From Candidatus Altimarinota bacterium (GTDB lineage Bacteria; Patescibacteriota; Gracilibacteria; UBA4473), in assembly GCA_023143095.1 (NCBI GenBank), contig JAGLIF010000006.1, positions 1-64,000 of the forward strand: a stretch of DNA of 64,000 bases. The letters run 5' to 3'. Each line of letters starts with the position of its first letter. Position 1 is the first letter of the stretch. Made by a program: the position numbers and the translations under genes. The notes under the pieces are model-generated. The model ran no database searches. It was not told the DNA's origin and saw only the letters and a list, made by a program, of their open reading frames with translations. Below are positions 1-64,000 of this stretch, piece after piece.

Positions 1-54
1 TTTGTTTTTATCAGAGTTTCCTTAGAATCATTTCGTTTTAATATTTGTTTAAAA

Positions 55-1491
55 ATGAAAATCACCTTAACGAAAGAATTGACAGCCACAGACGCTCTTT
101 TTGTATTTGTAAGCGAAAAAGATTGGAAGAAAAAATCAAAACTTTTCGATAAAAAACTAGTTGAAACAATTGAATCCCATTTTGAAGATAAAAATTTTAA
201 TGGAGAAAAAGGGGAAGTTTTCCAAATCCCCTCTCTGTACAAAAAAACTAAAAAACTTTTTTTAGTGGGTGCTGGAAAATTAAAAACACTTGATGATTGT
301 CGAATTATTGGTGGAAATGCAATCCGAAAAGCTAAAAAAATAAAAGCGAACAAAATTTCCTTTCTCTTACCTGAAAACATCTGCACAAAACGCGTTATAT
401 CTGGAAGTATTTTAGGAAATTATGCTTTTAAAATTGGCAAAAACGATTTTTTTACACCAAAAGAACTTTTAATTGTCACCAACGAAAAATTATCTAAACA
501 AGCACTTCAATCTGAAATTGCTCTTGGAGAAGCAACTAATTTAACACGAGATTTAATTAATCTTCCACCCAACCTAATGAATCCTAATGATTTAGCTAAT
601 GAAGCTAAAAAAATAGAAAAAGGAATAAACAATCCTATAAAAGTTACTGTTTTAGGAGAAAAAGAAATGGAAAAACTCAAAATGGGATCTCTTTTAGGAG
701 TTGGTCTTGGCTCACATGAAGAATCCAAACTCATTGTGCTTGAATACAACGGAGGACAAAAAAAAGAAGCCCCTCTGGCTTTAGTAGGAAAAGGCGTTTG
801 TTTTGATTCTGGAGGATATCATCTCAAGCCCACTAACCATATAGAAGAAATGAAATCAGATATGTCTGGAGCTGCAACAGTATTGGGCATTTTTAAATGG
901 CTTGTCACTGCCCGTCCAAAGAAAAACATTATCGGTGTTATAGGCGCTGTAGAAAATCTCGTAAATGGCAAAGCTTTTAAACCAGGAGATATACTTACTG
1001 CTATGAATGGAAAAACGATTGAAATTACCAACACTGATGCCGAAGGACGCCTTGTTCTCGCTGATTGTTTGTATTATGTTACTACGAAATTCAAACCATC
1101 GAAAATGATCGATATCGCGACTTTGACTGGTTCTTGTATTCAAGCACTAGGATTTGAAATAACAGGATTAGTTAGCAATGATGAAAAACTTACGAATGAT
1201 CTAACAAAAGCAGCGAAATCCGCAGACGAAAATGTTTGGGAATTACCACTCAATGATTTTTTAAGAAAAAAGACCAAAGGAGAAGTTGCCGATTTATTGA
1301 ATTGGTCTCCAGGAGTTTCTGCTGGATGTTCTATGGGAGGCGCTTTCTTGGAAAATTTTGTAGAAAAAACACCTTGGGTTCATATAGATATTGCTGGAAC
1401 TTCTTTTCATTCCACAACAGAAACAAGTACTTCAAAAAAAGGAGCCACTGGAGTAATGATGCGAACATTAAAAACTTGGCTTGAGGATTAA
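55..1491 (+). CDS. pepA: Leucyl aminopeptidase (M17 family)
   Basis: A cytosolic metallo-exopeptidase that removes N-terminal residues during peptide turnover. At 478 residues it has the usual two-domain M17 length. The C-terminal catalytic half carries the family's two-metal site: GKGVCFDSGG near residues 245-254, a following MKSDMSGAA with a metal-binding Asp, and the signature NTDAEGRL near residues 325-332. The N-terminal half is divergent, as is normal for the family. The start is the ATG at 55, preceded by an A/T-rich stretch with no Shine-Dalgarno site. The next gene, purQ, begins 83 bp downstream with no recognisable terminator between them. The assignment is secure at family level; substrate preference cannot be read from sequence. 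Confidence 0.96.
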   Translation: MKITLTKELTATDALFVFVSEKDWKKKSKLFDKKLVETIESHFEDKNFNGEKGEVFQIPSLYKKTKKLFLVGAGKLKTLDDCRIIGGNAIRKAKKIKANKISFLLPENICTKRVISGSILGNYAFKIGKNDFFTPKELLIVTNEKLSKQALQSEIALGEATNLTRDLINLPPNLMNPNDLANEAKKIEKGINNPIKVTVLGEKEMEKLKMGSLLGVGLGSHEESKLIVLEYNGGQKKEAPLALVGKGVCFDSGGYHLKPTNHIEEMKSDMSGAATVLGIFKWLVTARPKKNIIGVIGAVENLVNGKAFKPGDILTAMNGKTIEITNTDAEGRLVLADCLYYVTTKFKPSKMIDIATLTGSCIQALGFEITGLVSNDEKLTNDLTKAAKSADENVWELPLNDFLRKKTKGEVADLLNWSPGVSAGCSMGGAFLENFVEKTPWVHIDIAGTSFHSTTETSTSKKGATGVMMRTLKTWLED

Positions 1492-1574
1492 TTTTATTTC
1501 TTGTTTTCTCTTTTTTTTTACTTAAAAAAAAATAGAATTCTCTCGTACAAGAACAATTCATAAATTTTCAATTA

Positions 1575-2810
1575 ATGCCATCTCTCGCAGTTATCACTTT
1601 TCCTGGAAATAATTGTGAAATTGAATCTCTTCGTATCGCCAAAAGAAATGGATTTTCCACTGAGTTGATCAAATGGAATGAATTGGAAAAAGTAGGAAAT
1701 GCCGATGTTTATTTTCTTCCTGGAGGATTTTCTTTCGAGGACAGAGGAAGATCTGGCTCTATCGCTGCCAGAGAGAAAATATTTAAAACTCTGAGAAAAG
1801 AAGCAGTTAAAGGAAAACTTATTTTAGGAGTTTGCAATGGTGCTCAAATGGTAACCGAGTCTGGACTCATCCCAGTAAAAAATAATCCTCTTCCTGTTGC
1901 CTTAGCGCATAATCTTAGACGAGATAAACATGGACATGTTTTGGGAACGGGTTTTTACAATGAATGGATTTATATCAAAGCAGAACGAACAGATACCGCT
2001 TTTACTTACAAAGTTGATAAAATACTCCGAATGCCAATTGCTCATGGAGAAGGTAGATTTTCTTCAATTGATACACTTTCTCAAAAAGCTCTCAAGTCTG
2101 GAGACAATGTAGCTTTTCGGTATTGTGATAAAGAAGGCAATGTCAGTGACAAGTTTCCAATCACCCCAAATGGTGCTTTGCATGCAACAGCCGCAATTAC
2201 CAACCAAGAAGGAACAATATGTGCGATAATGCCACATCCAGAACGATTTTTTGATACTTTCGATGGAGATCAAATTTTTGCATCCATGTATCAATGGATT
2301 TTAGATAAAAAATCTCCAAATAATATAAAAATTGGAGATTTTTCTCTATTGGAAAAACCTGAAATAAAAACATTTGAACCTACTGATAAAGCAATTTATT
2401 TAGAAAAAAAACTGATCATTACAGATAATGAAAATTTTTCTATAAAATCTGCTATTGAAAATCTTTTGGGACAAAACATCTCCCTTGAGAAATCTGTTTT
2501 GTTTGAAGTTTTAGGCGAAAATTTGGATCAAAAAAAGCTCGAAGAAACCAATCTTTTTTTTAACCCAAATAAAGAGTTTTTAGTAGAAAAAATAACCTCT
2601 TCCACTCTTTCAAAATTCATGACTAAAGATTTTCAAAACGACGAAGCAGATCATCTAGCTCAACAACTTTCAACACTTTTTGGAAAAAAAATAACCGTAA
2701 ATATTTACAAGTCTTGGGATTTTGGCGACACGAGCCAAGACCTTATTGCAACAGTATTGCAAAACCGAATTCTTTGTAATCCGAATTCTTCAGAACTTTT
2801 TAAAGTATAA
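1575..2810 (+). CDS. purQ: PurQ glutaminase of FGAM synthase with PurS-like C-terminal extension
   Basis: Class I glutamine amidotransferase that feeds ammonia to phosphoribosylformylglycinamidine synthase, the fourth step of purine synthesis. The N-terminal 250 residues look like PurQ: TFPGNNCE at residues 8-15, LPGGFSFEDRGR at 48-59, nucleophile Cys87 in GVCNGAQ, and the His-Glu pair in PHPERFF near residue 220. Typical PurQ ends at about 230 residues, but this protein has 411. The extra 155 residues contain a stretch (LFEVLGENLD then LFFNPNKEFLVEK) that resembles the PurS/PurL N-terminal fold, so a PurQ-PurS-type fusion is my inference. The PurL synthetase subunit is not in the window. purH follows after 40 bp, suggesting co-transcription. 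Confidence 0.9.
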   Translation: MPSLAVITFPGNNCEIESLRIAKRNGFSTELIKWNELEKVGNADVYFLPGGFSFEDRGRSGSIAAREKIFKTLRKEAVKGKLILGVCNGAQMVTESGLIPVKNNPLPVALAHNLRRDKHGHVLGTGFYNEWIYIKAERTDTAFTYKVDKILRMPIAHGEGRFSSIDTLSQKALKSGDNVAFRYCDKEGNVSDKFPITPNGALHATAAITNQEGTICAIMPHPERFFDTFDGDQIFASMYQWILDKKSPNNIKIGDFSLLEKPEIKTFEPTDKAIYLEKKLIITDNENFSIKSAIENLLGQNISLEKSVLFEVLGENLDQKKLEETNLFFNPNKEFLVEKITSSTLSKFMTKDFQNDEADHLAQQLSTLFGKKITVNIYKSWDFGDTSQDLIATVLQNRILCNPNSSELFKV

Positions 2811-2850
2811 AGAACTACTAATAAACAATTTAACTATTTCCAAAAAAACC

Positions 2851-4359
2851 ATGAAAACAGCTCTACTTTCAGTTTCAGACAAAACTGGTATCGCAATCTT
2901 TGCACAAAAATTAGAAAAACTTGGATTTCGAATTATTTCCACTGGGGGGACATTTCGAACTTTAAAGAAACATCATCTTAAAAACTTAATAGAAGTTTCT
3001 GATTTCACCAAATTTCCAGAAGGACTTGATGGACGAATAAAAACACTTACCCCACAAGTATTTGGAGGTATTTTAAACCTTCGAAACGAAAATTCTCATC
3101 AAGAATTTTGTCAGACAAATCAAATAGAAAATATTGATTTAGTGGTGGTAAATTTATATCCATTCAAAGAAACCTATGAAAACATTGATAAAAACTTTGA
3201 AGATAAAGTTGAAAATATTGATATCGGCGGTCCTTCCATGATACGAGCTGCTGCTAAAAATTATGAATTTTGCGCACCCATAGTCGATCCAACTGATTAT
3301 AATCATGTTGTTGAACAATACGAAAAAGAAGGTGATTTAAATTTAGAATTTCGAAAAGAGTTAGCCACAAAAGTTTTTGAAATGACAGCTAATTACGATC
3401 TTCTTATCGCTAAATTTTGGGCTGAAAATACGAAAATAAGCGAAGAAAAAGGGGCTCTTCGTTACGGAGAAAACCCTCATCAAAAAGCTGTAACCTTACG
3501 AGATCCTTTTGCCAAAGGAGCTAATCTAATCGGCGCAAAAGTCTTGAATGGAAAACCCCTTTCTTTCAATAATTTTGGAGACGCAAATGGTGCATTAGAA
3601 TTGGCTATGAGTTTCAAAGAACCATTTGCTGCTATTATCAAACATGCTACTCCTTGCGGCGCAGCTATTGGAGAAACTGTTGAAGAAGCATTTGATAAAG
3701 CTTATAAAGCCGATTCTATTTCTGCATTTGGAGGTGTAATTGCAATTAACCGAGAAATTACTGAAGAACTTGCTCGAAAAATCGTCTCTTTTTTCAATGA
3801 GATTGTACTTGCTCCAAAAATTTCTGATGAAGCATTGAAAGTTTTTCAAGAAAAACCAAATTTACGAGTCTTAGAAATTTCAAACTTTGACCAAGTAACA
3901 CCTGATATTTCACTCAAACATGTTCGAGGTGGTATCCTCGTACAAGATTTGGATTTATTTCTTCCTGATTTTCAAAATTTGGAAACTGCTACTAAACAAG
4001 AACCAACACAACAAGAACGACTTGATCTAGAAATCGCTTGGAAAATCGTAAAAATAGTAAAATCAAACGCTATTGCTGTTGTAAAAAATGGAATAATGCT
4101 CGGCAAGGGTGGAGGACAAACTTCGCGTGTGGATGCCATGGAGATTGCTCTATCCCATGCTGGGGAACAGTCCAAAGGTGCTGTTCTTGCTAGCGATGCC
4201 TTTTTTCCTTTCCCTGATGCTATAGAAAAAGCTGGTGAATATGGAATTTCTTCAATTATACAACCAGGAGGCGCTAAAAATGATTCCTTAGTTTTTGAAA
4301 AATCCGATAGTCTCAATATCTCCATGGTACTGACAAAAACGCGTGCTTTTTTGCATTAA
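2851..4359 (+). CDS. purH: Bifunctional AICAR transformylase / IMP cyclohydrolase
   Basis: Carries out the last two steps of IMP synthesis: formylation of AICAR and ring closure. The N-terminal MGS-like cyclohydrolase domain shows ISTGGT, KTLTPQVFGG, VVVNLYPF and IGGPSMIRAAAKN. The transformylase domain shows RYGENPHQKA and the catalytic Lys-His in IIKHATPCGAA, then SAFGGVIA. The reading frame is open upstream to 2722, but that stretch overlaps purQ; the ATG at 2851 gives MKTALLSVSDKTGI, the expected N-terminus, and a 502-residue protein of normal size. Upstream is an A-rich tract without a Shine-Dalgarno site. Confidence 0.96.
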   Translation: MKTALLSVSDKTGIAIFAQKLEKLGFRIISTGGTFRTLKKHHLKNLIEVSDFTKFPEGLDGRIKTLTPQVFGGILNLRNENSHQEFCQTNQIENIDLVVVNLYPFKETYENIDKNFEDKVENIDIGGPSMIRAAAKNYEFCAPIVDPTDYNHVVEQYEKEGDLNLEFRKELATKVFEMTANYDLLIAKFWAENTKISEEKGALRYGENPHQKAVTLRDPFAKGANLIGAKVLNGKPLSFNNFGDANGALELAMSFKEPFAAIIKHATPCGAAIGETVEEAFDKAYKADSISAFGGVIAINREITEELARKIVSFFNEIVLAPKISDEALKVFQEKPNLRVLEISNFDQVTPDISLKHVRGGILVQDLDLFLPDFQNLETATKQEPTQQERLDLEIAWKIVKIVKSNAIAVVKNGIMLGKGGGQTSRVDAMEIALSHAGEQSKGAVLASDAFFPFPDAIEKAGEYGISSIIQPGGAKNDSLVFEKSDSLNISMVLTKTRAFLH

Positions 4360-4397
4360 AAAAAACGCTGAAAAATAAATTTTATAGATTTTAAATA

Positions 4398-4928
4398 ATG
4401 AGAATCATCTTTATTCCTGGTATAATAACATGGTCGTTTTATATGAAAGGATGGAAAAAAGATCTTCCTCATTATTTTCCAAATGATGAAATCGTCTTTC
4501 TGGATGAACTCCTTTATTTGCATACACAACAAAATAAAATGAACAAGATTGTACAAAAAGGAATAGAACTACTTAATGATGGAAAAGAAACCATTATTTT
4601 ATCCCATAGTTTTGGTGGTATTTTGGGGAAAACCATGATCGATCAAGCAAAAAACCATCAAGTGAAAAAATTTATCACAATGGCAACTCCTCATGAAATG
4701 AATATTTTTGGAGTAAGAAAAGCAAAACAATTTTTAAAAACGCCTAAAACAGTCTCTGTAGAAACACAATCCTTTGGCGGATTTCTTGATCTGATAGTTC
4801 CTTATTTCTGGAGTAAACCACAAAACAGTATTCAACACGATAACTTTTGGTGTGAGCATATATCCTTTTTGCTCATACCTGCCACTCGACGAAAAGTACT
4901 GAAGAATTGCCAAGTCCGGACTCCGTAG
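4398..4928 (+). CDS. Small alpha/beta-hydrolase (lipase-like)
   Basis: A 176-residue alpha/beta-hydrolase-fold protein. It opens with a strand and oxyanion-type loop (IIFIPGII) and has a nucleophile elbow LSHSFGG with Ser71. A His in CEHISFL near residue 158 could complete the triad. There is no signal peptide, so it is probably cytosolic. The last residues are encoded by a long inverted repeat and the TAG stop lies inside that repeat, so the original C-terminus may have been altered by repeat insertion. It is convergent with the lipoprotein gene that follows. The substrate is unknown. Confidence 0.75.
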   Translation: MRIIFIPGIITWSFYMKGWKKDLPHYFPNDEIVFLDELLYLHTQQNKMNKIVQKGIELLNDGKETIILSHSFGGILGKTMIDQAKNHQVKKFITMATPHEMNIFGVRKAKQFLKTPKTVSVETQSFGGFLDLIVPYFWSKPQNSIQHDNFWCEHISFLLIPATRRKVLKNCQVRTP

Positions 4929-4941
4929 AGTCCGGACTTTG
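4913..4941. repeat. Double palindrome AGTCCGGACTC, possible bidirectional terminator
   Basis: AGTCCGGACTC (4913-4923), loop CGTA, GAGTCCGGACT (4928-4938), then TTT. Each arm is itself nearly self-complementary. It lies exactly between two convergent genes and overlaps the stop codon of the upstream hydrolase. The T-tract is short, so terminator function is inferred from position and stem strength. Confidence 0.6.
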
Positions 4942-4951
4942 GACTCATTCC

Positions 4952-5326
4952 TTATGGCTTAAATTCTTCCCGTATTTTCAATTCCCCGTTTTTTAAAATA
5001 AAGATTGCTTCATTTGGCTGATAAAGTGTTTCTGGAAGTTTGAGACAATCTGCAACTGATCGTGAAATTGGAAAAGATTCTATGATTTTCTCTCTACCCA
5101 AAAATACCCAGAGACAATTCTGATCATCTTTTTGTTCAAAAGATTGTCCCAAAATATTCTTTTTTTGGTAAGGTTTTAAAATTCGAAGCCCTTTCCAATC
5201 CTGATCTATATCTTCTTCAAATAAATTAATTACTCCGCCAGCTTCTATTTTTTCTTCCACCTTGCTTTGAATACCACCACAACCGACAAGTAAAATACAG
5301 ACAGACAGTATTAATAGTTTTTTCAT
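4952..5326 (-). CDS. Predicted lipoprotein of unknown function
   Basis: A 124-residue protein starting at the ATG at 5326 (MKKLLILSVCILLVGCGG): a basic N-terminus, a hydrophobic core and a lipobox LVGC, so it should be lipid-anchored after signal peptidase II cleavage. The frame stays open to 5380, but the extra 18 residues would spoil the signal peptide. The mature part is mixed alpha/beta with two cysteines (DQNCLWV and VADCLKL) and no domain I recognise. It converges on the hydrolase gene through the AGTCCGGACTC palindrome. Confidence 0.75.
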   Translation of the reverse strand: MKKLLILSVCILLVGCGGIQSKVEEKIEAGGVINLFEEDIDQDWKGLRILKPYQKKNILGQSFEQKDDQNCLWVFLGREKIIESFPISRSVADCLKLPETLYQPNEAIFILKNGELKIREEFKP

Positions 5327-5494
5327 ACTTATATGATAAACAACAAATTTGAAATTACAAAATGAAAATACTGTTCCCAAGTCCGGACTTGAATAGTATT
5401 TAAAGAAACACTGATTTAATAAACTCGTAAGAAAAAAATAAAGATTTTGATATAAGTTTTGTTGAAATTTTTTTTTGATAGTCCTCTATCAAAT

Positions 5495-5637
5495 GGAAAG
5501 TAAACTTTGGGAGTTTGAGGGTAAAACCGTGTTTGAGCGACATGAAAAATAAACCTTGGATAAATAACTCTTCTTAGCGAGTTTTTTTACCCTCAAAACT
5601 TTTTGGTTCTTTTTAGTTATAAAAAGAATGAAATGAA
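5495..5637 (-). repeat. Structured ~140 bp dispersed element, copy 1
   Basis: Read on the minus strand, this matches 24357-24500 on the plus strand over about 140 bp with high identity. It contains a perfect 13-bp inverted pair, TTTGAGGGTAAAA (5514-5526) and TTTTACCCTCAAA (5585-5597). Next to its end (5474-5493) lies a hairpin whose sequence differs from the hairpin at the same place in copy 2. It has no coding capacity. It could be a small non-autonomous mobile element or a structured RNA. Confidence 0.75.
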
Positions 5638-5770
5638 TCATTATAAAATTGATCCCTGCCTTCGCAGGGATGAGGGAGGGAGCAGGGATAAGAGTAAGTG
5701 AAGCAGGATGAGAGTGAAATGGAAACGAGGATGAGGGCAAGTGAAGCAGAATGCTAACAGAAGTTTCCCA

Positions 5771-5799
5771 AGTCCGGACTCTCTAGAGTCCGGACTTAA
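5771..5799 (-). repeat. Double palindrome AGTCCGGACTC downstream of ilvA
   Basis: AGTCCGGACTCT facing AGAGTCCGGACT with almost no loop, 10 bp beyond the ilvA stop. It is the same element as at 4913-4938. A strong stem at a gene end suggests a terminator or 3'-end stabiliser, but no T-run follows on the minus strand. Confidence 0.5.
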
Positions 5800-5806
5800 A
5801 TAGAAG

Positions 5807-7063
5807 CTATATCACAAAATCAGATAAAATTTCATCATTCGTAACATCTGTAAATTCAAATCCGCTTTTCTTCATTTTAGAAAATAATATTTCAAAATTC
5901 TTTTTATCTTCTGTTTCAATTCCAAGCAAAACTGATCCAAAATTCTTCGCTGATTTTTTTAAATATTCAAATCGAGAAATATCATCATTTGGTCCTAGTA
6001 AACCCAAAAATTCTTTAAGTGCACCCGGTCTTTGTGGAAGCCGTAAAATAAAATATTTTTTATGACCTGAAAATTTCATCGCTCTCTCTTTGACATCTGG
6101 CAATCGTTCAAAATCAAAATTTCCACCTGAAACCACACATACTATGGTTTTTCCTTTTATCTCTTTCCTATCCATATCTTTAAGTGCATCAATCGAAAGT
6201 CCTCCAGCTGGTTCAAGCACAATCCCATCATGATGCAAAAAAGTTAACATAGTTTGACACAATCGATTTTCTGGAATCAAAATAGGTTTTCTCCTTAATG
6301 TTTTCTTTAAAATTTTTAATGTTTTTTCTCCAAAACTTCCCACCGCCGCTCCATCAACAAAAGTGTCTATCTTTTTCATCTCCACTGCTTTTCCTAACTT
6401 TAAACTCTCGGTCAAACTCGAAGCGCCTACTGGTTCTACTGCAATTGTTTCAGTTTTAGGAGAATTTTCTAACAAAAATTGAGATATCCCAGAAGCAAGT
6501 CCTCCTCCTCCCACTGGTACAAAAACAAAATCCACTTGTGACAATTGTTGTCCAATTTCCGATCCCACTGTCCCCGCTCCTTCAATTGTCCATTCATGAT
6601 CATAAGGAGGCGCATAAACAGCTTTATGTTCCTTACAAAACTTTTTCGCCGCACTTGCTGCTTGATCATAAGTATCTCCTATTAAAACTACTTCTATTGC
6701 TTTTCCTCCAAAATCTTTTGTTCGACTTACTTTTTGATGAGGAGTCGTAACTGGCATAAAAACTTTTCCATTTACTCCAAATTTAGCACAAGAAAGTGAA
6801 AATCCCTGTGCAAAATTTCCTGCCGAAGCACAAACAAAATTTATATCAGATTTTTTTTCTTTAGATTCCTCTAAATAATTAGAAATAAAATGATATGCTC
6901 CACGAATTTTGTAACTTCGAACCGAACTCAAGTCTTCCCGTTTTAAGTAAACATTCGCCTCATATTTTTCTGATAAATATTCAGAAAATTGCAAAGGGGT
7001 AGGTGAAAAAACTTTGCTAAGTTTTGCTTCCGCATCAAGTACATTTTTTGTGAAAGATTTCAT
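5807..7063 (-). CDS. ilvA: Threonine dehydratase (IlvA-like), catabolic-length with C-terminal ACT-like domain
   Basis: PLP enzyme that deaminates threonine to 2-oxobutanoate. The Schiff-base lysine is Lys52 in SYKIRGA. Further fold-type II motifs are SAGNFAQG near residue 80 and the phosphate-binding loop VPVGGGGLASG near 185. After residue ~325 comes an ACT-like regulatory segment (FILRLPQRPGALKEFLGLLG). At 418 residues it matches the single-regulatory-domain form. No other branched-chain biosynthesis gene is visible here, so the role may be catabolic or salvage; in a CPR-type genome a stand-alone ilvA is unusual. The AEC transporter gene ends 9 bp upstream of its start, suggesting an operon. 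Confidence 0.9.
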   Translation of the reverse strand: MKSFTKNVLDAEAKLSKVFSPTPLQFSEYLSEKYEANVYLKREDLSSVRSYKIRGAYHFISNYLEESKEKKSDINFVCASAGNFAQGFSLSCAKFGVNGKVFMPVTTPHQKVSRTKDFGGKAIEVVLIGDTYDQAASAAKKFCKEHKAVYAPPYDHEWTIEGAGTVGSEIGQQLSQVDFVFVPVGGGGLASGISQFLLENSPKTETIAVEPVGASSLTESLKLGKAVEMKKIDTFVDGAAVGSFGEKTLKILKKTLRRKPILIPENRLCQTMLTFLHHDGIVLEPAGGLSIDALKDMDRKEIKGKTIVCVVSGGNFDFERLPDVKERAMKFSGHKKYFILRLPQRPGALKEFLGLLGPNDDISRFEYLKKSAKNFGSVLLGIETEDKKNFEILFSKMKKSGFEFTDVTNDEILSDFVI

Positions 7064-7072
7064 GTTAAAGAA

Positions 7073-7990
7073 TTAGAATATAAAAAAATAAAATACAATA
7101 GGTGCCAGAACTAAAAAAACAATTGTGCTAAAAAAGACCTGCTGTGTCACAATTTTATGTTTGCAATCATAAAGTGAGGCAAGATTTATATTATTAACCG
7201 CCAATGGCATCAAGCACTGCATAAGCAAAAGTTTTTGTTCAAACTGAGAAAACGGCAAATAACCCACACTAATTTTTAGAAAAAAAAGTCCAACTAATGG
7301 CAAAAACACAAACTTGGAAACAACCCCCCAAAGATTAATTCCTAAAGAAAAATGTTTTACCTTTACTTCTGCTAAAAAAAGTCCAAACAAAAAAAGCTGT
7401 ATGGCAATTGATGCATGCCCTCCAATTTCAATAAAAGCCTCTATTTTCGGATTCATCGAAATATTTAAAAAGTTTAAAATAATTGCCACTCCTCCAACCC
7501 ATAAAATAGGCATCTTAAAAATATTTTTAATGGATTGAGGAATTGAAAATTTCCCACGAGAATAAAAATAAACACCAAAAATAAAACTCCAAAACACATT
7601 TGCGAAATTAATCATTGTCGTATAGATCAATGAAGTTGGACCAAATATTGTAAGCCCAAGAGGAATTCCTAAATTTCCCGTGTTTCCACTGGTTCCAGAA
7701 AAAATAAAAATAGAACGAATTTTCGGATCTCTTATAAAAAATTTACCTAATCCAACAAAAATAATCGCTAAAACTGCAACAGAAATAAAATAAACTATCC
7801 CTAAATTAAAAACATTCATTCCAAGTTGTGTACTCGAAAGCCCCCAAAAAACCAACATGGGCTGAAAAAAATACACCGTCAAAAGCGCAACTGATTGAGT
7901 ATCAATTTTTTCCTTGAAAATCTTTTTCAAAAGAACCCCTCCTGCAATAAAGGCATAAATCGTCAAAATAGAAAAATAAAATTCAAACAT
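7073..7990 (-). CDS. AEC-family transporter (auxin efflux carrier-like permease)
   Basis: A 305-residue membrane protein with about ten hydrophobic segments covering nearly its whole length. Features of the AEC/MleP-type carrier family are two related halves, a conserved Asn/Gly-rich crossover (SGTSGNTGNLGIPLGL near residues 103-118) and a second-half LMPLAVNNINLA. Bacterial members move small carboxylates and related compounds. Co-directional placement between a prolyl-tRNA editing gene and ilvA suggests transport of an amino-acid-derived acid, but this is inference. Confidence 0.85.
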   Translation of the reverse strand: MFEFYFSILTIYAFIAGGVLLKKIFKEKIDTQSVALLTVYFFQPMLVFWGLSSTQLGMNVFNLGIVYFISVAVLAIIFVGLGKFFIRDPKIRSIFIFSGTSGNTGNLGIPLGLTIFGPTSLIYTTMINFANVFWSFIFGVYFYSRGKFSIPQSIKNIFKMPILWVGGVAIILNFLNISMNPKIEAFIEIGGHASIAIQLFLFGLFLAEVKVKHFSLGINLWGVVSKFVFLPLVGLFFLKISVGYLPFSQFEQKLLLMQCLMPLAVNNINLASLYDCKHKIVTQQVFFSTIVFLVLAPIVFYFFIF

Positions 7991-7992
7991 AA

Positions 7993-8493
7993 TTAAAAAT
8001 AAAATTCTAAAAACTCACTAGATCTATCTTCAAGAAACTTTCTAAAATCTTTTGTTGAAATTTTAAGAGTAGCTGTATTTCTCAATGGATGAAAATGTAC
8101 AAAATCATCCTCAAAAATTTCCTTATCTATAACAACCGAAACTTCTTCTGCATTTCCATCAATAAGCCCAAACGGGGTTACCGAACCAGGAGTAAGATTG
8201 AGATATTTTTTTAGTCTTTCTGCAGAAGCAAATCCCATTTTTCTATGTTCTTCCAATTGTTCTGCCAATACTGGAATATCTAAATTTTTTTCAGCTTTTA
8301 ATACGACTAAATAATGCTTTTTCCCTCTTTTATTTCGTAAGAAAATATTTTTACAATTCACTCCCAAATTATGCTTCTGATAAAAATCCTCTGAAGCTTC
8401 ACAAGTCGGAAAAGCTTCATGTTCTATTTTTTCAAACACAATATCCAGTGCGTTTAAATATTCGTAAAGTTTTTCTTCTGATTCATGCATCAC
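7993..8493 (-). CDS. YbaK/ProX-type aminoacyl-tRNA deacylase
   Basis: A 166-residue stand-alone editing domain of the YbaK/ProRS-INS superfamily, which hydrolyses mischarged tRNAs (typically Ala-tRNAPro or Cys-tRNAPro). Visible family marks are the N-terminal helix with EHEAFPTCEASEDF, the NIFLRNKRGKKHYLVVL strand with its conserved lysines, and LTPGSVTPFGLI, the GxxxP-type pocket loop. It overlaps the upstream lipoprotein gene by 4 bp and precedes the AEC gene by 2 bp, so all belong to the ileS transcription unit. The tRNA specificity cannot be decided here. Confidence 0.85.
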   Translation of the reverse strand: MMHESEEKLYEYLNALDIVFEKIEHEAFPTCEASEDFYQKHNLGVNCKNIFLRNKRGKKHYLVVLKAEKNLDIPVLAEQLEEHRKMGFASAERLKKYLNLTPGSVTPFGLIDGNAEEVSVVIDKEIFEDDFVHFHPLRNTATLKISTKDFRKFLEDRSSEFLEFYF

Positions 8494-8834
8494 TTAGAAA
8501 TTAGTTTCTCTATCTGCGGTTCAAGAACCTCTTTTAAATTTAATTTCAATTCTTCTCCATTTTCCAATCGTAAATAAACTTCATTTCCCACCTTTTTAAT
8601 TTTTGTAATAGATATCCCCAATACTTCTTCAAATTTTATTTTCAATTGTTCCAGTTGGACTAACTGTTTTTGATTCAACTTATCAGAAACACCGTCTTCA
8701 ATAGTCATCCATGCTTCTTGGAGTTGAGTAAAATCTGTCACCTTATTGTATTCTTCTTTTGTCTTAAAAAATATCTCCGTACACCCAGTCAAAAGAAATA
8801 ATGGTATAAAAACCGACATAAATTTTTTCATCAA
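8490..8834 (-). CDS. Small predicted lipoprotein
   Basis: A 114-residue protein. MMKKFMSVFIPLFLLTGC is a compact signal with lipobox LTGC. The mature domain is charged, alpha-helical in its first half and beta in its second (KKVGNEVYLRLENGEELKLNLKEV). No family recognised. Its ATG overlaps the ileS stop (ATGA), so it is translationally coupled to ileS. Another small lipoprotein lies at 4952-5326, but the two share no obvious similarity. Confidence 0.75.
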   Translation of the reverse strand: MMKKFMSVFIPLFLLTGCTEIFFKTKEEYNKVTDFTQLQEAWMTIEDGVSDKLNQKQLVQLEQLKIKFEEVLGISITKIKKVGNEVYLRLENGEELKLNLKEVLEPQIEKLISK

Positions 8835-11800
8835 TTTTTAATTAATTTTAAATTAATTTTTTCTCCATCAATCTCTATTTCTTCCACTGTAAGTATTTTC
8901 TCGTGCTTAATTGAAACAGCTAAAACTTCTTGAGAAATTTTGTCTTGAAACTGTTCAAAAGCAGTTTTCAAGATTTCTGATTCTGTTACAAATGAAACAT
9001 TTATACGATCTGAAATTTCAAATCCATTGATTTTCCGTTGTTCCTGAATCGCTCGAATTATTTCTCTAGCAAACCCTTCTATCTTCAACTCTTCTGAAAT
9101 TTCTGTTTCAAGTAATACAACCAATTGTCCACAATTTTCAGCATCAAATTCCCCTTCACAATCAAATTGTGCTTCATATTCATCCGCTTCCAAAATTTCT
9201 CCTGCTATTTCAATTTGTCCATCATCTAGTTCTTTAAAATTTCCTGCTTTTCCATCAACAATAAGTTCCTGCATTTTCTTCCCAAACTTTCGTCCAACCT
9301 TTCTCGCATCTACTTTTACAATTTTTTTAGCAATTTTTTTCAATGCCTCTGTCGTTAAAATTTCTATCTTTTTCACATTTGCTTCCCCCTCAATAATCAA
9401 TATATCAGAAGGCTGTAATAAGTCTTTTGCATTAGAAATCGAAAACTGTAATTTTGCCAAAGGTTGTCTCAATTTAATTTTTTTCTTCGCTCGAATACTG
9501 GCAGAAAGTCGCACTATTTCCCGAGAAATTTTTATTTTTTCATTCAATTTTTCATCAATCCAAGAATCTTTTTGTATTGGTAAAAACTCTAAATGCACAG
9601 AATTTTTTTTGTTTTGGCTCAAGTCTTGGAATAGTTTTTCTGCAAAAAATGGACAAACTGGCGCCAAAATTTTTGAAAGTGTTAAGAGCACATAATGTAA
9701 TGTTTCGTATCCAGAAATTTTGTCTTCCCCAAGCCCTTCTTCCCAAAACCGTTTTCGAGATCGTCGCAAATACCAATTATTGAGATTATCCACAAACGGT
9801 GGTATTTCTTTCAATGCTTCTGCTATTTCATACTCGTCCATTTTCGTACGATAATGCTTTAACAACACTTGTGTTTCTGACAAAATCCATAAATCCAACT
9901 CATTTTCCGTCTGTGGTAAAGCAAAAAATGAATATGAACCTCCTGTTTTAAAAGAAGGCACCATTAATGCACCCTCTTCCGTATGTACATTGTTTTGTTG
10001 AGCTACTACATAGCGAATCGGTCCCCCATGAGAAACAATTACAGTATGCTTTCCTCTATAATCTGAAGCATAATCTTCCAAAGCCTTTTCCATTCGTGCT
10101 TGAATATCTAAAAGACTTTCTCCACTACTTCGTTTGAGTCTCTCTATAATTGGAATATATTTTTCCCCTTCCAAATCTCCAAAATCAATTTCTCTCAATC
10201 TTTCATCTTCTATTGGCGTGATTTTACTTTTTGCTGTTTCAAGAATAATTTTTGCCATTTCCCTCGTTCGAATAAACGGCGAACACACGAGAAAGTCAAA
10301 CGAACCAACTACCTGTGAAACCTTTTGTGCCTGTTTTTTACCCTCTTCAGTCAAACAATGCTCATTTTCTGCTTTTCCAGAATAAACACCTAAAATATTA
10401 TGATGTGCTTCTCCATGGCGAACAAAACTAAATTTCGTCGGAGACCAACCATCAATATTCGCATATAGTTGGAAAAATTGATACGCGTTTCTAATCGGTA
10501 AAATGATTGTTTTTAAAATTTCTTCTACCCCTTTTTCTGTAAAATTAAAATTCTCTCCCTTCATCACTGAACTCGCCATGAGATAATACCGCATAGCATC
10601 TGATCCGTATTTTTCAAAAATGAGAGACGGATCTGGATAATTCTTTTTGGATTTTGACATTTTATTGCCATCTTCAGCCAAAATCGTTCCTGTACAAATT
10701 ACATTTTTAAAAGCATGTGAGTCTTTAAACGCTGTAGAAAGCACATGCAATGTATAAAACCAACCCCGAGTTTGTGAAATATACTCAGCGATAAAATCTC
10801 CTGGAAAAGTCTCGGCAAATCGGTCTTCATTTTCAAATGGATAGTGTTTTTGTGCATACGGCATCGCACCAGACTCAAACCAACAATCCAAAACCTCTGT
10901 CGTTCGTGTCATTATTCCTCCACATTTTTCGCATTTCCAAGTGTATTTATCAACAAAGTGTTTATGGAGATCTGTCACTTTTTCTCCAGACAATTTTTCT
11001 AGTTCTTTAATTGAATCTACCACTTGGTGATGTTCACAATCTTCACATTTCCAAATTGGAATCGGTGTTCCCCAAAACCGGTTTCGCGAAAGATTCCAAT
11101 CAGGAGCTGTTTCCAACCCTTTTTGAAATCGTCCGTGTTTGAGATGAGTCGGTTTCCAATTAATGTTTTCATTCTGCGTAAGCATCCGATCTTTGATCGA
11201 TTGCACATTGAGAAAATAAGCTCGTTGTGGATTATAAAAAAGTGGCGTTTCACACCTCCAACAATGCGGATAATTATGCGAATATTGTTTCGCTTCAAAA
11301 AGTTTGTCTTGCTCCTCCAACCACTGATTAATCTTTTTATTCGTGTCTTTATCCATGATCGCCATACCAGCAAAATCCGAAACGATTTTCTTAAAATTTC
11401 CTCCATCATCCACAGTTTCTAAATCCAAAATATCCAACCCCTTCTCACGAGCTAGATTGAAATCGTCTTCTCCGTACGGGGCTAAATGCACAATTCCTGT
11501 TCCTTCTTCATCTGATACAAAATCCGCTCCCACAACTTTGAATAAATCTTTCCGATTATCAAAATAAGGAAACAGTGGTTCGTAATTTTTACCTACTAAA
11601 TCAGAACCCTTTAGCATTTCTACTGTTTCAAAATCCTCTCCAAAAATTTTCGAAGCCAGCGATTTTACAACAATGCAATATGAACCTTTATAATTCACTT
11701 TTATGTACTCCAATTCAGGATTCACTGCCAAAGCAAAATTGGACGGAAGTGTCCACGGAGTAGTCGTCCAAGCCAAGATATAGGTAGGAATATTCGTATT

Positions 11801-12466
11801 CTCATCAATGAGTTTAAACTTCGCTGTCGCAGTTTGATCATGTCTCATCTGATACGAGTTATCCATCGCAATTTCGAAATTTGAAAGTGGCGTGGCACAT
11901 CGTGGACAATAAAGTGAAATTCGTCGTCCTTCGTAAATCAAATTTTTCTTATAAAGTTCAGCAAAAAGCCATATAACACTTTCCATAAAATCGATATCCA
12001 TAGTTTTATAATCGTTTTCAAAATCCACCCATCTCCCAAGTCTTGTAATAATTTTTTCCCACTCATTTACATACAACAACACCTTCGATCTACAATCTTC
12101 ATTAAATTTCTCAATTCCTATTTTTTCTTCAATATCTTTTTTGGATTTAGTTCCAAGTTCTTTTTCAACAATGTTTTCTATCGGCAATCCATGACAATCC
12201 CATCCAAATCTTCTTTCTACTCGAAACCCCTTCATTGTGAAATATCGCGGCACCATATCTTTGATCACTGACGCAAGAAAATGTCCATAATGCGGCAACC
12301 CCGTAGCAAACGGAGGTCCATCGTAGAAGGTATATTCATTTTTCGGATTTCGAGTTTCAACTGACTGCTTGAAAACTTCATAATCTTTCCAAAATTTCAG
12401 TACTTCTTGTTCTTGTACATTAAAAGATTTTTGTGAATCGACAGCCAAGAATTTTGATTTTTGCAT
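8831..12466 (-). CDS. ileS: Isoleucyl-tRNA synthetase with an inserted histidine-phosphatase domain
   Basis: Charges tRNAIle. The class I core has HYGH at residues 59-62 and KMSKS at 602-606. CPRC and CEKC zinc-type pairs and the DCWFESGAMP segment point to the eukaryote-like IleRS type 2, as do the C-terminal region and the lack of an E. coli-type zinc tail. The protein is 1211 residues, larger than usual. The normal run from ANIDGW to ELDLWILSE is interrupted by about 185 residues (about 680-865) that form a complete histidine-phosphatase (phosphoglycerate mutase-like) domain: RHGE with His684, SPFIRTRE, the EIDFGDLEG acidic motif, and SHGGP with His813. The reading frame is intact on both sides, so this is a true in-frame insertion, placed between the catalytic core and the anticodon-binding domain. 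Confidence 0.95.
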   Translation of the reverse strand: MQKSKFLAVDSQKSFNVQEQEVLKFWKDYEVFKQSVETRNPKNEYTFYDGPPFATGLPHYGHFLASVIKDMVPRYFTMKGFRVERRFGWDCHGLPIENIVEKELGTKSKKDIEEKIGIEKFNEDCRSKVLLYVNEWEKIITRLGRWVDFENDYKTMDIDFMESVIWLFAELYKKNLIYEGRRISLYCPRCATPLSNFEIAMDNSYQMRHDQTATAKFKLIDENTNIPTYILAWTTTPWTLPSNFALAVNPELEYIKVNYKGSYCIVVKSLASKIFGEDFETVEMLKGSDLVGKNYEPLFPYFDNRKDLFKVVGADFVSDEEGTGIVHLAPYGEDDFNLAREKGLDILDLETVDDGGNFKKIVSDFAGMAIMDKDTNKKINQWLEEQDKLFEAKQYSHNYPHCWRCETPLFYNPQRAYFLNVQSIKDRMLTQNENINWKPTHLKHGRFQKGLETAPDWNLSRNRFWGTPIPIWKCEDCEHHQVVDSIKELEKLSGEKVTDLHKHFVDKYTWKCEKCGGIMTRTTEVLDCWFESGAMPYAQKHYPFENEDRFAETFPGDFIAEYISQTRGWFYTLHVLSTAFKDSHAFKNVICTGTILAEDGNKMSKSKKNYPDPSLIFEKYGSDAMRYYLMASSVMKGENFNFTEKGVEEILKTIILPIRNAYQFFQLYANIDGWSPTKFSFVRHGEAHHNILGVYSGKAENEHCLTEEGKKQAQKVSQVVGSFDFLVCSPFIRTREMAKIILETAKSKITPIEDERLREIDFGDLEGEKYIPIIERLKRSSGESLLDIQARMEKALEDYASDYRGKHTVIVSHGGPIRYVVAQQNNVHTEEGALMVPSFKTGGSYSFFALPQTENELDLWILSETQVLLKHYRTKMDEYEIAEALKEIPPFVDNLNNWYLRRSRKRFWEEGLGEDKISGYETLHYVLLTLSKILAPVCPFFAEKLFQDLSQNKKNSVHLEFLPIQKDSWIDEKLNEKIKISREIVRLSASIRAKKKIKLRQPLAKLQFSISNAKDLLQPSDILIIEGEANVKKIEILTTEALKKIAKKIVKVDARKVGRKFGKKMQELIVDGKAGNFKELDDGQIEIAGEILEADEYEAQFDCEGEFDAENCGQLVVLLETEISEELKIEGFAREIIRAIQEQRKINGFEISDRINVSFVTESEILKTAFEQFQDKISQEVLAVSIKHEKILTVEEIEIDGEKINLKLIKN

Positions 12467-12480
12467 AACTAAAAAAACAC

Positions 12481-12745
12481 AAATAAATACTAATTTATTT
12501 ACATCAGAGCCTCAAATACTTGAGACGGTACCATCTGACTTTGAGCTAATCTAGCCCGTTCTTGATTGTTTTGATCACACTCAAACAAAGTTCAAAAGCG
12601 TCTGGGTCTAATAAAGGACAAAAATCTTTAAGATTTCCCTCGTTCTTCCAGATCCCGTCCCAAAAAACTCAGGATTTATGATTGATAATCACTCAACGGG
12701 ACTTCCATTTCAAAAAGAGCTTCTAAAATATACGCTCTAAATTTT
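12481..12745 (-). pseudogene. Possible degraded small gene between mgtC-like gene and ileS
   Basis: 265 bp without an intact frame. On the minus strand three adjacent fragments in different frames look protein-like: a helical piece just after the MgtC-like stop (about 12745-12680, ending LSDYQS), a middle piece near 12640-12550 (reading FWDGIWKNEGNLKDFCPLL), and a C-terminal piece from about 12575 to 12499 (RARLAQSQMVPSQVFEALM then stop). Together they suggest a frameshifted remnant. I do not recognise the family, and chance open frames are possible. Confidence 0.3.
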
Positions 12746-14017
12746 TTATGTCAAAACCAAAACAACTCCACCTGCCAAACAAATAAAAACAACACTTATT
12801 GCTATTCTTAATAACAATTTTTTAGACCCCAATATTCCTACATATAAAATCTTGATAAGCGTATTCATAAAAATGGCAATTCCAATGGCATTTTTTGCTA
12901 TTTCTGCCGACATTTCTCCAAGTTTTACCGATTCTAAGCTGGAAAGAACGATTGCATCAACATCAATAAATCCTGAAATAATAGCCGCCATATAAATTCC
13001 TGAATTTCCAAGATACTGTTGTCCTAGTGCTAAAGCAAAAAGAACAAAAACAAAAATAAATCCAAACTGCAAAGCAGGTTTGAGCTCAAATGGACTTTCT
13101 AGTTTTACATCTGATTTTACTGCAGTAAGATTGTGGTTTTTCGTTGTTTTAATAAAGAAAAATAAAGCAAAAGATGCTGCAACCAGTGCCATGGCGAGCG
13201 GAATTACCAATATTGTTGTTCCCAAGAGACCACCACCCCAAATTAAAATTTCTGCAATAACCCGCAGTTGCATTGTTACGATAGAGATCAAAATTCCAAC
13301 AGCAAAAATCCCTGTCAACTTGCTTCTTTTCGATTGACTCGCCATAGAAGTAGTAACGGCAGTAGAAGAAACAATCGCTCCCAAAAAACCAGTAAGAGGA
13401 ATCCCTCCTCTGGCTCCAAAAAATTTGATCAAAAAATAACCTATAAAACCTATTCCAGAGATTAAAATCACCAACAACCAAACATTAAAAGGTACCAATA
13501 CGCCCCACGGATCAATTGGTACTCGTGGAAGAACAGGTAAAACAGCCCCCGAAAGTATTAATAACTGCAAAGCACCTATCCATTCTTTTCTCTTCAGGGT
13601 TCCAATAAAACTATGAAGCTCTTTCTTGAAAGCGTTAATAGAAGCCAAGAGAATCGTCAAAATAATAGCCAAAAATTGCATCTCCAATCCAACCAAAACA
13701 CCGATCCAAAAAGTTAAAAGTGCTGATATCTCTGTAGTGAGTCCAATTCTTTGGAGATTAAAAACCCCGTTAGCATACGCCACTCCAATAAAAACGACTA
13801 ATCCAACAAAAAATACCGCTGGCAAATAAGGCATCTGTAGAAAAAGTGTTGAAATAACACCTAAAACTGCTATCAGAGTCATTGTTCGAAATCCCATAAA
13901 ACCTACTTCACCCATTTCTTGTGCCCGCATCTCTCGACGAATCCCCAAAAAGGCACCTAAAAGTGCCGCAATGAAGATTTCCATAATTGGATTGCTGAGT
14001 ATTAGGTTTTCAAACAT
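12746..14017 (-). CDS. MgtC/SapB-DUF4010 family membrane protein
   Basis: A 423-residue inner-membrane protein. The N-terminal ~140 residues match the MgtC/SapB fold (AALLGAFLGIRREMRAQEMG, then GFRTMTLIAVLG). The rest is a DUF4010-type bundle with a conserved loop FLGAIVSSTAVTTSMASQSK near residues 225-245. Roughly a dozen hydrophobic segments are visible. MgtC proteins are linked to magnesium limitation and ATP synthase control; the DUF4010 fusion form is uncharacterised. A 12-bp palindrome ATAGATATCTAT (about 14020-14031) sits immediately upstream of the start and could be an operator. Confidence 0.85.
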   Translation of the reverse strand: MFENLILSNPIMEIFIAALLGAFLGIRREMRAQEMGEVGFMGFRTMTLIAVLGVISTLFLQMPYLPAVFFVGLVVFIGVAYANGVFNLQRIGLTTEISALLTFWIGVLVGLEMQFLAIILTILLASINAFKKELHSFIGTLKRKEWIGALQLLILSGAVLPVLPRVPIDPWGVLVPFNVWLLVILISGIGFIGYFLIKFFGARGGIPLTGFLGAIVSSTAVTTSMASQSKRSKLTGIFAVGILISIVTMQLRVIAEILIWGGGLLGTTILVIPLAMALVAASFALFFFIKTTKNHNLTAVKSDVKLESPFELKPALQFGFIFVFVLFALALGQQYLGNSGIYMAAIISGFIDVDAIVLSSLESVKLGEMSAEIAKNAIGIAIFMNTLIKILYVGILGSKKLLLRIAISVVFICLAGGVVLVLT

Positions 14018-14132
14018 TTATATAGATATCTATCCCTTAAGCATACCATATTTCAAGAGAAAAGTAAAGAATGGTGGAGATCTTTGTTATGTAAATCCCC
14101 ACCTATACAGGACAAAATTTTTATTAAAATCT

Positions 14133-14900
14133 TTATTTTTTTGACATCTGTCCAGTTTTAATCATCTCAGAAAATCCTTTTACCGCTTCTAAGGCATCAA
14201 TAGGAATCATCCAAATCGTTGTATTTGACTGATCTGAACTCAAATCATTTACAGCTTGAAGTGTTCGCAAGTGCAATGCTCCAGGTGTTCCAGAAAGTGT
14301 TTTAGCTGCTGTTGCCAAATTGTCTGCCGCAAGTTTATCGCCTTCTGCTTTAATAATTACAGCTCTTTTTTCTCGTTCTGCTTCTGCTTCCTTGGAAATA
14401 GTTCGTTTAAGTTCTTCTGGAATTACTACATCTTTTAACTCCACTGCTTCCACATCTATCCCCCATGGATCAGTAATTGTATCAACAATTGTTTTAATCT
14501 TTTCAGCAATTTGTGCTCGGTTTTGAAGCAACTCATCAAGAGTTACTTCTCCTACTGCATTTCTCATATTCGTTTGTGCGATTTGAGAAACTGCCCAAAA
14601 ATAGTTTTCTACCTCCAACATCGCTTTCCCCGCATCCATAACTTTGTAATATACTACCGCATTGATTCGAACTGGAATATTGTCTTTGGTAATCGCTTCT
14701 TGATCTGGTACATCTACCGCTTTTGTCCGAATATCAATCTTTTTCATAGATTGAAAAATCGGAACCACAATACGCCATCCTGGTTCTTTTATTCCTGTAA
14801 ACTTACCAAATGTTAGCATTACCCCTCGTTCATACTGATTGACCTGTCTGATCACCATCACAAATAATATGATCGCTCCCGATATCAAAGTCCATTCCAT
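14133..14900 (-). CDS. Slipin / stomatin-like SPFH membrane protein
   Basis: A 255-residue band-7 protein. It has one N-terminal membrane segment (about residues 2-18), then the SPFH domain beginning VNQYERGVMLTFGKFTG and including IDIRTKAVDVPDQEAITKDN and the GEVTLDELLQNR motif. An Ala/Glu-rich coiled coil follows (SKEAEAEREKRAVIIKAEGDK). These proteins oligomerise at the membrane as scaffolds. Classic slipins often pair with an NfeD protease partner; none is visible next to this one. It is separated by 115 bp from the MgtC-like gene downstream. Confidence 0.92.
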   Translation of the reverse strand: MEWTLISGAIILFVMVIRQVNQYERGVMLTFGKFTGIKEPGWRIVVPIFQSMKKIDIRTKAVDVPDQEAITKDNIPVRINAVVYYKVMDAGKAMLEVENYFWAVSQIAQTNMRNAVGEVTLDELLQNRAQIAEKIKTIVDTITDPWGIDVEAVELKDVVIPEELKRTISKEAEAEREKRAVIIKAEGDKLAADNLATAAKTLSGTPGALHLRTLQAVNDLSSDQSNTTIWMIPIDALEAVKGFSEMIKTGQMSKK

Positions 14901-14956
14901 TTTTATGCTAGTTAAGAATTACTTCATTGATATTTTAAACACCCTTAGGATGCTTT

Positions 14957-16459
14957 TCAACTTTTTATCTTCCAATTTGTTTTTCCTGCTTCATCAATTA
15001 ATTCAATCCCTTTCGCCAAAAGATCATCTCGAACTCGATCAGCTTTTGCCCAATCTTTTGCTTCTCTTGCTTCTTTTCGTTCGATTATTTTAGATTCTAT
15101 TTCTTTTTTTAAATTTGCTGAAATTATCGTCTCTTTTGGCAAAACATCGAAAATACAATTAAAATCATCTTCTAAAAATTTTACAACTTTCATCGCCTCT
15201 TTATTCGTCAATTTATTGTTTTCCCTCGCTTTCATTGCTGTATTTATAAGATCAAAAACAACTGAAAGAGCTTGGGAAACTCCCAAATCTTGTTCAAATA
15301 AGAATTTCTGATACATCTCCGTTGAAACTTCAACATCAAAACTTTTTTTCGCTGTACTCTCCTCTTTGTGATTTTTCAAAATTCTGTATACTTCAACAAC
15401 TCGTGCAATTGAATTTTTTGCCATCTCCAAACTCTCAAAAGTAAAATTCAACGCCGTCCGATAGTGCGCCGAAAGAAGTGCATAACGAATCGTTTCTCCT
15501 GAATATCCTTTCTCTAATAAATCTCGAATCGTGTAAAAATTTCCTTTCGATTTCGACATTTTTTTTCCATCCACAAGTAAATGTTTGGCATGTAACCAAC
15601 ACTTTATTTTCCCACCATGAGTACATTCGTTTTGAGCAATTTCACATTCGTGATGCGGAAAAATATTATCTTCTCCTCCTGTATGAATATCAAAACTTTC
15701 TCCCAAAAGCTTTAAACTCATCGCCGAACACTCAATATGCCATCCTGGAAACCCAAAAAGTGTTGGGTCTTTCGCTTCTTTATGTTGCTTGTGAATTTCC
15801 TCAAGGGGAATCTTTTCACAAGTTTCAAAATTCCACTGCATAAGATGAGCTTCTTCAGCTTTTTTCCACAAAGCAAAATCCAGAGGACTTTCTTTTTCAT
15901 CATTTACTTCCACTCTCGCACCAGAAAGTAGGTCTTTTAATGAATTTTTAGAAAGTTTACCATAATCTTTAAATTTGGTTGTTCGGAAATATACCGAACC
16001 ATTTATCGAATAAGCAAACCCCTTTTCTATCAAGATTTTGGTCATTTCAATTTGTTCTTTCACAAACTCTGTTGCTCGAGGACGAAAAGTCGGCGGAATA
16101 ATTCGAAGCACCTTTTCATCTTCAATAAAAGCTTCTTCAAAAAAACGAGCTATTTCATACGGATCTTTTTTTTCTAGTTTGGCTTTTTTCAAAATCTTAT
16201 CCTCTCCTTGACTATCAACTAAATCGTCTTGAGTCAAATGTCCTACATCAGTGATATTTTGAACCTTTGTCACACTATATCCTGCATAATCTAAAACACG
16301 AAACAGCAAATCACTCATCAAAAAAGAACGAAAATTTCCAATATGCGCAAAATCATACACAGTTGGTCCACAAGAGTATATTAACACCTTTCCTTTTTCC
16401 AATGGATTAAGGATTTCTATTTCACCTTTTAAGGTATTTTTCAACTTGATAGTTTTCAT
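14957..16459 (-). CDS. cysS: Cysteinyl-tRNA synthetase
   Basis: Charges tRNACys. It is a class I synthetase of 500 residues, a little longer than the usual ~460. It shows the zinc and active-site segment YSCGPTVYDFAHIGNFR (HIGH equivalent near residue 39), the TDVGHL motif, PGWHIECSAM with its zinc Cys, HHECEIAQ, and KMSKSKGN near residue 302. The extra length is in the C-terminal helical part, which ends with EAREAKDWAKADRVRDDLLAKGI, the common CysRS C-terminus. It lies 3 bp after the YggT gene in the same direction. Confidence 0.96.
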   Translation of the reverse strand: MKTIKLKNTLKGEIEILNPLEKGKVLIYSCGPTVYDFAHIGNFRSFLMSDLLFRVLDYAGYSVTKVQNITDVGHLTQDDLVDSQGEDKILKKAKLEKKDPYEIARFFEEAFIEDEKVLRIIPPTFRPRATEFVKEQIEMTKILIEKGFAYSINGSVYFRTTKFKDYGKLSKNSLKDLLSGARVEVNDEKESPLDFALWKKAEEAHLMQWNFETCEKIPLEEIHKQHKEAKDPTLFGFPGWHIECSAMSLKLLGESFDIHTGGEDNIFPHHECEIAQNECTHGGKIKCWLHAKHLLVDGKKMSKSKGNFYTIRDLLEKGYSGETIRYALLSAHYRTALNFTFESLEMAKNSIARVVEVYRILKNHKEESTAKKSFDVEVSTEMYQKFLFEQDLGVSQALSVVFDLINTAMKARENNKLTNKEAMKVVKFLEDDFNCIFDVLPKETIISANLKKEIESKIIERKEAREAKDWAKADRVRDDLLAKGIELIDEAGKTNWKIKS

Positions 16460-16462
16460 TTT

Positions 16463-16735
16463 TTATAAAAATTTAGTCAAAAACCTAAATAGATTGTTTG
16501 CTACAAAATTTATTGTTAAAAGGGCTGCGATTGGAGAGAGATCAAACATTCCAATCCTCGCCCATCGAAACGGTCGAAGTATCGGTCGTACAATTTGTTC
16601 CAATAAGTCGCCTAAACGACTCTTGGAGCTAGCAAACCAACTCATCAAAACCCAAATAAAAATAGACCAATAAAGTAACTTTAAAAAAATAGTTAAAAAA
16701 TAAATCAAAAATTGAATTAAAATAGAAAGATTCAT
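16463..16735 (-). CDS. YggT family membrane protein
   Basis: A 90-residue protein with two long hydrophobic helices separated by the conserved segment RLGDLLEQIVRPILRPFRW, diagnostic of YggT (the Ycf19-related family). In other bacteria it sits near cell-division or septum genes and is tied to membrane organisation. It overlaps the upstream DUF5665 gene by 4 bp (ATGA) and is followed at once by cysS, so the three form one transcription unit. Confidence 0.88.
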   Translation of the reverse strand: MNLSILIQFLIYFLTIFLKLLYWSIFIWVLMSWFASSKSRLGDLLEQIVRPILRPFRWARIGMFDLSPIAALLTINFVANNLFRFLTKFL

Positions 16736-17166
16736 TCTAAATTTAAAGTCTTTTTAAGATACACATTGTTTTTAAACAAAAGCTCCTCAATTTGCTCAAA
16801 ATTCACTTTGTAATTTGTCTGCTCTGTATATTCCTCAAGATTATCCTGTACATTTTTTACATATTCTCCAATAAGCGGATAATCCACAAATTTAGAAAGC
16901 GTCCAAATAACCAAAGCAAAAACTACCGTCATTCCAATAATCATTCCAAGACCTCTAAAAATTCCAGCTAAAAAATTAATCCAAATTATTTTCCATGGTG
17001 ATTTGAGATAGCGTAAAAAGTCTGAAAAACCAGAACTTCTCAATATCTTCGTAACTTTTTTTATATCTCCAGCAATAACTGATAACACTTGAGCATCTTC
17101 TGCTAAATTTACCTCATCTTTTGCTATTTTTTTTTCAATAGAACTTAATTCTTGTTTTTTTTTCAT
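16732..17166 (-). CDS. DUF5665-type small membrane protein
   Basis: A 144-residue protein. A charged, probably coiled N-terminus is followed by the hallmark segment LKSPWKIIWINFLAGIFRGLG, one or two membrane helices and PLIGEYVKNV, which fits DUF5665. The C-terminal 40 residues are acidic. Its function is unknown. It is one of very few genes here with a textbook purine stretch upstream: AGGAGGT ends only 1 nt before the ATG, too close for normal Shine-Dalgarno use, so it may be coincidental. Confidence 0.75.
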   Translation of the reverse strand: MKKKQELSSIEKKIAKDEVNLAEDAQVLSVIAGDIKKVTKILRSSGFSDFLRYLKSPWKIIWINFLAGIFRGLGMIIGMTVVFALVIWTLSKFVDYPLIGEYVKNVQDNLEEYTEQTNYKVNFEQIEELLFKNNVYLKKTLNLE

Positions 17167-17244
17167 TACCTCCTGTTTTTATTTTATAAAAAACTCATGC
17201 TAAGTTTATTTTTTCTCAAAAAAAAGTAAATTTATAAATGAAGG

Positions 17245-17275
17245 AACCTCTGATAAATAACTTTATTTCTATAAA
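17245..17275 (+). promoter_or_regulatory. 31-bp repeat upstream of uvrC (identical copy upstream of the FdtA-like gene)
   Basis: A 31-bp sequence beginning AACCTCTGATAAATAAC and ending TTTCTATAAA. It is identical to 42192-42222. Here it lies 32 bp before the uvrC ATG, and a TATAAT box (17292-17297) sits between the two. A shortened relative (AACCTCTGATAAAAAC) occurs near 22384. Its position before genes suggests a regulatory or promoter role. Confidence 0.5.
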
Positions 17276-17307
17276 ATTGATTATTTTTTCATATAATTTA
17301 TTTTCTA

Positions 17308-19272
17308 ATGTCTTCAAAATCAACTTTTACTTTCAAATCAAAAAAAATACCAACTGTTCCTGGTTGCTATCTTTTTTATGATAAAACTGGAAAGTTGCTT
17401 TATGTTGGCAAAGCTAAGCACTTACGAAAACGCGTTTCGAGTTATTTTCAAAAAACCAAAAAATCGATCAAAACGAACCTATTGATAAAAAAAATTAAGA
17501 AAATTGAAACCCGAGAAGTTCACTCTGAAATGGAAGCACTTATCCTAGAAAATAATCTTATTAAAGAATTTCGACCAAGATTTAATATTTTGTTGCGTGA
17601 CGATAAAAATTTTCTATATTTACGAATTACCAATGAACTGTTTCCACGAATAGAAATCACTCGAAAAGTAATTCGTGATGGCAGTTTTTATGTCGGTCCC
17701 AAAACTTCTGCCAAATCTTTTCGGCAAATGATCAACTTTTGTCAAAAAATTTTTCAAATTCGAGATTGCAAACTTGAGATGGAAATAAGCTCAAATGCAG
17801 ATATAAATAAAACAGTGGTTAAAATTGTAAAAAATCCAGAAAATCGAAAAATCCCTTGTCTTGATTTTCATGTTAAAAAATGTGCTGGTCCATGCAGCCA
17901 AGAAATCTCGGTAGAAGATTACAAAAAAAACACAGAAAGTATGAAACGATTTCTTCGTGGAAAAACTGATGTAATCTTGAAACAATTGACCGAGAAAATG
18001 ATGAAATTTGCTGCTGATAAAAACTTTGAAGCCGCAAAAAAAATACGCGACCTTATCCAATCCATTGAAGTTTCAACTCAAAAACAAACTGTTCAATTTT
18101 TAAAAACATTTGATGCTGATTTCATAAATTTTTATCGAGAAAAAAACTCTGCTTTTTTTGTTCGAATTGTTTTTCGAAATGGAAAACTGCTAGATCAAAA
18201 TGAAGTAGAATTTCAGGCTCCAGAAAGTGCTGAAAACAGTGAACTTTTAGAAAAATTCTTGCTTCAATTTTACGAACGCGTCGACGCAGTTCCTGATGAA
18301 ATTTATATTCCAGAAAAGATAAATGCTAACGAAGAAATAGAATCTTTTCTGTTTTCTCAAAAAAGCACTGGAAACAAAACTCAAATTATTGTTCCACAAA
18401 AAGGCGATAAGAAAAAAATCCTTGAGATAGCCCAAAAAAATGCTAAAAACTTTGGAAAAAAAGAATCTATTGAACAAATGTCGAAGGCTGAAAACTTTTC
18501 AAAAGCACTGCCAAATCTAGCAAAAATTCTAAACTTAAAAAAACCTCCCAAAAGAATTGAATGTTTTGATGTCTCTCATTTTTCTGGGGAATTCCCTGTC
18601 GCCAGCCAAATTGTTTTTGTAAATGGAAAACCTAAAAAGTCAGAATACCGTCGATTTCATGTAAAATCACTCCCAGAAGGAAAAGTAGACGATTTTGCAG
18701 CAATGAATGAAGTTTTGGAACGACGATTTTTACAATTAAATACTGTAAAAATTAAAAAACCTAAGAAACAAAAAAAGAAAAAAACAAAAAAAGAGGAAAA
18801 AGAAGCACCTCAAAAATCTGTTTTTGAAGACAAAGTACCAGATCTTATTGTGCTTGACGGAGGAAAAGGACAACTTTCTGCCGTCATGAAACTTTTCAAA
18901 GAAAAAAAGATTAAAATGCCAAAAGAGTGGGTGCCAAAAAAAAGGATTCTCTCTCTAGCTAAAAAAGAAGAACTTATTTTTCGTCCTGGTATAAAAGAAC
19001 CTCTCGAATTGGATTTCAATGAACCTGCTCTCAAACTCTTGCAACGCGTTCGAGACGAAGCACACAGATTTGCTATTTCCTTCAATCGAAACCTGAGAAA
19101 AAAACAGCAACAAAAATCCTTGTTGGATGAAGTTTCTGGTATTGGTCCAGCTACAAAGAAAAAACTCATAAAACGATTCGAAACCGTTTCTGGCATCCAA
19201 AAAGCAAAAGACAACGAACTGCTTGAAATCTTAAATGCAAAACAATTAGAAAACCTGCGAAAAATCTTATAG
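17308..19272 (+). CDS. uvrC: UvrC, excinuclease ABC subunit C
   Basis: The dual-incision nuclease of nucleotide excision repair. The N-terminal GIY-YIG nuclease domain (about residues 12-90) reads VPGCYLFYDKTGKLLYVGKAK, a variant of the canonical motif. The UVR (UvrB-binding) segment is near residues 228-255 (ADKNFEAAKKIRDLI). The RNase H-like 3' nuclease core starts at about 415 (ECFDVSHFSGE), and a helix-hairpin-helix pair closes the protein (DEVSGIGPATKKKLIKRF). A lysine-rich insertion near residues 483-503 interrupts the nuclease domain. At 654 residues it is slightly above usual length. The mRNA leader seems very short, because TATAAT lies 10 bp before the ATG. Confidence 0.95.
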   Translation: MSSKSTFTFKSKKIPTVPGCYLFYDKTGKLLYVGKAKHLRKRVSSYFQKTKKSIKTNLLIKKIKKIETREVHSEMEALILENNLIKEFRPRFNILLRDDKNFLYLRITNELFPRIEITRKVIRDGSFYVGPKTSAKSFRQMINFCQKIFQIRDCKLEMEISSNADINKTVVKIVKNPENRKIPCLDFHVKKCAGPCSQEISVEDYKKNTESMKRFLRGKTDVILKQLTEKMMKFAADKNFEAAKKIRDLIQSIEVSTQKQTVQFLKTFDADFINFYREKNSAFFVRIVFRNGKLLDQNEVEFQAPESAENSELLEKFLLQFYERVDAVPDEIYIPEKINANEEIESFLFSQKSTGNKTQIIVPQKGDKKKILEIAQKNAKNFGKKESIEQMSKAENFSKALPNLAKILNLKKPPKRIECFDVSHFSGEFPVASQIVFVNGKPKKSEYRRFHVKSLPEGKVDDFAAMNEVLERRFLQLNTVKIKKPKKQKKKKTKKEEKEAPQKSVFEDKVPDLIVLDGGKGQLSAVMKLFKEKKIKMPKEWVPKKRILSLAKKEELIFRPGIKEPLELDFNEPALKLLQRVRDEAHRFAISFNRNLRKKQQQKSLLDEVSGIGPATKKKLIKRFETVSGIQKAKDNELLEILNAKQLENLRKIL

Positions 19273-19288
19273 AAAGCTCTAAAAAAAT

Positions 19289-19348
19289 AATGTCTTCCCG
19301 GACAAATTAATGTCTTCCCGGACTTGATCCGGGATCTACGATATTTTG
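19289..19348. repeat. Family A hairpin repeat between uvrC and der
   Basis: One short unit AATGTCTTCCCGGACAAA followed by the full core. The core hairpin is CCCGGA (19317-19322), loop CTTGA, TCCGGG (19328-19333), followed by ATCTACGATATTTTG. The repeat tail encodes the last few codons of der, whose TAG stop is at 19336-19338. The hairpin lies just beyond both convergent stops and may terminate or protect both mRNAs. Confidence 0.75.
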
Positions 19349-20817
19349 TGTTCCTCATCCCTGTCTCTCTTTCCTTTAGTTTTCTTTCCTCCACGAAACT
19401 TTTTCATAGCATCACGAAACTCTATGTCAATTGGTGTTCCAAAAAATCCATATTTTTCTCGAAGCTTATTTTCAAGATATCGTTTATATGAAAAGTGAAA
19501 AGCCGCAATATTGTTTACGAAAAAGAGAAATCTTGGCGGAGCTGTATCTACTTGTTCTGCAAATTTTATTTTTCCTTTTTTATTTCCCTGCATTGGAATT
19601 ACATGTGCAAAATAGGCCTCTGGAACAAATCGATTTAGTTCTCCCGTTGTAATTCTTTTTGTTCGTTCCTTGGCAATCCCTTTTGCCGACTCCAATAAAT
19701 ACCCAACTGATTTCCCCGTTAAAGCAGAGAAAAAAAGTACTGGTGCCCATGGTACAAATTTTATCTTTTTTTTGAGATACCAGAGATAATCTTGTCTTAC
19801 TTTATCCAAATCTTTTCCCCACATTTCTACTTCTTCAAGTTCTCTTTCATCCGTTTCCTTTTCTTCATCTGCTTGTGTTTTTTCTCTAATCAAATCGAAT
19901 TTATTAACACAAATCACCAATCCCTTTCCTGCTTCTACAATCTTCCCCGCTAAAACCAAATCTTGATGCGTAACACCGTCTAACGCATCTATCAACAATG
20001 CACAAACATCCGCTCGTTCTATCGATCTATTGGTTCTTACCGAACTCCAAAACTCAAAGTTTTTTTCAATTTTTCCGCGTTTTCGCATACCTGCTGTATC
20101 AATAAACAAATATTTTTGTCCATCTTCATCTGTAAAAGGTTCATCAATTGAATCTCTTGTTGTTCCTGCAACCTCTGAAACCACAGCCCTCTTTTTTCCT
20201 AGAAAACTATTTAAAAGAGAACTTTTCCCAACATTTGGTCTTCCAATAAAAGCTACTTTTATCACTTCATCATCTGCCTCCTCTTTCTTGAAATCCTCCT
20301 CTTTATATCCCAATTCCTGAAGTTTCTTTTGCAAGGTGTCTGTAAACTCCCAAAAATTAAAATTATTTTTAGCTGATATAAGTTCTGGAAGCCCAAATCC
20401 CAACTTTGCAAATTCATAAGTCTTTTCAGGATTCCCATCATCAATCTTGTTTGCCACAAAAATTACCGGTTTTTTTGATTTTCTTAACTTTTTTGCAATC
20501 TCATAATCATCTTGTGTGAGTTCTTCTTTGCCATCCACCACCCACAAAATTAAATCAGCATTTTGCATGGAAAGCTCTGCTTGTATCTGAATTTCGTTTT
20601 CTAGATTGTTATTTCCAAAGTCAGTAAGACCGGCTGTATCCACCAACCAATAATCAATATCCCCCAAATCCTCAACCTTTTCAATTAAGCTATCACGAGT
20701 CGTTCCAGCTATTTCTGAAATGATAGACTTTCGTTCTCCCAAAAACGAATTGAAAATCGTTGATTTTCCTACATTTGGTCGACCAATAATGGCTATAACA
20801 GGATATTCTTTTTTCAT
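19336..20817 (-). CDS. der: Der (EngA) tandem GTPase
   Basis: A ribosome-assembly GTPase acting on the 50S subunit. Two G domains are visible: GRPNVGKST at residues 12-20 with DTAG and NKID, and GRPNVGKSS near 192-200 with DTAGMRKRGK and NKFDL. A KH-like C-terminal domain follows, containing PPRFLFFVNN. At 493 residues it is of normal length with an acidic linker. The C-terminal tail (lysine-rich, then RDRDEEHKIS) is partly encoded by the Family A repeat, so the repeat's insertion changed the end of the protein. Confidence 0.96.
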   Translation of the reverse strand: MKKEYPVIAIIGRPNVGKSTIFNSFLGERKSIISEIAGTTRDSLIEKVEDLGDIDYWLVDTAGLTDFGNNNLENEIQIQAELSMQNADLILWVVDGKEELTQDDYEIAKKLRKSKKPVIFVANKIDDGNPEKTYEFAKLGFGLPELISAKNNFNFWEFTDTLQKKLQELGYKEEDFKKEEADDEVIKVAFIGRPNVGKSSLLNSFLGKKRAVVSEVAGTTRDSIDEPFTDEDGQKYLFIDTAGMRKRGKIEKNFEFWSSVRTNRSIERADVCALLIDALDGVTHQDLVLAGKIVEAGKGLVICVNKFDLIREKTQADEEKETDERELEEVEMWGKDLDKVRQDYLWYLKKKIKFVPWAPVLFFSALTGKSVGYLLESAKGIAKERTKRITTGELNRFVPEAYFAHVIPMQGNKKGKIKFAEQVDTAPPRFLFFVNNIAAFHFSYKRYLENKLREKYGFFGTPIDIEFRDAMKKFRGGKKTKGKRDRDEEHKIS

Positions 20818-21130
20818 CTATGCGAACATAGCCCAAAAAAAGAAAAAAGCAATTTTACACAAAACAATGTCTTCCCGCATAAATAATTGTCTTCCCGGAC
20901 AAAATAATGTCTTCCCGGACTTGATCCGGGATCTACGATATTTTGCCTTATGTTGCCCCCTTACTCTCATTCCCGCTCCACTTCCTCATTCCCGCGGAGG
21001 CGGGAACCCATTTCTTTCCTGTGGATCCCCGCCTACGCGGGGATGAGGACAAGGTAAATGCTGGGGATGATGGCGGGGTAAATGATTGGGATGAAGGTAC
21101 ATAATGGCGAGAAATAAGGACTATGAACAG
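20818..21130. repeat. Intergenic block of Family A and B repeats
   Basis: No gene. From 20866: two short AATGTCTTCCCG units and one full Family A core with hairpin CCCGGA-CTTGA-TCCGGG. From about 20985: a Family B palindrome (TTCCCGCGGAGGCGGGAA), then ATCCCCGCCTACGCGGGGAT near 21025-21044. The block lies between the starts of der and the ends of the TraC/PrgI unit, so it follows the last secretion gene, where an ATPase gene might have been expected. Confidence 0.75.
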
Positions 21131-21862
21131 TTATTTATCGTCCACCACCAATTCATCCTCAGGATTCCCAGAAACTGCCATTTCTTCCATTGGTCTCATT
21201 TTTTGTGTTCTAGAATGTTGCGGATTATAACATTGATAAAAAATTTCGATTATTTCCCCTGTATTAACTCTCGTCACGCTAAGTCCACAGTTTTCGAGCC
21301 CTGTTTTTACCACATTTACTCGTTCATCCAATCCTTTTTTCAATGTTTTAAACTCTTTTCGTCGTTGAATTACATTCATAACCTTATCGTCTGGTGAAAT
21401 TTTCTCTAAAAAACTAGCAAAAATAGATGTCTTTTCTGCACGACTTGGATTTTGAGGGATTACCACAAAAAATCGTTTTTCCATGATATCGGCGTACTCC
21501 ACCAACTTTGAAATATATTCAATATACTCACCCATCTGATTTTTTAGCAATTCATTTTGCTGATGTCGCAGCTTGTCTCGCAAATCATCCAAATAATGAT
21601 CAATATCTAGTTTTCGAGAACGCATAAGAATTTGAACTGGAAAATTGAGACCATTTAAAAATCGTTGGTAGGAATAAATAATCGAATTTTGTTCCTCCTC
21701 TGATTTCAAATTAAAATTCACCGAACTTACTTCCAAAATAGCCCTGATTCCCCCATTTTTTAACACCAAAGTATCATTATGCACACCCGCAAATTCTAGG
21801 TATCGCTGTGTTGAAAGCAATTTTCTCTTTTTGGCGTTTTTTACCGTTTCTTTTTCTTTCAT
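21131..21862 (-). CDS. TraC/VirB4 N-terminal-domain protein of a type IV secretion system
   Basis: A 243-residue protein resembling the N-terminal domain of VirB4/TraC-type secretion proteins: STQRYLEFAGVHNDTLVLKNGGIRAILEVSSVNF is the typical opening, followed by a helical region (DDLRDKLRHQQNELLKNQ) and VTRVNTGEIIEIFYQCYNP. Full VirB4 is ~800 residues and carries Walker motifs, which are absent here, so the ATPase half must be encoded elsewhere or be lost. It is 6 bp downstream of the PrgI gene in the same direction. Such PrgI-TraC pairs are common in CPR-type genomes. Confidence 0.8.
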   Translation of the reverse strand: MKEKETVKNAKKRKLLSTQRYLEFAGVHNDTLVLKNGGIRAILEVSSVNFNLKSEEEQNSIIYSYQRFLNGLNFPVQILMRSRKLDIDHYLDDLRDKLRHQQNELLKNQMGEYIEYISKLVEYADIMEKRFFVVIPQNPSRAEKTSIFASFLEKISPDDKVMNVIQRRKEFKTLKKGLDERVNVVKTGLENCGLSVTRVNTGEIIEIFYQCYNPQHSRTQKMRPMEEMAVSGNPEDELVVDDK

Positions 21863-21868
21863 GGTGAT

Positions 21869-22312
21869 TTAAGAATTAATCTTTTTTGATTTTTGCCCAT
21901 CTAAAAGAGCTGCCAAATTTTTAATTTTTTCCTGTGAAACCTCTTTTTTGTCTGCTATTTCTTTCTTCCCTTTCTCTTTTAACTTTACTCCTGTGGTCAT
22001 CGAAACAAACACATCCGAATTTTCCTGCCAATACCGTCTAGGTACCCTGAAAAAACCTTGTTCTATAAGCAATAAAATAAACTGAAGCAAAGGAATACTT
22101 TTTATTTTTACAAAAGCAAATGCTACAGCTATCCCCGCTGGAAACCAAACAAGAATCTGCTCTAGTGAATGAAGATCATATTTTTTGTTAAGATTCACAA
22201 ACATCATGTACGAAATCCCTCCTCCAATGAGAAGCATAATGAGTTGTTTTAGGGTAATAAACCATAAAATCTGGTCTTCCCGTTGCACATTTTGTGGAAC
22301 TTTATATTTCAT
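21869..22312 (-). CDS. PrgI-family membrane protein
   Basis: A 147-residue protein. The PrgI family opening (MKYKVPQNVQREDQI) is followed by two membrane helices near residues 20-38 and 45-65 and by IPLLQFILLLIEQGFF with RVPRRYW. PrgI proteins correspond to the VirB3-like inner-membrane component of Gram-positive-type conjugation systems. The Lys/Glu-rich C-terminal tail is cytoplasmic by the positive-inside rule. It forms a two-gene unit with the TraC-like gene. Confidence 0.85.
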   Translation of the reverse strand: MKYKVPQNVQREDQILWFITLKQLIMLLIGGGISYMMFVNLNKKYDLHSLEQILVWFPAGIAVAFAFVKIKSIPLLQFILLLIEQGFFRVPRRYWQENSDVFVSMTTGVKLKEKGKKEIADKKEVSQEKIKNLAALLDGQKSKKINS

Positions 22313-22574
22313 TTTTAGGTATATCCCTTAATTATACCATTTTTTAGAGAAAAATTCAATTAATTAACAATTCATTTTAAAGAAACCTCTGATAAAAACC
22401 AAAAGGAAAAAACAAGAGACCCTTTTCGTATAAAAAAATCTGTCTTTTTTTCATAATAACAAAGAAGGCAAAATATCGTAGATCCCGTTTCAAGAACGGG
22501 AAGACATTTTTTTTCTTACGAGTTTATTAAATCAGAATTTCCTAAAAACATAAAAAATTAGCATTTTTTCCAGT
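22313..22574. repeat. Divergent intergenic region with Family A repeat
   Basis: Between the divergent PrgI and lysS genes. It holds a partial copy of the AACCTCTGATAAA motif near 22384, a Family A core on the minus strand (about 22468-22508; hairpin stem CCCGTT/AACGGG, loop CTTGA), and the TTTAATAAACTCGTAAGAAAA motif on the minus strand at about 22511-22535. No gene is visible. Confidence 0.7.
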
Positions 22575-22603
22575 TTTACATAAAAATTCTCTTGATATTT
22601 AAT
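22575..22603 (+). promoter_or_regulatory. Predicted lysS promoter
   Basis: TTTACA (22575-22580), 17-bp spacer, TTTAAT (22598-22603). The ATG at 22620 is 16 bp beyond, implying a leader of about 10 nt, too short for a normally spaced Shine-Dalgarno site. Confidence 0.5.
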
Positions 22604-22619
22604 AATGCACACCTGAAAT

Positions 22620-24116
22620 ATGTCTGAGGAAAACCCCCTTATTACCGAACGAAAAAGAAAATTCGAAGAATGGAAGAAGATTGATTTTGATTATGCTACC
22701 AAATTTGACCGAACGCATACTGCAAAAGAAGCCAAAAAGGCAATTGAAAAAACTACTCCTCGAACCGTAACAGAAATCATGGAGAGTCCAAAAACAGAAC
22801 ACTCCATGTGCGGAAGAATCATAAATCTTCGTGATATGGGAAAATTGGCTTTCTTAAAAATAAGAGATATTTCTGATGATTTCCAAATTTGTTTTGCAAA
22901 GCAGATTTTGGGAGACAAATTTAAGCAGTTTCTAAAGATTTTAGATTTAGGTGATTTTTGCGGAGTTGAAGGCGAATTTTTTGTTACCAAACACGGTGAA
23001 CCGACTCTCATGGCAACAAAAATTATTCCTCTTTCCAAATCACTTCGACCACTACCTGAAAAATTTCATGGTATTCAGGATCAAGAAAAATGTTATCGAG
23101 AACGAAACCTTGATCTAGCAACTAACCCAGAAACATTCAAACGATTTAAAATCAGATCAAGAATCGTGAGAGAAATTCGAGAATTTTTTTATGAAAAAGA
23201 CTTTGAAGAAGTAGAAACTCGAGTACTTCAACCTCAAGCTGGAGGTGCTATGGCAAAAGTTTTCAAAACACATCACAATGCACTAGATCATGATTTTGTA
23301 CTGCGAATAGCTCTTGAACTGGATTTAAAAATGGCTTGTTCTGGCGGATTTGAACGGATTTTTGAAATCGGGAAAAATTTTCGAAATGAAGGCACTGATC
23401 CTTCTCACTTACAAGAGTTCTCTATGCTCGAATGGTACGCGGCGTACAAAGATATTGAAACGAATAAACAGTGGACACAAGAACTCATTCAAACAATTTT
23501 GATTAAGGTTTTAGGAACCACAAAAGTAACTGTTTTGGATAAAGACGATAAACCTATAGAAATAGATTTTGGAGATGATTTTAAAGAAGTTCGTTTTCCT
23601 GATTTGCTAAAAAAACATGCAAATTTGGATATGTTTAAAGCCACGGACAAAGAAGTTCAAGAAAAAGCAAAATCCTTGGGTGTTGAAGACATAGAAAAAA
23701 CCAGTAGAGCAAATTTATTGGATGATATTTACAAAAAAACTGCCCGACCTCTCCTCATTGAACCAACTTTTGTCATGGATTATCCTGAAGACTTGAAACC
23801 TCTTGCTGCTCCCAAAGGAGACGGTACAGCAAGTTGTTTTCAATTACTCGTAGCAGGATGGGAAATTGTAAATGCTTATGGAGAACTTATTGATCCTCAA
23901 GTTCAACGACGCCTTTTTGAAAAACAATCGGCAGCTCGCGCTTCAGGTGATGATGAAGCAATGGAAATGGATGAAGAATTTTTGAAAGCCATGGAACATG
24001 GTTTTCCCCCAATGACTGGGAATGGTATGGGTATTGATCGTTTTGTGGCACTTATTACCACACAATCCAATCTGCGAGATGTGGTGCTTTTCCCAACAAT
24101 GAGACCGGAAAATTGA
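22620..24116 (+). CDS. lysS: Lysyl-tRNA synthetase, class II
   Basis: Charges tRNALys. An OB-fold anticodon domain (about residues 60-155) precedes the class II core. Motif 1 is in the NPETFKRFKIRSRIVREIREF segment, motif 2 is FRNEGTDPSHLQEFSMLEWY, and motif 3 is NGMGIDRFVALIT, ending LFPTMRPEN. At 498 residues it is normal. The ATG at 22620 directly follows a short leader. The class II (rather than class I archaeal-like) type is clear from the motifs. Confidence 0.96.
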   Translation: MSEENPLITERKRKFEEWKKIDFDYATKFDRTHTAKEAKKAIEKTTPRTVTEIMESPKTEHSMCGRIINLRDMGKLAFLKIRDISDDFQICFAKQILGDKFKQFLKILDLGDFCGVEGEFFVTKHGEPTLMATKIIPLSKSLRPLPEKFHGIQDQEKCYRERNLDLATNPETFKRFKIRSRIVREIREFFYEKDFEEVETRVLQPQAGGAMAKVFKTHHNALDHDFVLRIALELDLKMACSGGFERIFEIGKNFRNEGTDPSHLQEFSMLEWYAAYKDIETNKQWTQELIQTILIKVLGTTKVTVLDKDDKPIEIDFGDDFKEVRFPDLLKKHANLDMFKATDKEVQEKAKSLGVEDIEKTSRANLLDDIYKKTARPLLIEPTFVMDYPEDLKPLAAPKGDGTASCFQLLVAGWEIVNAYGELIDPQVQRRLFEKQSAARASGDDEAMEMDEEFLKAMEHGFPPMTGNGMGIDRFVALITTQSNLRDVVLFPTMRPEN

Positions 24117-24708
24117 TTCTTTCCCAAACAAAGTGATTGCCCGCCCTCATTCCCGTTCCACCACCTCATTCCTGCGAAGGCAGGAACCCATGTGATTTTA
24201 TAAATAATGTCTTCCTAGACAAAAAAATGTCTTCTCAGACAAAATAATGTCTTCCCGGACTTGATACGGGATCTACGATATTTTGTGTTTGAAAATGAAA
24301 TTTTTCTTAATTTTATATCTATTCTGTACTTGAATAAAACAACAGAATAAAGTTTTTTCATTTCATTCTTTTTATGACTAAAAAGAACCAAAAAGTCTTG
24401 AGGGTAAAAAAACTCGCTAAGAGAAATTATTTACCCAAGATTTATTTTTTATGTCGCTCAAACACGGTTTTACCCTCAAACTCCCAATGCTTACTTTCCT
24501 CTTACATGGTCATCATGTATTTAATACTTCTGACTTAATAAACTCGTAAGAAAATAATGTCTTCCTAGACAAAATAATGTCTTCCCGTTCTTGAAACGGG
24601 ATCTACGATATTTTGCTTTATTTCCTTCATTCCGGAACCAATTCTTTTTCCACTGCCCTCATCCCCACGAAAGCTGGGATCCCTTCTCTTTTCCGTCTTT
24701 TTCTAAAA
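24117..24708. repeat. 592-bp gene-free repeat block
   Basis: Between the convergent lysS and a hydrolase gene. In order: a Family B palindrome (CCTGCGAAGGCAGG, about 24170-24190); two short and one full Family A units (24206-24287, with one stem mismatch, CCCGGA/TACGGG); the structured ~140 bp element copy 2 (24357-24500); a hairpin TACATG/CATGTA at 24503-24519; the TTAATAAACTCGTAAGAAAA motif at about 24535; another Family A set (24556-24615, stem CCCGTT/AACGGG); and a degenerate Family B unit (about 24657-24685). Nothing protein-coding is supported. Confidence 0.8.
24357..24500 (+). repeat. Structured ~140 bp dispersed element, copy 2
   Basis: Matches 5495-5637 in inverted orientation. The inner inverted pair is TTGAGGGTAAAA (24398-24409) and TTTTACCCTCAA (24468-24479). 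It is immediately followed by a hairpin, TACATG-gtcat-CATGTA (24503-24519), whose position corresponds to a hairpin of different sequence beside copy 1. Confidence 0.75.
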
Positions 24709-25254
24709 CTATAATTGAATTATTTTATCCAATAATTCGATAAATTTTTCATCATTTCCCCAAACAGCCAAATGATCTCTTTTGGGAAATATTTGTTTTG
24801 TTCCTCCTAAATTTTGATACAAAAAATCACCTTCTCCTCCACTAACAAAAGGATCGTCATCCGATTCCCAAATAAAAAAAGAACCAATCTTTTGTTTTAT
24901 TTTCTCAAAATCAAACCCTTTTTCCGTAAAATTATCAATCAACGGAGAAAAATCTAACTCTAAATGACGAGCAAACCCCGCAATCGAAAAAACCGCTAAA
25001 ACTTTTTCTCCTTTATATTTTTCTAACGCTTTTAAGATTGTAGAAACCCCAAGCGAATGTCCTATCAAAACACAGTCTTTTTCTATTTTTGGCAACAATT
25101 TCCCCGTCCATTTTTCTAAATTTGGAGTATCGGTTTCAGGATAATCTTGAGCATCGACAAGAAAACCTTGTTTCTCCAGCTTCTTTTTAAGCCAAGGAAA
25201 CCAATGATTTTGACCGCTTCCTCCAACTCCGTGTACTAAAATCACCTTTTTCAT
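24709..25254 (-). CDS. RBBP9/YdeN-type serine hydrolase
   Basis: A 181-residue alpha/beta-hydrolase. It begins MKKVILVHGVGGSGQNHW, the typical RBBP9/YdeN opening, with nucleophile Ser67 in IGHSLG. A C-terminal acidic residue in SDDDPFV and a His in KRDHLAVWG complete a plausible triad. The frame is open to 25290, but the extra codons are encoded by a Family B repeat, so the ATG at 25254 is preferred. It is a predicted cytosolic esterase or amidase of unknown substrate and shows no close similarity to the hydrolase at 4398-4928. Confidence 0.85.
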   Translation of the reverse strand: MKKVILVHGVGGSGQNHWFPWLKKKLEKQGFLVDAQDYPETDTPNLEKWTGKLLPKIEKDCVLIGHSLGVSTILKALEKYKGEKVLAVFSIAGFARHLELDFSPLIDNFTEKGFDFEKIKQKIGSFFIWESDDDPFVSGGEGDFLYQNLGGTKQIFPKRDHLAVWGNDEKFIELLDKIIQL

Positions 25255-25292
25255 GTTAGATTTATTAAACCTGCGAAGGCAGGAACCCATTT
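25255..25292. repeat. Family B palindrome upstream of the hydrolase
   Basis: CCTGCGAAGGCAGGAACCCAT, the same unit as at 24170 and 26550. It lies between divergent genes and shows that Family B can sit in 5' regions as well as 3' regions. Confidence 0.6.
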
Positions 25293-25351
25293 TTCGTAAT
25301 TAAAAGATTATTTTCGTTTTTATCAGTATTTCTTTAAAATAATACCTGAAA

Positions 25352-26416
25352 ATGAAAATTTTGCATGTAACCACACACTTTAACCCATTTGTTGGAGGAC
25401 TGGAAAACTTAGTCTTACAACTCGCAATTCAACAAGCAAAAGAACACGAGGTTTCTATCCTCACGCTAAAATACGATCAAACTTTGCCTAACTATGAATT
25501 GATTTCAGGTGTTAAAATTTTTCGCGTTCCATGTTTTGTACTTTTAAAAAATCAATACGCTTGGCCAAAATTTGGATTTTCTAAGGAAATACAAAAAATC
25601 AATCCTGATGTTCTCTTTACTCATACCCGATTTTTTGCGACAAGTTTTTTTGCTGGAAGAACTATTAAAAACACTTTGCCAAAATCTCTCTGGATTCACA
25701 CAGAACACGGGATGTCCCATGTCCCCGCTCAAAATATATTTATTAAATTTAGTGCATGGTGCATAGACCAGACTTTGGGACGATGGATTTTTAAAAAAGC
25801 TCAAAAAATTGTGGTTCTTAGTCATGAAGGCAAGATTTTCATAGAAAAATTGGGGGCACTTCCCTCAAAGATTGTCATCATCCACAACGGTGTAAAACTC
25901 CCAAAAACCATAACACCTATTCCACAAAAAAATAAAATTCTCTTTTTCGGAAGAATGATTCGAGAAAAGGGAATTCTTGAAGTTTTGGAAGTGGCAAAAA
26001 AATGTGGCAATTGGACTTTTGAACTTTGTGGTAGTGGAAATTTGGATTTTTCACAGTTACCTAAAAATGTTATTTTTTCTGGAGAAATATCTCCTGATAA
26101 AATATCAGAAAAAATTCAAAAAGCTGATTTAATTCTCCTTCCTAGCTACGCGGAAGGGAGCTGCTTGGCAGTACTTGAGTCCGCCGCACAAGGGCGTGCA
26201 ATCCTTGCTACTCCCGTAGGACAAAATAAACAAATCCTTTCTCCTGACTTTATTGTTCCAATAAAAAACACAGAGAAAATCATTGAAAAACTCTGCATTT
26301 TAGAAAATAACTGGAAAACTTTGGAACAAGAAGGACAAAAAAACCAAAAACAAATAAAAAAAGATTTTAATTTTGAATCCATGATTCAGGCGTATAAAAA
26401 AACATTGTCGTCCTGA
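25352..26416 (+). CDS. Glycosyltransferase family 4
   Basis: A 354-residue GT-B retaining glycosyltransferase. The N-terminal Rossmann half opens MKILHVTTHFNPFVGGLENLV, with the glycine-rich acceptor loop. The C-terminal half has KILFFGRMIREKGILEVLE and the donor-binding E-x7-E motif in SYAEGSCLAVLESAAQG. It is cytosolic or peripheral and probably adds a sugar to a surface-polymer precursor or lipid. It stands apart from the glycan cluster at 28.7-43 kb. Its last codons run into a Family C repeat (ending KKTLSS). Confidence 0.9.
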   Translation: MKILHVTTHFNPFVGGLENLVLQLAIQQAKEHEVSILTLKYDQTLPNYELISGVKIFRVPCFVLLKNQYAWPKFGFSKEIQKINPDVLFTHTRFFATSFFAGRTIKNTLPKSLWIHTEHGMSHVPAQNIFIKFSAWCIDQTLGRWIFKKAQKIVVLSHEGKIFIEKLGALPSKIVIIHNGVKLPKTITPIPQKNKILFFGRMIREKGILEVLEVAKKCGNWTFELCGSGNLDFSQLPKNVIFSGEISPDKISEKIQKADLILLPSYAEGSCLAVLESAAQGRAILATPVGQNKQILSPDFIVPIKNTEKIIEKLCILENNWKTLEQEGQKNQKQIKKDFNFESMIQAYKKTLSS

Positions 26417-26631
26417 ATGACCCTACTGTCGTCCTGAACTTGATTCAGGATCTCTGTCTTTCCTTCGTAATTGATAAAGGCAAAATGTCGTAGATCCCGT
26501 TTCAAGAACGGGAAGACATTATTTTGTCCGAGAAGACAAACACCCCACCCTCATTCCTGCGAAGGCAGGAACCATTCTCTTCCTGCCTCCCTCATCCCCG
26601 CGAAGGCGGGAATTCCTTTTTATCCCTTCAC
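26404..26631. repeat. Composite Family C/A repeat plus Family B units
   Basis: Two Family C units, the second complete with hairpin CCTGAA-CTTGA-TTCAGG (26431-26450 region). They lead through GTCTTTCCTTCGTAATTGA into a minus-strand Family A core (stem CCCGTT/AACGGG) ending about 26540. The stretch of about 118 bp is nearly identical to 27476-27593. Two Family B palindromes follow (about 26547-26572 and 26592-26615). Confidence 0.8.
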
Positions 26632-26660
26632 TTGACAGAAAATATCAAGTAGAGTATAGA
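26632..26660 (+). promoter_or_regulatory. Consensus sigma-70 promoter for the 26.7-kb gene
   Basis: TTGACA (26632-26637), exactly 17 bp, TATAGA (26655-26660). The predicted start point is about 26667, leaving a leader of about 27 nt with no Shine-Dalgarno site before the ATG at 26694. Confidence 0.75.
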
Positions 26661-26693
26661 AATATTAATTGCTTTTTTTGATTTTCTTAAAAC

Positions 26694-27314
26694 ATGGTAG
26701 AATTTAATATATCAAGTAACAGTGACCTTGAACAATTCTTCACTCCAAACGAAGCAGTAGCTAGAGAAATGGCTCTTGCCAATGCAAACAAAGAAAGAGG
26801 CGCCATTGTCCAACAATTGACCCCCGAACAGATAAAACAAACTGCAGGAGAAAAATTGAAGGAGTTTTTAAATTCAATCTTTTGTGTTACAAGTGCTGAA
26901 GCTGCTCTTCCTCCTAAATCAGCACCAGTGGATAGAGAAAAATTTCTTGAATGCGATTGGAAACAAACTCAAGAGATATTTCCAGAAAAACGCTTAGAAA
27001 GATATATCAGCAACATTTTAATGTTAGCAAGAGATCTTGAAGTAAATCAAAATAAACAAGAAAATATAGAAAAATTGTTTTATTATTTAGAAGAAAATGA
27101 ATGTATCTTTGATCTAAAAGGACTGATAGGTCACGAAGATGCAAAAAAATGTTCTTCTGAGGACATTATTAAAATTATAAAAGCCCTAAAAACGGAACTC
27201 TCAACCTGGCTGATGATCTCAGATGATTCTATCAAAGAAAAATTATCAGTTCTAAATATAATTTATAAAGACCTTATAAATATATTTAAACAAGAAAATT
27301 CTGTGAAAAAATAA
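26694..27314 (+). CDS. Unknown alpha-helical protein, first of a paralogous pair
   Basis: A 206-residue protein, mostly helical and without a signal peptide. An Ala-rich segment near residues 65-78 contains one Cys (IFCVTSAEAALPP) and could be a partial hydrophobic helix. The C-terminal two thirds share a pattern with the next gene's product: F(L/I)-x-DW, then a Y-x-x-NIL-x-LA helix, then S-E-x9-10-WL-x-I and N-x-x-Y-x-D. No family is recognised. It lies in a ~1-kb module bounded by two near-identical composite repeats and has its own consensus promoter. Confidence 0.65.
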   Translation: MVEFNISSNSDLEQFFTPNEAVAREMALANANKERGAIVQQLTPEQIKQTAGEKLKEFLNSIFCVTSAEAALPPKSAPVDREKFLECDWKQTQEIFPEKRLERYISNILMLARDLEVNQNKQENIEKLFYYLEENECIFDLKGLIGHEDAKKCSSEDIIKIIKALKTELSTWLMISDDSIKEKLSVLNIIYKDLINIFKQENSVKK

Positions 27315-27605
27315 TCAATTTTATTAAAGTCCGGACTTTTGGGAAATTTTATCTTTTGTTCTCACTCTGCATAGAACAGCGTGTTTTTTCTCCTTCCTGT
27401 TCTCCTTCCTCATTCCCGCCATTTACCCTTCCCTCATCCCCACGAAGACAGGGAACCATTTGATTTTATAAACACTGTCGTCCTGAACTTGTTTCAGGAT
27501 CTCTGTCTTTCCTTCGTAATTGAGAAAGGCAAAATATCGTAGATCCCGTTTCAAGAACGGGAAGACATTATTTTGTCCGGGAAGACATTTTTTCATTTTA
27601 TCCCC
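27315..27605. repeat. Composite Family C/A repeat, second copy, with Family D and B units
   Basis: A single AGTCCGGACT palindrome at 27328-27337, a degenerate Family B unit (about 27430-27453), and the composite C/A repeat at 27476-27593 (hairpins CCTGAA-CTTGT-TTCAGG and CCCGTT/AACGGG). It is a near-identical direct copy of 26424-26540. No gene is present. Confidence 0.8.
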
Positions 27606-27634
27606 TTGATAAAACACATAAAATAAGGTATAAT
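27606..27634 (+). promoter_or_regulatory. Consensus sigma-70 promoter for the 27.7-kb gene and the pilin
   Basis: TTGATA (27606-27611), 17 bp, TATAAT (27629-27634). The predicted start point is about 27641, with a leader of about 19 nt to the ATG at 27660 and no Shine-Dalgarno site. It also drives the pilin gene that overlaps the end of this gene. Confidence 0.75.
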
Positions 27635-27659
27635 TAACCGATAACTTCATTTGAAAACA

Positions 27660-28154
27660 ATGGGAAAGGAAAACACCCCCTCTTCATCCGAATCAGGAAG
27701 CCGTGAGCAATTGAAACAAAGTAAAAAACTAACGAAAGCTGAATTGGCAAACCTAGGACAGGATATCGAATCCAAGGAATTTACTTTAAATGGGGAAAGA
27801 TTTATTGATTGGAACCTGAAAGAAAAAGAAGAAGCTTCAGTTCAGGCCTTATTTAAAAATTATAGAAATAATATTTTATTTCTTGCCAAAAAATCTCCTC
27901 AATATAAAAATTCCGTAAGCAATGAATTTTTTCGCTATCTCAACAAAGAAAACCAAAAAAAAGCAAGTTCAGAATTCCTAGAAAAAGGTATTCAAAAAAA
28001 CTCAAAAGAGGGTGTTGTCTTTATGGTCAATATTTTTTGGGAAGGAGTTACTAAATGGCTTAAAATAACAAAGTTTCAAGAAGATCGCCAAAAGGGAGTT
28101 TTTAACAAGCTGTACATGGACACTCAAATAATTTTAAGAAAAAATTTTGAATGA
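27660..28154 (+). CDS. Unknown alpha-helical protein, second of a paralogous pair
   Basis: A 164-residue protein with no signal peptide and a Ser-rich N-terminus (TPSSSESGSRE). Its C-terminal part resembles the product of 26694-27314 (DWNLKEKEE, YRNNILFLAKK, KWLKITK, FNKLYMDTQ). I prefer the ATG at 27660; an in-frame TTG at 27651 is less likely. Its stop overlaps the start of the pilin gene (ATGA), so it is translationally coupled to a secretion component and may be an assembly factor or chaperone. That function is inferred from context alone. Confidence 0.65.
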   Translation: MGKENTPSSSESGSREQLKQSKKLTKAELANLGQDIESKEFTLNGERFIDWNLKEKEEASVQALFKNYRNNILFLAKKSPQYKNSVSNEFFRYLNKENQKKASSEFLEKGIQKNSKEGVVFMVNIFWEGVTKWLKITKFQEDRQKGVFNKLYMDTQIILRKNFE

Positions 28155-28624
28155 AAAAAACATTAATTCCAGTAATTGTTTTCAGCATTTACTTCTCTTC
28201 AGTTGCATCAGCACAACCAGTTAGTGATACTGTCGCCAACTCAGAAACAACAAGTGTGATAGAAAATACTGAAACAGATACCATTACAAAAATCCAATAC
28301 CGAGGGATTATCCCAAAAGAAGGAGAAGAGGGAGCAAGTGAGGCTCAAGACACTTTTGCCAAAAAGGTAAAAGAAGGAACTCTTTCACTTGGTGATGTTC
28401 CATTGGTGATTGTCTACTGGCTAGATTGGTTGACTTGGCTGGCTGGAAGTATCGCCGTCTTGTTCGTGGTCATAGGAGGATATCAATATTCTATCGGAGG
28501 AATTACCGATGATAAAGAACGGGGGAAAAAGACCCTGTTGTATGCCATAGCAGGACTAATTGTGACTTTCTTTGCCTGGATTGCCGTAGATATCTTGCAA
28601 ACATGGCTTACTGCCATGGCGTAA
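28151..28624 (+). CDS. Type IV secretion pilin-like protein (VirB2/TrbC-like)
   Basis: A 157-residue exported protein. The signal peptide MKKTLIPVIVFSIYFSSVASA is followed by a ~65-residue polar segment, then two membrane helices (about residues 88-115 and 130-150) joined by a short charged loop with TDDKERGKKTLLYAIAGLI. The GGYQYSIGG and K-x-x-LLYAIAGLIV pattern matches the short pilins found in CPR-type genomes. It is overlapped by the upstream gene by 4 bp. Confidence 0.82.
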   Translation: MKKTLIPVIVFSIYFSSVASAQPVSDTVANSETTSVIENTETDTITKIQYRGIIPKEGEEGASEAQDTFAKKVKEGTLSLGDVPLVIVYWLDWLTWLAGSIAVLFVVIGGYQYSIGGITDDKERGKKTLLYAIAGLIVTFFAWIAVDILQTWLTAMA

Positions 28625-28675
28625 GTACTGACTAGGGGTTTACAACTTTCTGTTTTTTGGCAAAATAGAAAAGCT

Positions 28676-29443
28676 ATGAAAAAACCTTGTCAAAATAGTT
28701 TTGAAATTCTCAAAATGTTTATCCGAATGGATTTTATTTTGCGGTATCAAAATTCTGTCTTGGGGTTCTTGTGGGTATTTTTGAAACCTTTTCTAATTTT
28801 CTTGGTATTGCTAACAGTCTTTACCTTTTTTGGGGGAGATATCCAACACTACCAAGTCTATCTGTTGCTCGGAATTATTCTTTTTCAGTTTTTTAGTGAT
28901 GGAACAACTTTTGGAATGCATTCTATTCTCAATAAAGCACATGTAATCCTTAAAATCCCGTTTTCAAAAACTTCTGTCATCTTGGCAGGAACCTTGAACG
29001 CACTGCTTCATTTCTTTTTTGCTCTTTTGATTTTTTTCGGATTTTTGTTTTTCAATGGTCTTTATCCCTCTTTTTTAAATATTCTTCTTTTTTTACTTCT
29101 TATTTTCATCGAGTTTTTATTTATCCTTGGACTTTCTTTTTTTACAAGTCTTTGGGTTATTTCTTTCCGCGATTTAGGACAAATTTGGGAAGTCTTTTTG
29201 ACAGCACTTTTTTATCTTGTTCCTATCTTTTATCCACTTTCTATCCTTCCAGAACATCTACAAAAGATTCTTTGGTTCAATCCACTTTCTCAAATTATTG
29301 TTTTCTCTAGAGACTTGTTAATTTACGGAAAGACCGTTCCTTCCGCCAATATTTTGTATCTTTTTATCGGATCTAGTCTTTTCTGTTTCCTTGGATGGCG
29401 CTATTTCCAAAACAAAATACAATCCTTTACTGAAAAAATATAG
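28676..29443 (+). CDS. ABC-2 type polysaccharide exporter permease (Wzm-like)
   Basis: A 255-residue integral membrane protein with about six helices and the family's N-terminal RMDFILRYQNSVLGFLWVFLKP, in which the amphipathic helix precedes the first membrane span. The DLGQIWEVFLTALFYLVPIFYPLSILPE segment is typical of the permeases that export O-antigen or teichoic-acid-like polymers. It is followed after 2 bp by its ATPase. Confidence 0.92.
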   Translation: MKKPCQNSFEILKMFIRMDFILRYQNSVLGFLWVFLKPFLIFLVLLTVFTFFGGDIQHYQVYLLLGIILFQFFSDGTTFGMHSILNKAHVILKIPFSKTSVILAGTLNALLHFFFALLIFFGFLFFNGLYPSFLNILLFLLLIFIEFLFILGLSFFTSLWVISFRDLGQIWEVFLTALFYLVPIFYPLSILPEHLQKILWFNPLSQIIVFSRDLLIYGKTVPSANILYLFIGSSLFCFLGWRYFQNKIQSFTEKI

Positions 29444-29445
29444 AC

Positions 29446-30159
29446 ATGATTCAAGTTAAAAATATTTCAAAACAATTTTTGATTCCCCATGAAAAACGGG
29501 AAACACTTCGTGAAAATTTTTTGAGATTTTTTCGTCCTAGAAAATACGAAAAGCTTCAGGCGCTTAACCAAATTTCCTTTAATGTAAAACAAGGAGAATG
29601 GCTGGGAATCATCGGTCGAAATGGTTCAGGAAAATCAACTTTGCTAAAACTTTTAGCTGGTATTTATGCTCCAAACAAAGGAAAAATTCATATTTCTGGG
29701 AAAATCGTACCCCTGCTTGAATTGGGTGTTGGATTTCATCCAGAATTAACCGTCCTGCAAAATATTTTTTTCAATGCCACTCTTTTGGGACTTTCTCAAA
29801 AAGAAATTGAAGATAAAACCGAAACTATTCTTGATTTTGCAGAACTTGAACGGTTCAAAGATCAACAATTAAAAAATCTTTCTTCTGGTATGCAAGTCCG
29901 TCTCGCTTTTGCTGTTGCGATGCAAGCAAATGGAGATATTTATTTATTAGACGAAGTCCTCGCTGTGGGCGATTTTGATTTTCAAAAAAAATGTGGAAAA
30001 GTTTTTAAAGATTTAAAAAAACAAAAGAAAACCGTTCTTATCGTTTCACATAATCTGGAAAATATAAAAAAATATTGTGATAAATGTATTTGGCTTGAGA
30101 ATGGTCGTGTAAAAGATGATAATCTACCTGCCTTAATTATAAAAAAATATGAGCAATGA
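29446..30159 (+). CDS. ABC exporter ATPase (Wzt/TagH-like)
   Basis: A 237-residue nucleotide-binding subunit: Walker A GRNGSGKST near residues 58-66, signature LSSGMQVRLAFAVA, Walker B YLLDEVLAVGD, and the switch His in VSHN. The N-terminal LRENFLRFFRP stretch before the core is typical of polysaccharide-export ATPases. It has no carbohydrate-binding C-terminal domain, unlike Wzt of some O-antigen systems, so export is probably not tied to a terminal cap. It partners with the permease at 28676-29443. Confidence 0.93.
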   Translation: MIQVKNISKQFLIPHEKRETLRENFLRFFRPRKYEKLQALNQISFNVKQGEWLGIIGRNGSGKSTLLKLLAGIYAPNKGKIHISGKIVPLLELGVGFHPELTVLQNIFFNATLLGLSQKEIEDKTETILDFAELERFKDQQLKNLSSGMQVRLAFAVAMQANGDIYLLDEVLAVGDFDFQKKCGKVFKDLKKQKKTVLIVSHNLENIKKYCDKCIWLENGRVKDDNLPALIIKKYEQ

Positions 30160-32338
30160 AAATCCCGTTGTTTCTATTGTTATTCCATTTTTTAATCATG
30201 GAAAATTCCTTGAAGAAACATTGGAAAGTCTTTTAGACCAAACATTTCAAGACTTTGAAATTTTAGTAATTGATGATGCCTCAACTGACAATGTCTCTCT
30301 TGAAATACTAAAAGAACTTGAAAAAAAATATGACACAATAAAGATATTTCACAATAAAAAAAATTCTGGACCTGCCTTTTCTCGAAATTTTGGTGTAAAA
30401 CAAGCTCTTGGTGAATTCATCTTACCTATTGATGCGGATGATAAGATTGAGAAAACTTTTTTAGAAAAAGCACTTTTTCTCCTTAAAAAACATCCAAAAG
30501 TTCATTTCATTTATCCTTATATCCAACACTTTGACGGAGATGATATGGTTTATAAAACTTGGAATCCATACAATTTTTATGAAGAACTTTTTGAAAATAA
30601 GCTTTGTATTTGTTCTCTCATCAGAAAATCCTCTTGGGAAAATGTTGGAGGTTATAATGAGAACCTTCATAAAAACGAAAGTGAAGATTGGGACTTTTGG
30701 ATCAAAATGGGAACTCACGACTTTCATGGTATGTGTCTTCCTGAACCTCTTTTCTTATACAGAAAATCTCAGAATATTCGTCTAAAAAATGTCATTAAAA
30801 ATTATGACAAAATTGTAGAAAATTTACGAAAAAGACATAAGAACCTTTTCTCTTGGTGGGCATTACAAAAAACTAAACTAGAATGGAAAAAGAAGGCAAA
30901 ACAACCTACCTTGTCTTCTTTGTCTGGTAAAGTTTTTGCAAGAATTCCAAAGCCTTTACAAAAAACAGCTATTAAATTTTTTGAAGCAGAACTTTTGGAA
31001 AAAAATAATTGGAAAAAATCACCTTTAAAATGTTTTCAATTAATGATTCCTCTCCATTTTCGAAAAAAAATAAATAAACGAGTAAATAAAAATTTATTTC
31101 ATGAGGTAACTCGATTTTCTGAATATTTTTTAAAAAACACTCAAGAAATTCTTCCTTGTAAAAAAATAACAACTACAAAAACACTGAAAAAATCAAAGAA
31201 AGAAACTATTTTATTTTTTCTTCCTTGGATTCCTCTTGGTGGAGTTGAGAGTGTGACTCTTACTTTATTAAAACTCCTAAAAGATGATTACAATTTCATA
31301 CTCATCACTACCCAAAAGAATAAAAATATAATGCATTCACAGTTTGCTAAATATGCTTATATTTATCATTTTCCAAACCTGTTTTTTGAGAAAGATAATT
31401 TTGAAGAACAACTTTCTTTTGTACAAGAAAAAATTGTTACCCATAAAATTAAAAAGATTTTTATTACTAATTCTTACTTAGCTTTCCAATTTCTTCCTTC
31501 TTTAAAATTCCAATTCCCATATCTACAAACATTTGTTTCTTTACATGGTTATGATGACCACTGGGATTTTTTACACGCTTCCGCTTTATTTTGGCCTTTC
31601 TTGGATAAAATTATTTGTGTTTCTAACACCATTAAAGAAAGATTCCAAAAACAACTCTTAGGTATAAAAAAAGATAATAAAAAAATAGTGGTTATTAACA
31701 ACACTGTTGATTTTAAAAAACTCACAAAAGGTAATACAAAAAAAATGAAAAAAGATTCTATCCTTTTTCAATTGAACCTGAAGAAATCAAACCAAAAAAA
31801 CATACTCTTTTTGGGACGATATGAATGGGATAAAAACCCTCTTTTACTTTTGGATATTGCTAAATATACAATTTTAGAAATGCGAATAACAAATATTCGT
31901 TTTTTCTTTTTTGGAGAAGGCTCTCTTGAAAAAGAACTCAAGTTTCGTGCAGAAAAAATTAATAAAAAACTAAAAAAACCTCTTATCTTTGTTGGAAAAA
32001 GACAAAAAGATCTAAAATATATATTTTCACATACAGATTTAACTGTAAACACTTCTCCACAAGAAGGTTTCGGACTAACGATGATTGAATCTTTGTTCTT
32101 TAGTGTTCCTGTTTGTGGGTTTGATTTGCCTGTTTTTAAGGAAATATTACCACCTAAATACAGTTTTCTTGTTTCTAAAAAAGCAAAAAAACCAATAGAA
32201 TCTTTTTCTCAAGAGATATTCACTGCTTTACAAATGGTTTTTTCCAAAAGTGAAAAAGAGGAAATGCAAAAATATGTCTTAAAAAAATTTTCTGAAAAAA
32301 GTTTCATACAAAAATATAGAGAAGTATTAGATAATTAA
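30149..32338 (+). CDS. Two-domain glycosyltransferase (GT2 + GT4 fusion)
   Basis: A 729-residue protein. The N-terminal GT2 (GT-A) domain opens VVSIVIPFFNHGKFLEETLES and has the metal-binding PIDADD near residue 95 and SEDWDFW near 175. From about residue 350 a second, GT4 (GT-B) domain starts (ILFFLPWIPLGGVESVTL), with FLGRYEWDKNPLLL near 553 and a donor-binding segment SPQEGFGLTMIESL near 635. This suggests two successive sugar transfers by one polypeptide. It overlaps the ATPase gene by 11 bp. The basic, Lys-rich middle region could bind membrane. Confidence 0.9.
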   Translation: MSNENPVVSIVIPFFNHGKFLEETLESLLDQTFQDFEILVIDDASTDNVSLEILKELEKKYDTIKIFHNKKNSGPAFSRNFGVKQALGEFILPIDADDKIEKTFLEKALFLLKKHPKVHFIYPYIQHFDGDDMVYKTWNPYNFYEELFENKLCICSLIRKSSWENVGGYNENLHKNESEDWDFWIKMGTHDFHGMCLPEPLFLYRKSQNIRLKNVIKNYDKIVENLRKRHKNLFSWWALQKTKLEWKKKAKQPTLSSLSGKVFARIPKPLQKTAIKFFEAELLEKNNWKKSPLKCFQLMIPLHFRKKINKRVNKNLFHEVTRFSEYFLKNTQEILPCKKITTTKTLKKSKKETILFFLPWIPLGGVESVTLTLLKLLKDDYNFILITTQKNKNIMHSQFAKYAYIYHFPNLFFEKDNFEEQLSFVQEKIVTHKIKKIFITNSYLAFQFLPSLKFQFPYLQTFVSLHGYDDHWDFLHASALFWPFLDKIICVSNTIKERFQKQLLGIKKDNKKIVVINNTVDFKKLTKGNTKKMKKDSILFQLNLKKSNQKNILFLGRYEWDKNPLLLLDIAKYTILEMRITNIRFFFFGEGSLEKELKFRAEKINKKLKKPLIFVGKRQKDLKYIFSHTDLTVNTSPQEGFGLTMIESLFFSVPVCGFDLPVFKEILPPKYSFLVSKKAKKPIESFSQEIFTALQMVFSKSEKEEMQKYVLKKFSEKSFIQKYREVLDN

Positions 32339-32359
32339 TATGTATTAGTTCTGTTTTCT

Positions 32360-33391
32360 ATGAAAAAAAATTTTTTATTATTTCTCTTTCTTTTCTTTCT
32401 CATCTTTATTTTTGATATTGTCGAAAAATCATCACCATTTTTTTTTGAAAAGAATTTAAAAATTGATGACTTTATTCATACCAAAATAAATAATTATTGG
32501 AATCAAAAAATCATAGCTAAAAACGATTCTTTCGAAGAAATTTCCAATAAAAAAAATAACGATTCTCTAAAGAATTTATGTAAAACGCTTCCCGTAAAAC
32601 AATGGTTTCGAAGACTTTATCCGCTTAAGAAAAAATGTCTGCTTTTGGTCTTTGATAACTCAATCTTGTTAGAAGATTTTAATGAAGCAAAAAAAGCTAT
32701 ACAAGAACTTTTAATCTTTGAGCCACAAAATTTAAATTTCGTTCTTAAACACTCTCAAGTTTTTTCAAAACAACAAAAAAATAAACAAGCATTAAAAATT
32801 ATAGAAGAAGGGTTATCAATCTATCCTGATTCTTTTTCTCTTTTAGAAGAAAAAATTTCACTTTTATTTGCTCTTGAGCGTTCAAGTGAAATTATTCAGA
32901 TAGCCAATCGAATAAAACAAGAAACTCCTATGTCCGTCGAAAGCGGTCTTTTCTTTGTTTCTGCAGACAAAACCTTTATCCCTTATCAAAACAGTACCAC
33001 TATTAAGGAGATTCTATTTCTTAATGAATTTATAAATTATGAAATCTCTCTCAAAACAAGTCCCTATTTTTCAAGACTAAAAGAAACAAATTATATACGA
33101 ATTGATACTATGATCCATATGGGAGAAGTAGAAATAGAAAGTCTTCAGTTTTTTGAAGAAAACAAAAAAATATTTGAAATTAAAGATTTTGATAATTCTG
33201 AATTACATAAATTAAAATTGTTAAAACATAATCGATTTGCTTCTTTTAAAATACATCCTTATTTGATTAAAGAATTAAACTTTGATGTAAGCAGCGCCAC
33301 AAAGGCGGTATTACGAATGAAGCATAAAAAAATCTTTTCAGAGGCGATTGAAAAATTAATTAAACTTTCTCATGAAACAATGGATAAATAA
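32360..33391 (+). CDS. Membrane-anchored TPR-like protein
   Basis: A 343-residue protein. One N-terminal hydrophobic helix (residues 4-20) anchors a soluble domain. Residues ~100-185 show paired helices in TPR style (ALKIIEEGLSIYPDSFSLLEEKISLLFALERSSE). The C-terminal half (from about 195) is a mixed fold I do not recognise. The position before the CotH-like gene, with a 20-bp overlap, suggests the two work together at the cell surface. Confidence 0.6.
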   Translation: MKKNFLLFLFLFFLIFIFDIVEKSSPFFFEKNLKIDDFIHTKINNYWNQKIIAKNDSFEEISNKKNNDSLKNLCKTLPVKQWFRRLYPLKKKCLLLVFDNSILLEDFNEAKKAIQELLIFEPQNLNFVLKHSQVFSKQQKNKQALKIIEEGLSIYPDSFSLLEEKISLLFALERSSEIIQIANRIKQETPMSVESGLFFVSADKTFIPYQNSTTIKEILFLNEFINYEISLKTSPYFSRLKETNYIRIDTMIHMGEVEIESLQFFEENKKIFEIKDFDNSELHKLKLLKHNRFASFKIHPYLIKELNFDVSSATKAVLRMKHKKIFSEAIEKLIKLSHETMDK

Positions 33392-36185
33392 TTTTTTTAA
33401 ATCAAAGAAACTAACCCTGTTTCTTTTCTGCCTTGTTGTAATTGTTTTTCTCTGGCAGATTCGTATTTTTTTAGTTTTTGTAGATCAAAATCAAGGAGAA
33501 AGATGGCGAGCAGTGATTCCACTAAAACATTATGCCGAATTACAAAAAAAAGAATTTTTGAATTTTTTTAAAAAAACGCTCTATCCCAATCCTAAAAAGT
33601 CTAAACTACCTCAATTTCATATTTCTATTGAACCAAAAAACCTAAAAAAACTCAACAAATCTCTTCCTGCTTCTGGCAAAAAATATATACCCGTTAAAAT
33701 AAATTTTCAAGGAAAATCTTTTAATGGAAAACTAAAATACAAAGGCGATAATTCATATCATTGGTACTATTCCAAAAAATCTTTTCAGTTAAAACTAAAA
33801 CAAGAAAAAACTATTTGGAATCATGACACTCTCATTTTTCGAAATATTAAAAGTGGAAGTATGATGAGTGAATATATTGGAAATTTTATTGCTTCAAAAT
33901 TTAATCTTCTCTCCATAGACGAAAAATATGTAGATATATATATAAATGGAAAATATAAAGGACTTTATCTTTATACTGAATCTTTCAAAGATAAAGCATT
34001 TTTTGAAACAAAAGAATATACAGAAAATACACTTTACAGAGGAGAGCACCATAGTAAAGATCTCATCACAGGATCTCCTTGGAACTTATTTCAAAATCCT
34101 TATGGATGGGAAATACTCGGTTCAAATGAAACAAAAGAACCTTTGAAATCAATGATCAATTCTCTTCGTAAAATAAATTATGAGAACAAGGCTGTTTATG
34201 ACGAGCTTTTTAAAATTATAAATCGTAATTATTTTGAAAACTTTATGGCTTGGGCTGCTCTAGTAGAAACATACCACTACGACCATTATCATAACCTTGT
34301 CTTTTATAATAACCCTTCCTCAGGAAAATTAATTCAACTTCCAGTTGATAGTGTAGCCTTCATGCTTTGGCACAATCCACAAAAAAATTTAGATATTGCC
34401 TCTAATGATTTATATAAAGCATTTCTCCGAAATCCTGATTTCATCTATAACAAAAATAAAATTCTTTGGACAAAACTTATCGCTGGTATTGAAAATAAAA
34501 TTCTAAAAGAAATTAAAACAACACATAAAAAAATTGAAGCAAGCATTTACGCTGATTTTTCAAAGGCACATATTGTTCCTATCAGAATTCCAATGTCTTA
34601 TCAGGAACATTTAGATTATTTGAAAAAATTAAAAATAAAAATCAAACAAATGTCTTCTGAGTACAAAACCCTATTGGAAGAGGTGAATGTAAAATACAAA
34701 ATCAACGAAGCAAAAAATCAAATTGATTTCCTTGTAAATGGATGGAGTAGTGTAAGAGTAGAGGAAATAAACACTTCTTGCCAAACAAACCAAGTTTTTC
34801 GTTCCACGAATATTCCATTGCAAAAAAATGAGCTTCTACATCCTGGACGAATCACAAATATAACAGAAGATTGGCCTTATAGTCTTGCACTCTCTCCTGC
34901 ACCATTAACCTATTCTTTTTTTATAAAAAATAATTGCAAAATTGACTCACTAAAATTAAAAAATGCAATAACAGAAAATGAAGTTATTCCAAAAAAAGTA
35001 GATTCTTTTGATGAGATTCCTCTTTCTAATTTTTCTTATCATCCTTGGAAAATCGAACAAGAAAAAGCAGAAACTTTATCACTAAAGCTTAAAAAAATCA
35101 AAGAACAGTATCCCCAATTTATTATTAAAAATAATCAATTAATTATTCCAGCCCGTCAACATACTATTTCTGAAAATATTATTATTCCTCAGGAAATTTT
35201 TACAAAGATATTTCCTGGAACAACTCTACTATTAGATGAAGGTGTCTCCATTATTTCTTACGGAAAAGTTTTCGCAGAAGGCACGAAAGAACACCCCATC
35301 ACCGTTAAAGCTAAAAATTCAGAAAAACCTTTTGGCGTTTTTGCCTTAGCAAATGAAGAAGCCTCTGGAAGCCAATTTAAATATTTTCAAATCGAACATG
35401 GAAGTGAAACCATCATCAATGGTATTTATTTTTCTGGTATGTTTTCAGCTTATCACAATGATAATGTCCTTGTTGAGAACTCAAAATTTTCCTATGCACA
35501 CGCGGATGATGCTCTGAATTTCAAATATTCAAACTCAAAAGTTTTATCTTCTGAATTTTATAAAAACAGTGCAGATGCGATTGATTTTGATTTTATGTCT
35601 GGAGAAATCCGCGGAAACAAATTTATCGAAAATGGAAACGATTCCATTGATACTTCTGGAGCAACAACTCTCATAAGAGATAATTATATTTCTAAATCAG
35701 GAGATAAATGCATGAGTTTTGGGGAAAAATCAAATACGGTTGTCATCAATAATATTCTAGATGGTTGTTTTATCGGCGTAGAGTGCAAAGACTCAACTAC
35801 TTCTGTTTTAATTAATAATGCTATCATAAATAATAAAACGGCAGTAAATGCTTACCAAAAAAAAGATTTCTTTGGTCCCGCTCATTGTGAATTTCATAAT
35901 TCAATTTTTGCGGGAAACAAGCGAGGCATTGTTGCAAAAAACAATTTTAACGAAAAAGGAAAAAAAATCTCTGATACTTCTGAAACAAGTATTAAAAATT
36001 CCATTCTTCCTTATCCTGAATATGATAAAAATGAAAATATTATTGAAAAAATCCTTCCATCCGTCCTTTCAGATGAAAGAATTGGAAACATTGAAAAACT
36101 CAAAGAAGTCTTTCCAGAATATATAAACCCTACAGTTAATATTGGAATCTTTAATAAAGAGGCTATCCCTTTTATAACTCCATGA
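33372..36185 (+). CDS. CotH kinase-family protein with right-handed beta-helix
   Basis: A 937-residue protein. It has an N-terminal membrane helix (about residues 14-34), then a CotH-type domain (about 75-430). That domain has KYKGDNSYHWYYSKKSFQLKL, where the Lys corresponds to CotH's nucleotide-binding region, ADLNING-like DIYINGKYKGLYLYTESF, and PVDSVAFMLWHN. After a linker, residues ~590-880 form a parallel beta-helix of the pectate-lyase type with repeated short Asn/Asp-rich rungs (SKFSYAHADDALNFKYSNS). CotH proteins phosphorylate extracellular proteins in spore formers; here a surface protein or glycan may be the target. Its stop overlaps the VTC gene (ATGA). Confidence 0.85.
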   Translation: MKQWINNFFKSKKLTLFLFCLVVIVFLWQIRIFLVFVDQNQGERWRAVIPLKHYAELQKKEFLNFFKKTLYPNPKKSKLPQFHISIEPKNLKKLNKSLPASGKKYIPVKINFQGKSFNGKLKYKGDNSYHWYYSKKSFQLKLKQEKTIWNHDTLIFRNIKSGSMMSEYIGNFIASKFNLLSIDEKYVDIYINGKYKGLYLYTESFKDKAFFETKEYTENTLYRGEHHSKDLITGSPWNLFQNPYGWEILGSNETKEPLKSMINSLRKINYENKAVYDELFKIINRNYFENFMAWAALVETYHYDHYHNLVFYNNPSSGKLIQLPVDSVAFMLWHNPQKNLDIASNDLYKAFLRNPDFIYNKNKILWTKLIAGIENKILKEIKTTHKKIEASIYADFSKAHIVPIRIPMSYQEHLDYLKKLKIKIKQMSSEYKTLLEEVNVKYKINEAKNQIDFLVNGWSSVRVEEINTSCQTNQVFRSTNIPLQKNELLHPGRITNITEDWPYSLALSPAPLTYSFFIKNNCKIDSLKLKNAITENEVIPKKVDSFDEIPLSNFSYHPWKIEQEKAETLSLKLKKIKEQYPQFIIKNNQLIIPARQHTISENIIIPQEIFTKIFPGTTLLLDEGVSIISYGKVFAEGTKEHPITVKAKNSEKPFGVFALANEEASGSQFKYFQIEHGSETIINGIYFSGMFSAYHNDNVLVENSKFSYAHADDALNFKYSNSKVLSSEFYKNSADAIDFDFMSGEIRGNKFIENGNDSIDTSGATTLIRDNYISKSGDKCMSFGEKSNTVVINNILDGCFIGVECKDSTTSVLINNAIINNKTAVNAYQKKDFFGPAHCEFHNSIFAGNKRGIVAKNNFNEKGKKISDTSETSIKNSILPYPEYDKNENIIEKILPSVLSDERIGNIEKLKEVFPEYINPTVNIGIFNKEAIPFITP

Positions 36186-36916
36186 TTGAAAAGAAAATAA
36201 ACCGACATTTTCGACGATTTGAATTCAAATATTTTTTGGAGAAGAGTTTATCTGATTTTCTCATCCCAGAACTTATGAATTACATGGAATGGGATCCTTA
36301 CATTGGAGATAAGGATTATTATGAATGTCATTCCTTATATCTTGATAATAAAAATCTAAAATGTTATCACGAAAAAATCGATGGTCTTTTAAATAGAAAA
36401 AAAGTCCGTATTCGCACTTACAAAAAAAACTATGGAAACGAAGACAATCTTTTTTTTGAGCTCAAACGAAAATCAGGAGAAATTGTCCTAAAAGACCGTG
36501 AAATCATTCCTGGAAAATTCTTAGATATTTTTTTAGAAAATCCTTTTTCTCTTTTGAAAGAAAAAACTTTTGATCAAGAGTTTTTAAATGAGTTTATTTT
36601 TGAAACTGTAAATTATCAACTAAAACCAAAATGTTTAGTCAGTTATAAACGAAAACCTTTTTTTGCTAAAAACAACCCTGGTTTTCGTGTTACCTTCGAC
36701 TATAACCTTGAATTTGCTACTGCTTCAGGTAGCAATTATAATCAAGTTTTTACCCCTATGCATGAAGAATTTATCATAATAGAAGTAAAATTTAACGGTA
36801 CATTGCCTCACTGGTTTCATTCTATTATTGAAAATTATCGATTGAAACAAACCACCTCCTGTAAATATTGCTTTGGACTTGATACCCTTTCCACACAGTC
36901 TAAATTTGTATTTTAA
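36182..36916 (+). CDS. VTC-domain protein (polyphosphate polymerase-like)
   Basis: A 244-residue VTC-type tunnel domain: RRFEFKYFLEKS at the N-terminus, then the basic nucleotide/phosphate-binding strands KKVRIRTYKKNYG and FFELKRKSGEIVLKDR, CLVSYKRKPFFA, and the late acidic IIIEVKFNG. These match the catalytic residues of the polyphosphate polymerase Vtc4 in character. In bacteria such proteins occur next to CotH and DUF4956 genes, as here. Whether this one makes polyphosphate is not known. Confidence 0.85.
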   Translation: MIEKKINRHFRRFEFKYFLEKSLSDFLIPELMNYMEWDPYIGDKDYYECHSLYLDNKNLKCYHEKIDGLLNRKKVRIRTYKKNYGNEDNLFFELKRKSGEIVLKDREIIPGKFLDIFLENPFSLLKEKTFDQEFLNEFIFETVNYQLKPKCLVSYKRKPFFAKNNPGFRVTFDYNLEFATASGSNYNQVFTPMHEEFIIIEVKFNGTLPHWFHSIIENYRLKQTTSCKYCFGLDTLSTQSKFVF

Positions 36917-36978
36917 GATTTAAAAAATATCATATACGCAAAAAATGAATGATAAATAATTTTATTAAAAATTGAAAC

Positions 36979-37662
36979 ATGGACATTTTTAAAACAAAAG
37001 AACTCATTAGACTTTTCGCTGACCCTCTCCAAATTGTTTTTCTTTTAGGACTTTCTACTGTTTTAGGTCTTATCATTGCTTGGACTTATCATCGAACACA
37101 CCGAGGATTTTCTTTTTCTCAAAATTTTTCCAATACACTGGTTCTCATGACCGTTATCACCACGCTTATTATCATGATTATTGGAGATAATATCGCTCGT
37201 GCTATCGGTATCTTTGGAGCTTTTTCAATTGTCCGATTCCGAACAGCTGTAAAAGATGCTAGAGACACTGCATTTGTTTTTTTTGCTCTCGCGGTTGGAC
37301 TCGCTATCGGTACTGGATCTATTCCTATTGGAATCGTCGGAACAATATTTGTTTCAGCACTTATTTTTGGTCTCTATTTTGGAAATTTTGCAGGACCTAA
37401 AAAATTGGATTATGTCCTTAACTTTCGAATGGATGCCAAGGAACATGATGAATCTATCTTCAAAAACCTGTTTTCCAAATATGTTAAATCTGAAATGCTT
37501 CTCAATGTAGAATCAAAAGAACGAGGAAAATTCCTCATTTTCACTTTTAATATAAGTCTTAAAAACAATATTTTTCTCAAAGATTTTCTCGATGAGTTAG
37601 CCACTCTTAAGGGTATTTCTGAAGCTAGCATGGTCAGTTCAAAAAGTGATCTAGAGTTTTAA
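36979..37662 (+). CDS. DUF4956-family membrane protein
   Basis: A 227-residue protein. Four or so membrane helices occupy residues ~15-150, with the conserved IGDNIARAIGIFGAFSIVRFRTAVKDARDTAF between helices (residues ~72-103), diagnostic of DUF4956. A soluble C-terminal ferredoxin-like domain follows. It is the third member of the CotH-VTC-DUF4956 trio, 62 bp after the VTC gene. Confidence 0.88.
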   Translation: MDIFKTKELIRLFADPLQIVFLLGLSTVLGLIIAWTYHRTHRGFSFSQNFSNTLVLMTVITTLIIMIIGDNIARAIGIFGAFSIVRFRTAVKDARDTAFVFFALAVGLAIGTGSIPIGIVGTIFVSALIFGLYFGNFAGPKKLDYVLNFRMDAKEHDESIFKNLFSKYVKSEMLLNVESKERGKFLIFTFNISLKNNIFLKDFLDELATLKGISEASMVSSKSDLEF

Positions 37663-37671
37663 TCCCTCTTT

Positions 37672-39504
37672 ATGAAAGCACTCTTTAACTTAAAATATTT
37701 AAATAAAGTCTTTAACTCTATTTTTATTAGTTTCTTTTGTTTTTATGGTGTTTCTTTTTTAGTTCTCGATGAACAATTTCGTCGTCTAGGAATTTCGCCT
37801 GAAGGAGCTTTTGGAATTACTGGTATACTTTTGCTCTCGTTAGGAATTGTAACCTTTCTTTATTTTAAAAAAACACACTTTAAAGAATCTTCTCCTGTTC
37901 AAAAACAACAGTCTTACTTTTTTTATTTTTTACTACTCTTATACCTTGTTTTCTTAGCTTTTACGATCTTTTGGGGGAGAACTGAGTTCGAAAGATCGTC
38001 TGATTCCAATTTCTATCACCACCAAATCATAAAAAGCTTACTTTCTTTTTTTTATGAATTTAATTTAAATATTGAAAGTTCCATTTATTCTGAAACATTT
38101 CCTCGTGTTGCAGAAAGTTTTACCGCTTTATTTTTAATAATTTTTCAAAAACTAACCTTCCTGCGTGCTCAGTTTTTTTGTTTCCTGTGCTTGTTTTCCT
38201 TTGCCTTTTTTCGATTTTGTAAAATTTTAGAGGCGAAGCTAACATTTGTCCTTTTTGTTTTTATCCTCTCAGTACCAACTATATTTTTACAACTACATAC
38301 AAATTACATAGATTTATTTGTTGTTCCTATTTTTTTAATTGGTATTTCTTTTTTAATAACAGCTAGATCGACCTATAGTTTTTTCATTGGGATCTTATGG
38401 CTTGCCTTGCTAGGAGGTCTTAAATTACCATTTTTTATTGTAAGTTTTTTTATTATTTTAGTTTTTGGACTGTATAAAATTCAACATAAAAAATTAAAGT
38501 TTACTTGGCGTTTTATATTTTTAAGTAGTCTTTGTTTTGCACTTCCTTTGTTTCCTCTTTTAATAGGAAATCTTGTTAAATATGGGAGTCCGACAGCTCC
38601 CTATTCTTTTTTATTTTTTGATGGAAAAGATGTTTTCACATCTAATTTTTTTCAAAATCGTCCTATAGAATTCAAAGAAAATATGAATATCTTCTCTTCT
38701 AGTCTTTTAAGATTTTTATACTCTCATTTTTATAAAGGTTTTGAGTTTTTTGTTCATTATGATGCTCGTCTTGGAGGCGGTGGATTTTTATTTCTTTTTT
38801 TGATTTTAAGTGTTGTTTCTATTTATATACAAAAACTATTAACATTAACAAAAGAAAGCCTTTCTAGTTTCCATATCTTGATTGAAAAGATCGAAAAAAC
38901 GGAGTTATTTTTAATATTAGCCGTAATTTCTCTTTTTATTATCCCAGAAACTTATTGGTTTCGATATATCATTTTAATTTTTTTGTTTTTTTCTCTTATT
39001 CTGTTTTTTGAAATCAAAAAACTTCCCCCGAGAGTAAAAAATGTTTTATTAGTTTTTATTTTCTCAATGTCTTTTTTCCAATTTTCAATATCGAAACTTA
39101 GAATTATGGAGCATTATAATAAGTTTCCTCAAAAGTTCTCTGAATTTTTAAATTTAACGCTATATTCTTCTCAACGGATAAATGAAGAAATGTTAGCACT
39201 GCAAAATTATTTAAAAAACTCAAAAAAAATAGCCCTCTTTATGGACTTAGAAAAACATTCTCGTCGAGTCGGTAATTATGTAAGTGCTTCTCCTGTTTTT
39301 TCTTCTGTGGAATATTTTGATTTAAATAAAAATAAACCGTTCGACTTAAATAAAGTTTTTGAAAACTTCGATACAGTTATTTTAATTGGGAAAGATCTGG
39401 AAGAGCTTGAATCTATACTTGGAACGAGGAAGATTGATTTAATTATTTATGACGGAGTAAACAATGGAATTGTCTCCTTAAAAAAGAAAATGCTTGATCA
39501 ATAA
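37672..39504 (+). CDS. Polytopic membrane protein, probable GT-C-type glycosyltransferase
   Basis: A 610-residue protein with about 11-12 membrane segments and a soluble C-terminal ~110 residues. The first long external loop contains the acidic and His-rich GRTEFERSSDSNFYHH near residues 103-118, the position where GT-C enzymes keep their catalytic acids. Together with the locus context, this suggests a polyprenyl-phosphate-sugar-dependent transferase or polymer ligase. No closer family is recognised. Its 3' end overlaps the convergent acyltransferase gene by 62 bp. Confidence 0.55.
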   Translation: MKALFNLKYLNKVFNSIFISFFCFYGVSFLVLDEQFRRLGISPEGAFGITGILLLSLGIVTFLYFKKTHFKESSPVQKQQSYFFYFLLLLYLVFLAFTIFWGRTEFERSSDSNFYHHQIIKSLLSFFYEFNLNIESSIYSETFPRVAESFTALFLIIFQKLTFLRAQFFCFLCLFSFAFFRFCKILEAKLTFVLFVFILSVPTIFLQLHTNYIDLFVVPIFLIGISFLITARSTYSFFIGILWLALLGGLKLPFFIVSFFIILVFGLYKIQHKKLKFTWRFIFLSSLCFALPLFPLLIGNLVKYGSPTAPYSFLFFDGKDVFTSNFFQNRPIEFKENMNIFSSSLLRFLYSHFYKGFEFFVHYDARLGGGGFLFLFLILSVVSIYIQKLLTLTKESLSSFHILIEKIEKTELFLILAVISLFIIPETYWFRYIILIFLFFSLILFFEIKKLPPRVKNVLLVFIFSMSFFQFSISKLRIMEHYNKFPQKFSEFLNLTLYSSQRINEEMLALQNYLKNSKKIALFMDLEKHSRRVGNYVSASPVFSSVEYFDLNKNKPFDLNKVFENFDTVILIGKDLEELESILGTRKIDLIIYDGVNNGIVSLKKKMLDQ

Positions 39505-40528
39505 CATTGTTAAATCTAATTAATAAAAAAACCAAAAAATAACAAAAGATAATATTAAAACCAAAACAGATCAAAAAAGTAAAAAGTGTGTTGATTTCAA
39601 ATAGTTTTAATAATACCAATACTTGATATACTATCGAGCTCGAAATTCCCTGACAAAAATAGATCCACAAGCTATTTCTTCCCGAATATTGAAAAAATTT
39701 AGTTAAAAGAACCTGTCTACTCTTTTGTGATTTTTTTTCACGATTTAAAAAGTACGCAGCAATAAATATAGAGAAAAGAGAATACAATAAATAAAGAAGT
39801 TGTGGCGGGAATTTAAACTCTTGAAAATTTGTCGTAAATATTTCTTTCCCACGAATTAAAAAAATTGTTGTTAATAAAAACAAAAAACATAAAAACAATT
39901 CCTTCTTGCTTTTTATTTTCAAATTAAAATAACCAAGAGCAAAAATAAAAAAATAAAAAATAAAAAATCCCAAATTATGAAAATAATAAGTAAGTCGAAA
40001 TGCAGAAAAATTATTTTCTGAAATTAAAATTACTAATCCAAATAATAAAAAGATAAAAGCTGCTTTGGTTTTTTTGATAAAAAACAATACTGGCACCATC
40101 AAATAAACGGGAATAAATATATGTAAAAACCAAAAAGTTCCCATTCCAGCTACAGCTAATTCATAGTTTGGATGTTTTCGAAACAAAATCCAATCCTTTA
40201 TATCTAAAAAAGTCAATTTAAGCGTTATAACAAAATCGTTAAGAATTGTTTCATAGAAAAGCAAACAAAGCACAAAGAATAAAAAGAAAACTAAGTAATT
40301 TTTATAAATTTTCAAAAAACGAAAAAGGAATTTCTTATAATCAAATGTTTGTAATTGTGCCGCAAATCCACTCAAATAAAAAAACAGGGGTACCTCAAAA
40401 AGTAATGAAAGTTCTCTAAAAAGTGGATTTGAAATATAACTCGTTCCACTCCACCAAAGAGTATGAATCAAAATAATATTAAAAATCGCCAATCCACGTA
40501 GAACATCCAATGTTACGACTCTTTTCAT
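39443..40528 (-). CDS. Acyltransferase family 3 (OafA/YrhL-like)
   Basis: A 361-residue membrane protein with about ten hydrophobic helices. It opens VTLDVLRGLAIFNIILIHTLWW, with the catalytic-type His in the first helix, then PLFFYLSGF and WFLHIFIPVYLMVP. It probably O-acetylates a surface sugar from the cytoplasmic acyl donor. It is the last gene of a four-gene minus-strand operon with the flippase, HAD phosphatase and phosphoribosyltransferase, overlapping the flippase gene by 4 bp. Confidence 0.88.
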   Translation of the reverse strand: MKRVVTLDVLRGLAIFNIILIHTLWWSGTSYISNPLFRELSLLFEVPLFFYLSGFAAQLQTFDYKKFLFRFLKIYKNYLVFFLFFVLCLLFYETILNDFVITLKLTFLDIKDWILFRKHPNYELAVAGMGTFWFLHIFIPVYLMVPVLFFIKKTKAAFIFLLFGLVILISENNFSAFRLTYYFHNLGFFIFYFFIFALGYFNLKIKSKKELFLCFLFLLTTIFLIRGKEIFTTNFQEFKFPPQLLYLLYSLFSIFIAAYFLNREKKSQKSRQVLLTKFFQYSGRNSLWIYFCQGISSSIVYQVLVLLKLFEINTLFTFLICFGFNIIFCYFLVFLLIRFNNVIDQAFSFLRRQFHCLLRHK

Positions 40529-40857
40529 TTTTGAGAAATTAATAAGATAGCTATAAGTAAAAAGAACAAACCAATGACTTGTTTTAAGTTTATACTTTCA
40601 TTAAAGAAGCAATAGGAAACAACTGTTACTAAAATTATACTTCCCGATGTTAGAATTGGATAAGCAATTGATAAATTTATTTTTGAGAGAATATAAAAAT
40701 ACAAAATCAAACTCAAAACAAAGCAAAATATACCTAAAAACAAATAATAATTTTGGAATAATTCGACCATTGAAAAGTTTCTTGCCCCTAGTTTTAAAAA
40801 AACATTTCCCCCTGCGGCTAAAACGATTGCTCCCAATAACACTATTGCATTAATCAT
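40525..40857 (-). CDS. EamA/SMR-like small transporter, probable lipid-linked sugar flippase
   Basis: A 110-residue protein with four membrane helices. Features are GNVFLKLGARNFS after helix 1, SIAYPILTSGSIILVTVVSYCFF in helix 3-4 and a final LLIAILLISQK. Members of this small DMT group include ArnE/ArnF, which flip undecaprenyl-phosphate-aminoarabinose. Its place between a polyprenyl-phosphoribose pathway and an acyltransferase supports a flippase role here. It overlaps both neighbours by 4 bp. Confidence 0.8.
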   Translation of the reverse strand: MINAIVLLGAIVLAAGGNVFLKLGARNFSMVELFQNYYLFLGIFCFVLSLILYFYILSKINLSIAYPILTSGSIILVTVVSYCFFNESINLKQVIGLFFLLIAILLISQK

Positions 40858-41300
40858 TTTTTTAAAAAATTACCAAACGAAAAATCAAATAAATCATCAA
40901 TAAAATTAATGGTTTTAATAAGAAATCGTTCGTTTCCTGACAAGATTCGCTTAACTAAAATAAACTCTGCACCAATATTTCTTGCAAAAAACCTATCCGT
41001 TAAAAACTTGTCTCCAATTACAATTTTTGGCATTTCTCGTTCCACTGTAGATAAACTATTTAAAATTTTAGAACTTGGCTTTTTAGGTGTTGTTTTTAGT
41101 ATTTCAAGTTTTGTGATTTTTGATATTTGCTGATTTCTATAATGATTTCTTGAGTTTGTGCACAAATAAACTTTGTTATTTTTTTGTAGGTTTTCAATGA
41201 AATATAACATTTTATTCTCAATTTCTGTTGAATTATCCGCCGTAATTGTTCCATCTATATCCAGAAAGATAAGATGGTTTTTAATTTTTAAAAATTTCAT
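40854..41300 (-). CDS. HAD-superfamily phosphatase
   Basis: A 148-residue HAD phosphatase. Motif I is FLDIDGT (Asp14 and Asp16), followed by CTNSRN as motif II and GDKFLTDRFFARNIGAEFILV as motif IV. This is the small, capless HAD-IIIA type resembling YqeG and PgpP. Upstream in-frame codons exist, but the ATG at 41300 overlaps the phosphoribosyltransferase stop (ATGA), which is the usual coupling in this operon. It may dephosphorylate a polyprenyl-phospho-ribose-5-phosphate, an inference from context. Confidence 0.82.
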   Translation of the reverse strand: MKFLKIKNHLIFLDIDGTITADNSTEIENKMLYFIENLQKNNKVYLCTNSRNHYRNQQISKITKLEILKTTPKKPSSKILNSLSTVEREMPKIVIGDKFLTDRFFARNIGAEFILVKRILSGNERFLIKTINFIDDLFDFSFGNFLKK

Positions 41301-42133
41301 TGAATAGAAAGAATTAAAATAGAGACTAGAATCCATAAAATCCCACTCAAAAAAACTGCTGGGTCAAAAAGTAATTTTTCTGGCTCTTCCCCTTTTCCAT
41401 GATAAAAAACTAAATAATAATATCGAAAAATACCAAAAAGCACAATGGGAATAGTAAAGATGAAGTTTGGTGATTTTTCTACCACATAGAGACAATAAAA
41501 TACAATAGTAAGCGTCGTTGAAATCCCCATAAAAAGTTCTAACATTTCTTTCTGATAATGTTCCAATATATTTCGAGATAATGTTTGATTTTTTAATTCA
41601 GAATATCTTTTGGCAACAACTAAAAAAAGTGCTCCAAAAAAAGTCGTTAAAAGCATCCAACTTGAAACTCGTACTCCAACAATTGCAGCTCCAGCAAAAA
41701 TTCGAAATAAATACATAAGAGCAACCGAAATAATATCAATTGATACAATATGCTTGAGCCAAAAAGAATATAGAATATTAAAAATAAAATAGATTCCCAA
41801 AATAATTTGAAAATCAAAAGGAAGGTGAAAGCTTAAAAAAATCCCAATTGTAATCAAGATTGTTCCCAGTACCTTTGCCATTGTCATTGAAATTTTTCCT
41901 GATGCAATTGGACGATTTTTCTTTTGCGGATGCAATTTGTCTTTTTCGATATCACAAACATCATTCAAAACATAAACAACACTTGCTATAAAAGAGAATG
42001 CAAAAAAGCCTAAAATAGCTTGAAAAATTAAAGTTATATCAAAAAAAGAACATGCAAAAATCAATGGTGCAAAAATCAAAAGATTCTTAATCCAATGAAA
42101 AATTCTGATTTCTTTTAAGAGATTGTTCATCAT
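41297..42133 (-). CDS. UbiA-type polyprenyl-phosphate phosphoribosyltransferase (DPPR synthase-like)
   Basis: A 278-residue membrane enzyme. The UbiA acid motif is NDVCDIEKDKLHP, followed by KKNRPIASGKI and the second-half SIDIISVALMYLFRIFAGA and KRYSELK. These match mycobacterial decaprenyl-phosphate phosphoribosyltransferase (the Rv3806c type) rather than menaquinone or heme enzymes. It would transfer 5-phosphoribose from PRPP to a polyprenyl phosphate. The epimerase steps that convert the product to arabinose (DprE1/DprE2) are not in the window. It is the first gene of the four-gene operon. Confidence 0.85.
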   Translation of the reverse strand: MMNNLLKEIRIFHWIKNLLIFAPLIFACSFFDITLIFQAILGFFAFSFIASVVYVLNDVCDIEKDKLHPQKKNRPIASGKISMTMAKVLGTILITIGIFLSFHLPFDFQIILGIYFIFNILYSFWLKHIVSIDIISVALMYLFRIFAGAAIVGVRVSSWMLLTTFFGALFLVVAKRYSELKNQTLSRNILEHYQKEMLELFMGISTTLTIVFYCLYVVEKSPNFIFTIPIVLFGIFRYYYLVFYHGKGEEPEKLLFDPAVFLSGILWILVSILILSIQ

Positions 42134-42191
42134 TTTTTGTTAGTCTATATTTTATTCTGAAACTTGTCGAATCACCCCTAATCTCTATAGT

Positions 42192-42222
42192 AACCTCTGA
42201 TAAATAACTTTATTTCTATAAA
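42192..42222 (+). promoter_or_regulatory. 31-bp repeat upstream of the FdtA-like gene
   Basis: Identical over 31 bp to 17245-17275 upstream of uvrC. Here it ends 1 nt before the ATG and includes TATAAA at 42217-42222, so any transcript starting at it would be leaderless or the promoter would lie further up. Confidence 0.5.
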
Positions 42223-42223
42223 T

Positions 42224-42628
42224 ATGAAAAAATTTGAAATATTAACGCTCCCTTTGTTTTCCGATGATAGAGGGGAAACCATTCCATTGGAATTAGATTC
42301 ATCTTTCCCCTTTGAAGTAAAACGGGTTTATTTTGTTTCTAGCAATCAAAACGCTGTCCGTGGTGGACATGCCCATAAAATCGAAGATGAGCTCTTTATA
42401 GCTGTTTCTGGTGAGATTACGGCACTTATAAATGATGGATCTGGTGATAAAGAAATTGTACTTGATCAAAAAAATAAAGCCCTCTTGGTGCGAAAAGGTT
42501 GTTGGCACGAATTTAAAAACTTTTCTAAAGGAGCCATTCTCACCTGTTTTTCCTCCACTCACTATTTACCAGGAGAAACTAACTATATTTGTGATAAATC
42601 AGCATTTTTAGATAACACTGATAAATAA
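42224..42628 (+). CDS. FdtA/WxcM-like dTDP-sugar 3,4-ketoisomerase-type cupin
   Basis: A 134-residue single cupin domain. The catalytic-type GGHAHKIEDELFIAVSGE and WHEFKNFS, with an ESTHY-like SSTHYLPGETNYI, match the FdtA/QdtA family, which isomerises the keto group of dTDP-6-deoxy-hexulose on the way to amino-deoxy sugars. The dTDP-sugar dehydratase and aminotransferase are not adjacent, so this gene may serve a pathway encoded elsewhere. It has its own terminator and is transcribed divergently from the phosphoribosyltransferase operon. Confidence 0.85.
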   Translation: MKKFEILTLPLFSDDRGETIPLELDSSFPFEVKRVYFVSSNQNAVRGGHAHKIEDELFIAVSGEITALINDGSGDKEIVLDQKNKALLVRKGCWHEFKNFSKGAILTCFSSTHYLPGETNYICDKSAFLDNTDK

Positions 42629-42640
42629 ACTCCTGTTTTC

Positions 42641-42672
42641 GAGTTCGAACTCCTAGAGTTCGAACTCTTTTT
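42641..42672 (+). terminator. Rho-independent-type terminator after the FdtA-like gene
   Basis: GAGTTCGAACTC (42641-42652), CTA loop, GAGTTCGAACTC (42656-42667), then TTTTT. Each arm is itself a perfect palindrome, as in the AGTCCGGACTC elements at 4.9 and 5.8 kb, but with different bases. Confidence 0.75.
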
Positions 42673-42696
42673 CTCAATGAGGGAGGAAAGAGTCTC

Positions 42697-43755
42697 TTAT
42701 TTTATTTTCTTAACGAACCGGTATGCACTATACCAAAATGGAGACAAAACGAATTCGTTTCCTGAAGCATAATTTTTTCGATTACCACCAAATTTTAATT
42801 TAAATTCCGTAATTCCCGCATACTCGTGATCTTTTCTATAAACATTTTCCTCATCTGCTGGAGCAATCCCTAAAAAATCGTATTTTTTCATTCCTCTTTC
42901 TTTTGCCTCTCGAATCATTTCCCACTGCAATAAATACGGAGCCATTAAGTTTCTGCACGCTGGGTCACTTGTCGATGCTCCAAAATAATAAATCGCTTGT
43001 TCTCCGCAAAAAGTAGTGATTGCAGTCGCAATCCTTTTTCCTTCAACTTCTGCAAAGAAAAGTACCGCGTATTTTTTTAGTTCCTGTAAAAAGTTTTTGT
43101 AATAAATTTTTTGATGTCCTGAAAATTTGTCTCGGGAAGTTGTTTCTTGATTGAGCTGATAAAAATCTTCCAAATCTTGGTTTGAAAATTTCCCATCTTC
43201 TATTTTTACGATTTTCACTCCCTTTTTTTGAGCCAACTTGATATTGTATCGACCTTTTCGCTTCATTTCAGACAATATTATCTCCTCTGTTTTTGACAAA
43301 TCTATTTCCAAAGTATCTTCTGGCTGATAATTTTGTGTTGTTTTTAAAAAACGAAGTTCTCCTTGCTTCAAAAGAACAGAAGATTCCTGTGAAAAATAAG
43401 GATCAAATCGCCAAAAAATCCCACCTTCTTTTTTTAGTTTTTTAACCACTTCCTTCATCAAATACAAACCCGCTTCTAAATGTTTTTCTGGATCAAAAAC
43501 AGGTCCTCTTGCAGAATACCACCAATACTTACCAAAAAATCCCGTATTCATTTTCACACAAAAAACTGTGGCTAAAATTTTGTTTGAGGAAGATTCTCTT
43601 ATTCCAAATCCTAAAACTCGTTCTCTTCCTGGAATTTTTTCTTGAAAAGATTTCCAATCCGCTGTTTGGTGTACTGATCCAAAAGAAGAAGTTAAAACAA
43701 AATCGTCCCATTGTTTTTGATGCTCCGCTTTATACTCAAAAAATTCAAAAGACAT
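42697..43755 (-). CDS. FemABX-type peptidyltransferase
   Basis: A 352-residue protein with two GNAT-like halves: HQTADWKSFQEKIPG, then the conserved WWYSARGPVFD, KGRYNIKLAQKKGV, and the second-half AITTFCGEQAIYYFGASTSD and YDFLGIAP. FemX-like enzymes add the first amino acids of the peptidoglycan cross-bridge from aminoacyl-tRNA. I prefer the ATG at 43755, which has AAGGA upstream, over a GTG at 43779. The upstream FecR-like gene ends 27 bp before. Confidence 0.87.
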   Translation of the reverse strand: MSFEFFEYKAEHQKQWDDFVLTSSFGSVHQTADWKSFQEKIPGRERVLGFGIRESSSNKILATVFCVKMNTGFFGKYWWYSARGPVFDPEKHLEAGLYLMKEVVKKLKKEGGIFWRFDPYFSQESSVLLKQGELRFLKTTQNYQPEDTLEIDLSKTEEIILSEMKRKGRYNIKLAQKKGVKIVKIEDGKFSNQDLEDFYQLNQETTSRDKFSGHQKIYYKNFLQELKKYAVLFFAEVEGKRIATAITTFCGEQAIYYFGASTSDPACRNLMAPYLLQWEMIREAKERGMKKYDFLGIAPADEENVYRKDHEYAGITEFKLKFGGNRKNYASGNEFVLSPFWYSAYRFVKKIK

Positions 43756-43782
43756 GTTTTGTTTCCTTAAAAAAATCACGCG

Positions 43783-45276
43783 CTAGTCTCCTATGTTTAT
43801 TGGCGAATAATGGATTTTTATTGAAGTTTCTGATGTTTTTCCATCTGGACCAAATGCTAAAATTTTATAGATATTTTCACCTTCCTTCATATTTCCGTAA
43901 GTTGCATTCGCAATATAAGAAAATTCATTATCTCCTGGATTAAACTTTTTAAGTTTAAATCCATTAATTTTTACTGAATTTGTTTTTGGATCAACCGTCC
44001 CAACAATTGTTACAACCGAAGCCGCTGTTTGAAAAATTATGTCAGAACCACCTGATAAAAATATTTCTGGCCGAATAACAACTGGTGCACTAAAGTCATT
44101 CACTGTTTTCAAATTAATCGTTGCCTCTTGTACCCTCTCTTCACCAGAAACTCCTTCATAAAAGATTTTCACTTCTACTGGAAGAGATTTTTTTCCTTCT
44201 CTTGAAATAGCCACCACACTGTATATATTTTCTCCTTCCCTCAATGTTCCGAACTTTTTTGCTCCAAAATAAGTCCATTTTTTGTCTCCTGGATTAAATC
44301 TTGTCAAAACATATCCATTTACTTCTATCTGAAAAGCTTCAATTGGTGCTGTTCCTTCTATTTTTGCCATATCTTGAGATGCTGGAATTCTCGTTCCATT
44401 TTCTGGAAATAGTATTTGAGGAGACGGCATACTAGCATCTCCTTCTATTATCTCATCTATTTTTGGATTGATTATTGGATTAGATATTTCAATTTTTCGA
44501 CGAATTTGAGCAACTTCTTGTGGGAAAAATTTTTCTAAATTTTGTAAATGCCAATCAGAATTAATAAACTCAGAATCTATTATTTCCAATACATCCAAAT
44601 TGTTTTTCATATCTCTAATCGTCTCACTACTTGCAACAAGTTTTTGACCAACTCCCATATTTACATGTTGATTTTCATTTTCTCCATCAAAAATATCTAC
44701 ATCAACATTTCCTCTTATAAGTCGTACTGAATCCTGCGTATTAGAACTAGTCATGTTAAAGATTGTTCCCTTAACAGAAACTCCCATTCTATCTGTATCC
44801 ACTTCAAAACAAGAACCTTTCTGAGAAGAAAAGTCATCATCTGAAACTTTCGTCCATAATTGCCCTTTTAGTAATTTCAATCGAACTATTTTTTTTCCAG
44901 AAGATTTCTTTTCCAATTCTAAAAATTCTAATTCTGAATTTCCATCCAAAAAGATAGTATTTCCACCTAATATCGTAAAAGAAGCCCTTGAATTCGTTCC
45001 TGTTTTTACTCGATCTCCAGCTAAAAACTTCTGTTCAGAAAAAGCTAAATTCCAATATTCCGTATCGGGTAATAAAAACTCTATTTTCCCTGATAATATT
45101 TGAAGTTCTGCACTCACCGTCTCACTCCTAATGTTTGAGAAAAGAGCAACTATAAGTTGAAAAACAGCCCAAAAGAAAAAACCAACAATAACCAGAAAAA
45201 AAATGAATGGAACATAGTTCTTTTTTCTACGGCGAAGTCCAAAATTAGACCGACTGCGTCGATTACGAAATATCAT
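43783..45276 (-). CDS. FecR-domain membrane protein with two Ig-like repeats
   Basis: A 497-residue protein. An arginine-rich cytoplasmic N-terminus precedes one membrane helix (about residues 24-46). A FecR-type domain (about 65-235) follows, with AGDRVKTGTNSRASFTIL and DRMGVSVKGTIFNM. The C-terminal part has two similar beta-sandwich repeats of about 85 residues, each with INGxxLxxFNPGDxxxxY and REGENIYSVVA or KEGENIYKILA, typical of bacterial Ig or glucodextranase-B folds. It is probably an extracytoplasmic scaffold. It is divergent from the surface-protein gene at 45368, with 91 bp between. Confidence 0.82.
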   Translation of the reverse strand: MIFRNRRSRSNFGLRRRKKNYVPFIFFLVIVGFFFWAVFQLIVALFSNIRSETVSAELQILSGKIEFLLPDTEYWNLAFSEQKFLAGDRVKTGTNSRASFTILGGNTIFLDGNSELEFLELEKKSSGKKIVRLKLLKGQLWTKVSDDDFSSQKGSCFEVDTDRMGVSVKGTIFNMTSSNTQDSVRLIRGNVDVDIFDGENENQHVNMGVGQKLVASSETIRDMKNNLDVLEIIDSEFINSDWHLQNLEKFFPQEVAQIRRKIEISNPIINPKIDEIIEGDASMPSPQILFPENGTRIPASQDMAKIEGTAPIEAFQIEVNGYVLTRFNPGDKKWTYFGAKKFGTLREGENIYSVVAISREGKKSLPVEVKIFYEGVSGEERVQEATINLKTVNDFSAPVVIRPEIFLSGGSDIIFQTAASVVTIVGTVDPKTNSVKINGFKLKKFNPGDNEFSYIANATYGNMKEGENIYKILAFGPDGKTSETSIKIHYSPINIGD

Positions 45277-45358
45277 CGAAAGCTATTGTGAAAAAAAAAA
45301 GAATTTTGGCAAGGGTTTTTTCCGTGCATTTTTAAGTAAAAAATATATACTTTCCTCG

Positions 45359-45364
45359 TATAAT
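45359..45364 (+). promoter_or_regulatory. -10 box directly before the 45.4-kb gene
   Basis: TATAAT ends only 3 bp before the ATG at 45368. If this is the real promoter, the mRNA would begin at or inside the start codon, that is, be leaderless. No good -35 is visible 17 bp upstream (AGTAAA). Confidence 0.4.
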
Positions 45365-45367
45365 CAC

Positions 45368-48300
45368 ATGTATAAAAACTGTATAAACTCTATTTTTTAT
45401 AAGCTAAGAACCAGTCTTTTTATGGGAGGCTTTTTTTTCTCCTTCTTTTCAGCTTATGCACTAGAGATTCCTCATGACATAGTTCTGCTTGAAACGGTCT
45501 CATCTATACCTCTACGGTTTGATTATATTAAAACTTCCGAAAAAAATACACTTGCTGGAAACCTTATAAATGTTCCCTCTTCTTCAAACATTGGAAAAAT
45601 TGTTTTTTCAATTATTGATAGCAATCAAGCCATCCTTTGGGAAAAAAAAGAAGACAAGCCAGAAAACATACAACAGAATAAACCCAAAGTTATTCCTTTT
45701 TTCCTCACACTCCCTACTGAAAAATTCCCAAAAAATTCAGAATTAAAAATTACCCTTTTTGGATTAAAGCAAAATTTCTTAGGCAGTACACAAAAAAAAC
45801 TACCTTTTTCCTCTTTTATTGATGTCGTCTCTGTATCTAATTTAAATGTTTCTATTCCTGATAATTCTTCTTTAGGGGAAATATCTTTTCTTGTTTCTAA
45901 TAATGAAAAAAATCTTAACTTTTCTCCACAAATCCGAATATCACCAAAAGATGTAGAAGAGAGAATTTTTTTTAAAAAGATTTTTCCAGAAGAACAAATC
46001 AAGAACAACTCTACTAAAGTGTTTTCTTTTTCATTTAATCCACCAACTTCTCCAGGACTTTATTCCGTTGAACTTTTGCTCTTAGACAAAGAAGAAAATA
46101 CTATTTCTGGAAGATTAAAAAAAGATTTTTTGATAGAAGGTGCTTTCGCTCGAATCACTTCTTTTGATACTTCTGCCAATCGATTCCTTCTAGAAAGCGA
46201 TACTCTCTCTATTGCTTTTCAGGGATTCGTTCCAGATAGCCAAAAAGAAACCTTTGCTGAAGTTTCCATCAAGCAACATTTAGAAGAAAAAGTCGTAGAC
46301 TTCCTTTTCCAATCAGTTCCTTTGACCGTAAAAAATAGTAAAATTTCTGGACTCATATCATTCCCTCTCGAAAATCCAGCGTCTCAATTCATCATTGAAC
46401 TAAAAATTAAACAAGGGAATGACATACTTATCAGTAAAATTTTTAAATCAAAAAACTTTCCAGCTCCTTTGTTGCAAGAGTTTTCTAAAGAACAAGAAGA
46501 AGATCTTTCTCAAAAAATAGAAAAACTTGAACAATCTTTTTTCGATGACTGGATACTATGGATAGCTATTATCTTTTTATTCTTCTTAATTGCTCTCAAT
46601 AGCTGGCTACGACAAGAAAAACGGTTTTTCCTTTTATTGCTTACTCCTCTCTTTTTGTGCGAATCTGCCTTTGCAGCTGTTACTGTCTTTTGGCACCACC
46701 CTATTGCTAACTGGTCATTTAATCCAATTGCAATAGAAAACAAATTTCTCCCTTTTAAAAAAGTTCTTTTTCATGGCAATATTTTTGATAATTTAACACA
46801 ACACGGATTTTTCCAAGAAACCCCACAAAGAATTATTGTTAAGTTCTTTAAAGATGGAAATGATGTATATGTTGAACCAGAAAGTTTTACTATTCAAAAC
46901 ACAAAAACCTATGATTTTGAAATTAATCTTCCAACAAGTCTTTCTAATGGCGCTTGGGGAGCTCAAATTCTATTTAAAATGAACAGCAGTTGCGGGGAAA
47001 GCGGCTGGTGTGGAACAGCTTGGCAAGATACTCTTTTAATTGATAAAACACCCCCTTCTCTAAACATTGTATATGACAATGACGCAAGCAAAGCTCTTTT
47101 TCGAACTACCCTTGGAGCTTCTGAAGAAACACTACACCAGTACCTTATTTTAAAAGAATTCAATATCAATTTAAGAAGGAGTAAACTATTTCTCAAAAAT
47201 GATAAAGTAATAGAGAGAATGGACATCTTTCAGATTAAAACGCATAAAGAAAATACGCTTATGGATAAGAATGAATATTTATATATTTTACAACAAAAGC
47301 TTGCCGACAATATTGCAATTATTGAAAGACGAACAGAAGAGGATGATATTCTAAAAGCCGCACTCGAAGCACAAATTATCATTGTTAATGAGGAAAGACT
47401 TGCCTTGGCGAACGATATTACTTCCATTGCTTCCGATATAACCACTCTTAGTAATGAAATTACGAGCTTGGAGGAAGAAATCACAACATTGAATGAAAAC
47501 ATCTCAACACCAGAAACAATTATTGAATCCATAAAACAAAGTATTCGAACCATAAAACGAGGAGCGAAAAAAGATTCTGTTGCGGTAAATATTTCTTGCT
47601 CTGATGGTGGTGCTTCCTGTCATAGAAACTCTGTTGATTTAATTATTCGTGGTAATTTTTGTGAAGAATCTGAACCAGAAAACAATTGTGACTCAATCGC
47701 TCCTCGTAATATTAAAGTTTGTGATAATATTGGAAATTGTACCTTCCCAGAAGAAAATTCATTGGAAATAGATTGGTATGACCCCGCAAAGCCAACCATT
47801 TCACAAAGTATTCTATGGAAAAACAAGGGTAATGTTGGGGGTACTGAATTTTTTCTAGATGATTCTGCTACAAATACCAATATTTCCACTGGAGAAAATA
47901 TTGCCTTTGAAATCACCGCAGCTGACTTTGAAAACCCAACCAAAGCAACTCATCCTGCTTTTTTTGATGATGACGCCTGTGGATCAAACGCAGACTCCTT
48001 CTTGTTTCCTAAAGGTGGACGCTGTGTTGAAGATGAAACGGTTTGTGCCATCTCTTCTTCTCAACGCGGAATTATTGATGATAGTGTTGGAGGCACTTGT
48101 ACAACAGAATGTGCACCTGGTTATATTGCTGATGGACTTTTTTGCATATTAAAATGTGATTATCATCTCTTTGATGGATGTCTTCCTTTTAATTTAATTG
48201 GTGTAGGTTGTGAAGACTCGGAATGGCTACCAACACCTGAAAGCGTTCAAAATGGAACTAGTTTTGTCCAAACTAGCAACTGTGGGTCAACTCGACAAGC

Positions 48301-49054
48301 TGTTGGTACTGGAACTGGTCTTTATCAAGTAGAAGCATCTCTTCAATTTGGTGCCTTGGATAATTCTTTTCTTTCTCGATTCCCCTTGATAGGAAGTAAT
48401 CAAAATACTTGGACATGGAGCGGATGGATAAAACAAGGAGAACTTGATCGTTCTCAGATAATATTTAATGCAGGCGATGATAATACTAACTGGACTTCAA
48501 TTAAATTTGATGATTCCAACCGTCTGCAAATCGAACATCAAGTTGACGGCACAACAAATACTAATATCACCTCTTCCACATTATTCAACAATCAAGATAC
48601 TTGGATGCACCTCGTCGTTGTTTGGGATACCACCAATGTTTTACCTGAAAACCGAGTACAAATTTATGTTGATGACAATCGTATTGTCAACTTTGATACG
48701 AACATAATACCACCTCTTCATAGTAACTCATTCATAAACAATCTTTCCAATCATTCAATGGGGAGGTTTGTTGGAACTTCTTCAGAAGATTTTTTCAATG
48801 GTCTTTTTGCAGAAGTTGTTTTTGTTGATGGACAATCACTTTCTCCCTCTTCTTTTGGGGAATATAATATCGATACAAAATGGATTCCTCGTTCATTTGA
48901 TGGAACTCATGGAACAAATGGATTTCACTTAAATTTCAGCGATTCATCTTTTTTAATGTCTCTCGGAAATGATTCTTCTGAAAATAATAATCACTGGCTC
49001 CTTAATAATTTTGAATTAAGTGACTCCTTGTCTGATTCTCCCTCCAACCCTTAA
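45368..49054 (+). CDS. Large surface protein with two export signals, coiled coil and LamG domain
   Basis: A 1228-residue protein. The first signal-like segment (residues ~12-32, ending SAYAL) precedes beta-rich domains to about 385. A membrane helix (WILWIAIIFLFFLIALNSWL, about 397-416) is followed at once by a second signal-like stretch ending CESAFAA (about 425-436), then further beta domains. A predicted coiled coil spans ~670-725 (ITTLSNEITSLEEEITTLNEN), then Cys-rich loops at ~770-960. A LamG/concanavalin-like domain covers ~990-1180 and is followed by a tail (GTNGFHLNF, GNDSSENNNHW, DSPSNP) reminiscent of phage tail proteins. It is probably a cell-surface adhesin. Confidence 0.8.
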   Translation: MYKNCINSIFYKLRTSLFMGGFFFSFFSAYALEIPHDIVLLETVSSIPLRFDYIKTSEKNTLAGNLINVPSSSNIGKIVFSIIDSNQAILWEKKEDKPENIQQNKPKVIPFFLTLPTEKFPKNSELKITLFGLKQNFLGSTQKKLPFSSFIDVVSVSNLNVSIPDNSSLGEISFLVSNNEKNLNFSPQIRISPKDVEERIFFKKIFPEEQIKNNSTKVFSFSFNPPTSPGLYSVELLLLDKEENTISGRLKKDFLIEGAFARITSFDTSANRFLLESDTLSIAFQGFVPDSQKETFAEVSIKQHLEEKVVDFLFQSVPLTVKNSKISGLISFPLENPASQFIIELKIKQGNDILISKIFKSKNFPAPLLQEFSKEQEEDLSQKIEKLEQSFFDDWILWIAIIFLFFLIALNSWLRQEKRFFLLLLTPLFLCESAFAAVTVFWHHPIANWSFNPIAIENKFLPFKKVLFHGNIFDNLTQHGFFQETPQRIIVKFFKDGNDVYVEPESFTIQNTKTYDFEINLPTSLSNGAWGAQILFKMNSSCGESGWCGTAWQDTLLIDKTPPSLNIVYDNDASKALFRTTLGASEETLHQYLILKEFNINLRRSKLFLKNDKVIERMDIFQIKTHKENTLMDKNEYLYILQQKLADNIAIIERRTEEDDILKAALEAQIIIVNEERLALANDITSIASDITTLSNEITSLEEEITTLNENISTPETIIESIKQSIRTIKRGAKKDSVAVNISCSDGGASCHRNSVDLIIRGNFCEESEPENNCDSIAPRNIKVCDNIGNCTFPEENSLEIDWYDPAKPTISQSILWKNKGNVGGTEFFLDDSATNTNISTGENIAFEITAADFENPTKATHPAFFDDDACGSNADSFLFPKGGRCVEDETVCAISSSQRGIIDDSVGGTCTTECAPGYIADGLFCILKCDYHLFDGCLPFNLIGVGCEDSEWLPTPESVQNGTSFVQTSNCGSTRQAVGTGTGLYQVEASLQFGALDNSFLSRFPLIGSNQNTWTWSGWIKQGELDRSQIIFNAGDDNTNWTSIKFDDSNRLQIEHQVDGTTNTNITSSTLFNNQDTWMHLVVVWDTTNVLPENRVQIYVDDNRIVNFDTNIIPPLHSNSFINNLSNHSMGRFVGTSSEDFFNGLFAEVVFVDGQSLSPSSFGEYNIDTKWIPRSFDGTHGTNGFHLNFSDSSFLMSLGNDSSENNNHWLLNNFELSDSLSDSPSNP

Positions 49055-49058
49055 GAAA

Positions 49059-51287
49059 ATGATGATAAATCTTTTTAAAAAATTGAATACTCTTTGTAAG
49101 CAGACAGTGCTTGCAAGACATGTTTGCGTGGAGAAACAAATCAAATTCTTTTTGTTCATACTTTCATTTGTTTTCTTTTGTCATGAATCATTTGCACTTG
49201 GTCTTGATTGGGAAAGCTCTTATATGAAAGTAGAATATTCAAAAGAACATACAAATGTTCCATCTTTTTCCTGTTTTGGATACACAGATCAATCCGGAAT
49301 TGCTGGTCCTTGTTTCGAATATGCTGGTCCAGAAGAAAATTGTGTTTGGGAAAATTTAGATGTGCTTGGTTTTTCTGATGATAGTCCTTCTCCTGAAATT
49401 GATAACTGCTTTCAACAAGCTGGGAATTATAAAACAACCATTCAGCTTTATGATTTTGCTCAAAATCCAGAAAATCCAGATGTTTCCACTTTTGTTATCT
49501 TTCCAGGAACTCCTGATAAAGACCAATCTGTTTTTACTCCTTCGCCTAACTGTGCCAATGAATCTCTTACCGCCAATGGCAACGATCTTTGCAATATACT
49601 TTTTAAAGTACGAGATGTTTTTGGAAATCCAGTTACACAATTAAAAAATTTCACTGGAGAACTTTATTCTGATTCTGAATACATTAATGATGCAAATTTT
49701 GGAGATCTTGACTTTCGAAATGGTCTTCGTCTTAATAACGAACTTATTCCTTACTCTGAATCAGCAAATTATATTGATTTCCTCCTTTCTTCTAATAATG
49801 AAGTTCAACACCAATTTACGCTGTTATCATGGACACCTTCTACTCGATTGTGGGGACCTTATTTAGGTAAAAATATTCCTTTTGAATTAGCATTAAACAT
49901 GACTCTTCCTCAAATCCTTGAGGACGGAACAGTTGATACCAACAATTTAGTTACATTTGCTTTTGATAAATATTCCCCAAATGTCCAATTTCGCCCATGG
50001 GCTCGAACTTTGTTGCAATTTGTAAACCTTCCTCCTGAGTTTATTCTCGAAACACAAACTCCAATGAAAATTCTTAGAAACTTAGTACTTCCTACGATTG
50101 GAGGTCCCAATCCACTAATTTCTACTCTTCTATCTATTTATAATCTACCAGAACACATTCTAGCTACAAATGTAGCAATAAAACCCGATGATATCGCGGT
50201 AACAACACAAGAAACTGTCATTAGTCCCAAACTAGAACTTGATTTAACCTTTGGAGATATCTCCCCTGTTTCGAATTTGGCATTTTCTACCGATGTACAA
50301 TATGAAATCAGTGATGGAGGAATCAATAAAACCATTGCCTACCCCAGCGGAGCTGTAGGCGCTGGTATTCCTGATGGATCTGGTGCTGATGACTATGATG
50401 AATTAACTATCATGGTTACTCTTATTGGTGCTTCCATCGAGGGAAATCTCTTGGGAGATGAAGAAGACACTATTCTACAAGATACAAAAACCATCCGTTT
50501 GGGGCATGTTAAACTTCAAGATATCCGACAAGAAATTTTTCAAAATGCATTTGAATTATCAAGAGGCAGTGATGTCAAAACTGATACTTCTGCCATTCCT
50601 TTTGATGTAAACTGGTACTCAGCAGACTCCATTGTCGTTGTAAACAATCAAGATGTTATTATTGGCAATACCGGAAGCACTCTGAATTTGCCAGTAGGAA
50701 AAAATACTCTTGTTATTCAAAACGGAAATCTCATCATAGATGGCAGTTTTGATTATCAAAACAAACTCGATTCTTTTGGTTTTATTTTAATCAATGAGGT
50801 CGTAGAACCTACACCAGAAAAAGGAAATATTTTTGTACGAACGGATGTGAAAAAAATGGTTGGTACATATTTCGCCGAAGGAGGTCTTATTTCTAATGAT
50901 TCCTTTCTTCCTTCTATTACAAATACCTGCAATGACAATATTTGTGATGGAGGTAATTTCTCCAACGACACACAATTACTTCTAGAAGGAACCCTGTTAA
51001 GTCGAAATACACTTGGAGGATCTACTCTTAGAACATTTGAAAGTGTCTATACGACTCCTTGGACAACAACCAGCAGTCAGTCTAATGCCCGTATATACGA
51101 TTTACATTTTGTTCGTCAATTTCGACCTATCTATCTAGAAGAACCTCCGTTTACACAAACAAACACCGACAACTGTTCTTCTAATCCTTGTGATGACAAT
51201 AGAAATGCCTTCATTATTCGCTTTGATGGACGCGCTACAAAACTTTCCCCTCCTGGATTTGAAACTTCAAACATTTTTAGTCGATAA
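49059..51287 (+). CDS. Large exported protein of unknown function
   Basis: A 742-residue protein following the LamG protein by 4 bp, so probably co-transcribed. I place the start at ATG 49059; the frame is open to 49020 only within the previous gene. A long N-terminus leads into a signal segment (FFLFILSFVFFCHESFAL). The mature protein is acidic, Asn/Ser/Thr-rich and beta-rich, with paired cysteines (for example NTDNCSSNPCDDNRN near the C-terminus). No anchor motif or known domain is recognised. It may associate with the neighbouring surface proteins. Confidence 0.7.
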   Translation: MMINLFKKLNTLCKQTVLARHVCVEKQIKFFLFILSFVFFCHESFALGLDWESSYMKVEYSKEHTNVPSFSCFGYTDQSGIAGPCFEYAGPEENCVWENLDVLGFSDDSPSPEIDNCFQQAGNYKTTIQLYDFAQNPENPDVSTFVIFPGTPDKDQSVFTPSPNCANESLTANGNDLCNILFKVRDVFGNPVTQLKNFTGELYSDSEYINDANFGDLDFRNGLRLNNELIPYSESANYIDFLLSSNNEVQHQFTLLSWTPSTRLWGPYLGKNIPFELALNMTLPQILEDGTVDTNNLVTFAFDKYSPNVQFRPWARTLLQFVNLPPEFILETQTPMKILRNLVLPTIGGPNPLISTLLSIYNLPEHILATNVAIKPDDIAVTTQETVISPKLELDLTFGDISPVSNLAFSTDVQYEISDGGINKTIAYPSGAVGAGIPDGSGADDYDELTIMVTLIGASIEGNLLGDEEDTILQDTKTIRLGHVKLQDIRQEIFQNAFELSRGSDVKTDTSAIPFDVNWYSADSIVVVNNQDVIIGNTGSTLNLPVGKNTLVIQNGNLIIDGSFDYQNKLDSFGFILINEVVEPTPEKGNIFVRTDVKKMVGTYFAEGGLISNDSFLPSITNTCNDNICDGGNFSNDTQLLLEGTLLSRNTLGGSTLRTFESVYTTPWTTTSSQSNARIYDLHFVRQFRPIYLEEPPFTQTNTDNCSSNPCDDNRNAFIIRFDGRATKLSPPGFETSNIFSR

Positions 51288-51344
51288 AAGGATTAAAAGG
51301 GTTGATTTACAAAAGAATTTTCTTAAAATCTGGAGGAATTTTTT

Positions 51345-51386
51345 ATGCTTAGTTTTGTTCTACAAAAAAATGCCTATAAGCCTTAA
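51345..51386 (+). CDS. Possible 13-codon leader ORF upstream of gyrA
   Basis: GGAGGA at 51332-51337, then 7 nt, then ATG at 51345, giving [13 protein letters not shown] and a stop, 14 bp before the gyrA ATG. It has the best Shine-Dalgarno spacing seen in the window, although the 16S tail lacks the matching anti-Shine-Dalgarno. It may be a chance ORF or a leader peptide. Confidence 0.25.
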
Positions 51387-51400
51387 TCTCAATATATAAA

Positions 51401-54040
51401 ATGAACGACGAAAATACTGAAAACAACGACCTAAATCAACCAGAAGAAAACTCTGAAAATAATACACCCGATCCATTAAAAAAAGATACTGAAAACCAAG
51501 AATCTTCTTCAGAAGAAACAACGGAAGAAGTTGAAATTTTGGAAAATCCATTATTTTTTTCGCCAGATGAAAAAAATATTTTTTCTAGAGCTCTCATTCC
51601 AGAAATGGAAGAAAGTTATTTGAGCTATGCTATGTCGGTTATTGTTTCTCGAGCATTACCAGATGTTCGAGACGGACTGAAACCTGTACATCGACGAATC
51701 TTGTATGCTATGCATGAAATAGGTCTTCGTGCTGGGTCTAAGTATCGAAAATCAGCCAATGTTGTAGGAGCCGTACTTGGTAAATATCATCCTCATGGTG
51801 ATACTGCAGTTTATGATTCTATGGTACGAATGGCTCAAGAATTTTCATTGCGATACCCATTGGTTGATGGTCAAGGTAACTTCGGATCTATAGATGGAGA
51901 TAATGCTGCAGCAATGCGTTATACGGAAGCCAAAATGACTCGTATTTCCGAACTTTTGCTAGAAGATCTTGAAAAAGATACCGTTGATTTTCGCCCCAAT
52001 TACGATGCCAGTACACAGGAACCTAGTGTTATGCCTTCGGTTATCCCTCAATTACTTCTCAATGGAACAATGGGGATTGCTGTTGGAATGGCAACAAATA
52101 TTCCGCCACATAATATGGATGAGATTATAGATGCCACAGTAAGTTTGTTGAAGAATCCTGAAATGACCATTGATGATCTTTTAACATTTATCAAAGGTCC
52201 TGATTTCCCAACAGGAGCAGAAATCTATGATGGTGGTGCTGTAAAAGAAATGTATCACACTGGGCGTGGAGGAATTATAATGCGATCAAAAACGCATACT
52301 GAAGAAATGAAAGGTGGAAAAACAGCTATCATTGTGACTGAGATTCCTTATCAAGTAAATAAATCTGATCTTGTTTTGAAAATTGCCGACCTTGTTCGAG
52401 ACAAAAAAATTGTTGGCATCACGGACTTAAGAGATGAATCTTCCAGAGAAGGAATTCGTATTGTAATTGAGTTAAAAAAAGATGCTTTTCCGAAAAAAAT
52501 ACTCAATCAACTCTTTAAAAATACTACACTGCAGAAAAGTTTTAATCTCAATATGATTGCATTAGTGGATGGCATTCATCCAAAACTACTCAATCTAAAA
52601 GAAGTGCTTTCTCACTTCTTGGATCATCGTTTTGAGGTGGTTGTGCGAAAAACTAAATTTGAACTTCGAGCCGCAGAGGCTCGTGCACATATTTTAGAAG
52701 GACTTAAAATTGCGTTAGATCATATTGATGAGGTCATTGAAATAATTAAAAAATCTGAAACAAAAGAAATTGCTGGAGAAGCACTTCAAAAACGATTCGG
52801 TCTTTCTGAAAAACAAACTAAAGCGATTTTGGAAATGCGACTCCAAACTCTAGCTGGACTTGAACGAAAGAAAATCGAAAACGAGCTAGCAGAAAAACTC
52901 AAGCTTATCGAACTTCTCAAATCTATCTTAGCCTCACGAGAAAAACAATCTGACATTATCGAAGAAGGACTTATAAGGGCCAAAGAAAAATTTGGAGATA
53001 AACGACGCACCAAAGTAAATCCTCATGGTCTTGGTAAATTTAATGCCAAAGACACGATTCCTGACGAAGAAATGTTAGTAGTATTAACCGAAGAAAACTA
53101 TATAAAACGAATGAAACCCGATGTTTTCCGTACACAAAAACGAGGCGGAAAAGGTGTTGTTGGCGCTAAAACAAAAGAGGAAGATATTATTGCGAAATCC
53201 GTATTTGGAACAAATCATAACGACCTACTTTTCTTTACCAGTCTCGGACGAGTTTTTGCACTCCCTATGTACGAAATGCCAGAAGCCTCTCGCATCGCCA
53301 AAGGAACTCCAATTGTAAATCTGTTACAACTGCAATCAAACGAGAAAGTAACTGAAATTTTAAATCTTAGCCGAAGTGAAGGGAAATTTATCTTTATGGG
53401 TACCACTGGCGGAACCGTGAAAAAAACTTCTCTCGACCAATTCCAAAATATTCGAAGAAGCGGACTTATCGCCTGTGGTGTACGACTAGGAGAAGCTCTC
53501 CACTGGGCAAAGGTCTCTTCGGGAGAAGATGATGTCTTCTTGATAACACGAGAAGGGAAATCTATTCGATTTTCAGAAAAAGATGTTCGAGTTATGGGAC
53601 GAACCGCATCTGGAGTACGAGGAATTCGACTCAAAGGAAAAGACGAAGTCGTAGAAATCGATATACTGAGAGATCCAGAAGCAAAACTTCTCGTAGTGAT
53701 GGAAAACGGATTAGGAAAAATGTCTCCTGTTTCGGAATACCGAAACCAATCTCGAGGCGGAACTGGAGTTAAAGTTTCAAATATTACCAAAAAAACTGGA
53801 AAAGTAGCAGGCGCACGAGTGATTGACTCTTCAATGGAAGGAGACTTGCTAATCGTTACTAAAAACGGTCAAACAATACGAACTCCACTCGTTGGAATAA
53901 AAACATCCAGAAGAGCCACTCAAGGCGTTATTTTAATGAAGTCGAAGAAAGATCTCGTGGCTTCTATCTCAATCATCAATCATACAGAAAAAACTGAAGA
54001 AACTAATCAGCCAACTCTTTCGAAAGAAAAAGAAGAATAG
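51401..54040 (+). CDS. gyrA: DNA gyrase subunit A
   Basis: The breakage-reunion subunit of DNA gyrase. An acidic, low-complexity N-terminus (about 60 residues, Asn/Glu-rich) precedes the conserved [19 protein letters not shown]. The quinolone-resistance region is in [18 protein letters not shown], and the catalytic Tyr lies in MRYTEAKM near residue 174. The C-terminal beta-pinwheel begins with the GyrA box QKRGGKG near residue 581, which distinguishes it from ParC. At 879 residues it is normal. gyrB is not in the window. Confidence 0.97.
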
Positions 54041-54067
54041 TGTCTTGTAAGAAAACTTAGAATAGTA

Positions 54068-55123
54068 TTGATGAAAGAAATTAAAGTTCACCTTTCCACA
54101 CAAGAAAAAGCTTATAATATTGAATTCCCAAAGGACTTTAATTCTCTTGACGAACGACTTTTAAAACAAATATCTGGACGCAATTTTCTGCTGGTAACTG
54201 ATGAAAATGTTTTTGAAAAAAGCCCTTTTTTTAACTCCAAAGTCCGATCTTTTCAAAGTCCAACACTGTTAAAAAACATACTAGTACTCCCTCCAGGAGA
54301 AATTTATAAAACTTGGGAAACCGTTGAGAAGATTTTGAACAAAGCTTTTGAATTAAATCTAGATCGAACAGCAGTTTTTATCGTTATTGGTGGCGGTATT
54401 TATGGAGATCTCGTAGGATTTGCAGCTTCTATTTTTATGCGAGGAGTGCCTTTCGTTCAAGTGCCAACTTCATTACTCGCTATGGTCGATTCTTCTGTAG
54501 GAGGAAAAACAGGATATAACTGCACACAAGGCAAAAACCTTATCGGTGCATTTCACCAACCAGAAACTGTACTGTGTTGTTCAAAGTTTCTAGAAACCCT
54601 TCCTCTTGAAGAAGTAAAAAATGGAATCGCTGAAATGGTAAAACACGGCATCTTGACTGATTCTTCACATTTTGAAAATTTAGAAAAATTATCAAAAACT
54701 CATCTCAAAGATGGCGATTGTACAGAATTGTTCAAACTTGTTCCTGATTCTATCACAATCAAAAAACAAATCGTAGAACAAGACGAAAAAGAATCTGGTA
54801 TTCGAGGACACTTAAACCTTGGACATACCTTTGGACATGCCGTCGAACATCTTTCCAACTTCGAAATCCCTCATGGAAGAGCCATAGCAATCGGTACAGT
54901 TATGGCAACTCAGTATGCAGCAGAAAGAAAACTTTGTGATTGGGATCTCGTGGATCGTATTGAAAATATCTTTAATCAATTTGATATCGATTTAGTGTGT
55001 GATTTTTCGGAAAAAGAAATTTTCAAAGCCATGGAGCATGACAAAAAGAAAAAAGACGGAAAAATCCGCCTAATTTTACCTAAAAAGATTGGAAAAGTGG
55101 AATATTTTGAGATGGAAAATTAG
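54068..55123 (+). CDS. aroB: 3-Dehydroquinate synthase
   Basis: Second enzyme of the shikimate pathway, an NAD- and zinc-dependent cyclase. GGGIYGDLVGFAASIFMRG, VPTSLLAMVDSSVGGKTGYN, KNLIGAFHQP and the zinc-binding NLGHTFGHAVEH are all visible. At 351 residues it is typical. It follows gyrA by 27 bp. No other shikimate gene is present here. Related sugar-phosphate cyclases (such as 2-deoxy-scyllo-inosose synthase) share the fold, but the motif set favours AroB. Confidence 0.92.
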   Translation: MMKEIKVHLSTQEKAYNIEFPKDFNSLDERLLKQISGRNFLLVTDENVFEKSPFFNSKVRSFQSPTLLKNILVLPPGEIYKTWETVEKILNKAFELNLDRTAVFIVIGGGIYGDLVGFAASIFMRGVPFVQVPTSLLAMVDSSVGGKTGYNCTQGKNLIGAFHQPETVLCCSKFLETLPLEEVKNGIAEMVKHGILTDSSHFENLEKLSKTHLKDGDCTELFKLVPDSITIKKQIVEQDEKESGIRGHLNLGHTFGHAVEHLSNFEIPHGRAIAIGTVMATQYAAERKLCDWDLVDRIENIFNQFDIDLVCDFSEKEIFKAMEHDKKKKDGKIRLILPKKIGKVEYFEMEN

Positions 55124-55188
55124 TCTAAAAAAAAGAAAAATCTTTTTATTTTTCTATCCATTTTAACTTTCACATATACTAAAACCAT

Positions 55189-55341
55189 ATGGCTTCTTCA
55201 TGGCTCATAGAACAATTTTTCGAACACCTCCGAAACCAAGTTTCTTTCCAATCATGTAATGATTATAATCATTATTATAATCATGATTTAAATAGGTACA
55301 TAAAATCATCAAAAAACAGGAAAATAATTGTCTTCCCGTAA
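55189..55341 (+). CDS. Possible small ORF of 50 codons
   Basis: MASSWLIEQFFEHLRNQVSF, then an Asn/Tyr-rich stretch encoded by an AT palindrome (18-bp perfect palindrome at 55257-55274), ending in Family A repeat sequence. Only the first ~23 residues look protein-like; it could be the remnant of a larger gene. Weak support. Confidence 0.2.
   Translation: MASSWLIEQFFEHLRNQVSFQSCNDYNHYYNHDLNRYIKSSKNRKIIVFP
55250..55289. repeat. Nested AT-rich palindrome between aroB and 16S rRNA
   Basis: TAATGATTATAATCATTA (55257-55274) is a perfect 18-nt palindrome, and AATCATG (55250) with CATGATT (55283) gives an outer arm. It lies between convergent aroB and rrs and could stop transcription from either side, though no long T-run follows. 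Confidence 0.45.
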
Positions 55342-55700
55342 AAATAATGTCTTCCTGTAAAAAAATTGTCTTCCCGTTCTTGAAACGGGATCTACAATAT
55401 TTTGTGTTTCTCTTTTCTATGAAGTCAGATGTCTTTCCTCATCCCTGCGAAGACAGAGATCCATGTATTGTCTTCCCGTTCTTGAAACGGGATCTACGAT
55501 ATTTTGTGTTTCTCTTTTCTATGAAGTCAAATGTCTTTCCTCATCCCTGCGAAGGCAGGGATCCATGTATTGTCTTCCCGTTCTTGAAACGGGATCTACA
55601 ATATTTTATGTTTCTCTTTTCTATGAAGTCAGATGTCTTTCCTCATCCCTGCGAAGGCAGGGATCCTGAAACAAGTTCAGGACGACTGTTTTTATCATAG
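55327..55700. repeat. Family A units and a 102-bp tandem repeat (three copies)
   Basis: After two short Family A units come three head-to-tail copies of a 102-bp unit starting at 55367, 55469 and 55571. Each has a Family A core (hairpin CCCGTT-CTTGA-AACGGG), a link containing TTTCTCTTTTCTATGAAGTC, and a Family B palindrome (CCCTGCGAAGGCAGGG). Copies differ by a few bases. A Family C unit (CCTGAA/TTCAGG) closes the block near 55670-55690. Because 102 is a multiple of three, a false ORF with three 34-residue repeats runs through it. Confidence 0.85.
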
Positions 55701-55855
55701 ATTTCTATATCAATACACAAAAAGACTCTCTTTCATCTCGGACGCCGACCAAAAAGGAATTTACACTTGAGAAAAATCAACTTAAATTCTCAACTTTCTT
55801 GCTCCTCTTTCCTTACGGAAAAGTTAAAAAATGGAGCGTACCTTTGAGCCTCTGG
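55701..55855. other. Downstream flank of 16S rRNA
   Basis: Sequence beyond the 16S 3' end, transcribed on the minus strand. It holds a hairpin CTTTCC/GGAAAAG at about 55806-55823. No 23S, 5S or tRNA gene is recognised between the 16S gene and aroB. Confidence 0.5.
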
Positions 55856-57342
<1,487 letters not shown>

Positions 57343-57812
57343 GAAAAGCTTGTAGTCAATAGTATTGACTAGTGGCTAAATTAAATGATTAACCCTTGGA
57401 TAAATCCAAAGATTAAATTTTTTTGAATAAACGTTGATTTGAAATTATTTTAATTGCATTGCAATTTTTTATTGTTGCGTCCGAAATGAAAAAGAGCTTT
57501 TTAACTCCTCTCGAAAGAAGAGCCGGCGGAATTTATCAAAGTGCCCATACCTTGTCAATCTTTTTTTACTCTTTTTCTAATATAATTCATGGTGCCAATC
57601 AAAACCTTGAAACACTCAATCCCATGAACATCTATACAAAATTCTTTTCTTAATCTTTGATTTCCCGATTCTTAAAAATTGGCACACACACCTCTTTATA
57701 TTTAACTATAATATAAAATGCACCAAGATTGAGAATCTTCAAATTATTCCAATCTTTCCTGTTTTTTAAAAAAGTACTTGCTCCTCTTTTTTTTTCTTCT
57801 AAACTTCTACAG
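57343..57812. other. 16S leader and divergent intergenic region
   Basis: 470 bp between rrs and the FtsL-like gene. It contains the rRNA leader and promoter on the minus strand and AT-rich sequence before 57813. Open frames here (for example 57459-57653) have no protein-like features. No tRNA was recognised. Confidence 0.5.
57530..57558 (-). promoter_or_regulatory. Predicted 16S rRNA promoter
   Basis: On the minus strand, TTGACA (57558-57553), 17 bp, TAAATT (57535-57530), about 190 bp upstream of the 16S 5' end. The leader between holds only AT-rich sequence and a small inverted repeat (TTGGATAAATCCAA, about 57397-57410). Confidence 0.6.
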
Positions 57813-58145
57813 ATGATTTATAAAATTCGAAAAAAGAGATTTCATCTCTCTCTAATCGCAGAGCAAACGCGAAAAGCACTTTTCTTTCTTCTCTCTTTTT
57901 GTGCTGTATCTCTTTTTATCATACATTTATTCTTGATGAATCATCTTTCTATGCGTGGTTATATATTGACTAAAGAAACACAAACAAATCAACAATTAAT
58001 GCTAGAAAATGAACAATTAGATGCTTATATTGCCAAAATACAAACACAAGAGTTTTTAACAAAAATAGAAGCAAAAAAACCTCTTGTTTTTAAGTCTTCT
58101 CAAAGATTTGTGGTTGTTCCTATCCGATTTACTGCTAAAAAATAA
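57813..58145 (+). CDS. FtsL/DivIC-like small bitopic membrane protein
   Basis: A 110-residue protein. A basic cytoplasmic N-terminus is followed by a single membrane helix (about residues 22-42, KALFFLLSFCAVSLFIIHLF) and a ~45-residue heptad-like segment (TQTNQQLMLENEQLDAYIAKI). This is the topology and size of the division proteins FtsL and DivIC, but sequence alone cannot tell them apart. The start is the ATG at 57813; the frame is open to a TTG at 57729, which would add a T-rich hydrophobic extension that does not look natural. Confidence 0.5.
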   Translation: MIYKIRKKRFHLSLIAEQTRKALFFLLSFCAVSLFIIHLFLMNHLSMRGYILTKETQTNQQLMLENEQLDAYIAKIQTQEFLTKIEAKKPLVFKSSQRFVVVPIRFTAKK

Positions 58146-58233
58146 AAATAGCAAAGCTACAAATCAATTTTATACAAAGAAATTAACTTTTAATTAATTA
58201 CTATCTTTTGGAAAAACTTCAACCTCAAGTATA

Positions 58234-58261
58234 TTGAGAAATCCTGAGTTTTCCTTATAAT
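58234..58261 (+). promoter_or_regulatory. Predicted upstream clpC promoter
   Basis: TTGAGA (58234-58239), 16 bp, TATAAT (58256-58261), about 90 bp before the clpC start and upstream of the CIRCE operator, so a transcript from it would carry CIRCE in its leader. Confidence 0.55.
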
Positions 58262-58296
58262 GAAAGGAATTTTTATTATTAGGTAAAAATCAGTCC

Positions 58297-58323
58297 TTGA
58301 CACTCGATACTAAGGAGTGCTAA
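58297..58323 (+). promoter_or_regulatory. CIRCE operator (HrcA binding site)
   Basis: TTGACACTC (58297-58305), 9-nt spacer, GAGTGCTAA (58315-58323), against the consensus TTAGCACTC-N9-GAGTGCTAA: the right arm is perfect and the left has two changes that create a TTGACA -35 box. This strongly implies HrcA repression of clpC and heat-shock induction. hrcA itself is not in the window. Confidence 0.85.
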
Positions 58324-58352
58324 AAATTAATAGCTTTTATTCAAACTTAAAA

Positions 58353-60971
58353 ATGAAACCACCTTTTGACTCTTTCACAAATTTTGCCAAAAATGCCATT
58401 ATCCTCGCTCAAGAGGAAATGGAAAAATTGGGAGAAAAACAAATACAATCACAACATCTCTTACTCGGTATTCTACGACAACCAAAAGCGATTGGCGGAT
58501 CAATTCTTCGCGGTTTTGGAGTTAACTATGAAAACGCTTTTCGTATTGCCGAAGAAATAAAGAATCCTGAAAACGAAGAAATAGATGAAAATGAAGCAGA
58601 AATCAACATCCTTTCAAGTTTTGCGCAAAAGGCGATTGAATCTGCTACTAAAAAAGCTTTTGAATTAGGACATCCTCTTGTTGATTCTGAACATATTTTA
58701 TTTGCACTTATGCAACAAAAAAATTCTGGAGCTGTTCATGTCTTAGAAGATATGATAATTCAACCCGAACAAGTTTTAGATTTACTAAATACGGAATTCA
58801 AAAAAAATTCTGGAAAAACACCTGCAACTAATTCTACAGCGCCTTCTTCCGGACAAATGGATCTACTCATTGAGAGTCTTCAGGGAGTCCTAGTCGGTAT
58901 TTTTGGTCAAAAAAATGGTGGCGGTGGACAAATTCCAGGAGCAAATAGTTTTGATCCCCCTTCCATAGACCAAGATCAACCTCGAACTTCTCGGAAGAAA
59001 AAACTAGCACTTGATTATTTTTGTACTGATTTCACAGAATTAGCCCTTTCAGGAAAACTTGAAAAAATTATTGGTCGAAAAAAAGAAATCAATCGATGTA
59101 TTCAAATTTTATGTCGAAAAACAAAAAATAATCCTATTTTACTCGGTTCTCCAGGAGTAGGAAAAACAGCCATTGCAGAAGGAATAGCACAAAAAATTAC
59201 GGAAGGACAAGTACCTGATCCTCTTTTAGATAAACGAATTTTGTCTCTTTCTATGGCAAATCTTGTGGCAGGAACAAAGTATCGTGGAGAATTTGAAGAT
59301 CGTCTCAAACGCATTATCGATGAAGCTTCTGATGCAGAAAATGAAGTTATTCTTTTTATTGATGAACTTCACACAATCGTTGGCGCAGGTTCTGCTGAAG
59401 GAACTCTGGATGCAGCAAATATATTAAAACCTGCACTTTCTCGTGGTCTTATCCAAGTTATTGGTGCCACTACTTTTGATGAACATCAAAAATATATTGA
59501 AAAAGATGCCGCATTGGTACGAAGATTTCAATCAGTAGATATTCCTGAACCCAGTCTTGAAGAAGCAGTAGAAATTCTAAAGGGAGTTCGACCTCATTAT
59601 GAAAATTTTCATAGCGTTAAAATTACAGATGAAGCGATTGAATCCGCAGTAAAACTTTCTCATCGATATATTACGGATCGATTCCTTCCCGATAAAGCCT
59701 TTGATCTCCTTGATGAAGCTTGTGCTTCAAAATCTATTTCCAATAGAAAAAATAGAAAAGAAATTCGAGAACTGCGAGCTAAAATATCATCAACCCAAAA
59801 GAAAAAAGAAAGCGCAGTTGTTTCGCAAAACTATCAAAAGGCCAATGAATTACATGTTAAAGAACAAGTTCTAGAAGACGCTATTTTGAAACTCAAGCAA
59901 GCAAAAATAGAACCAAAACATATCAAAAAAATTGATGAGTCCATGATCGCTAAAGTCGTTGAACAAATGACTGGTATTCCGACCACAACGCTCTTGGATT
60001 CTGAATTAAAAATGTTGCAATTGCTTGAAAAAACTTTATCAACGAAAATCGTAGGACAAGATCAAGCTATCTCTCAAATTTCAAAAGCAATCCGTCGAGC
60101 CCGAGTTGGACTTCAAAATCCAAATCGTCCACTCGGAGCATTTATGTTTCTAGGACCAACAGGTGTAGGAAAAACCGAACTTGTAAAACAGTTGGCTCAA
60201 GAAATTTATCATGATGAAAAAGCTTTGATTAAAATTGATATGTCCGAGTTTTCTTCTGGACACACCTCTTCTCGACTTGTAGGCACCACTGCCGGATATA
60301 TCGGTCATGAAAACGGCGGAGAACTCACAGAAAAAATACGGAAAAAACCACATTCTATCGTTCTTTTTGATGAGATTGAAAAAGCTCATAAGGATATACA
60401 CAACATGCTTTTGCAGATTTTAGAAGATGGAATATTAACTGATGGAAAAGGTCGAAAAATTAATTTTAAAAATACTGTTTTAATTCTTACTTCTAATCTT
60501 GGTGCACAACGATTTCAACAAACAGCCAATTCCATCGGATTTACAGATACGCAAAAAGATTTAGCTGAACACGAACATGAATTTGATACCATTCAAGACG
60601 AGGTACTCAAAGACCTTAAGAAAAACTTTTCTCCTGAATTTGTAAATCGTCTGGATTCAATGATTGTTTTTCGACCTCTTAATCGAAATTCAATTAAAAA
60701 AATTGTAAAACTTAAAATTTTAGAATTTCAAGAACGACTCAGTGAAAAAAATATTGTACTAAAAATTGGCGGATCAACTGTCAACACCTTATCCAAAGCA
60801 GCCTACAATCCAGAATTTGGAGCTCGTGAAGTTCGTCGAGTTTTGTCTGACCATCTTGAGTCTCCTCTTGTTGAGGCATTGGTTTCTGGCGAGATTTCAC
60901 AAAACTCTGTCGTCCTTGTTTCTTATGACAATAAAAAGAAAATTTGCATATTCTCTTCACAAAAGGCGTAA
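58353..60971 (+). CDS. clpC: ClpC-type AAA+ unfoldase
   Basis: An 872-residue HSP100 ATPase that unfolds proteins for ClpP or for refolding. Two Clp-N repeats occupy residues ~1-145, with a Gly/Ser-rich linker to about 205. AAA-1 has Walker A GSPGVGKT near 264 and GATTFDEHQKYIEKD. A UVR-like middle segment lies near 480-515 (KKKESAVVSQNYQKANELH), and AAA-2 has GPTGVGKT near 600. The UVR-like segment and a short middle domain favour ClpC over ClpB. The true start is the ATG at 58353; earlier codons (58317) lie inside the CIRCE operator. A terminator follows directly. Confidence 0.92.
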   Translation: MKPPFDSFTNFAKNAIILAQEEMEKLGEKQIQSQHLLLGILRQPKAIGGSILRGFGVNYENAFRIAEEIKNPENEEIDENEAEINILSSFAQKAIESATKKAFELGHPLVDSEHILFALMQQKNSGAVHVLEDMIIQPEQVLDLLNTEFKKNSGKTPATNSTAPSSGQMDLLIESLQGVLVGIFGQKNGGGGQIPGANSFDPPSIDQDQPRTSRKKKLALDYFCTDFTELALSGKLEKIIGRKKEINRCIQILCRKTKNNPILLGSPGVGKTAIAEGIAQKITEGQVPDPLLDKRILSLSMANLVAGTKYRGEFEDRLKRIIDEASDAENEVILFIDELHTIVGAGSAEGTLDAANILKPALSRGLIQVIGATTFDEHQKYIEKDAALVRRFQSVDIPEPSLEEAVEILKGVRPHYENFHSVKITDEAIESAVKLSHRYITDRFLPDKAFDLLDEACASKSISNRKNRKEIRELRAKISSTQKKKESAVVSQNYQKANELHVKEQVLEDAILKLKQAKIEPKHIKKIDESMIAKVVEQMTGIPTTTLLDSELKMLQLLEKTLSTKIVGQDQAISQISKAIRRARVGLQNPNRPLGAFMFLGPTGVGKTELVKQLAQEIYHDEKALIKIDMSEFSSGHTSSRLVGTTAGYIGHENGGELTEKIRKKPHSIVLFDEIEKAHKDIHNMLLQILEDGILTDGKGRKINFKNTVLILTSNLGAQRFQQTANSIGFTDTQKDLAEHEHEFDTIQDEVLKDLKKNFSPEFVNRLDSMIVFRPLNRNSIKKIVKLKILEFQERLSEKNIVLKIGGSTVNTLSKAAYNPEFGAREVRRVLSDHLESPLVEALVSGEISQNSVVLVSYDNKKKICIFSSQKA

Positions 60972-60983
60972 GGAAACGGACAA

Positions 60984-61010
60984 GAAAGCGAGCCTTGCTC
61001 GCTTTTTTTT
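60984..61010 (+). terminator. Rho-independent terminator after clpC
   Basis: GCGAGC (60987-60992), CTT loop, GCTCGC (60996-61001), flanked by AAA/TTT pairs and followed by a T-run. It is the clearest intrinsic terminator in the window and isolates clpC from the next gene. Confidence 0.9.
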
Positions 61011-61046
61011 ATTTTTTTGTTATAATTACACAAATGGGAAATTAAT

Positions 61047-63497
61047 ATGATAGAACTTTTTATCACTTGTACTTTAATACTTATTACTGCAGGACTTATC
61101 CTATGGGGAATTATTTATCTTTTTCGAAAATCAATTGATTTTGAACGATCTCTTAATTTTGTTTTTCTTCAAATTTCGATTCCTAAAAAAGACTCCAAAG
61201 AAGATTACGAAAGAGATCGAGACCAAATTTCTGAACTTCGAAAAGTAGTTGGAACTGCCGAACATTTTTATTCTGCTCTCAGCGGTCTTTATTCTGGAGA
61301 CTTTAAAACTATTTTTACGAATCAAAATTTCTTGTCTTTGGAATATATTGCCACAGATAATGAAATTAAATTTTTTATTGGCTGTCCTTTCGAAATAAAA
61401 GATTTGGTAGAAAAACAAATTACCAGTTTTTATCCAGAAGCAGTTGTGGAAAAGGTTCTCGCTCCAAAACTTTTTCATAAAAATACAAAACAAGCTACTG
61501 GATATCTTATCTCCAATAAAAAATTTTCTTACCCCTTTAAGACATACACACAATTTGAGTCCACCGATCCAATAAATAATTTACTCAATACCCTGTCTCA
61601 AGCTTCTGATGAACAAGGAAACTCTGCGGCTATTCAGTTTATGATTCGTCCAGCCAAATCCAATTGGCAACAACAAACAAGAGATTTTGCCAAAAAATTA
61701 GCTTCTGGAAAAACACAAATTTCCTGGTGGAACCCTCTTTCTATTTTAGGAAAACTTTTTGAAATAATAATTCGCGGTTCAGAAGAAAACGATAAGGATT
61801 CAAATGAAGGCGAAAGCAAAAACGAATCCCAAGAGCTCACCAAAATGATGGAAGAAAAAGCAGAAAAACATGGATTTGAAACAATTATTCGTTGTGTTAC
61901 TTCTTCCCCAGACGAACGAATGGCACAAACTAATCTTTCTAATATCCTTAACGGCTTTGCACAATATGGAACTCCAAGCCTTAACTCCTTCTCTAAAAGG
62001 AAATGGCATTCAAAACGATCTCTTATTCGAAATTTTTTGTTCCGATCTTTTCGCAGATCTTGGCATCCTCAAAACAAAATAGTACTTTCTACGGAAGAAT
62101 TGTGTTCTCTTTTTCATTTTCCACATATAAAATATAACAACATTCCTTCTATTAAGTGGCAAAATTATAAAATCGTAAAATCACCTCAAAATATTCCCAA
62201 AGAAGGTCTTCTTTTGGGACACAATGTTTATCGTGGAGTTGCTTCTCCAATCTACATGAAGCGAGAAGATCGTTTTCGTCACTTTTATGTTATTGGACAA
62301 ACAGGAACAGGTAAATCTTCAATCTTTCAATCCATGATTCGTCAAGATTTGGAAAATGGTGATGGATTGTGTGTAGTTGATCCTCATGGAAGTCTTATTG
62401 AGGATCTTTTACCTTTTGTTCCAAAAAACCGTGTAGATGATATCATTATTTTCGATCCATCTGATCTAGAACGACCAATGGGTCTCAATCTTCTTGAAGC
62501 CGAAACTGAAGAAGAGAAAGATATGGTCGCACTTGATGCCATGAACATCATGATTAAAATGTTTGATGAAGAAGTTTTTGGACCACGAATCCAGGACTAT
62601 TTTCGAAACGGAGTATTAACCCTTATGTCTGATCCAGAAGGAGGAAGTCTTACCGATATTGTGCGACTGTTTACTGACGATGCCTTTCAACGATCAAAAG
62701 TTAAACATATTAAAAATCCAGTAGTAAAAGCCTTTTGGACGAAACAAATGGCTAAAACTGGAGCCCGAGAAAAACAAGAAATGATTCCTTATTTCTCCTC
62801 AAAATTTGGAGCTTTTGTGACCAACTCCATGATGCGAAATATTATTGGACAAACCAAGTCCTCCTTCGATTTTTCCACGGTGATGCAAAATCAAAAAATT
62901 CTGTTTATGAATCTTTCCAAAGGATCAACAGGAGAAATTAATTCTAAACTTTTAGGTCTTATTATCGTTTCCAAAATTCAAATGGCGGCACTGTCTCGAC
63001 AAAAACTTTCTAAAGAAAATCGAAAAGACTTTTTCCTCTATATCGACGAGTTCCAAAACTATGTAACCGACTCAATTGAATCTATTTTGTCTGAAGCCAG
63101 AAAATACCGACTCAGTCTCAATATTGCACACCAATATCTTTCACAAATTGATACTTCAAATCAAAAAAAAGGAGTAAACCTCAAAGATGCCATCTTCGGA
63201 AATGTTGGAACCATGATGTGTTACAAAATAGGTGCTCAAGATGCCGAACACATGGCGAAAGAAATGTCTCCCGAATTTACTGAACAAGATCTTATTAATA
63301 TCGATAAATATAAAGCAGTTATGAAGCTTTCAATTGATACACAACCTTCAAAGCCATTTTCTATAGTTCCAACAAATCCTTATCTAGAAACTGGTGATCC
63401 AGCCCTTGCTAAAGCACTCAAACAAATTTCCAGACTTACTTATGGACGCAGCAAAAAGTTCGTTGAAAAAGAAATTTTTACCAGACTAGATGTGTAA
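61047..63497 (+). CDS. VirD4/TraG-like type IV secretion ATPase
   Basis: An 816-residue protein. One N-terminal membrane helix (about residues 3-26) precedes a ~350-residue N-terminal domain typical of CPR coupling-protein-like ATPases (SLNFVFLQISIPKKDSKEDYERD). The RecA-like motor follows, with Walker A GQTGTGKSS near 416 and Walker B FFLYIDEFQNYV near 662, and a QYLSQI stretch after it. It is the cytoplasmic motor that would move DNA or protein into the secretion channel. It stands alone, 38 kb from the PrgI/TraC genes. Start ATG 61047, no Shine-Dalgarno site. Confidence 0.87.
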   Translation: MIELFITCTLILITAGLILWGIIYLFRKSIDFERSLNFVFLQISIPKKDSKEDYERDRDQISELRKVVGTAEHFYSALSGLYSGDFKTIFTNQNFLSLEYIATDNEIKFFIGCPFEIKDLVEKQITSFYPEAVVEKVLAPKLFHKNTKQATGYLISNKKFSYPFKTYTQFESTDPINNLLNTLSQASDEQGNSAAIQFMIRPAKSNWQQQTRDFAKKLASGKTQISWWNPLSILGKLFEIIIRGSEENDKDSNEGESKNESQELTKMMEEKAEKHGFETIIRCVTSSPDERMAQTNLSNILNGFAQYGTPSLNSFSKRKWHSKRSLIRNFLFRSFRRSWHPQNKIVLSTEELCSLFHFPHIKYNNIPSIKWQNYKIVKSPQNIPKEGLLLGHNVYRGVASPIYMKREDRFRHFYVIGQTGTGKSSIFQSMIRQDLENGDGLCVVDPHGSLIEDLLPFVPKNRVDDIIIFDPSDLERPMGLNLLEAETEEEKDMVALDAMNIMIKMFDEEVFGPRIQDYFRNGVLTLMSDPEGGSLTDIVRLFTDDAFQRSKVKHIKNPVVKAFWTKQMAKTGAREKQEMIPYFSSKFGAFVTNSMMRNIIGQTKSSFDFSTVMQNQKILFMNLSKGSTGEINSKLLGLIIVSKIQMAALSRQKLSKENRKDFFLYIDEFQNYVTDSIESILSEARKYRLSLNIAHQYLSQIDTSNQKKGVNLKDAIFGNVGTMMCYKIGAQDAEHMAKEMSPEFTEQDLINIDKYKAVMKLSIDTQPSKPFSIVPTNPYLETGDPALAKALKQISRLTYGRSKKFVEKEIFTRLDV

Positions 63498-63501
63498 TGT
63501 T

Positions 63502-64000
63502 CTACTTTTTATCTTTATTCCAAGGAAGCTTTTTAAAAAGATCTTCCAAAATATTTTTTCCAGAAAATCCTGTAAAAAGAAAAGCTAACCCAATGATTAA
63601 TATTAATAGTCTCCCTATATCTCGAAAAAGCAGACTAAAAATACAAAGAAAACCTAAAGTTACTAAAAGTTGTCTTTCTGCCGAAAGTTTTATAAAAGTA
63701 TTTTTAACTTTTGTTACCTCCTCTGTAACAACTTTTTGAAATTGTACTGTTTTTCCAAGTTCTTTCCATTCTGAAAGACAACCTCCACAAACAAAAACAT
63801 CCTTAGTATCACCTTTTTCTATAAGTTTTTCCGCTACTTGCTTCGCTCTTCTCCCACTAACACAAGAAAGATAAACATTTTTTCCTTTCATTTTATCTTG
63901 CCACTTTTTAAGATCTTCTAAATCTCTGCTTTCAAATCCTGGAATATGTTCTTTCTCAAATTCTTCAGCAGTTCGTACATCAATAAAGAGATCGTCTTTT
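63502..64000 (-). CDS. Rhodanese / DUF2892 membrane protein, 5' end outside the window
   Basis: Partial. The frame continues to the window edge, adding LFIDVRTAEEFEKEHIPGF, the start of a rhodanese domain. The active-site loop is CVSGRR (Cys near 63865), and CGGCLSEWK follows. The C-terminal part (from about 63700 down) has two membrane helices of the DUF2892/YgaP type, so this is a membrane-tethered sulfurtransferase like E. coli YgaP. An internal ATG at 63891 would drop half of the rhodanese domain and is unlikely to be the start. It is convergent with the VirD4-like gene, 4 bp apart. Confidence 0.85.
   Translation of the reverse strand, partial: KDDLFIDVRTAEEFEKEHIPGFESRDLEDLKKWQDKMKGKNVYLSCVSGRRAKQVAEKLIEKGDTKDVFVCGGCLSEWKELGKTVQFQKVVTEEVTKVKNTFIKLSAERQLLVTLGFLCIFSLLFRDIGRLLILIIGLAFLFTGFSGKNILEDLFKKLPWNKDKK

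Follow-up and report, generated by a model that had tools for sequence, protein, structure and literature searches.

A complete histidine-phosphatase domain inserted within the isoleucyl-tRNA synthetase of a Gracilibacteria bacterium

The isoleucyl-tRNA synthetase gene and its insert

The DNA analysed here (the window) is a stretch of 64,000 nucleotides from Candidatus Altimarinota bacterium. Its features around the gene under study are collected in Table 1. A reading made from the sequence alone had proposed that the gene at 8831-12466 encodes an isoleucyl-tRNA synthetase (IleRS) with a complete histidine-phosphatase (HP) domain within it. Pfam and NCBIfam matches agree with this proposal and with its coordinates, and the strand, which that reading did not state, is minus.

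Table 1. Features of the IleRS locus in the window
Feature	Position	Strand	Basis or remark
Threonine dehydratase (PALP + Thr_dehydrat_C)	5807..7063	-	Pfam
Mem_trans permease, PF03547	7073..7990	-	Pfam
Aminoacyl-tRNA editing (deacylase) domain protein, PF04073	7993..8493	-	Pfam
114-aa ORF, putative lipoprotein (LTGC by eye), downstream, overlapping the IleRS stop	8490..8834	-	ORF list
IleRS gene with inserted HP domain	8831..12466	-	1211 aa, ATG start, stop included
DUF5915, IleRS C-terminal domain	8840..9397	-	residues 1024-1209, Pfam
Anticodon-binding helical bundle (Anticodon_1)	9455..9895	-	residues 858-1004, Pfam
Inserted HP domain (branch 1)	9917..10441	-	residues ~676-850; Pfam, AF2 model, PDB fold matches
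His813 of SHGG, second catalytic His	10028..10030	-	H in 61/61 IleRS-borne domains
Glu759 (EIDFGDLEG), general acid position	10190..10192	-	E in 59/60 filled IleRS-borne domains, Asp in 1
Arg733, second phosphate-pocket Arg (SPFIRT)	10268..10270	-	R in 61/61 IleRS-borne domains
His684 of RHGE, nucleophile position of the family	10415..10417	-	H in 60/60 IleRS-borne domains with the column filled
IleRS class I catalytic domain (tRNA-synt_1), editing domain within	10547..12403	-	residues 22-640, Pfam
KMSKS motif	10649..10663	-	residues 602-606, sequence; columns invariant or nearly invariant in A2 and A4
HIGH-type motif HYGH	12281..12292	-	residues 59-62, sequence; adjoining columns nearly invariant in A2 and A4

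The encoded protein scored 892.4 bits against the NCBIfam model ileS (TIGR00392), above its cut-off of 621.4, and its tRNA-synt_1 match reached 442 bits. It shares the catalytic, editing and anticodon domains, DUF5915 and the HIGH and KMSKS motifs with type-2-like IleRS (TIGR00392; PDB 9wqt, 8c8v, 7d5c and 1ile); judged by its sequence, the host is a complete IleRS of this type whose catalytic residues are kept. Since a search of the genome found this one IleRS and no second, the protein presumably charges tRNA-Ile with isoleucine. Unlike the window protein, the IleRS structures listed in a PDB search, including the four cited above, are described without mention of a phosphatase domain.

The reading frame is open across the insert, which occupies the loop that joins the KMSKS-side helix to the anticodon helical bundle. 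In five Peregrinibacteria/Patescibacteria IleRS lacking HP at this site, YANIDGW is followed by a loop of 10-17 residues and then by LDxWIL, in line with the junction from ANIDGW to ELDLWILSE that had been read from the sequence; on this comparison, the insert takes the place of a short variable loop. The Pfam family His_Phos_1 matched residues 681-830 with 105.3 bits (E 4e-30, cut-off 21.7). The branch-1 signature is complete (R683 H684 G685, R733, E759 and H813) and conserved in relatives, with His684 (RHGE) and His813 (SHGGP) at the positions already named from the sequence. An AF2 model of the isolated insert had a pLDDT of 94.1 and a pTM of 0.90, and the insert was also modelled confidently inside the host, placed between helix 644-671 and helix 856-877. 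As far as sequence and model can tell, the insert is a complete branch-1 histidine phosphatase.

Conservation and spread of the inserted domain

Nineteen of the 20 family genomes yielded an IleRS, in every case with HP at the window site; the remaining genome (G008) yielded ValRS and LeuRS frames and no IleRS. The same architecture and junction recur in independent assemblies from many sites, which, together with the E-values, excludes a chance match. A chimeric assembly, the case in which the finding would be an artefact, is ruled out by the same junction in the relatives' assemblies, and the gene is a single open frame; a chimera or annotation artefact is therefore given a negligible probability. 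HP distances correlate with host distances (Mantel r 0.59, with none of 5000 permutations as high) and HP has therefore been inherited with its host. It is practically certain that the insertion is real and vertically kept.

Across the 19 family IleRS, 18 of 155 HP columns are invariant, and R683, H684, R733, E759 and H813 are among them (the chance of all five catalytic residues falling within these columns is 1e-5), while mean identity is 0.43 in HP vs 0.72-0.73 in the Rossmann parts. More widely, every IleRS-borne copy that covers them (60-61 domains, three insertion sites) retains the catalytic Arg, the His, the Arg and the second His, in agreement with the earlier statement that host and guest both keep their catalytic motifs; the loss of both His in all relatives is contradicted by their presence in every filled column (60/60 and 61/61). 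By contrast, ValRS-borne HP is partly decaying, with the second His in 21 of 25 domains and the Glu in 15 of 25. This loss, like the rapid change elsewhere in the domain, would suit a structural spacer or an RNA-binding arm that no longer catalyses anything, the former having been offered as an option in the sequence-only reading. However, both His and Arg733 are kept in every IleRS-borne copy covering them. An inert spacer is thus very improbable, because the catalytic residues were kept while the domain diverged to about 43% identity. On its sequence, the inserted HP is in all likelihood an active phosphatase.

The window genome holds three HP domains, all within synthetases, two of them in ValRS, and no free HP gene was found in it. 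Across Patescibacteria, HP recurs in three separate loops of IleRS and in a single loop of ValRS, the sites varying by lineage. The sequence-only reading was thus right about a complete guest in an intact host that is not an artefact, but it missed this recurrence, including the two HP domains in the ValRS of the same genome. An even draw of 68 Patescibacteria genomes gave HP in 9 IleRS and 4 ValRS, which account for all 13 HP frames when frames of at least 800 aa are counted. In 41 relatives, 47 of 48 fetched HP frames of at least 800 aa were IleRS or ValRS, a count that omits the shorter frames L046, L055, L071 and L090. The set of HP domains used for the tree excludes fragments below 140 aa, the second-domain duplicate of L056, the remote HP ORF of L057 (275-1054) and the split row L120; long frames from one listing were fetched in part, and 18 new loci were added. 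Inserted HP was also considered as a replacement for free HP and this pattern was rejected as not significant: 6 of 11 genomes with an insert lack free HP vs 16 of 57 others (Fisher p 0.16, 68 genomes).

Beyond Patescibacteria, HP was sought in 33 genomes to which non-Patescibacteria loci had led, and all of the 100 matches lay in frames of at most 416 aa. In 400 genomes that share the phylum of the Chloroflexi MAG G304 (locus L170), the junction-profile matches listed were all HP-only, in frames of up to 540 aa. As the search covered those 33 genomes and that phylum, we do not claim confinement to Patescibacteria. A search of the listings of open-access literature yielded no description of HP inside a synthetase; the word 'phosphatase' is absent from the matched passages of the AARS Online paper (PMC11580382).

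Substrate of the phosphatase and meaning of the tether

Among the PDB matches listed for the insert model, the nearest folds are PhoE (1h2e; Z 22.3, rmsd 2.1, 173 residues aligned) and PspA (4ij6; Z 22.2), with CobC (6e4b) at Z 20.3, and profile matches to this group gave E-values of 2e-19 to 5e-15. The broad-specificity phosphatase PhoE/YhfR (1h2e), PspA (4ij5/4ij6) and CobC (6e4b, 6nru) have the fold and the catalytic residues in common with the insert. They are, however, stand-alone chains of about 200-230 residues, whereas the IleRS-borne domain is without the segment between FGDLEG and GES; since about a dozen lid-side residues are missing there in the profile alignments, the pocket of the IleRS-borne domain is probably less enclosed than in PhoE or PspA.

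Assignment of a substrate by family was tried and rejected. The window protein scored 85.3 bits against CobC alpha-ribazole phosphatase (TIGR03162, equivalog cut-off 162.9) and 55.8 bits against PspA phosphoserine phosphatase (NF045917, cut-off 350), and SixA phosphohistidine phosphatase (TIGR00249) is absent among the best 25 of its 32 NCBIfam matches, in which no functional HP subfamily cut-off was reached. The HP equivalogs among the matches listed all stand far below their cut-offs, and the 50 fold matches listed span about 3 Z units. The substrate is not readable from sequence, because the domain falls under every functional NCBIfam subfamily cut-off seen.

The guest would act as a phosphomonoesterase by the usual route of its family. 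Mapping the family roles on the window domain, we take His684 to receive the phosphate and Arg683, Arg733 and His813 to hold it; Glu759 presumably protonates the leaving group, after which water releases the phosphate. The substrate is rather likely to be a small molecule and not a tRNA or protein, and would most plausibly be a phosphorylated metabolite that is encountered at the charging system for Ile- and Val-tRNA or arises next to it; the sequence-only reading had put forward a nucleotide or an alarmone near the tRNA as candidates. A macromolecular target docked on the synthetase could carry its phosphate on a tRNA (at the 2', 3' or 5' end) or on an amino-acid residue, in IleRS itself or in a partner, after the manner of the short phosphatase SixA, which is reported to act on a phosphoprotein (PMC12051542, PMC7948535). 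The shortened lid-side segment and the position of HP next to the anticodon-binding bundle are compatible with such a target. Nevertheless, among characterised proteins both sequence and fold place the domain closest to small-molecule phosphatases, and a single fixed geometry towards tRNA is unlikely because HP is inserted at three different IleRS loops; we regard a macromolecular target as improbable.

Guests other than HP bear on what the tether means. NUDIX, GNAT, serine hydrolase (Ser_hydrolase), DUF559 and HAD domains are also inserted in IleRS or ValRS loops (tallied in 36 IleRS and 22 ValRS chosen for holding HP, hence not phylum frequencies), LeuRS of the family carries a Ser_hydrolase or Y1_Tnp insert, and the relatives L074, L075 and L081 carry GNAT alongside HP. 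An IleRS with an extra enzyme domain is of a kind already on record, as the NCBIfam exception model NF040702 (ileS_w_GNAT) describes IleRS with an added N-acetyltransferase. The guest is GNAT in that model and HP in the window protein, which scored 279.1 bits against it, below 1999, and had no Pfam match to a GNAT domain. Other HP fusions of Patescibacteria involve the same guest family (2-hydroxyacid dehydrogenase-HP, HP-pyruvate kinase and VTT-HP); these are end-to-end fusions, whereas the window case is an insertion in a synthetase.

Because other enzyme domains are inserted in IleRS, ValRS and LeuRS, general permissiveness of their loops fits the data. Loops of these synthetases in Patescibacteria might be able to take in small, compact domains with close termini when these are captured in frame, HP being an ordinary housekeeping phosphatase whose placement only assures expression. 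Consistent with this account, which we hold possible though not probable, are the unrelated guests just listed, the replacement of a short variable loop, the differing sites across lineages and the gathering of all three HP domains of the window genome in synthetases, with no free HP found. In addition, a sister HP was found in UvrB, in a genome whose IleRS also has HP. Against mere parking, there is a strong restriction of HP to IleRS and ValRS (the 13 of 13 frames above) though LeuRS accepts other inserts, and HP is retained in every family genome in which an IleRS was found. A further objection is a free HP gene that, in three genomes of one genus (G010, G016 and G019), stands in the IleRS operon itself, with the tRNA-editing gene on one side and threonine dehydratase on the other; it is related to the HP inserted at a second IleRS loop (SH-aLRT 98). 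As to the other genes downstream of IleRS, a Pfam search of the 114-aa ORF gave nothing over cut-off, and a homologue of the PF04073 editing protein lies 3' of IleRS in 10 of the 18 other family loci searched and one of threonine dehydratase in 5 of 18.

Taken together, we favour, with a probability of roughly 0.55, an intact IleRS that carries a complete, probably active histidine phosphatase, tethered to it and working as an open-pocket phosphomonoesterase. The tether would guarantee co-expression and proximity. Taken by itself, the proposition that the link between HP and IleRS is functionally meaningful, as opposed to parking, stands at even odds. A broader and speculative idea, unlikely as it stands, is that IleRS and ValRS of Patescibacteria, and partly LeuRS, are hubs bearing small house-cleaning enzymes on their surface loops (HP, HAD, NUDIX, serine hydrolase and GNAT, HP being the commonest module). 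Such enzymes might clear by-products or toxic look-alikes of aminoacyl-adenylate chemistry where they form, be it AMP or dinucleotide polyphosphates, non-cognate aminoacyl-nucleotides after their release, or nucleotide antibiotics.

Throughout deep divergence, a synthetase that is essential and present in single copy has held on to a second enzyme whose catalytic residues are intact, and several loops of IleRS and ValRS have received HP. A functional coupling would reveal an activity that is wanted, in a small-genome cell, at the enzymes charging Ile and Val; parking would make this a clear case of streamlined genomes in which whole enzymes settle inside essential ones. On either reading, Patescibacteria genes annotated plainly as IleRS or ValRS can hide phosphatases.

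Host synthetase and inserted phosphatase

Pfam analysis of the window's isoleucyl-tRNA synthetase (IleRS) identified a complete enzyme comprising the class I catalytic and editing domains, the anticodon-binding bundle and DUF5915. The protein scored 892 bits against the ileS model (cut-off 621) and carries the signature motifs HYGH (residues 59-62) and KMSKS (602-606). An AF2 model of residues 1-1015 (mean pLDDT 90.5, pTM 0.86) was closest to the structures of yeast IleRS, Priestia type 2 IleRS and others (9wqt, 8c8v, 7d5c, 1ile).

A complete branch-1 histidine phosphatase (HP; Pfam, 105 bits) occupies residues ~676-850, between host helices 644-671 and 856-877 of the AF2 model. This position, called here site A, is the loop between the KMSKS-side helix and the anticodon bundle; in the IleRS of related Patescibacteria that lack HP (five loci), a short variable stretch of 10-17 residues stands here, between YANIDGW and LDxWIL. 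Modelled by itself (pLDDT 94.1), the HP domain resembled PhoE (1h2e; Z 22.3, rmsd 2.1, 173 aligned residues) and PspA (4ij6; Z 22.2). Profile alignment showed that, compared to these two proteins, about a dozen residues are absent between FGxLEG and GES, a segment that we take to belong to the active-site lid, so that the pocket of the IleRS-borne HP should be open.

An IleRS with an acetyltransferase domain is already catalogued (NCBIfam NF040702), and a synthetase carrying a guest enzyme is therefore a known kind. No description of a histidine phosphatase in IleRS or valyl-tRNA synthetase (ValRS) was found in the literature searched, most subscription journals and preprints being outside its scope.

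Coordinates of synthetase genes and other frames (L, fetched loci; G000, the window's genome)
Feature	Location	Strand	Description
IleRS with inserted HP	window 8831-12466	minus	ORF, 1211 residues
ValRS with tandem HP pair	G000:C5, L004:3072-7094	minus	open frame, 1341 aa
ValRS with three inserts	L175:1827-5657		HAD hydrolase, serine hydrolase, histidine phosphatase
UvrB	L060:4061-7435		955 bits to NF003673; HP and serine hydrolase inserted together
Peregrinibacteria IleRS	L134:1210-5679		1490 aa; ~340-residue site-B2 insert, unmatched by the window HP query
Laminin_G_3 protein	window 45368-49054		1228 aa; possibly surface or cell-envelope
CotH kinase and beta-helix protein	window 33372-36185		937 aa; possibly surface or cell-envelope

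Conservation and recurrence

The closest relatives that bear a name are MAGs, most of them under the label Candidatus Gracilibacteria. A recognisable IleRS was present in 19 of the 20 genomes of the window's family (the window's genome included), always with HP at site A (19/19); in the remaining genome, G008, no IleRS was found, the frames recovered being ValRS and leucyl-tRNA synthetase (LeuRS) only. Within the family, HP (mean identity 0.43) is much more variable than the Rossmann part (0.72-0.73) and closer to the editing domain (0.49), and 18 of its 155 columns are invariant, including R683, H684, N690, R733, E759 and H813. Pairwise distances of HP and host were correlated (Mantel r 0.59, a value reached in none of 5000 permutations), as expected from joint inheritance.

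To survey recurrence, relatives and the phylum were searched with PF00300 and the frames were fetched and classified. An even draw of 68 Patescibacteria genomes gave nine with HP inside IleRS and four with HP inside ValRS, and all 13 HP-bearing frames of at least 800 aa were IleRS or ValRS. The same was true of 47 of the 48 frames of at least 800 aa fetched from 41 relatives, the last being a UvrB, and of all 14 obtained from other parts of the phylum (nine IleRS, five ValRS). The IleRS insertions fall at three sites (window numbering): B1 (~490-516, the second zinc-finger region), B2 (~546-553) and A (677). In ValRS, HP occurs at the B1 equivalent, singly or in tandem. The window's genome (1.2 Mb, 97% complete) holds three HP domains, one in IleRS and a tandem pair in ValRS after its WWGHQIPVW motif; no free HP was found in it.

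In the domain tree, the 20 ValRS copies cluster together (SH-aLRT 98), as do the site-A copies of the window's family (97). Site-A copies of other Gracilibacteria, several of which are TGA-recoded, form a separate group (99). These separate groups make several entries into synthetases likely, in a quick tree that does not distinguish gain from loss.

Operon partners and possible tolerance of inserts

Downstream of the window's IleRS lie, in order, genes for a small putative lipoprotein, a PF04073 aminoacyl-tRNA editing protein, a permease and a threonine dehydratase, in frames that overlap or almost touch. The editing homologue was found 3' of IleRS in 10 and the dehydratase in 5 of 18 other family loci, some contigs stopping early. 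Three genomes of one genus (G010, G016, G019) have, between the editing and dehydratase genes, a free HP gene in overlapping frames, which groups with the HP domains of IleRS site B2 (support 98); the same kind of HP is thus both operon partner and domain of IleRS. ValRS-borne copies from this genus (L087, L088, L089) carry Asn in place of the second catalytic His.

IleRS, ValRS and LeuRS may simply be permissive to insertion, because they also harbour NUDIX (3/36 IleRS scanned), GNAT (3/36), DUF559 (1/36), Ser_hydrolase (1/36 IleRS, 1/22 ValRS) and HAD (1/22 ValRS) domains, and, of four long LeuRS frames of the family, two contain Ser_hydrolase (L193, in two stretches, and L195) and the other two (L194, L196) a Y1/IS200-type transposase domain. 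Against mere tolerance, the confinement of HP to IleRS and ValRS, its occurrence as an IleRS operon partner and its retention over long times suggest that attachment may matter.

Other combinations were also observed. Eight IleRS (L074, L075, L078, L081, L084, L062, L091, L092) carry HP together with GNAT, serine hydrolase, DUF559, NUDIX or a weak MuF_C domain. The HP of the UvrB is sister to that of the same genome's IleRS, and Patescibacteria loci L182-L185 encode 2-hydroxyacid dehydrogenase-HP, HP-pyruvate kinase and VTT-HP fusions.

Catalytic residues and putative activity

Among 61 IleRS-borne domains, the first His (60/60), Arg733 (61/61) and second His (61/61) are invariant, and the Glu position holds Glu in 59 of 60 and Asp in one. 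Among 25 ValRS-borne domains, the first His and Arg are retained in all, the second His in 21 and Glu in 15. By these counts, the IleRS copies look like selected enzymes and some ValRS copies like decaying ones. Judged from sequence, the IleRS-borne HP is probably active; by analogy with the superfamily, it would act as a phosphomonoesterase through His684, Arg683, Arg733, His813 and Glu759. Small phosphometabolites are the favoured substrates, since the nearest characterised relatives act on such compounds and the use of several insertion loops speaks against a single fixed geometry to the tRNA. One chain would most likely carry two active enzymes, an IleRS and a phosphomonoesterase.
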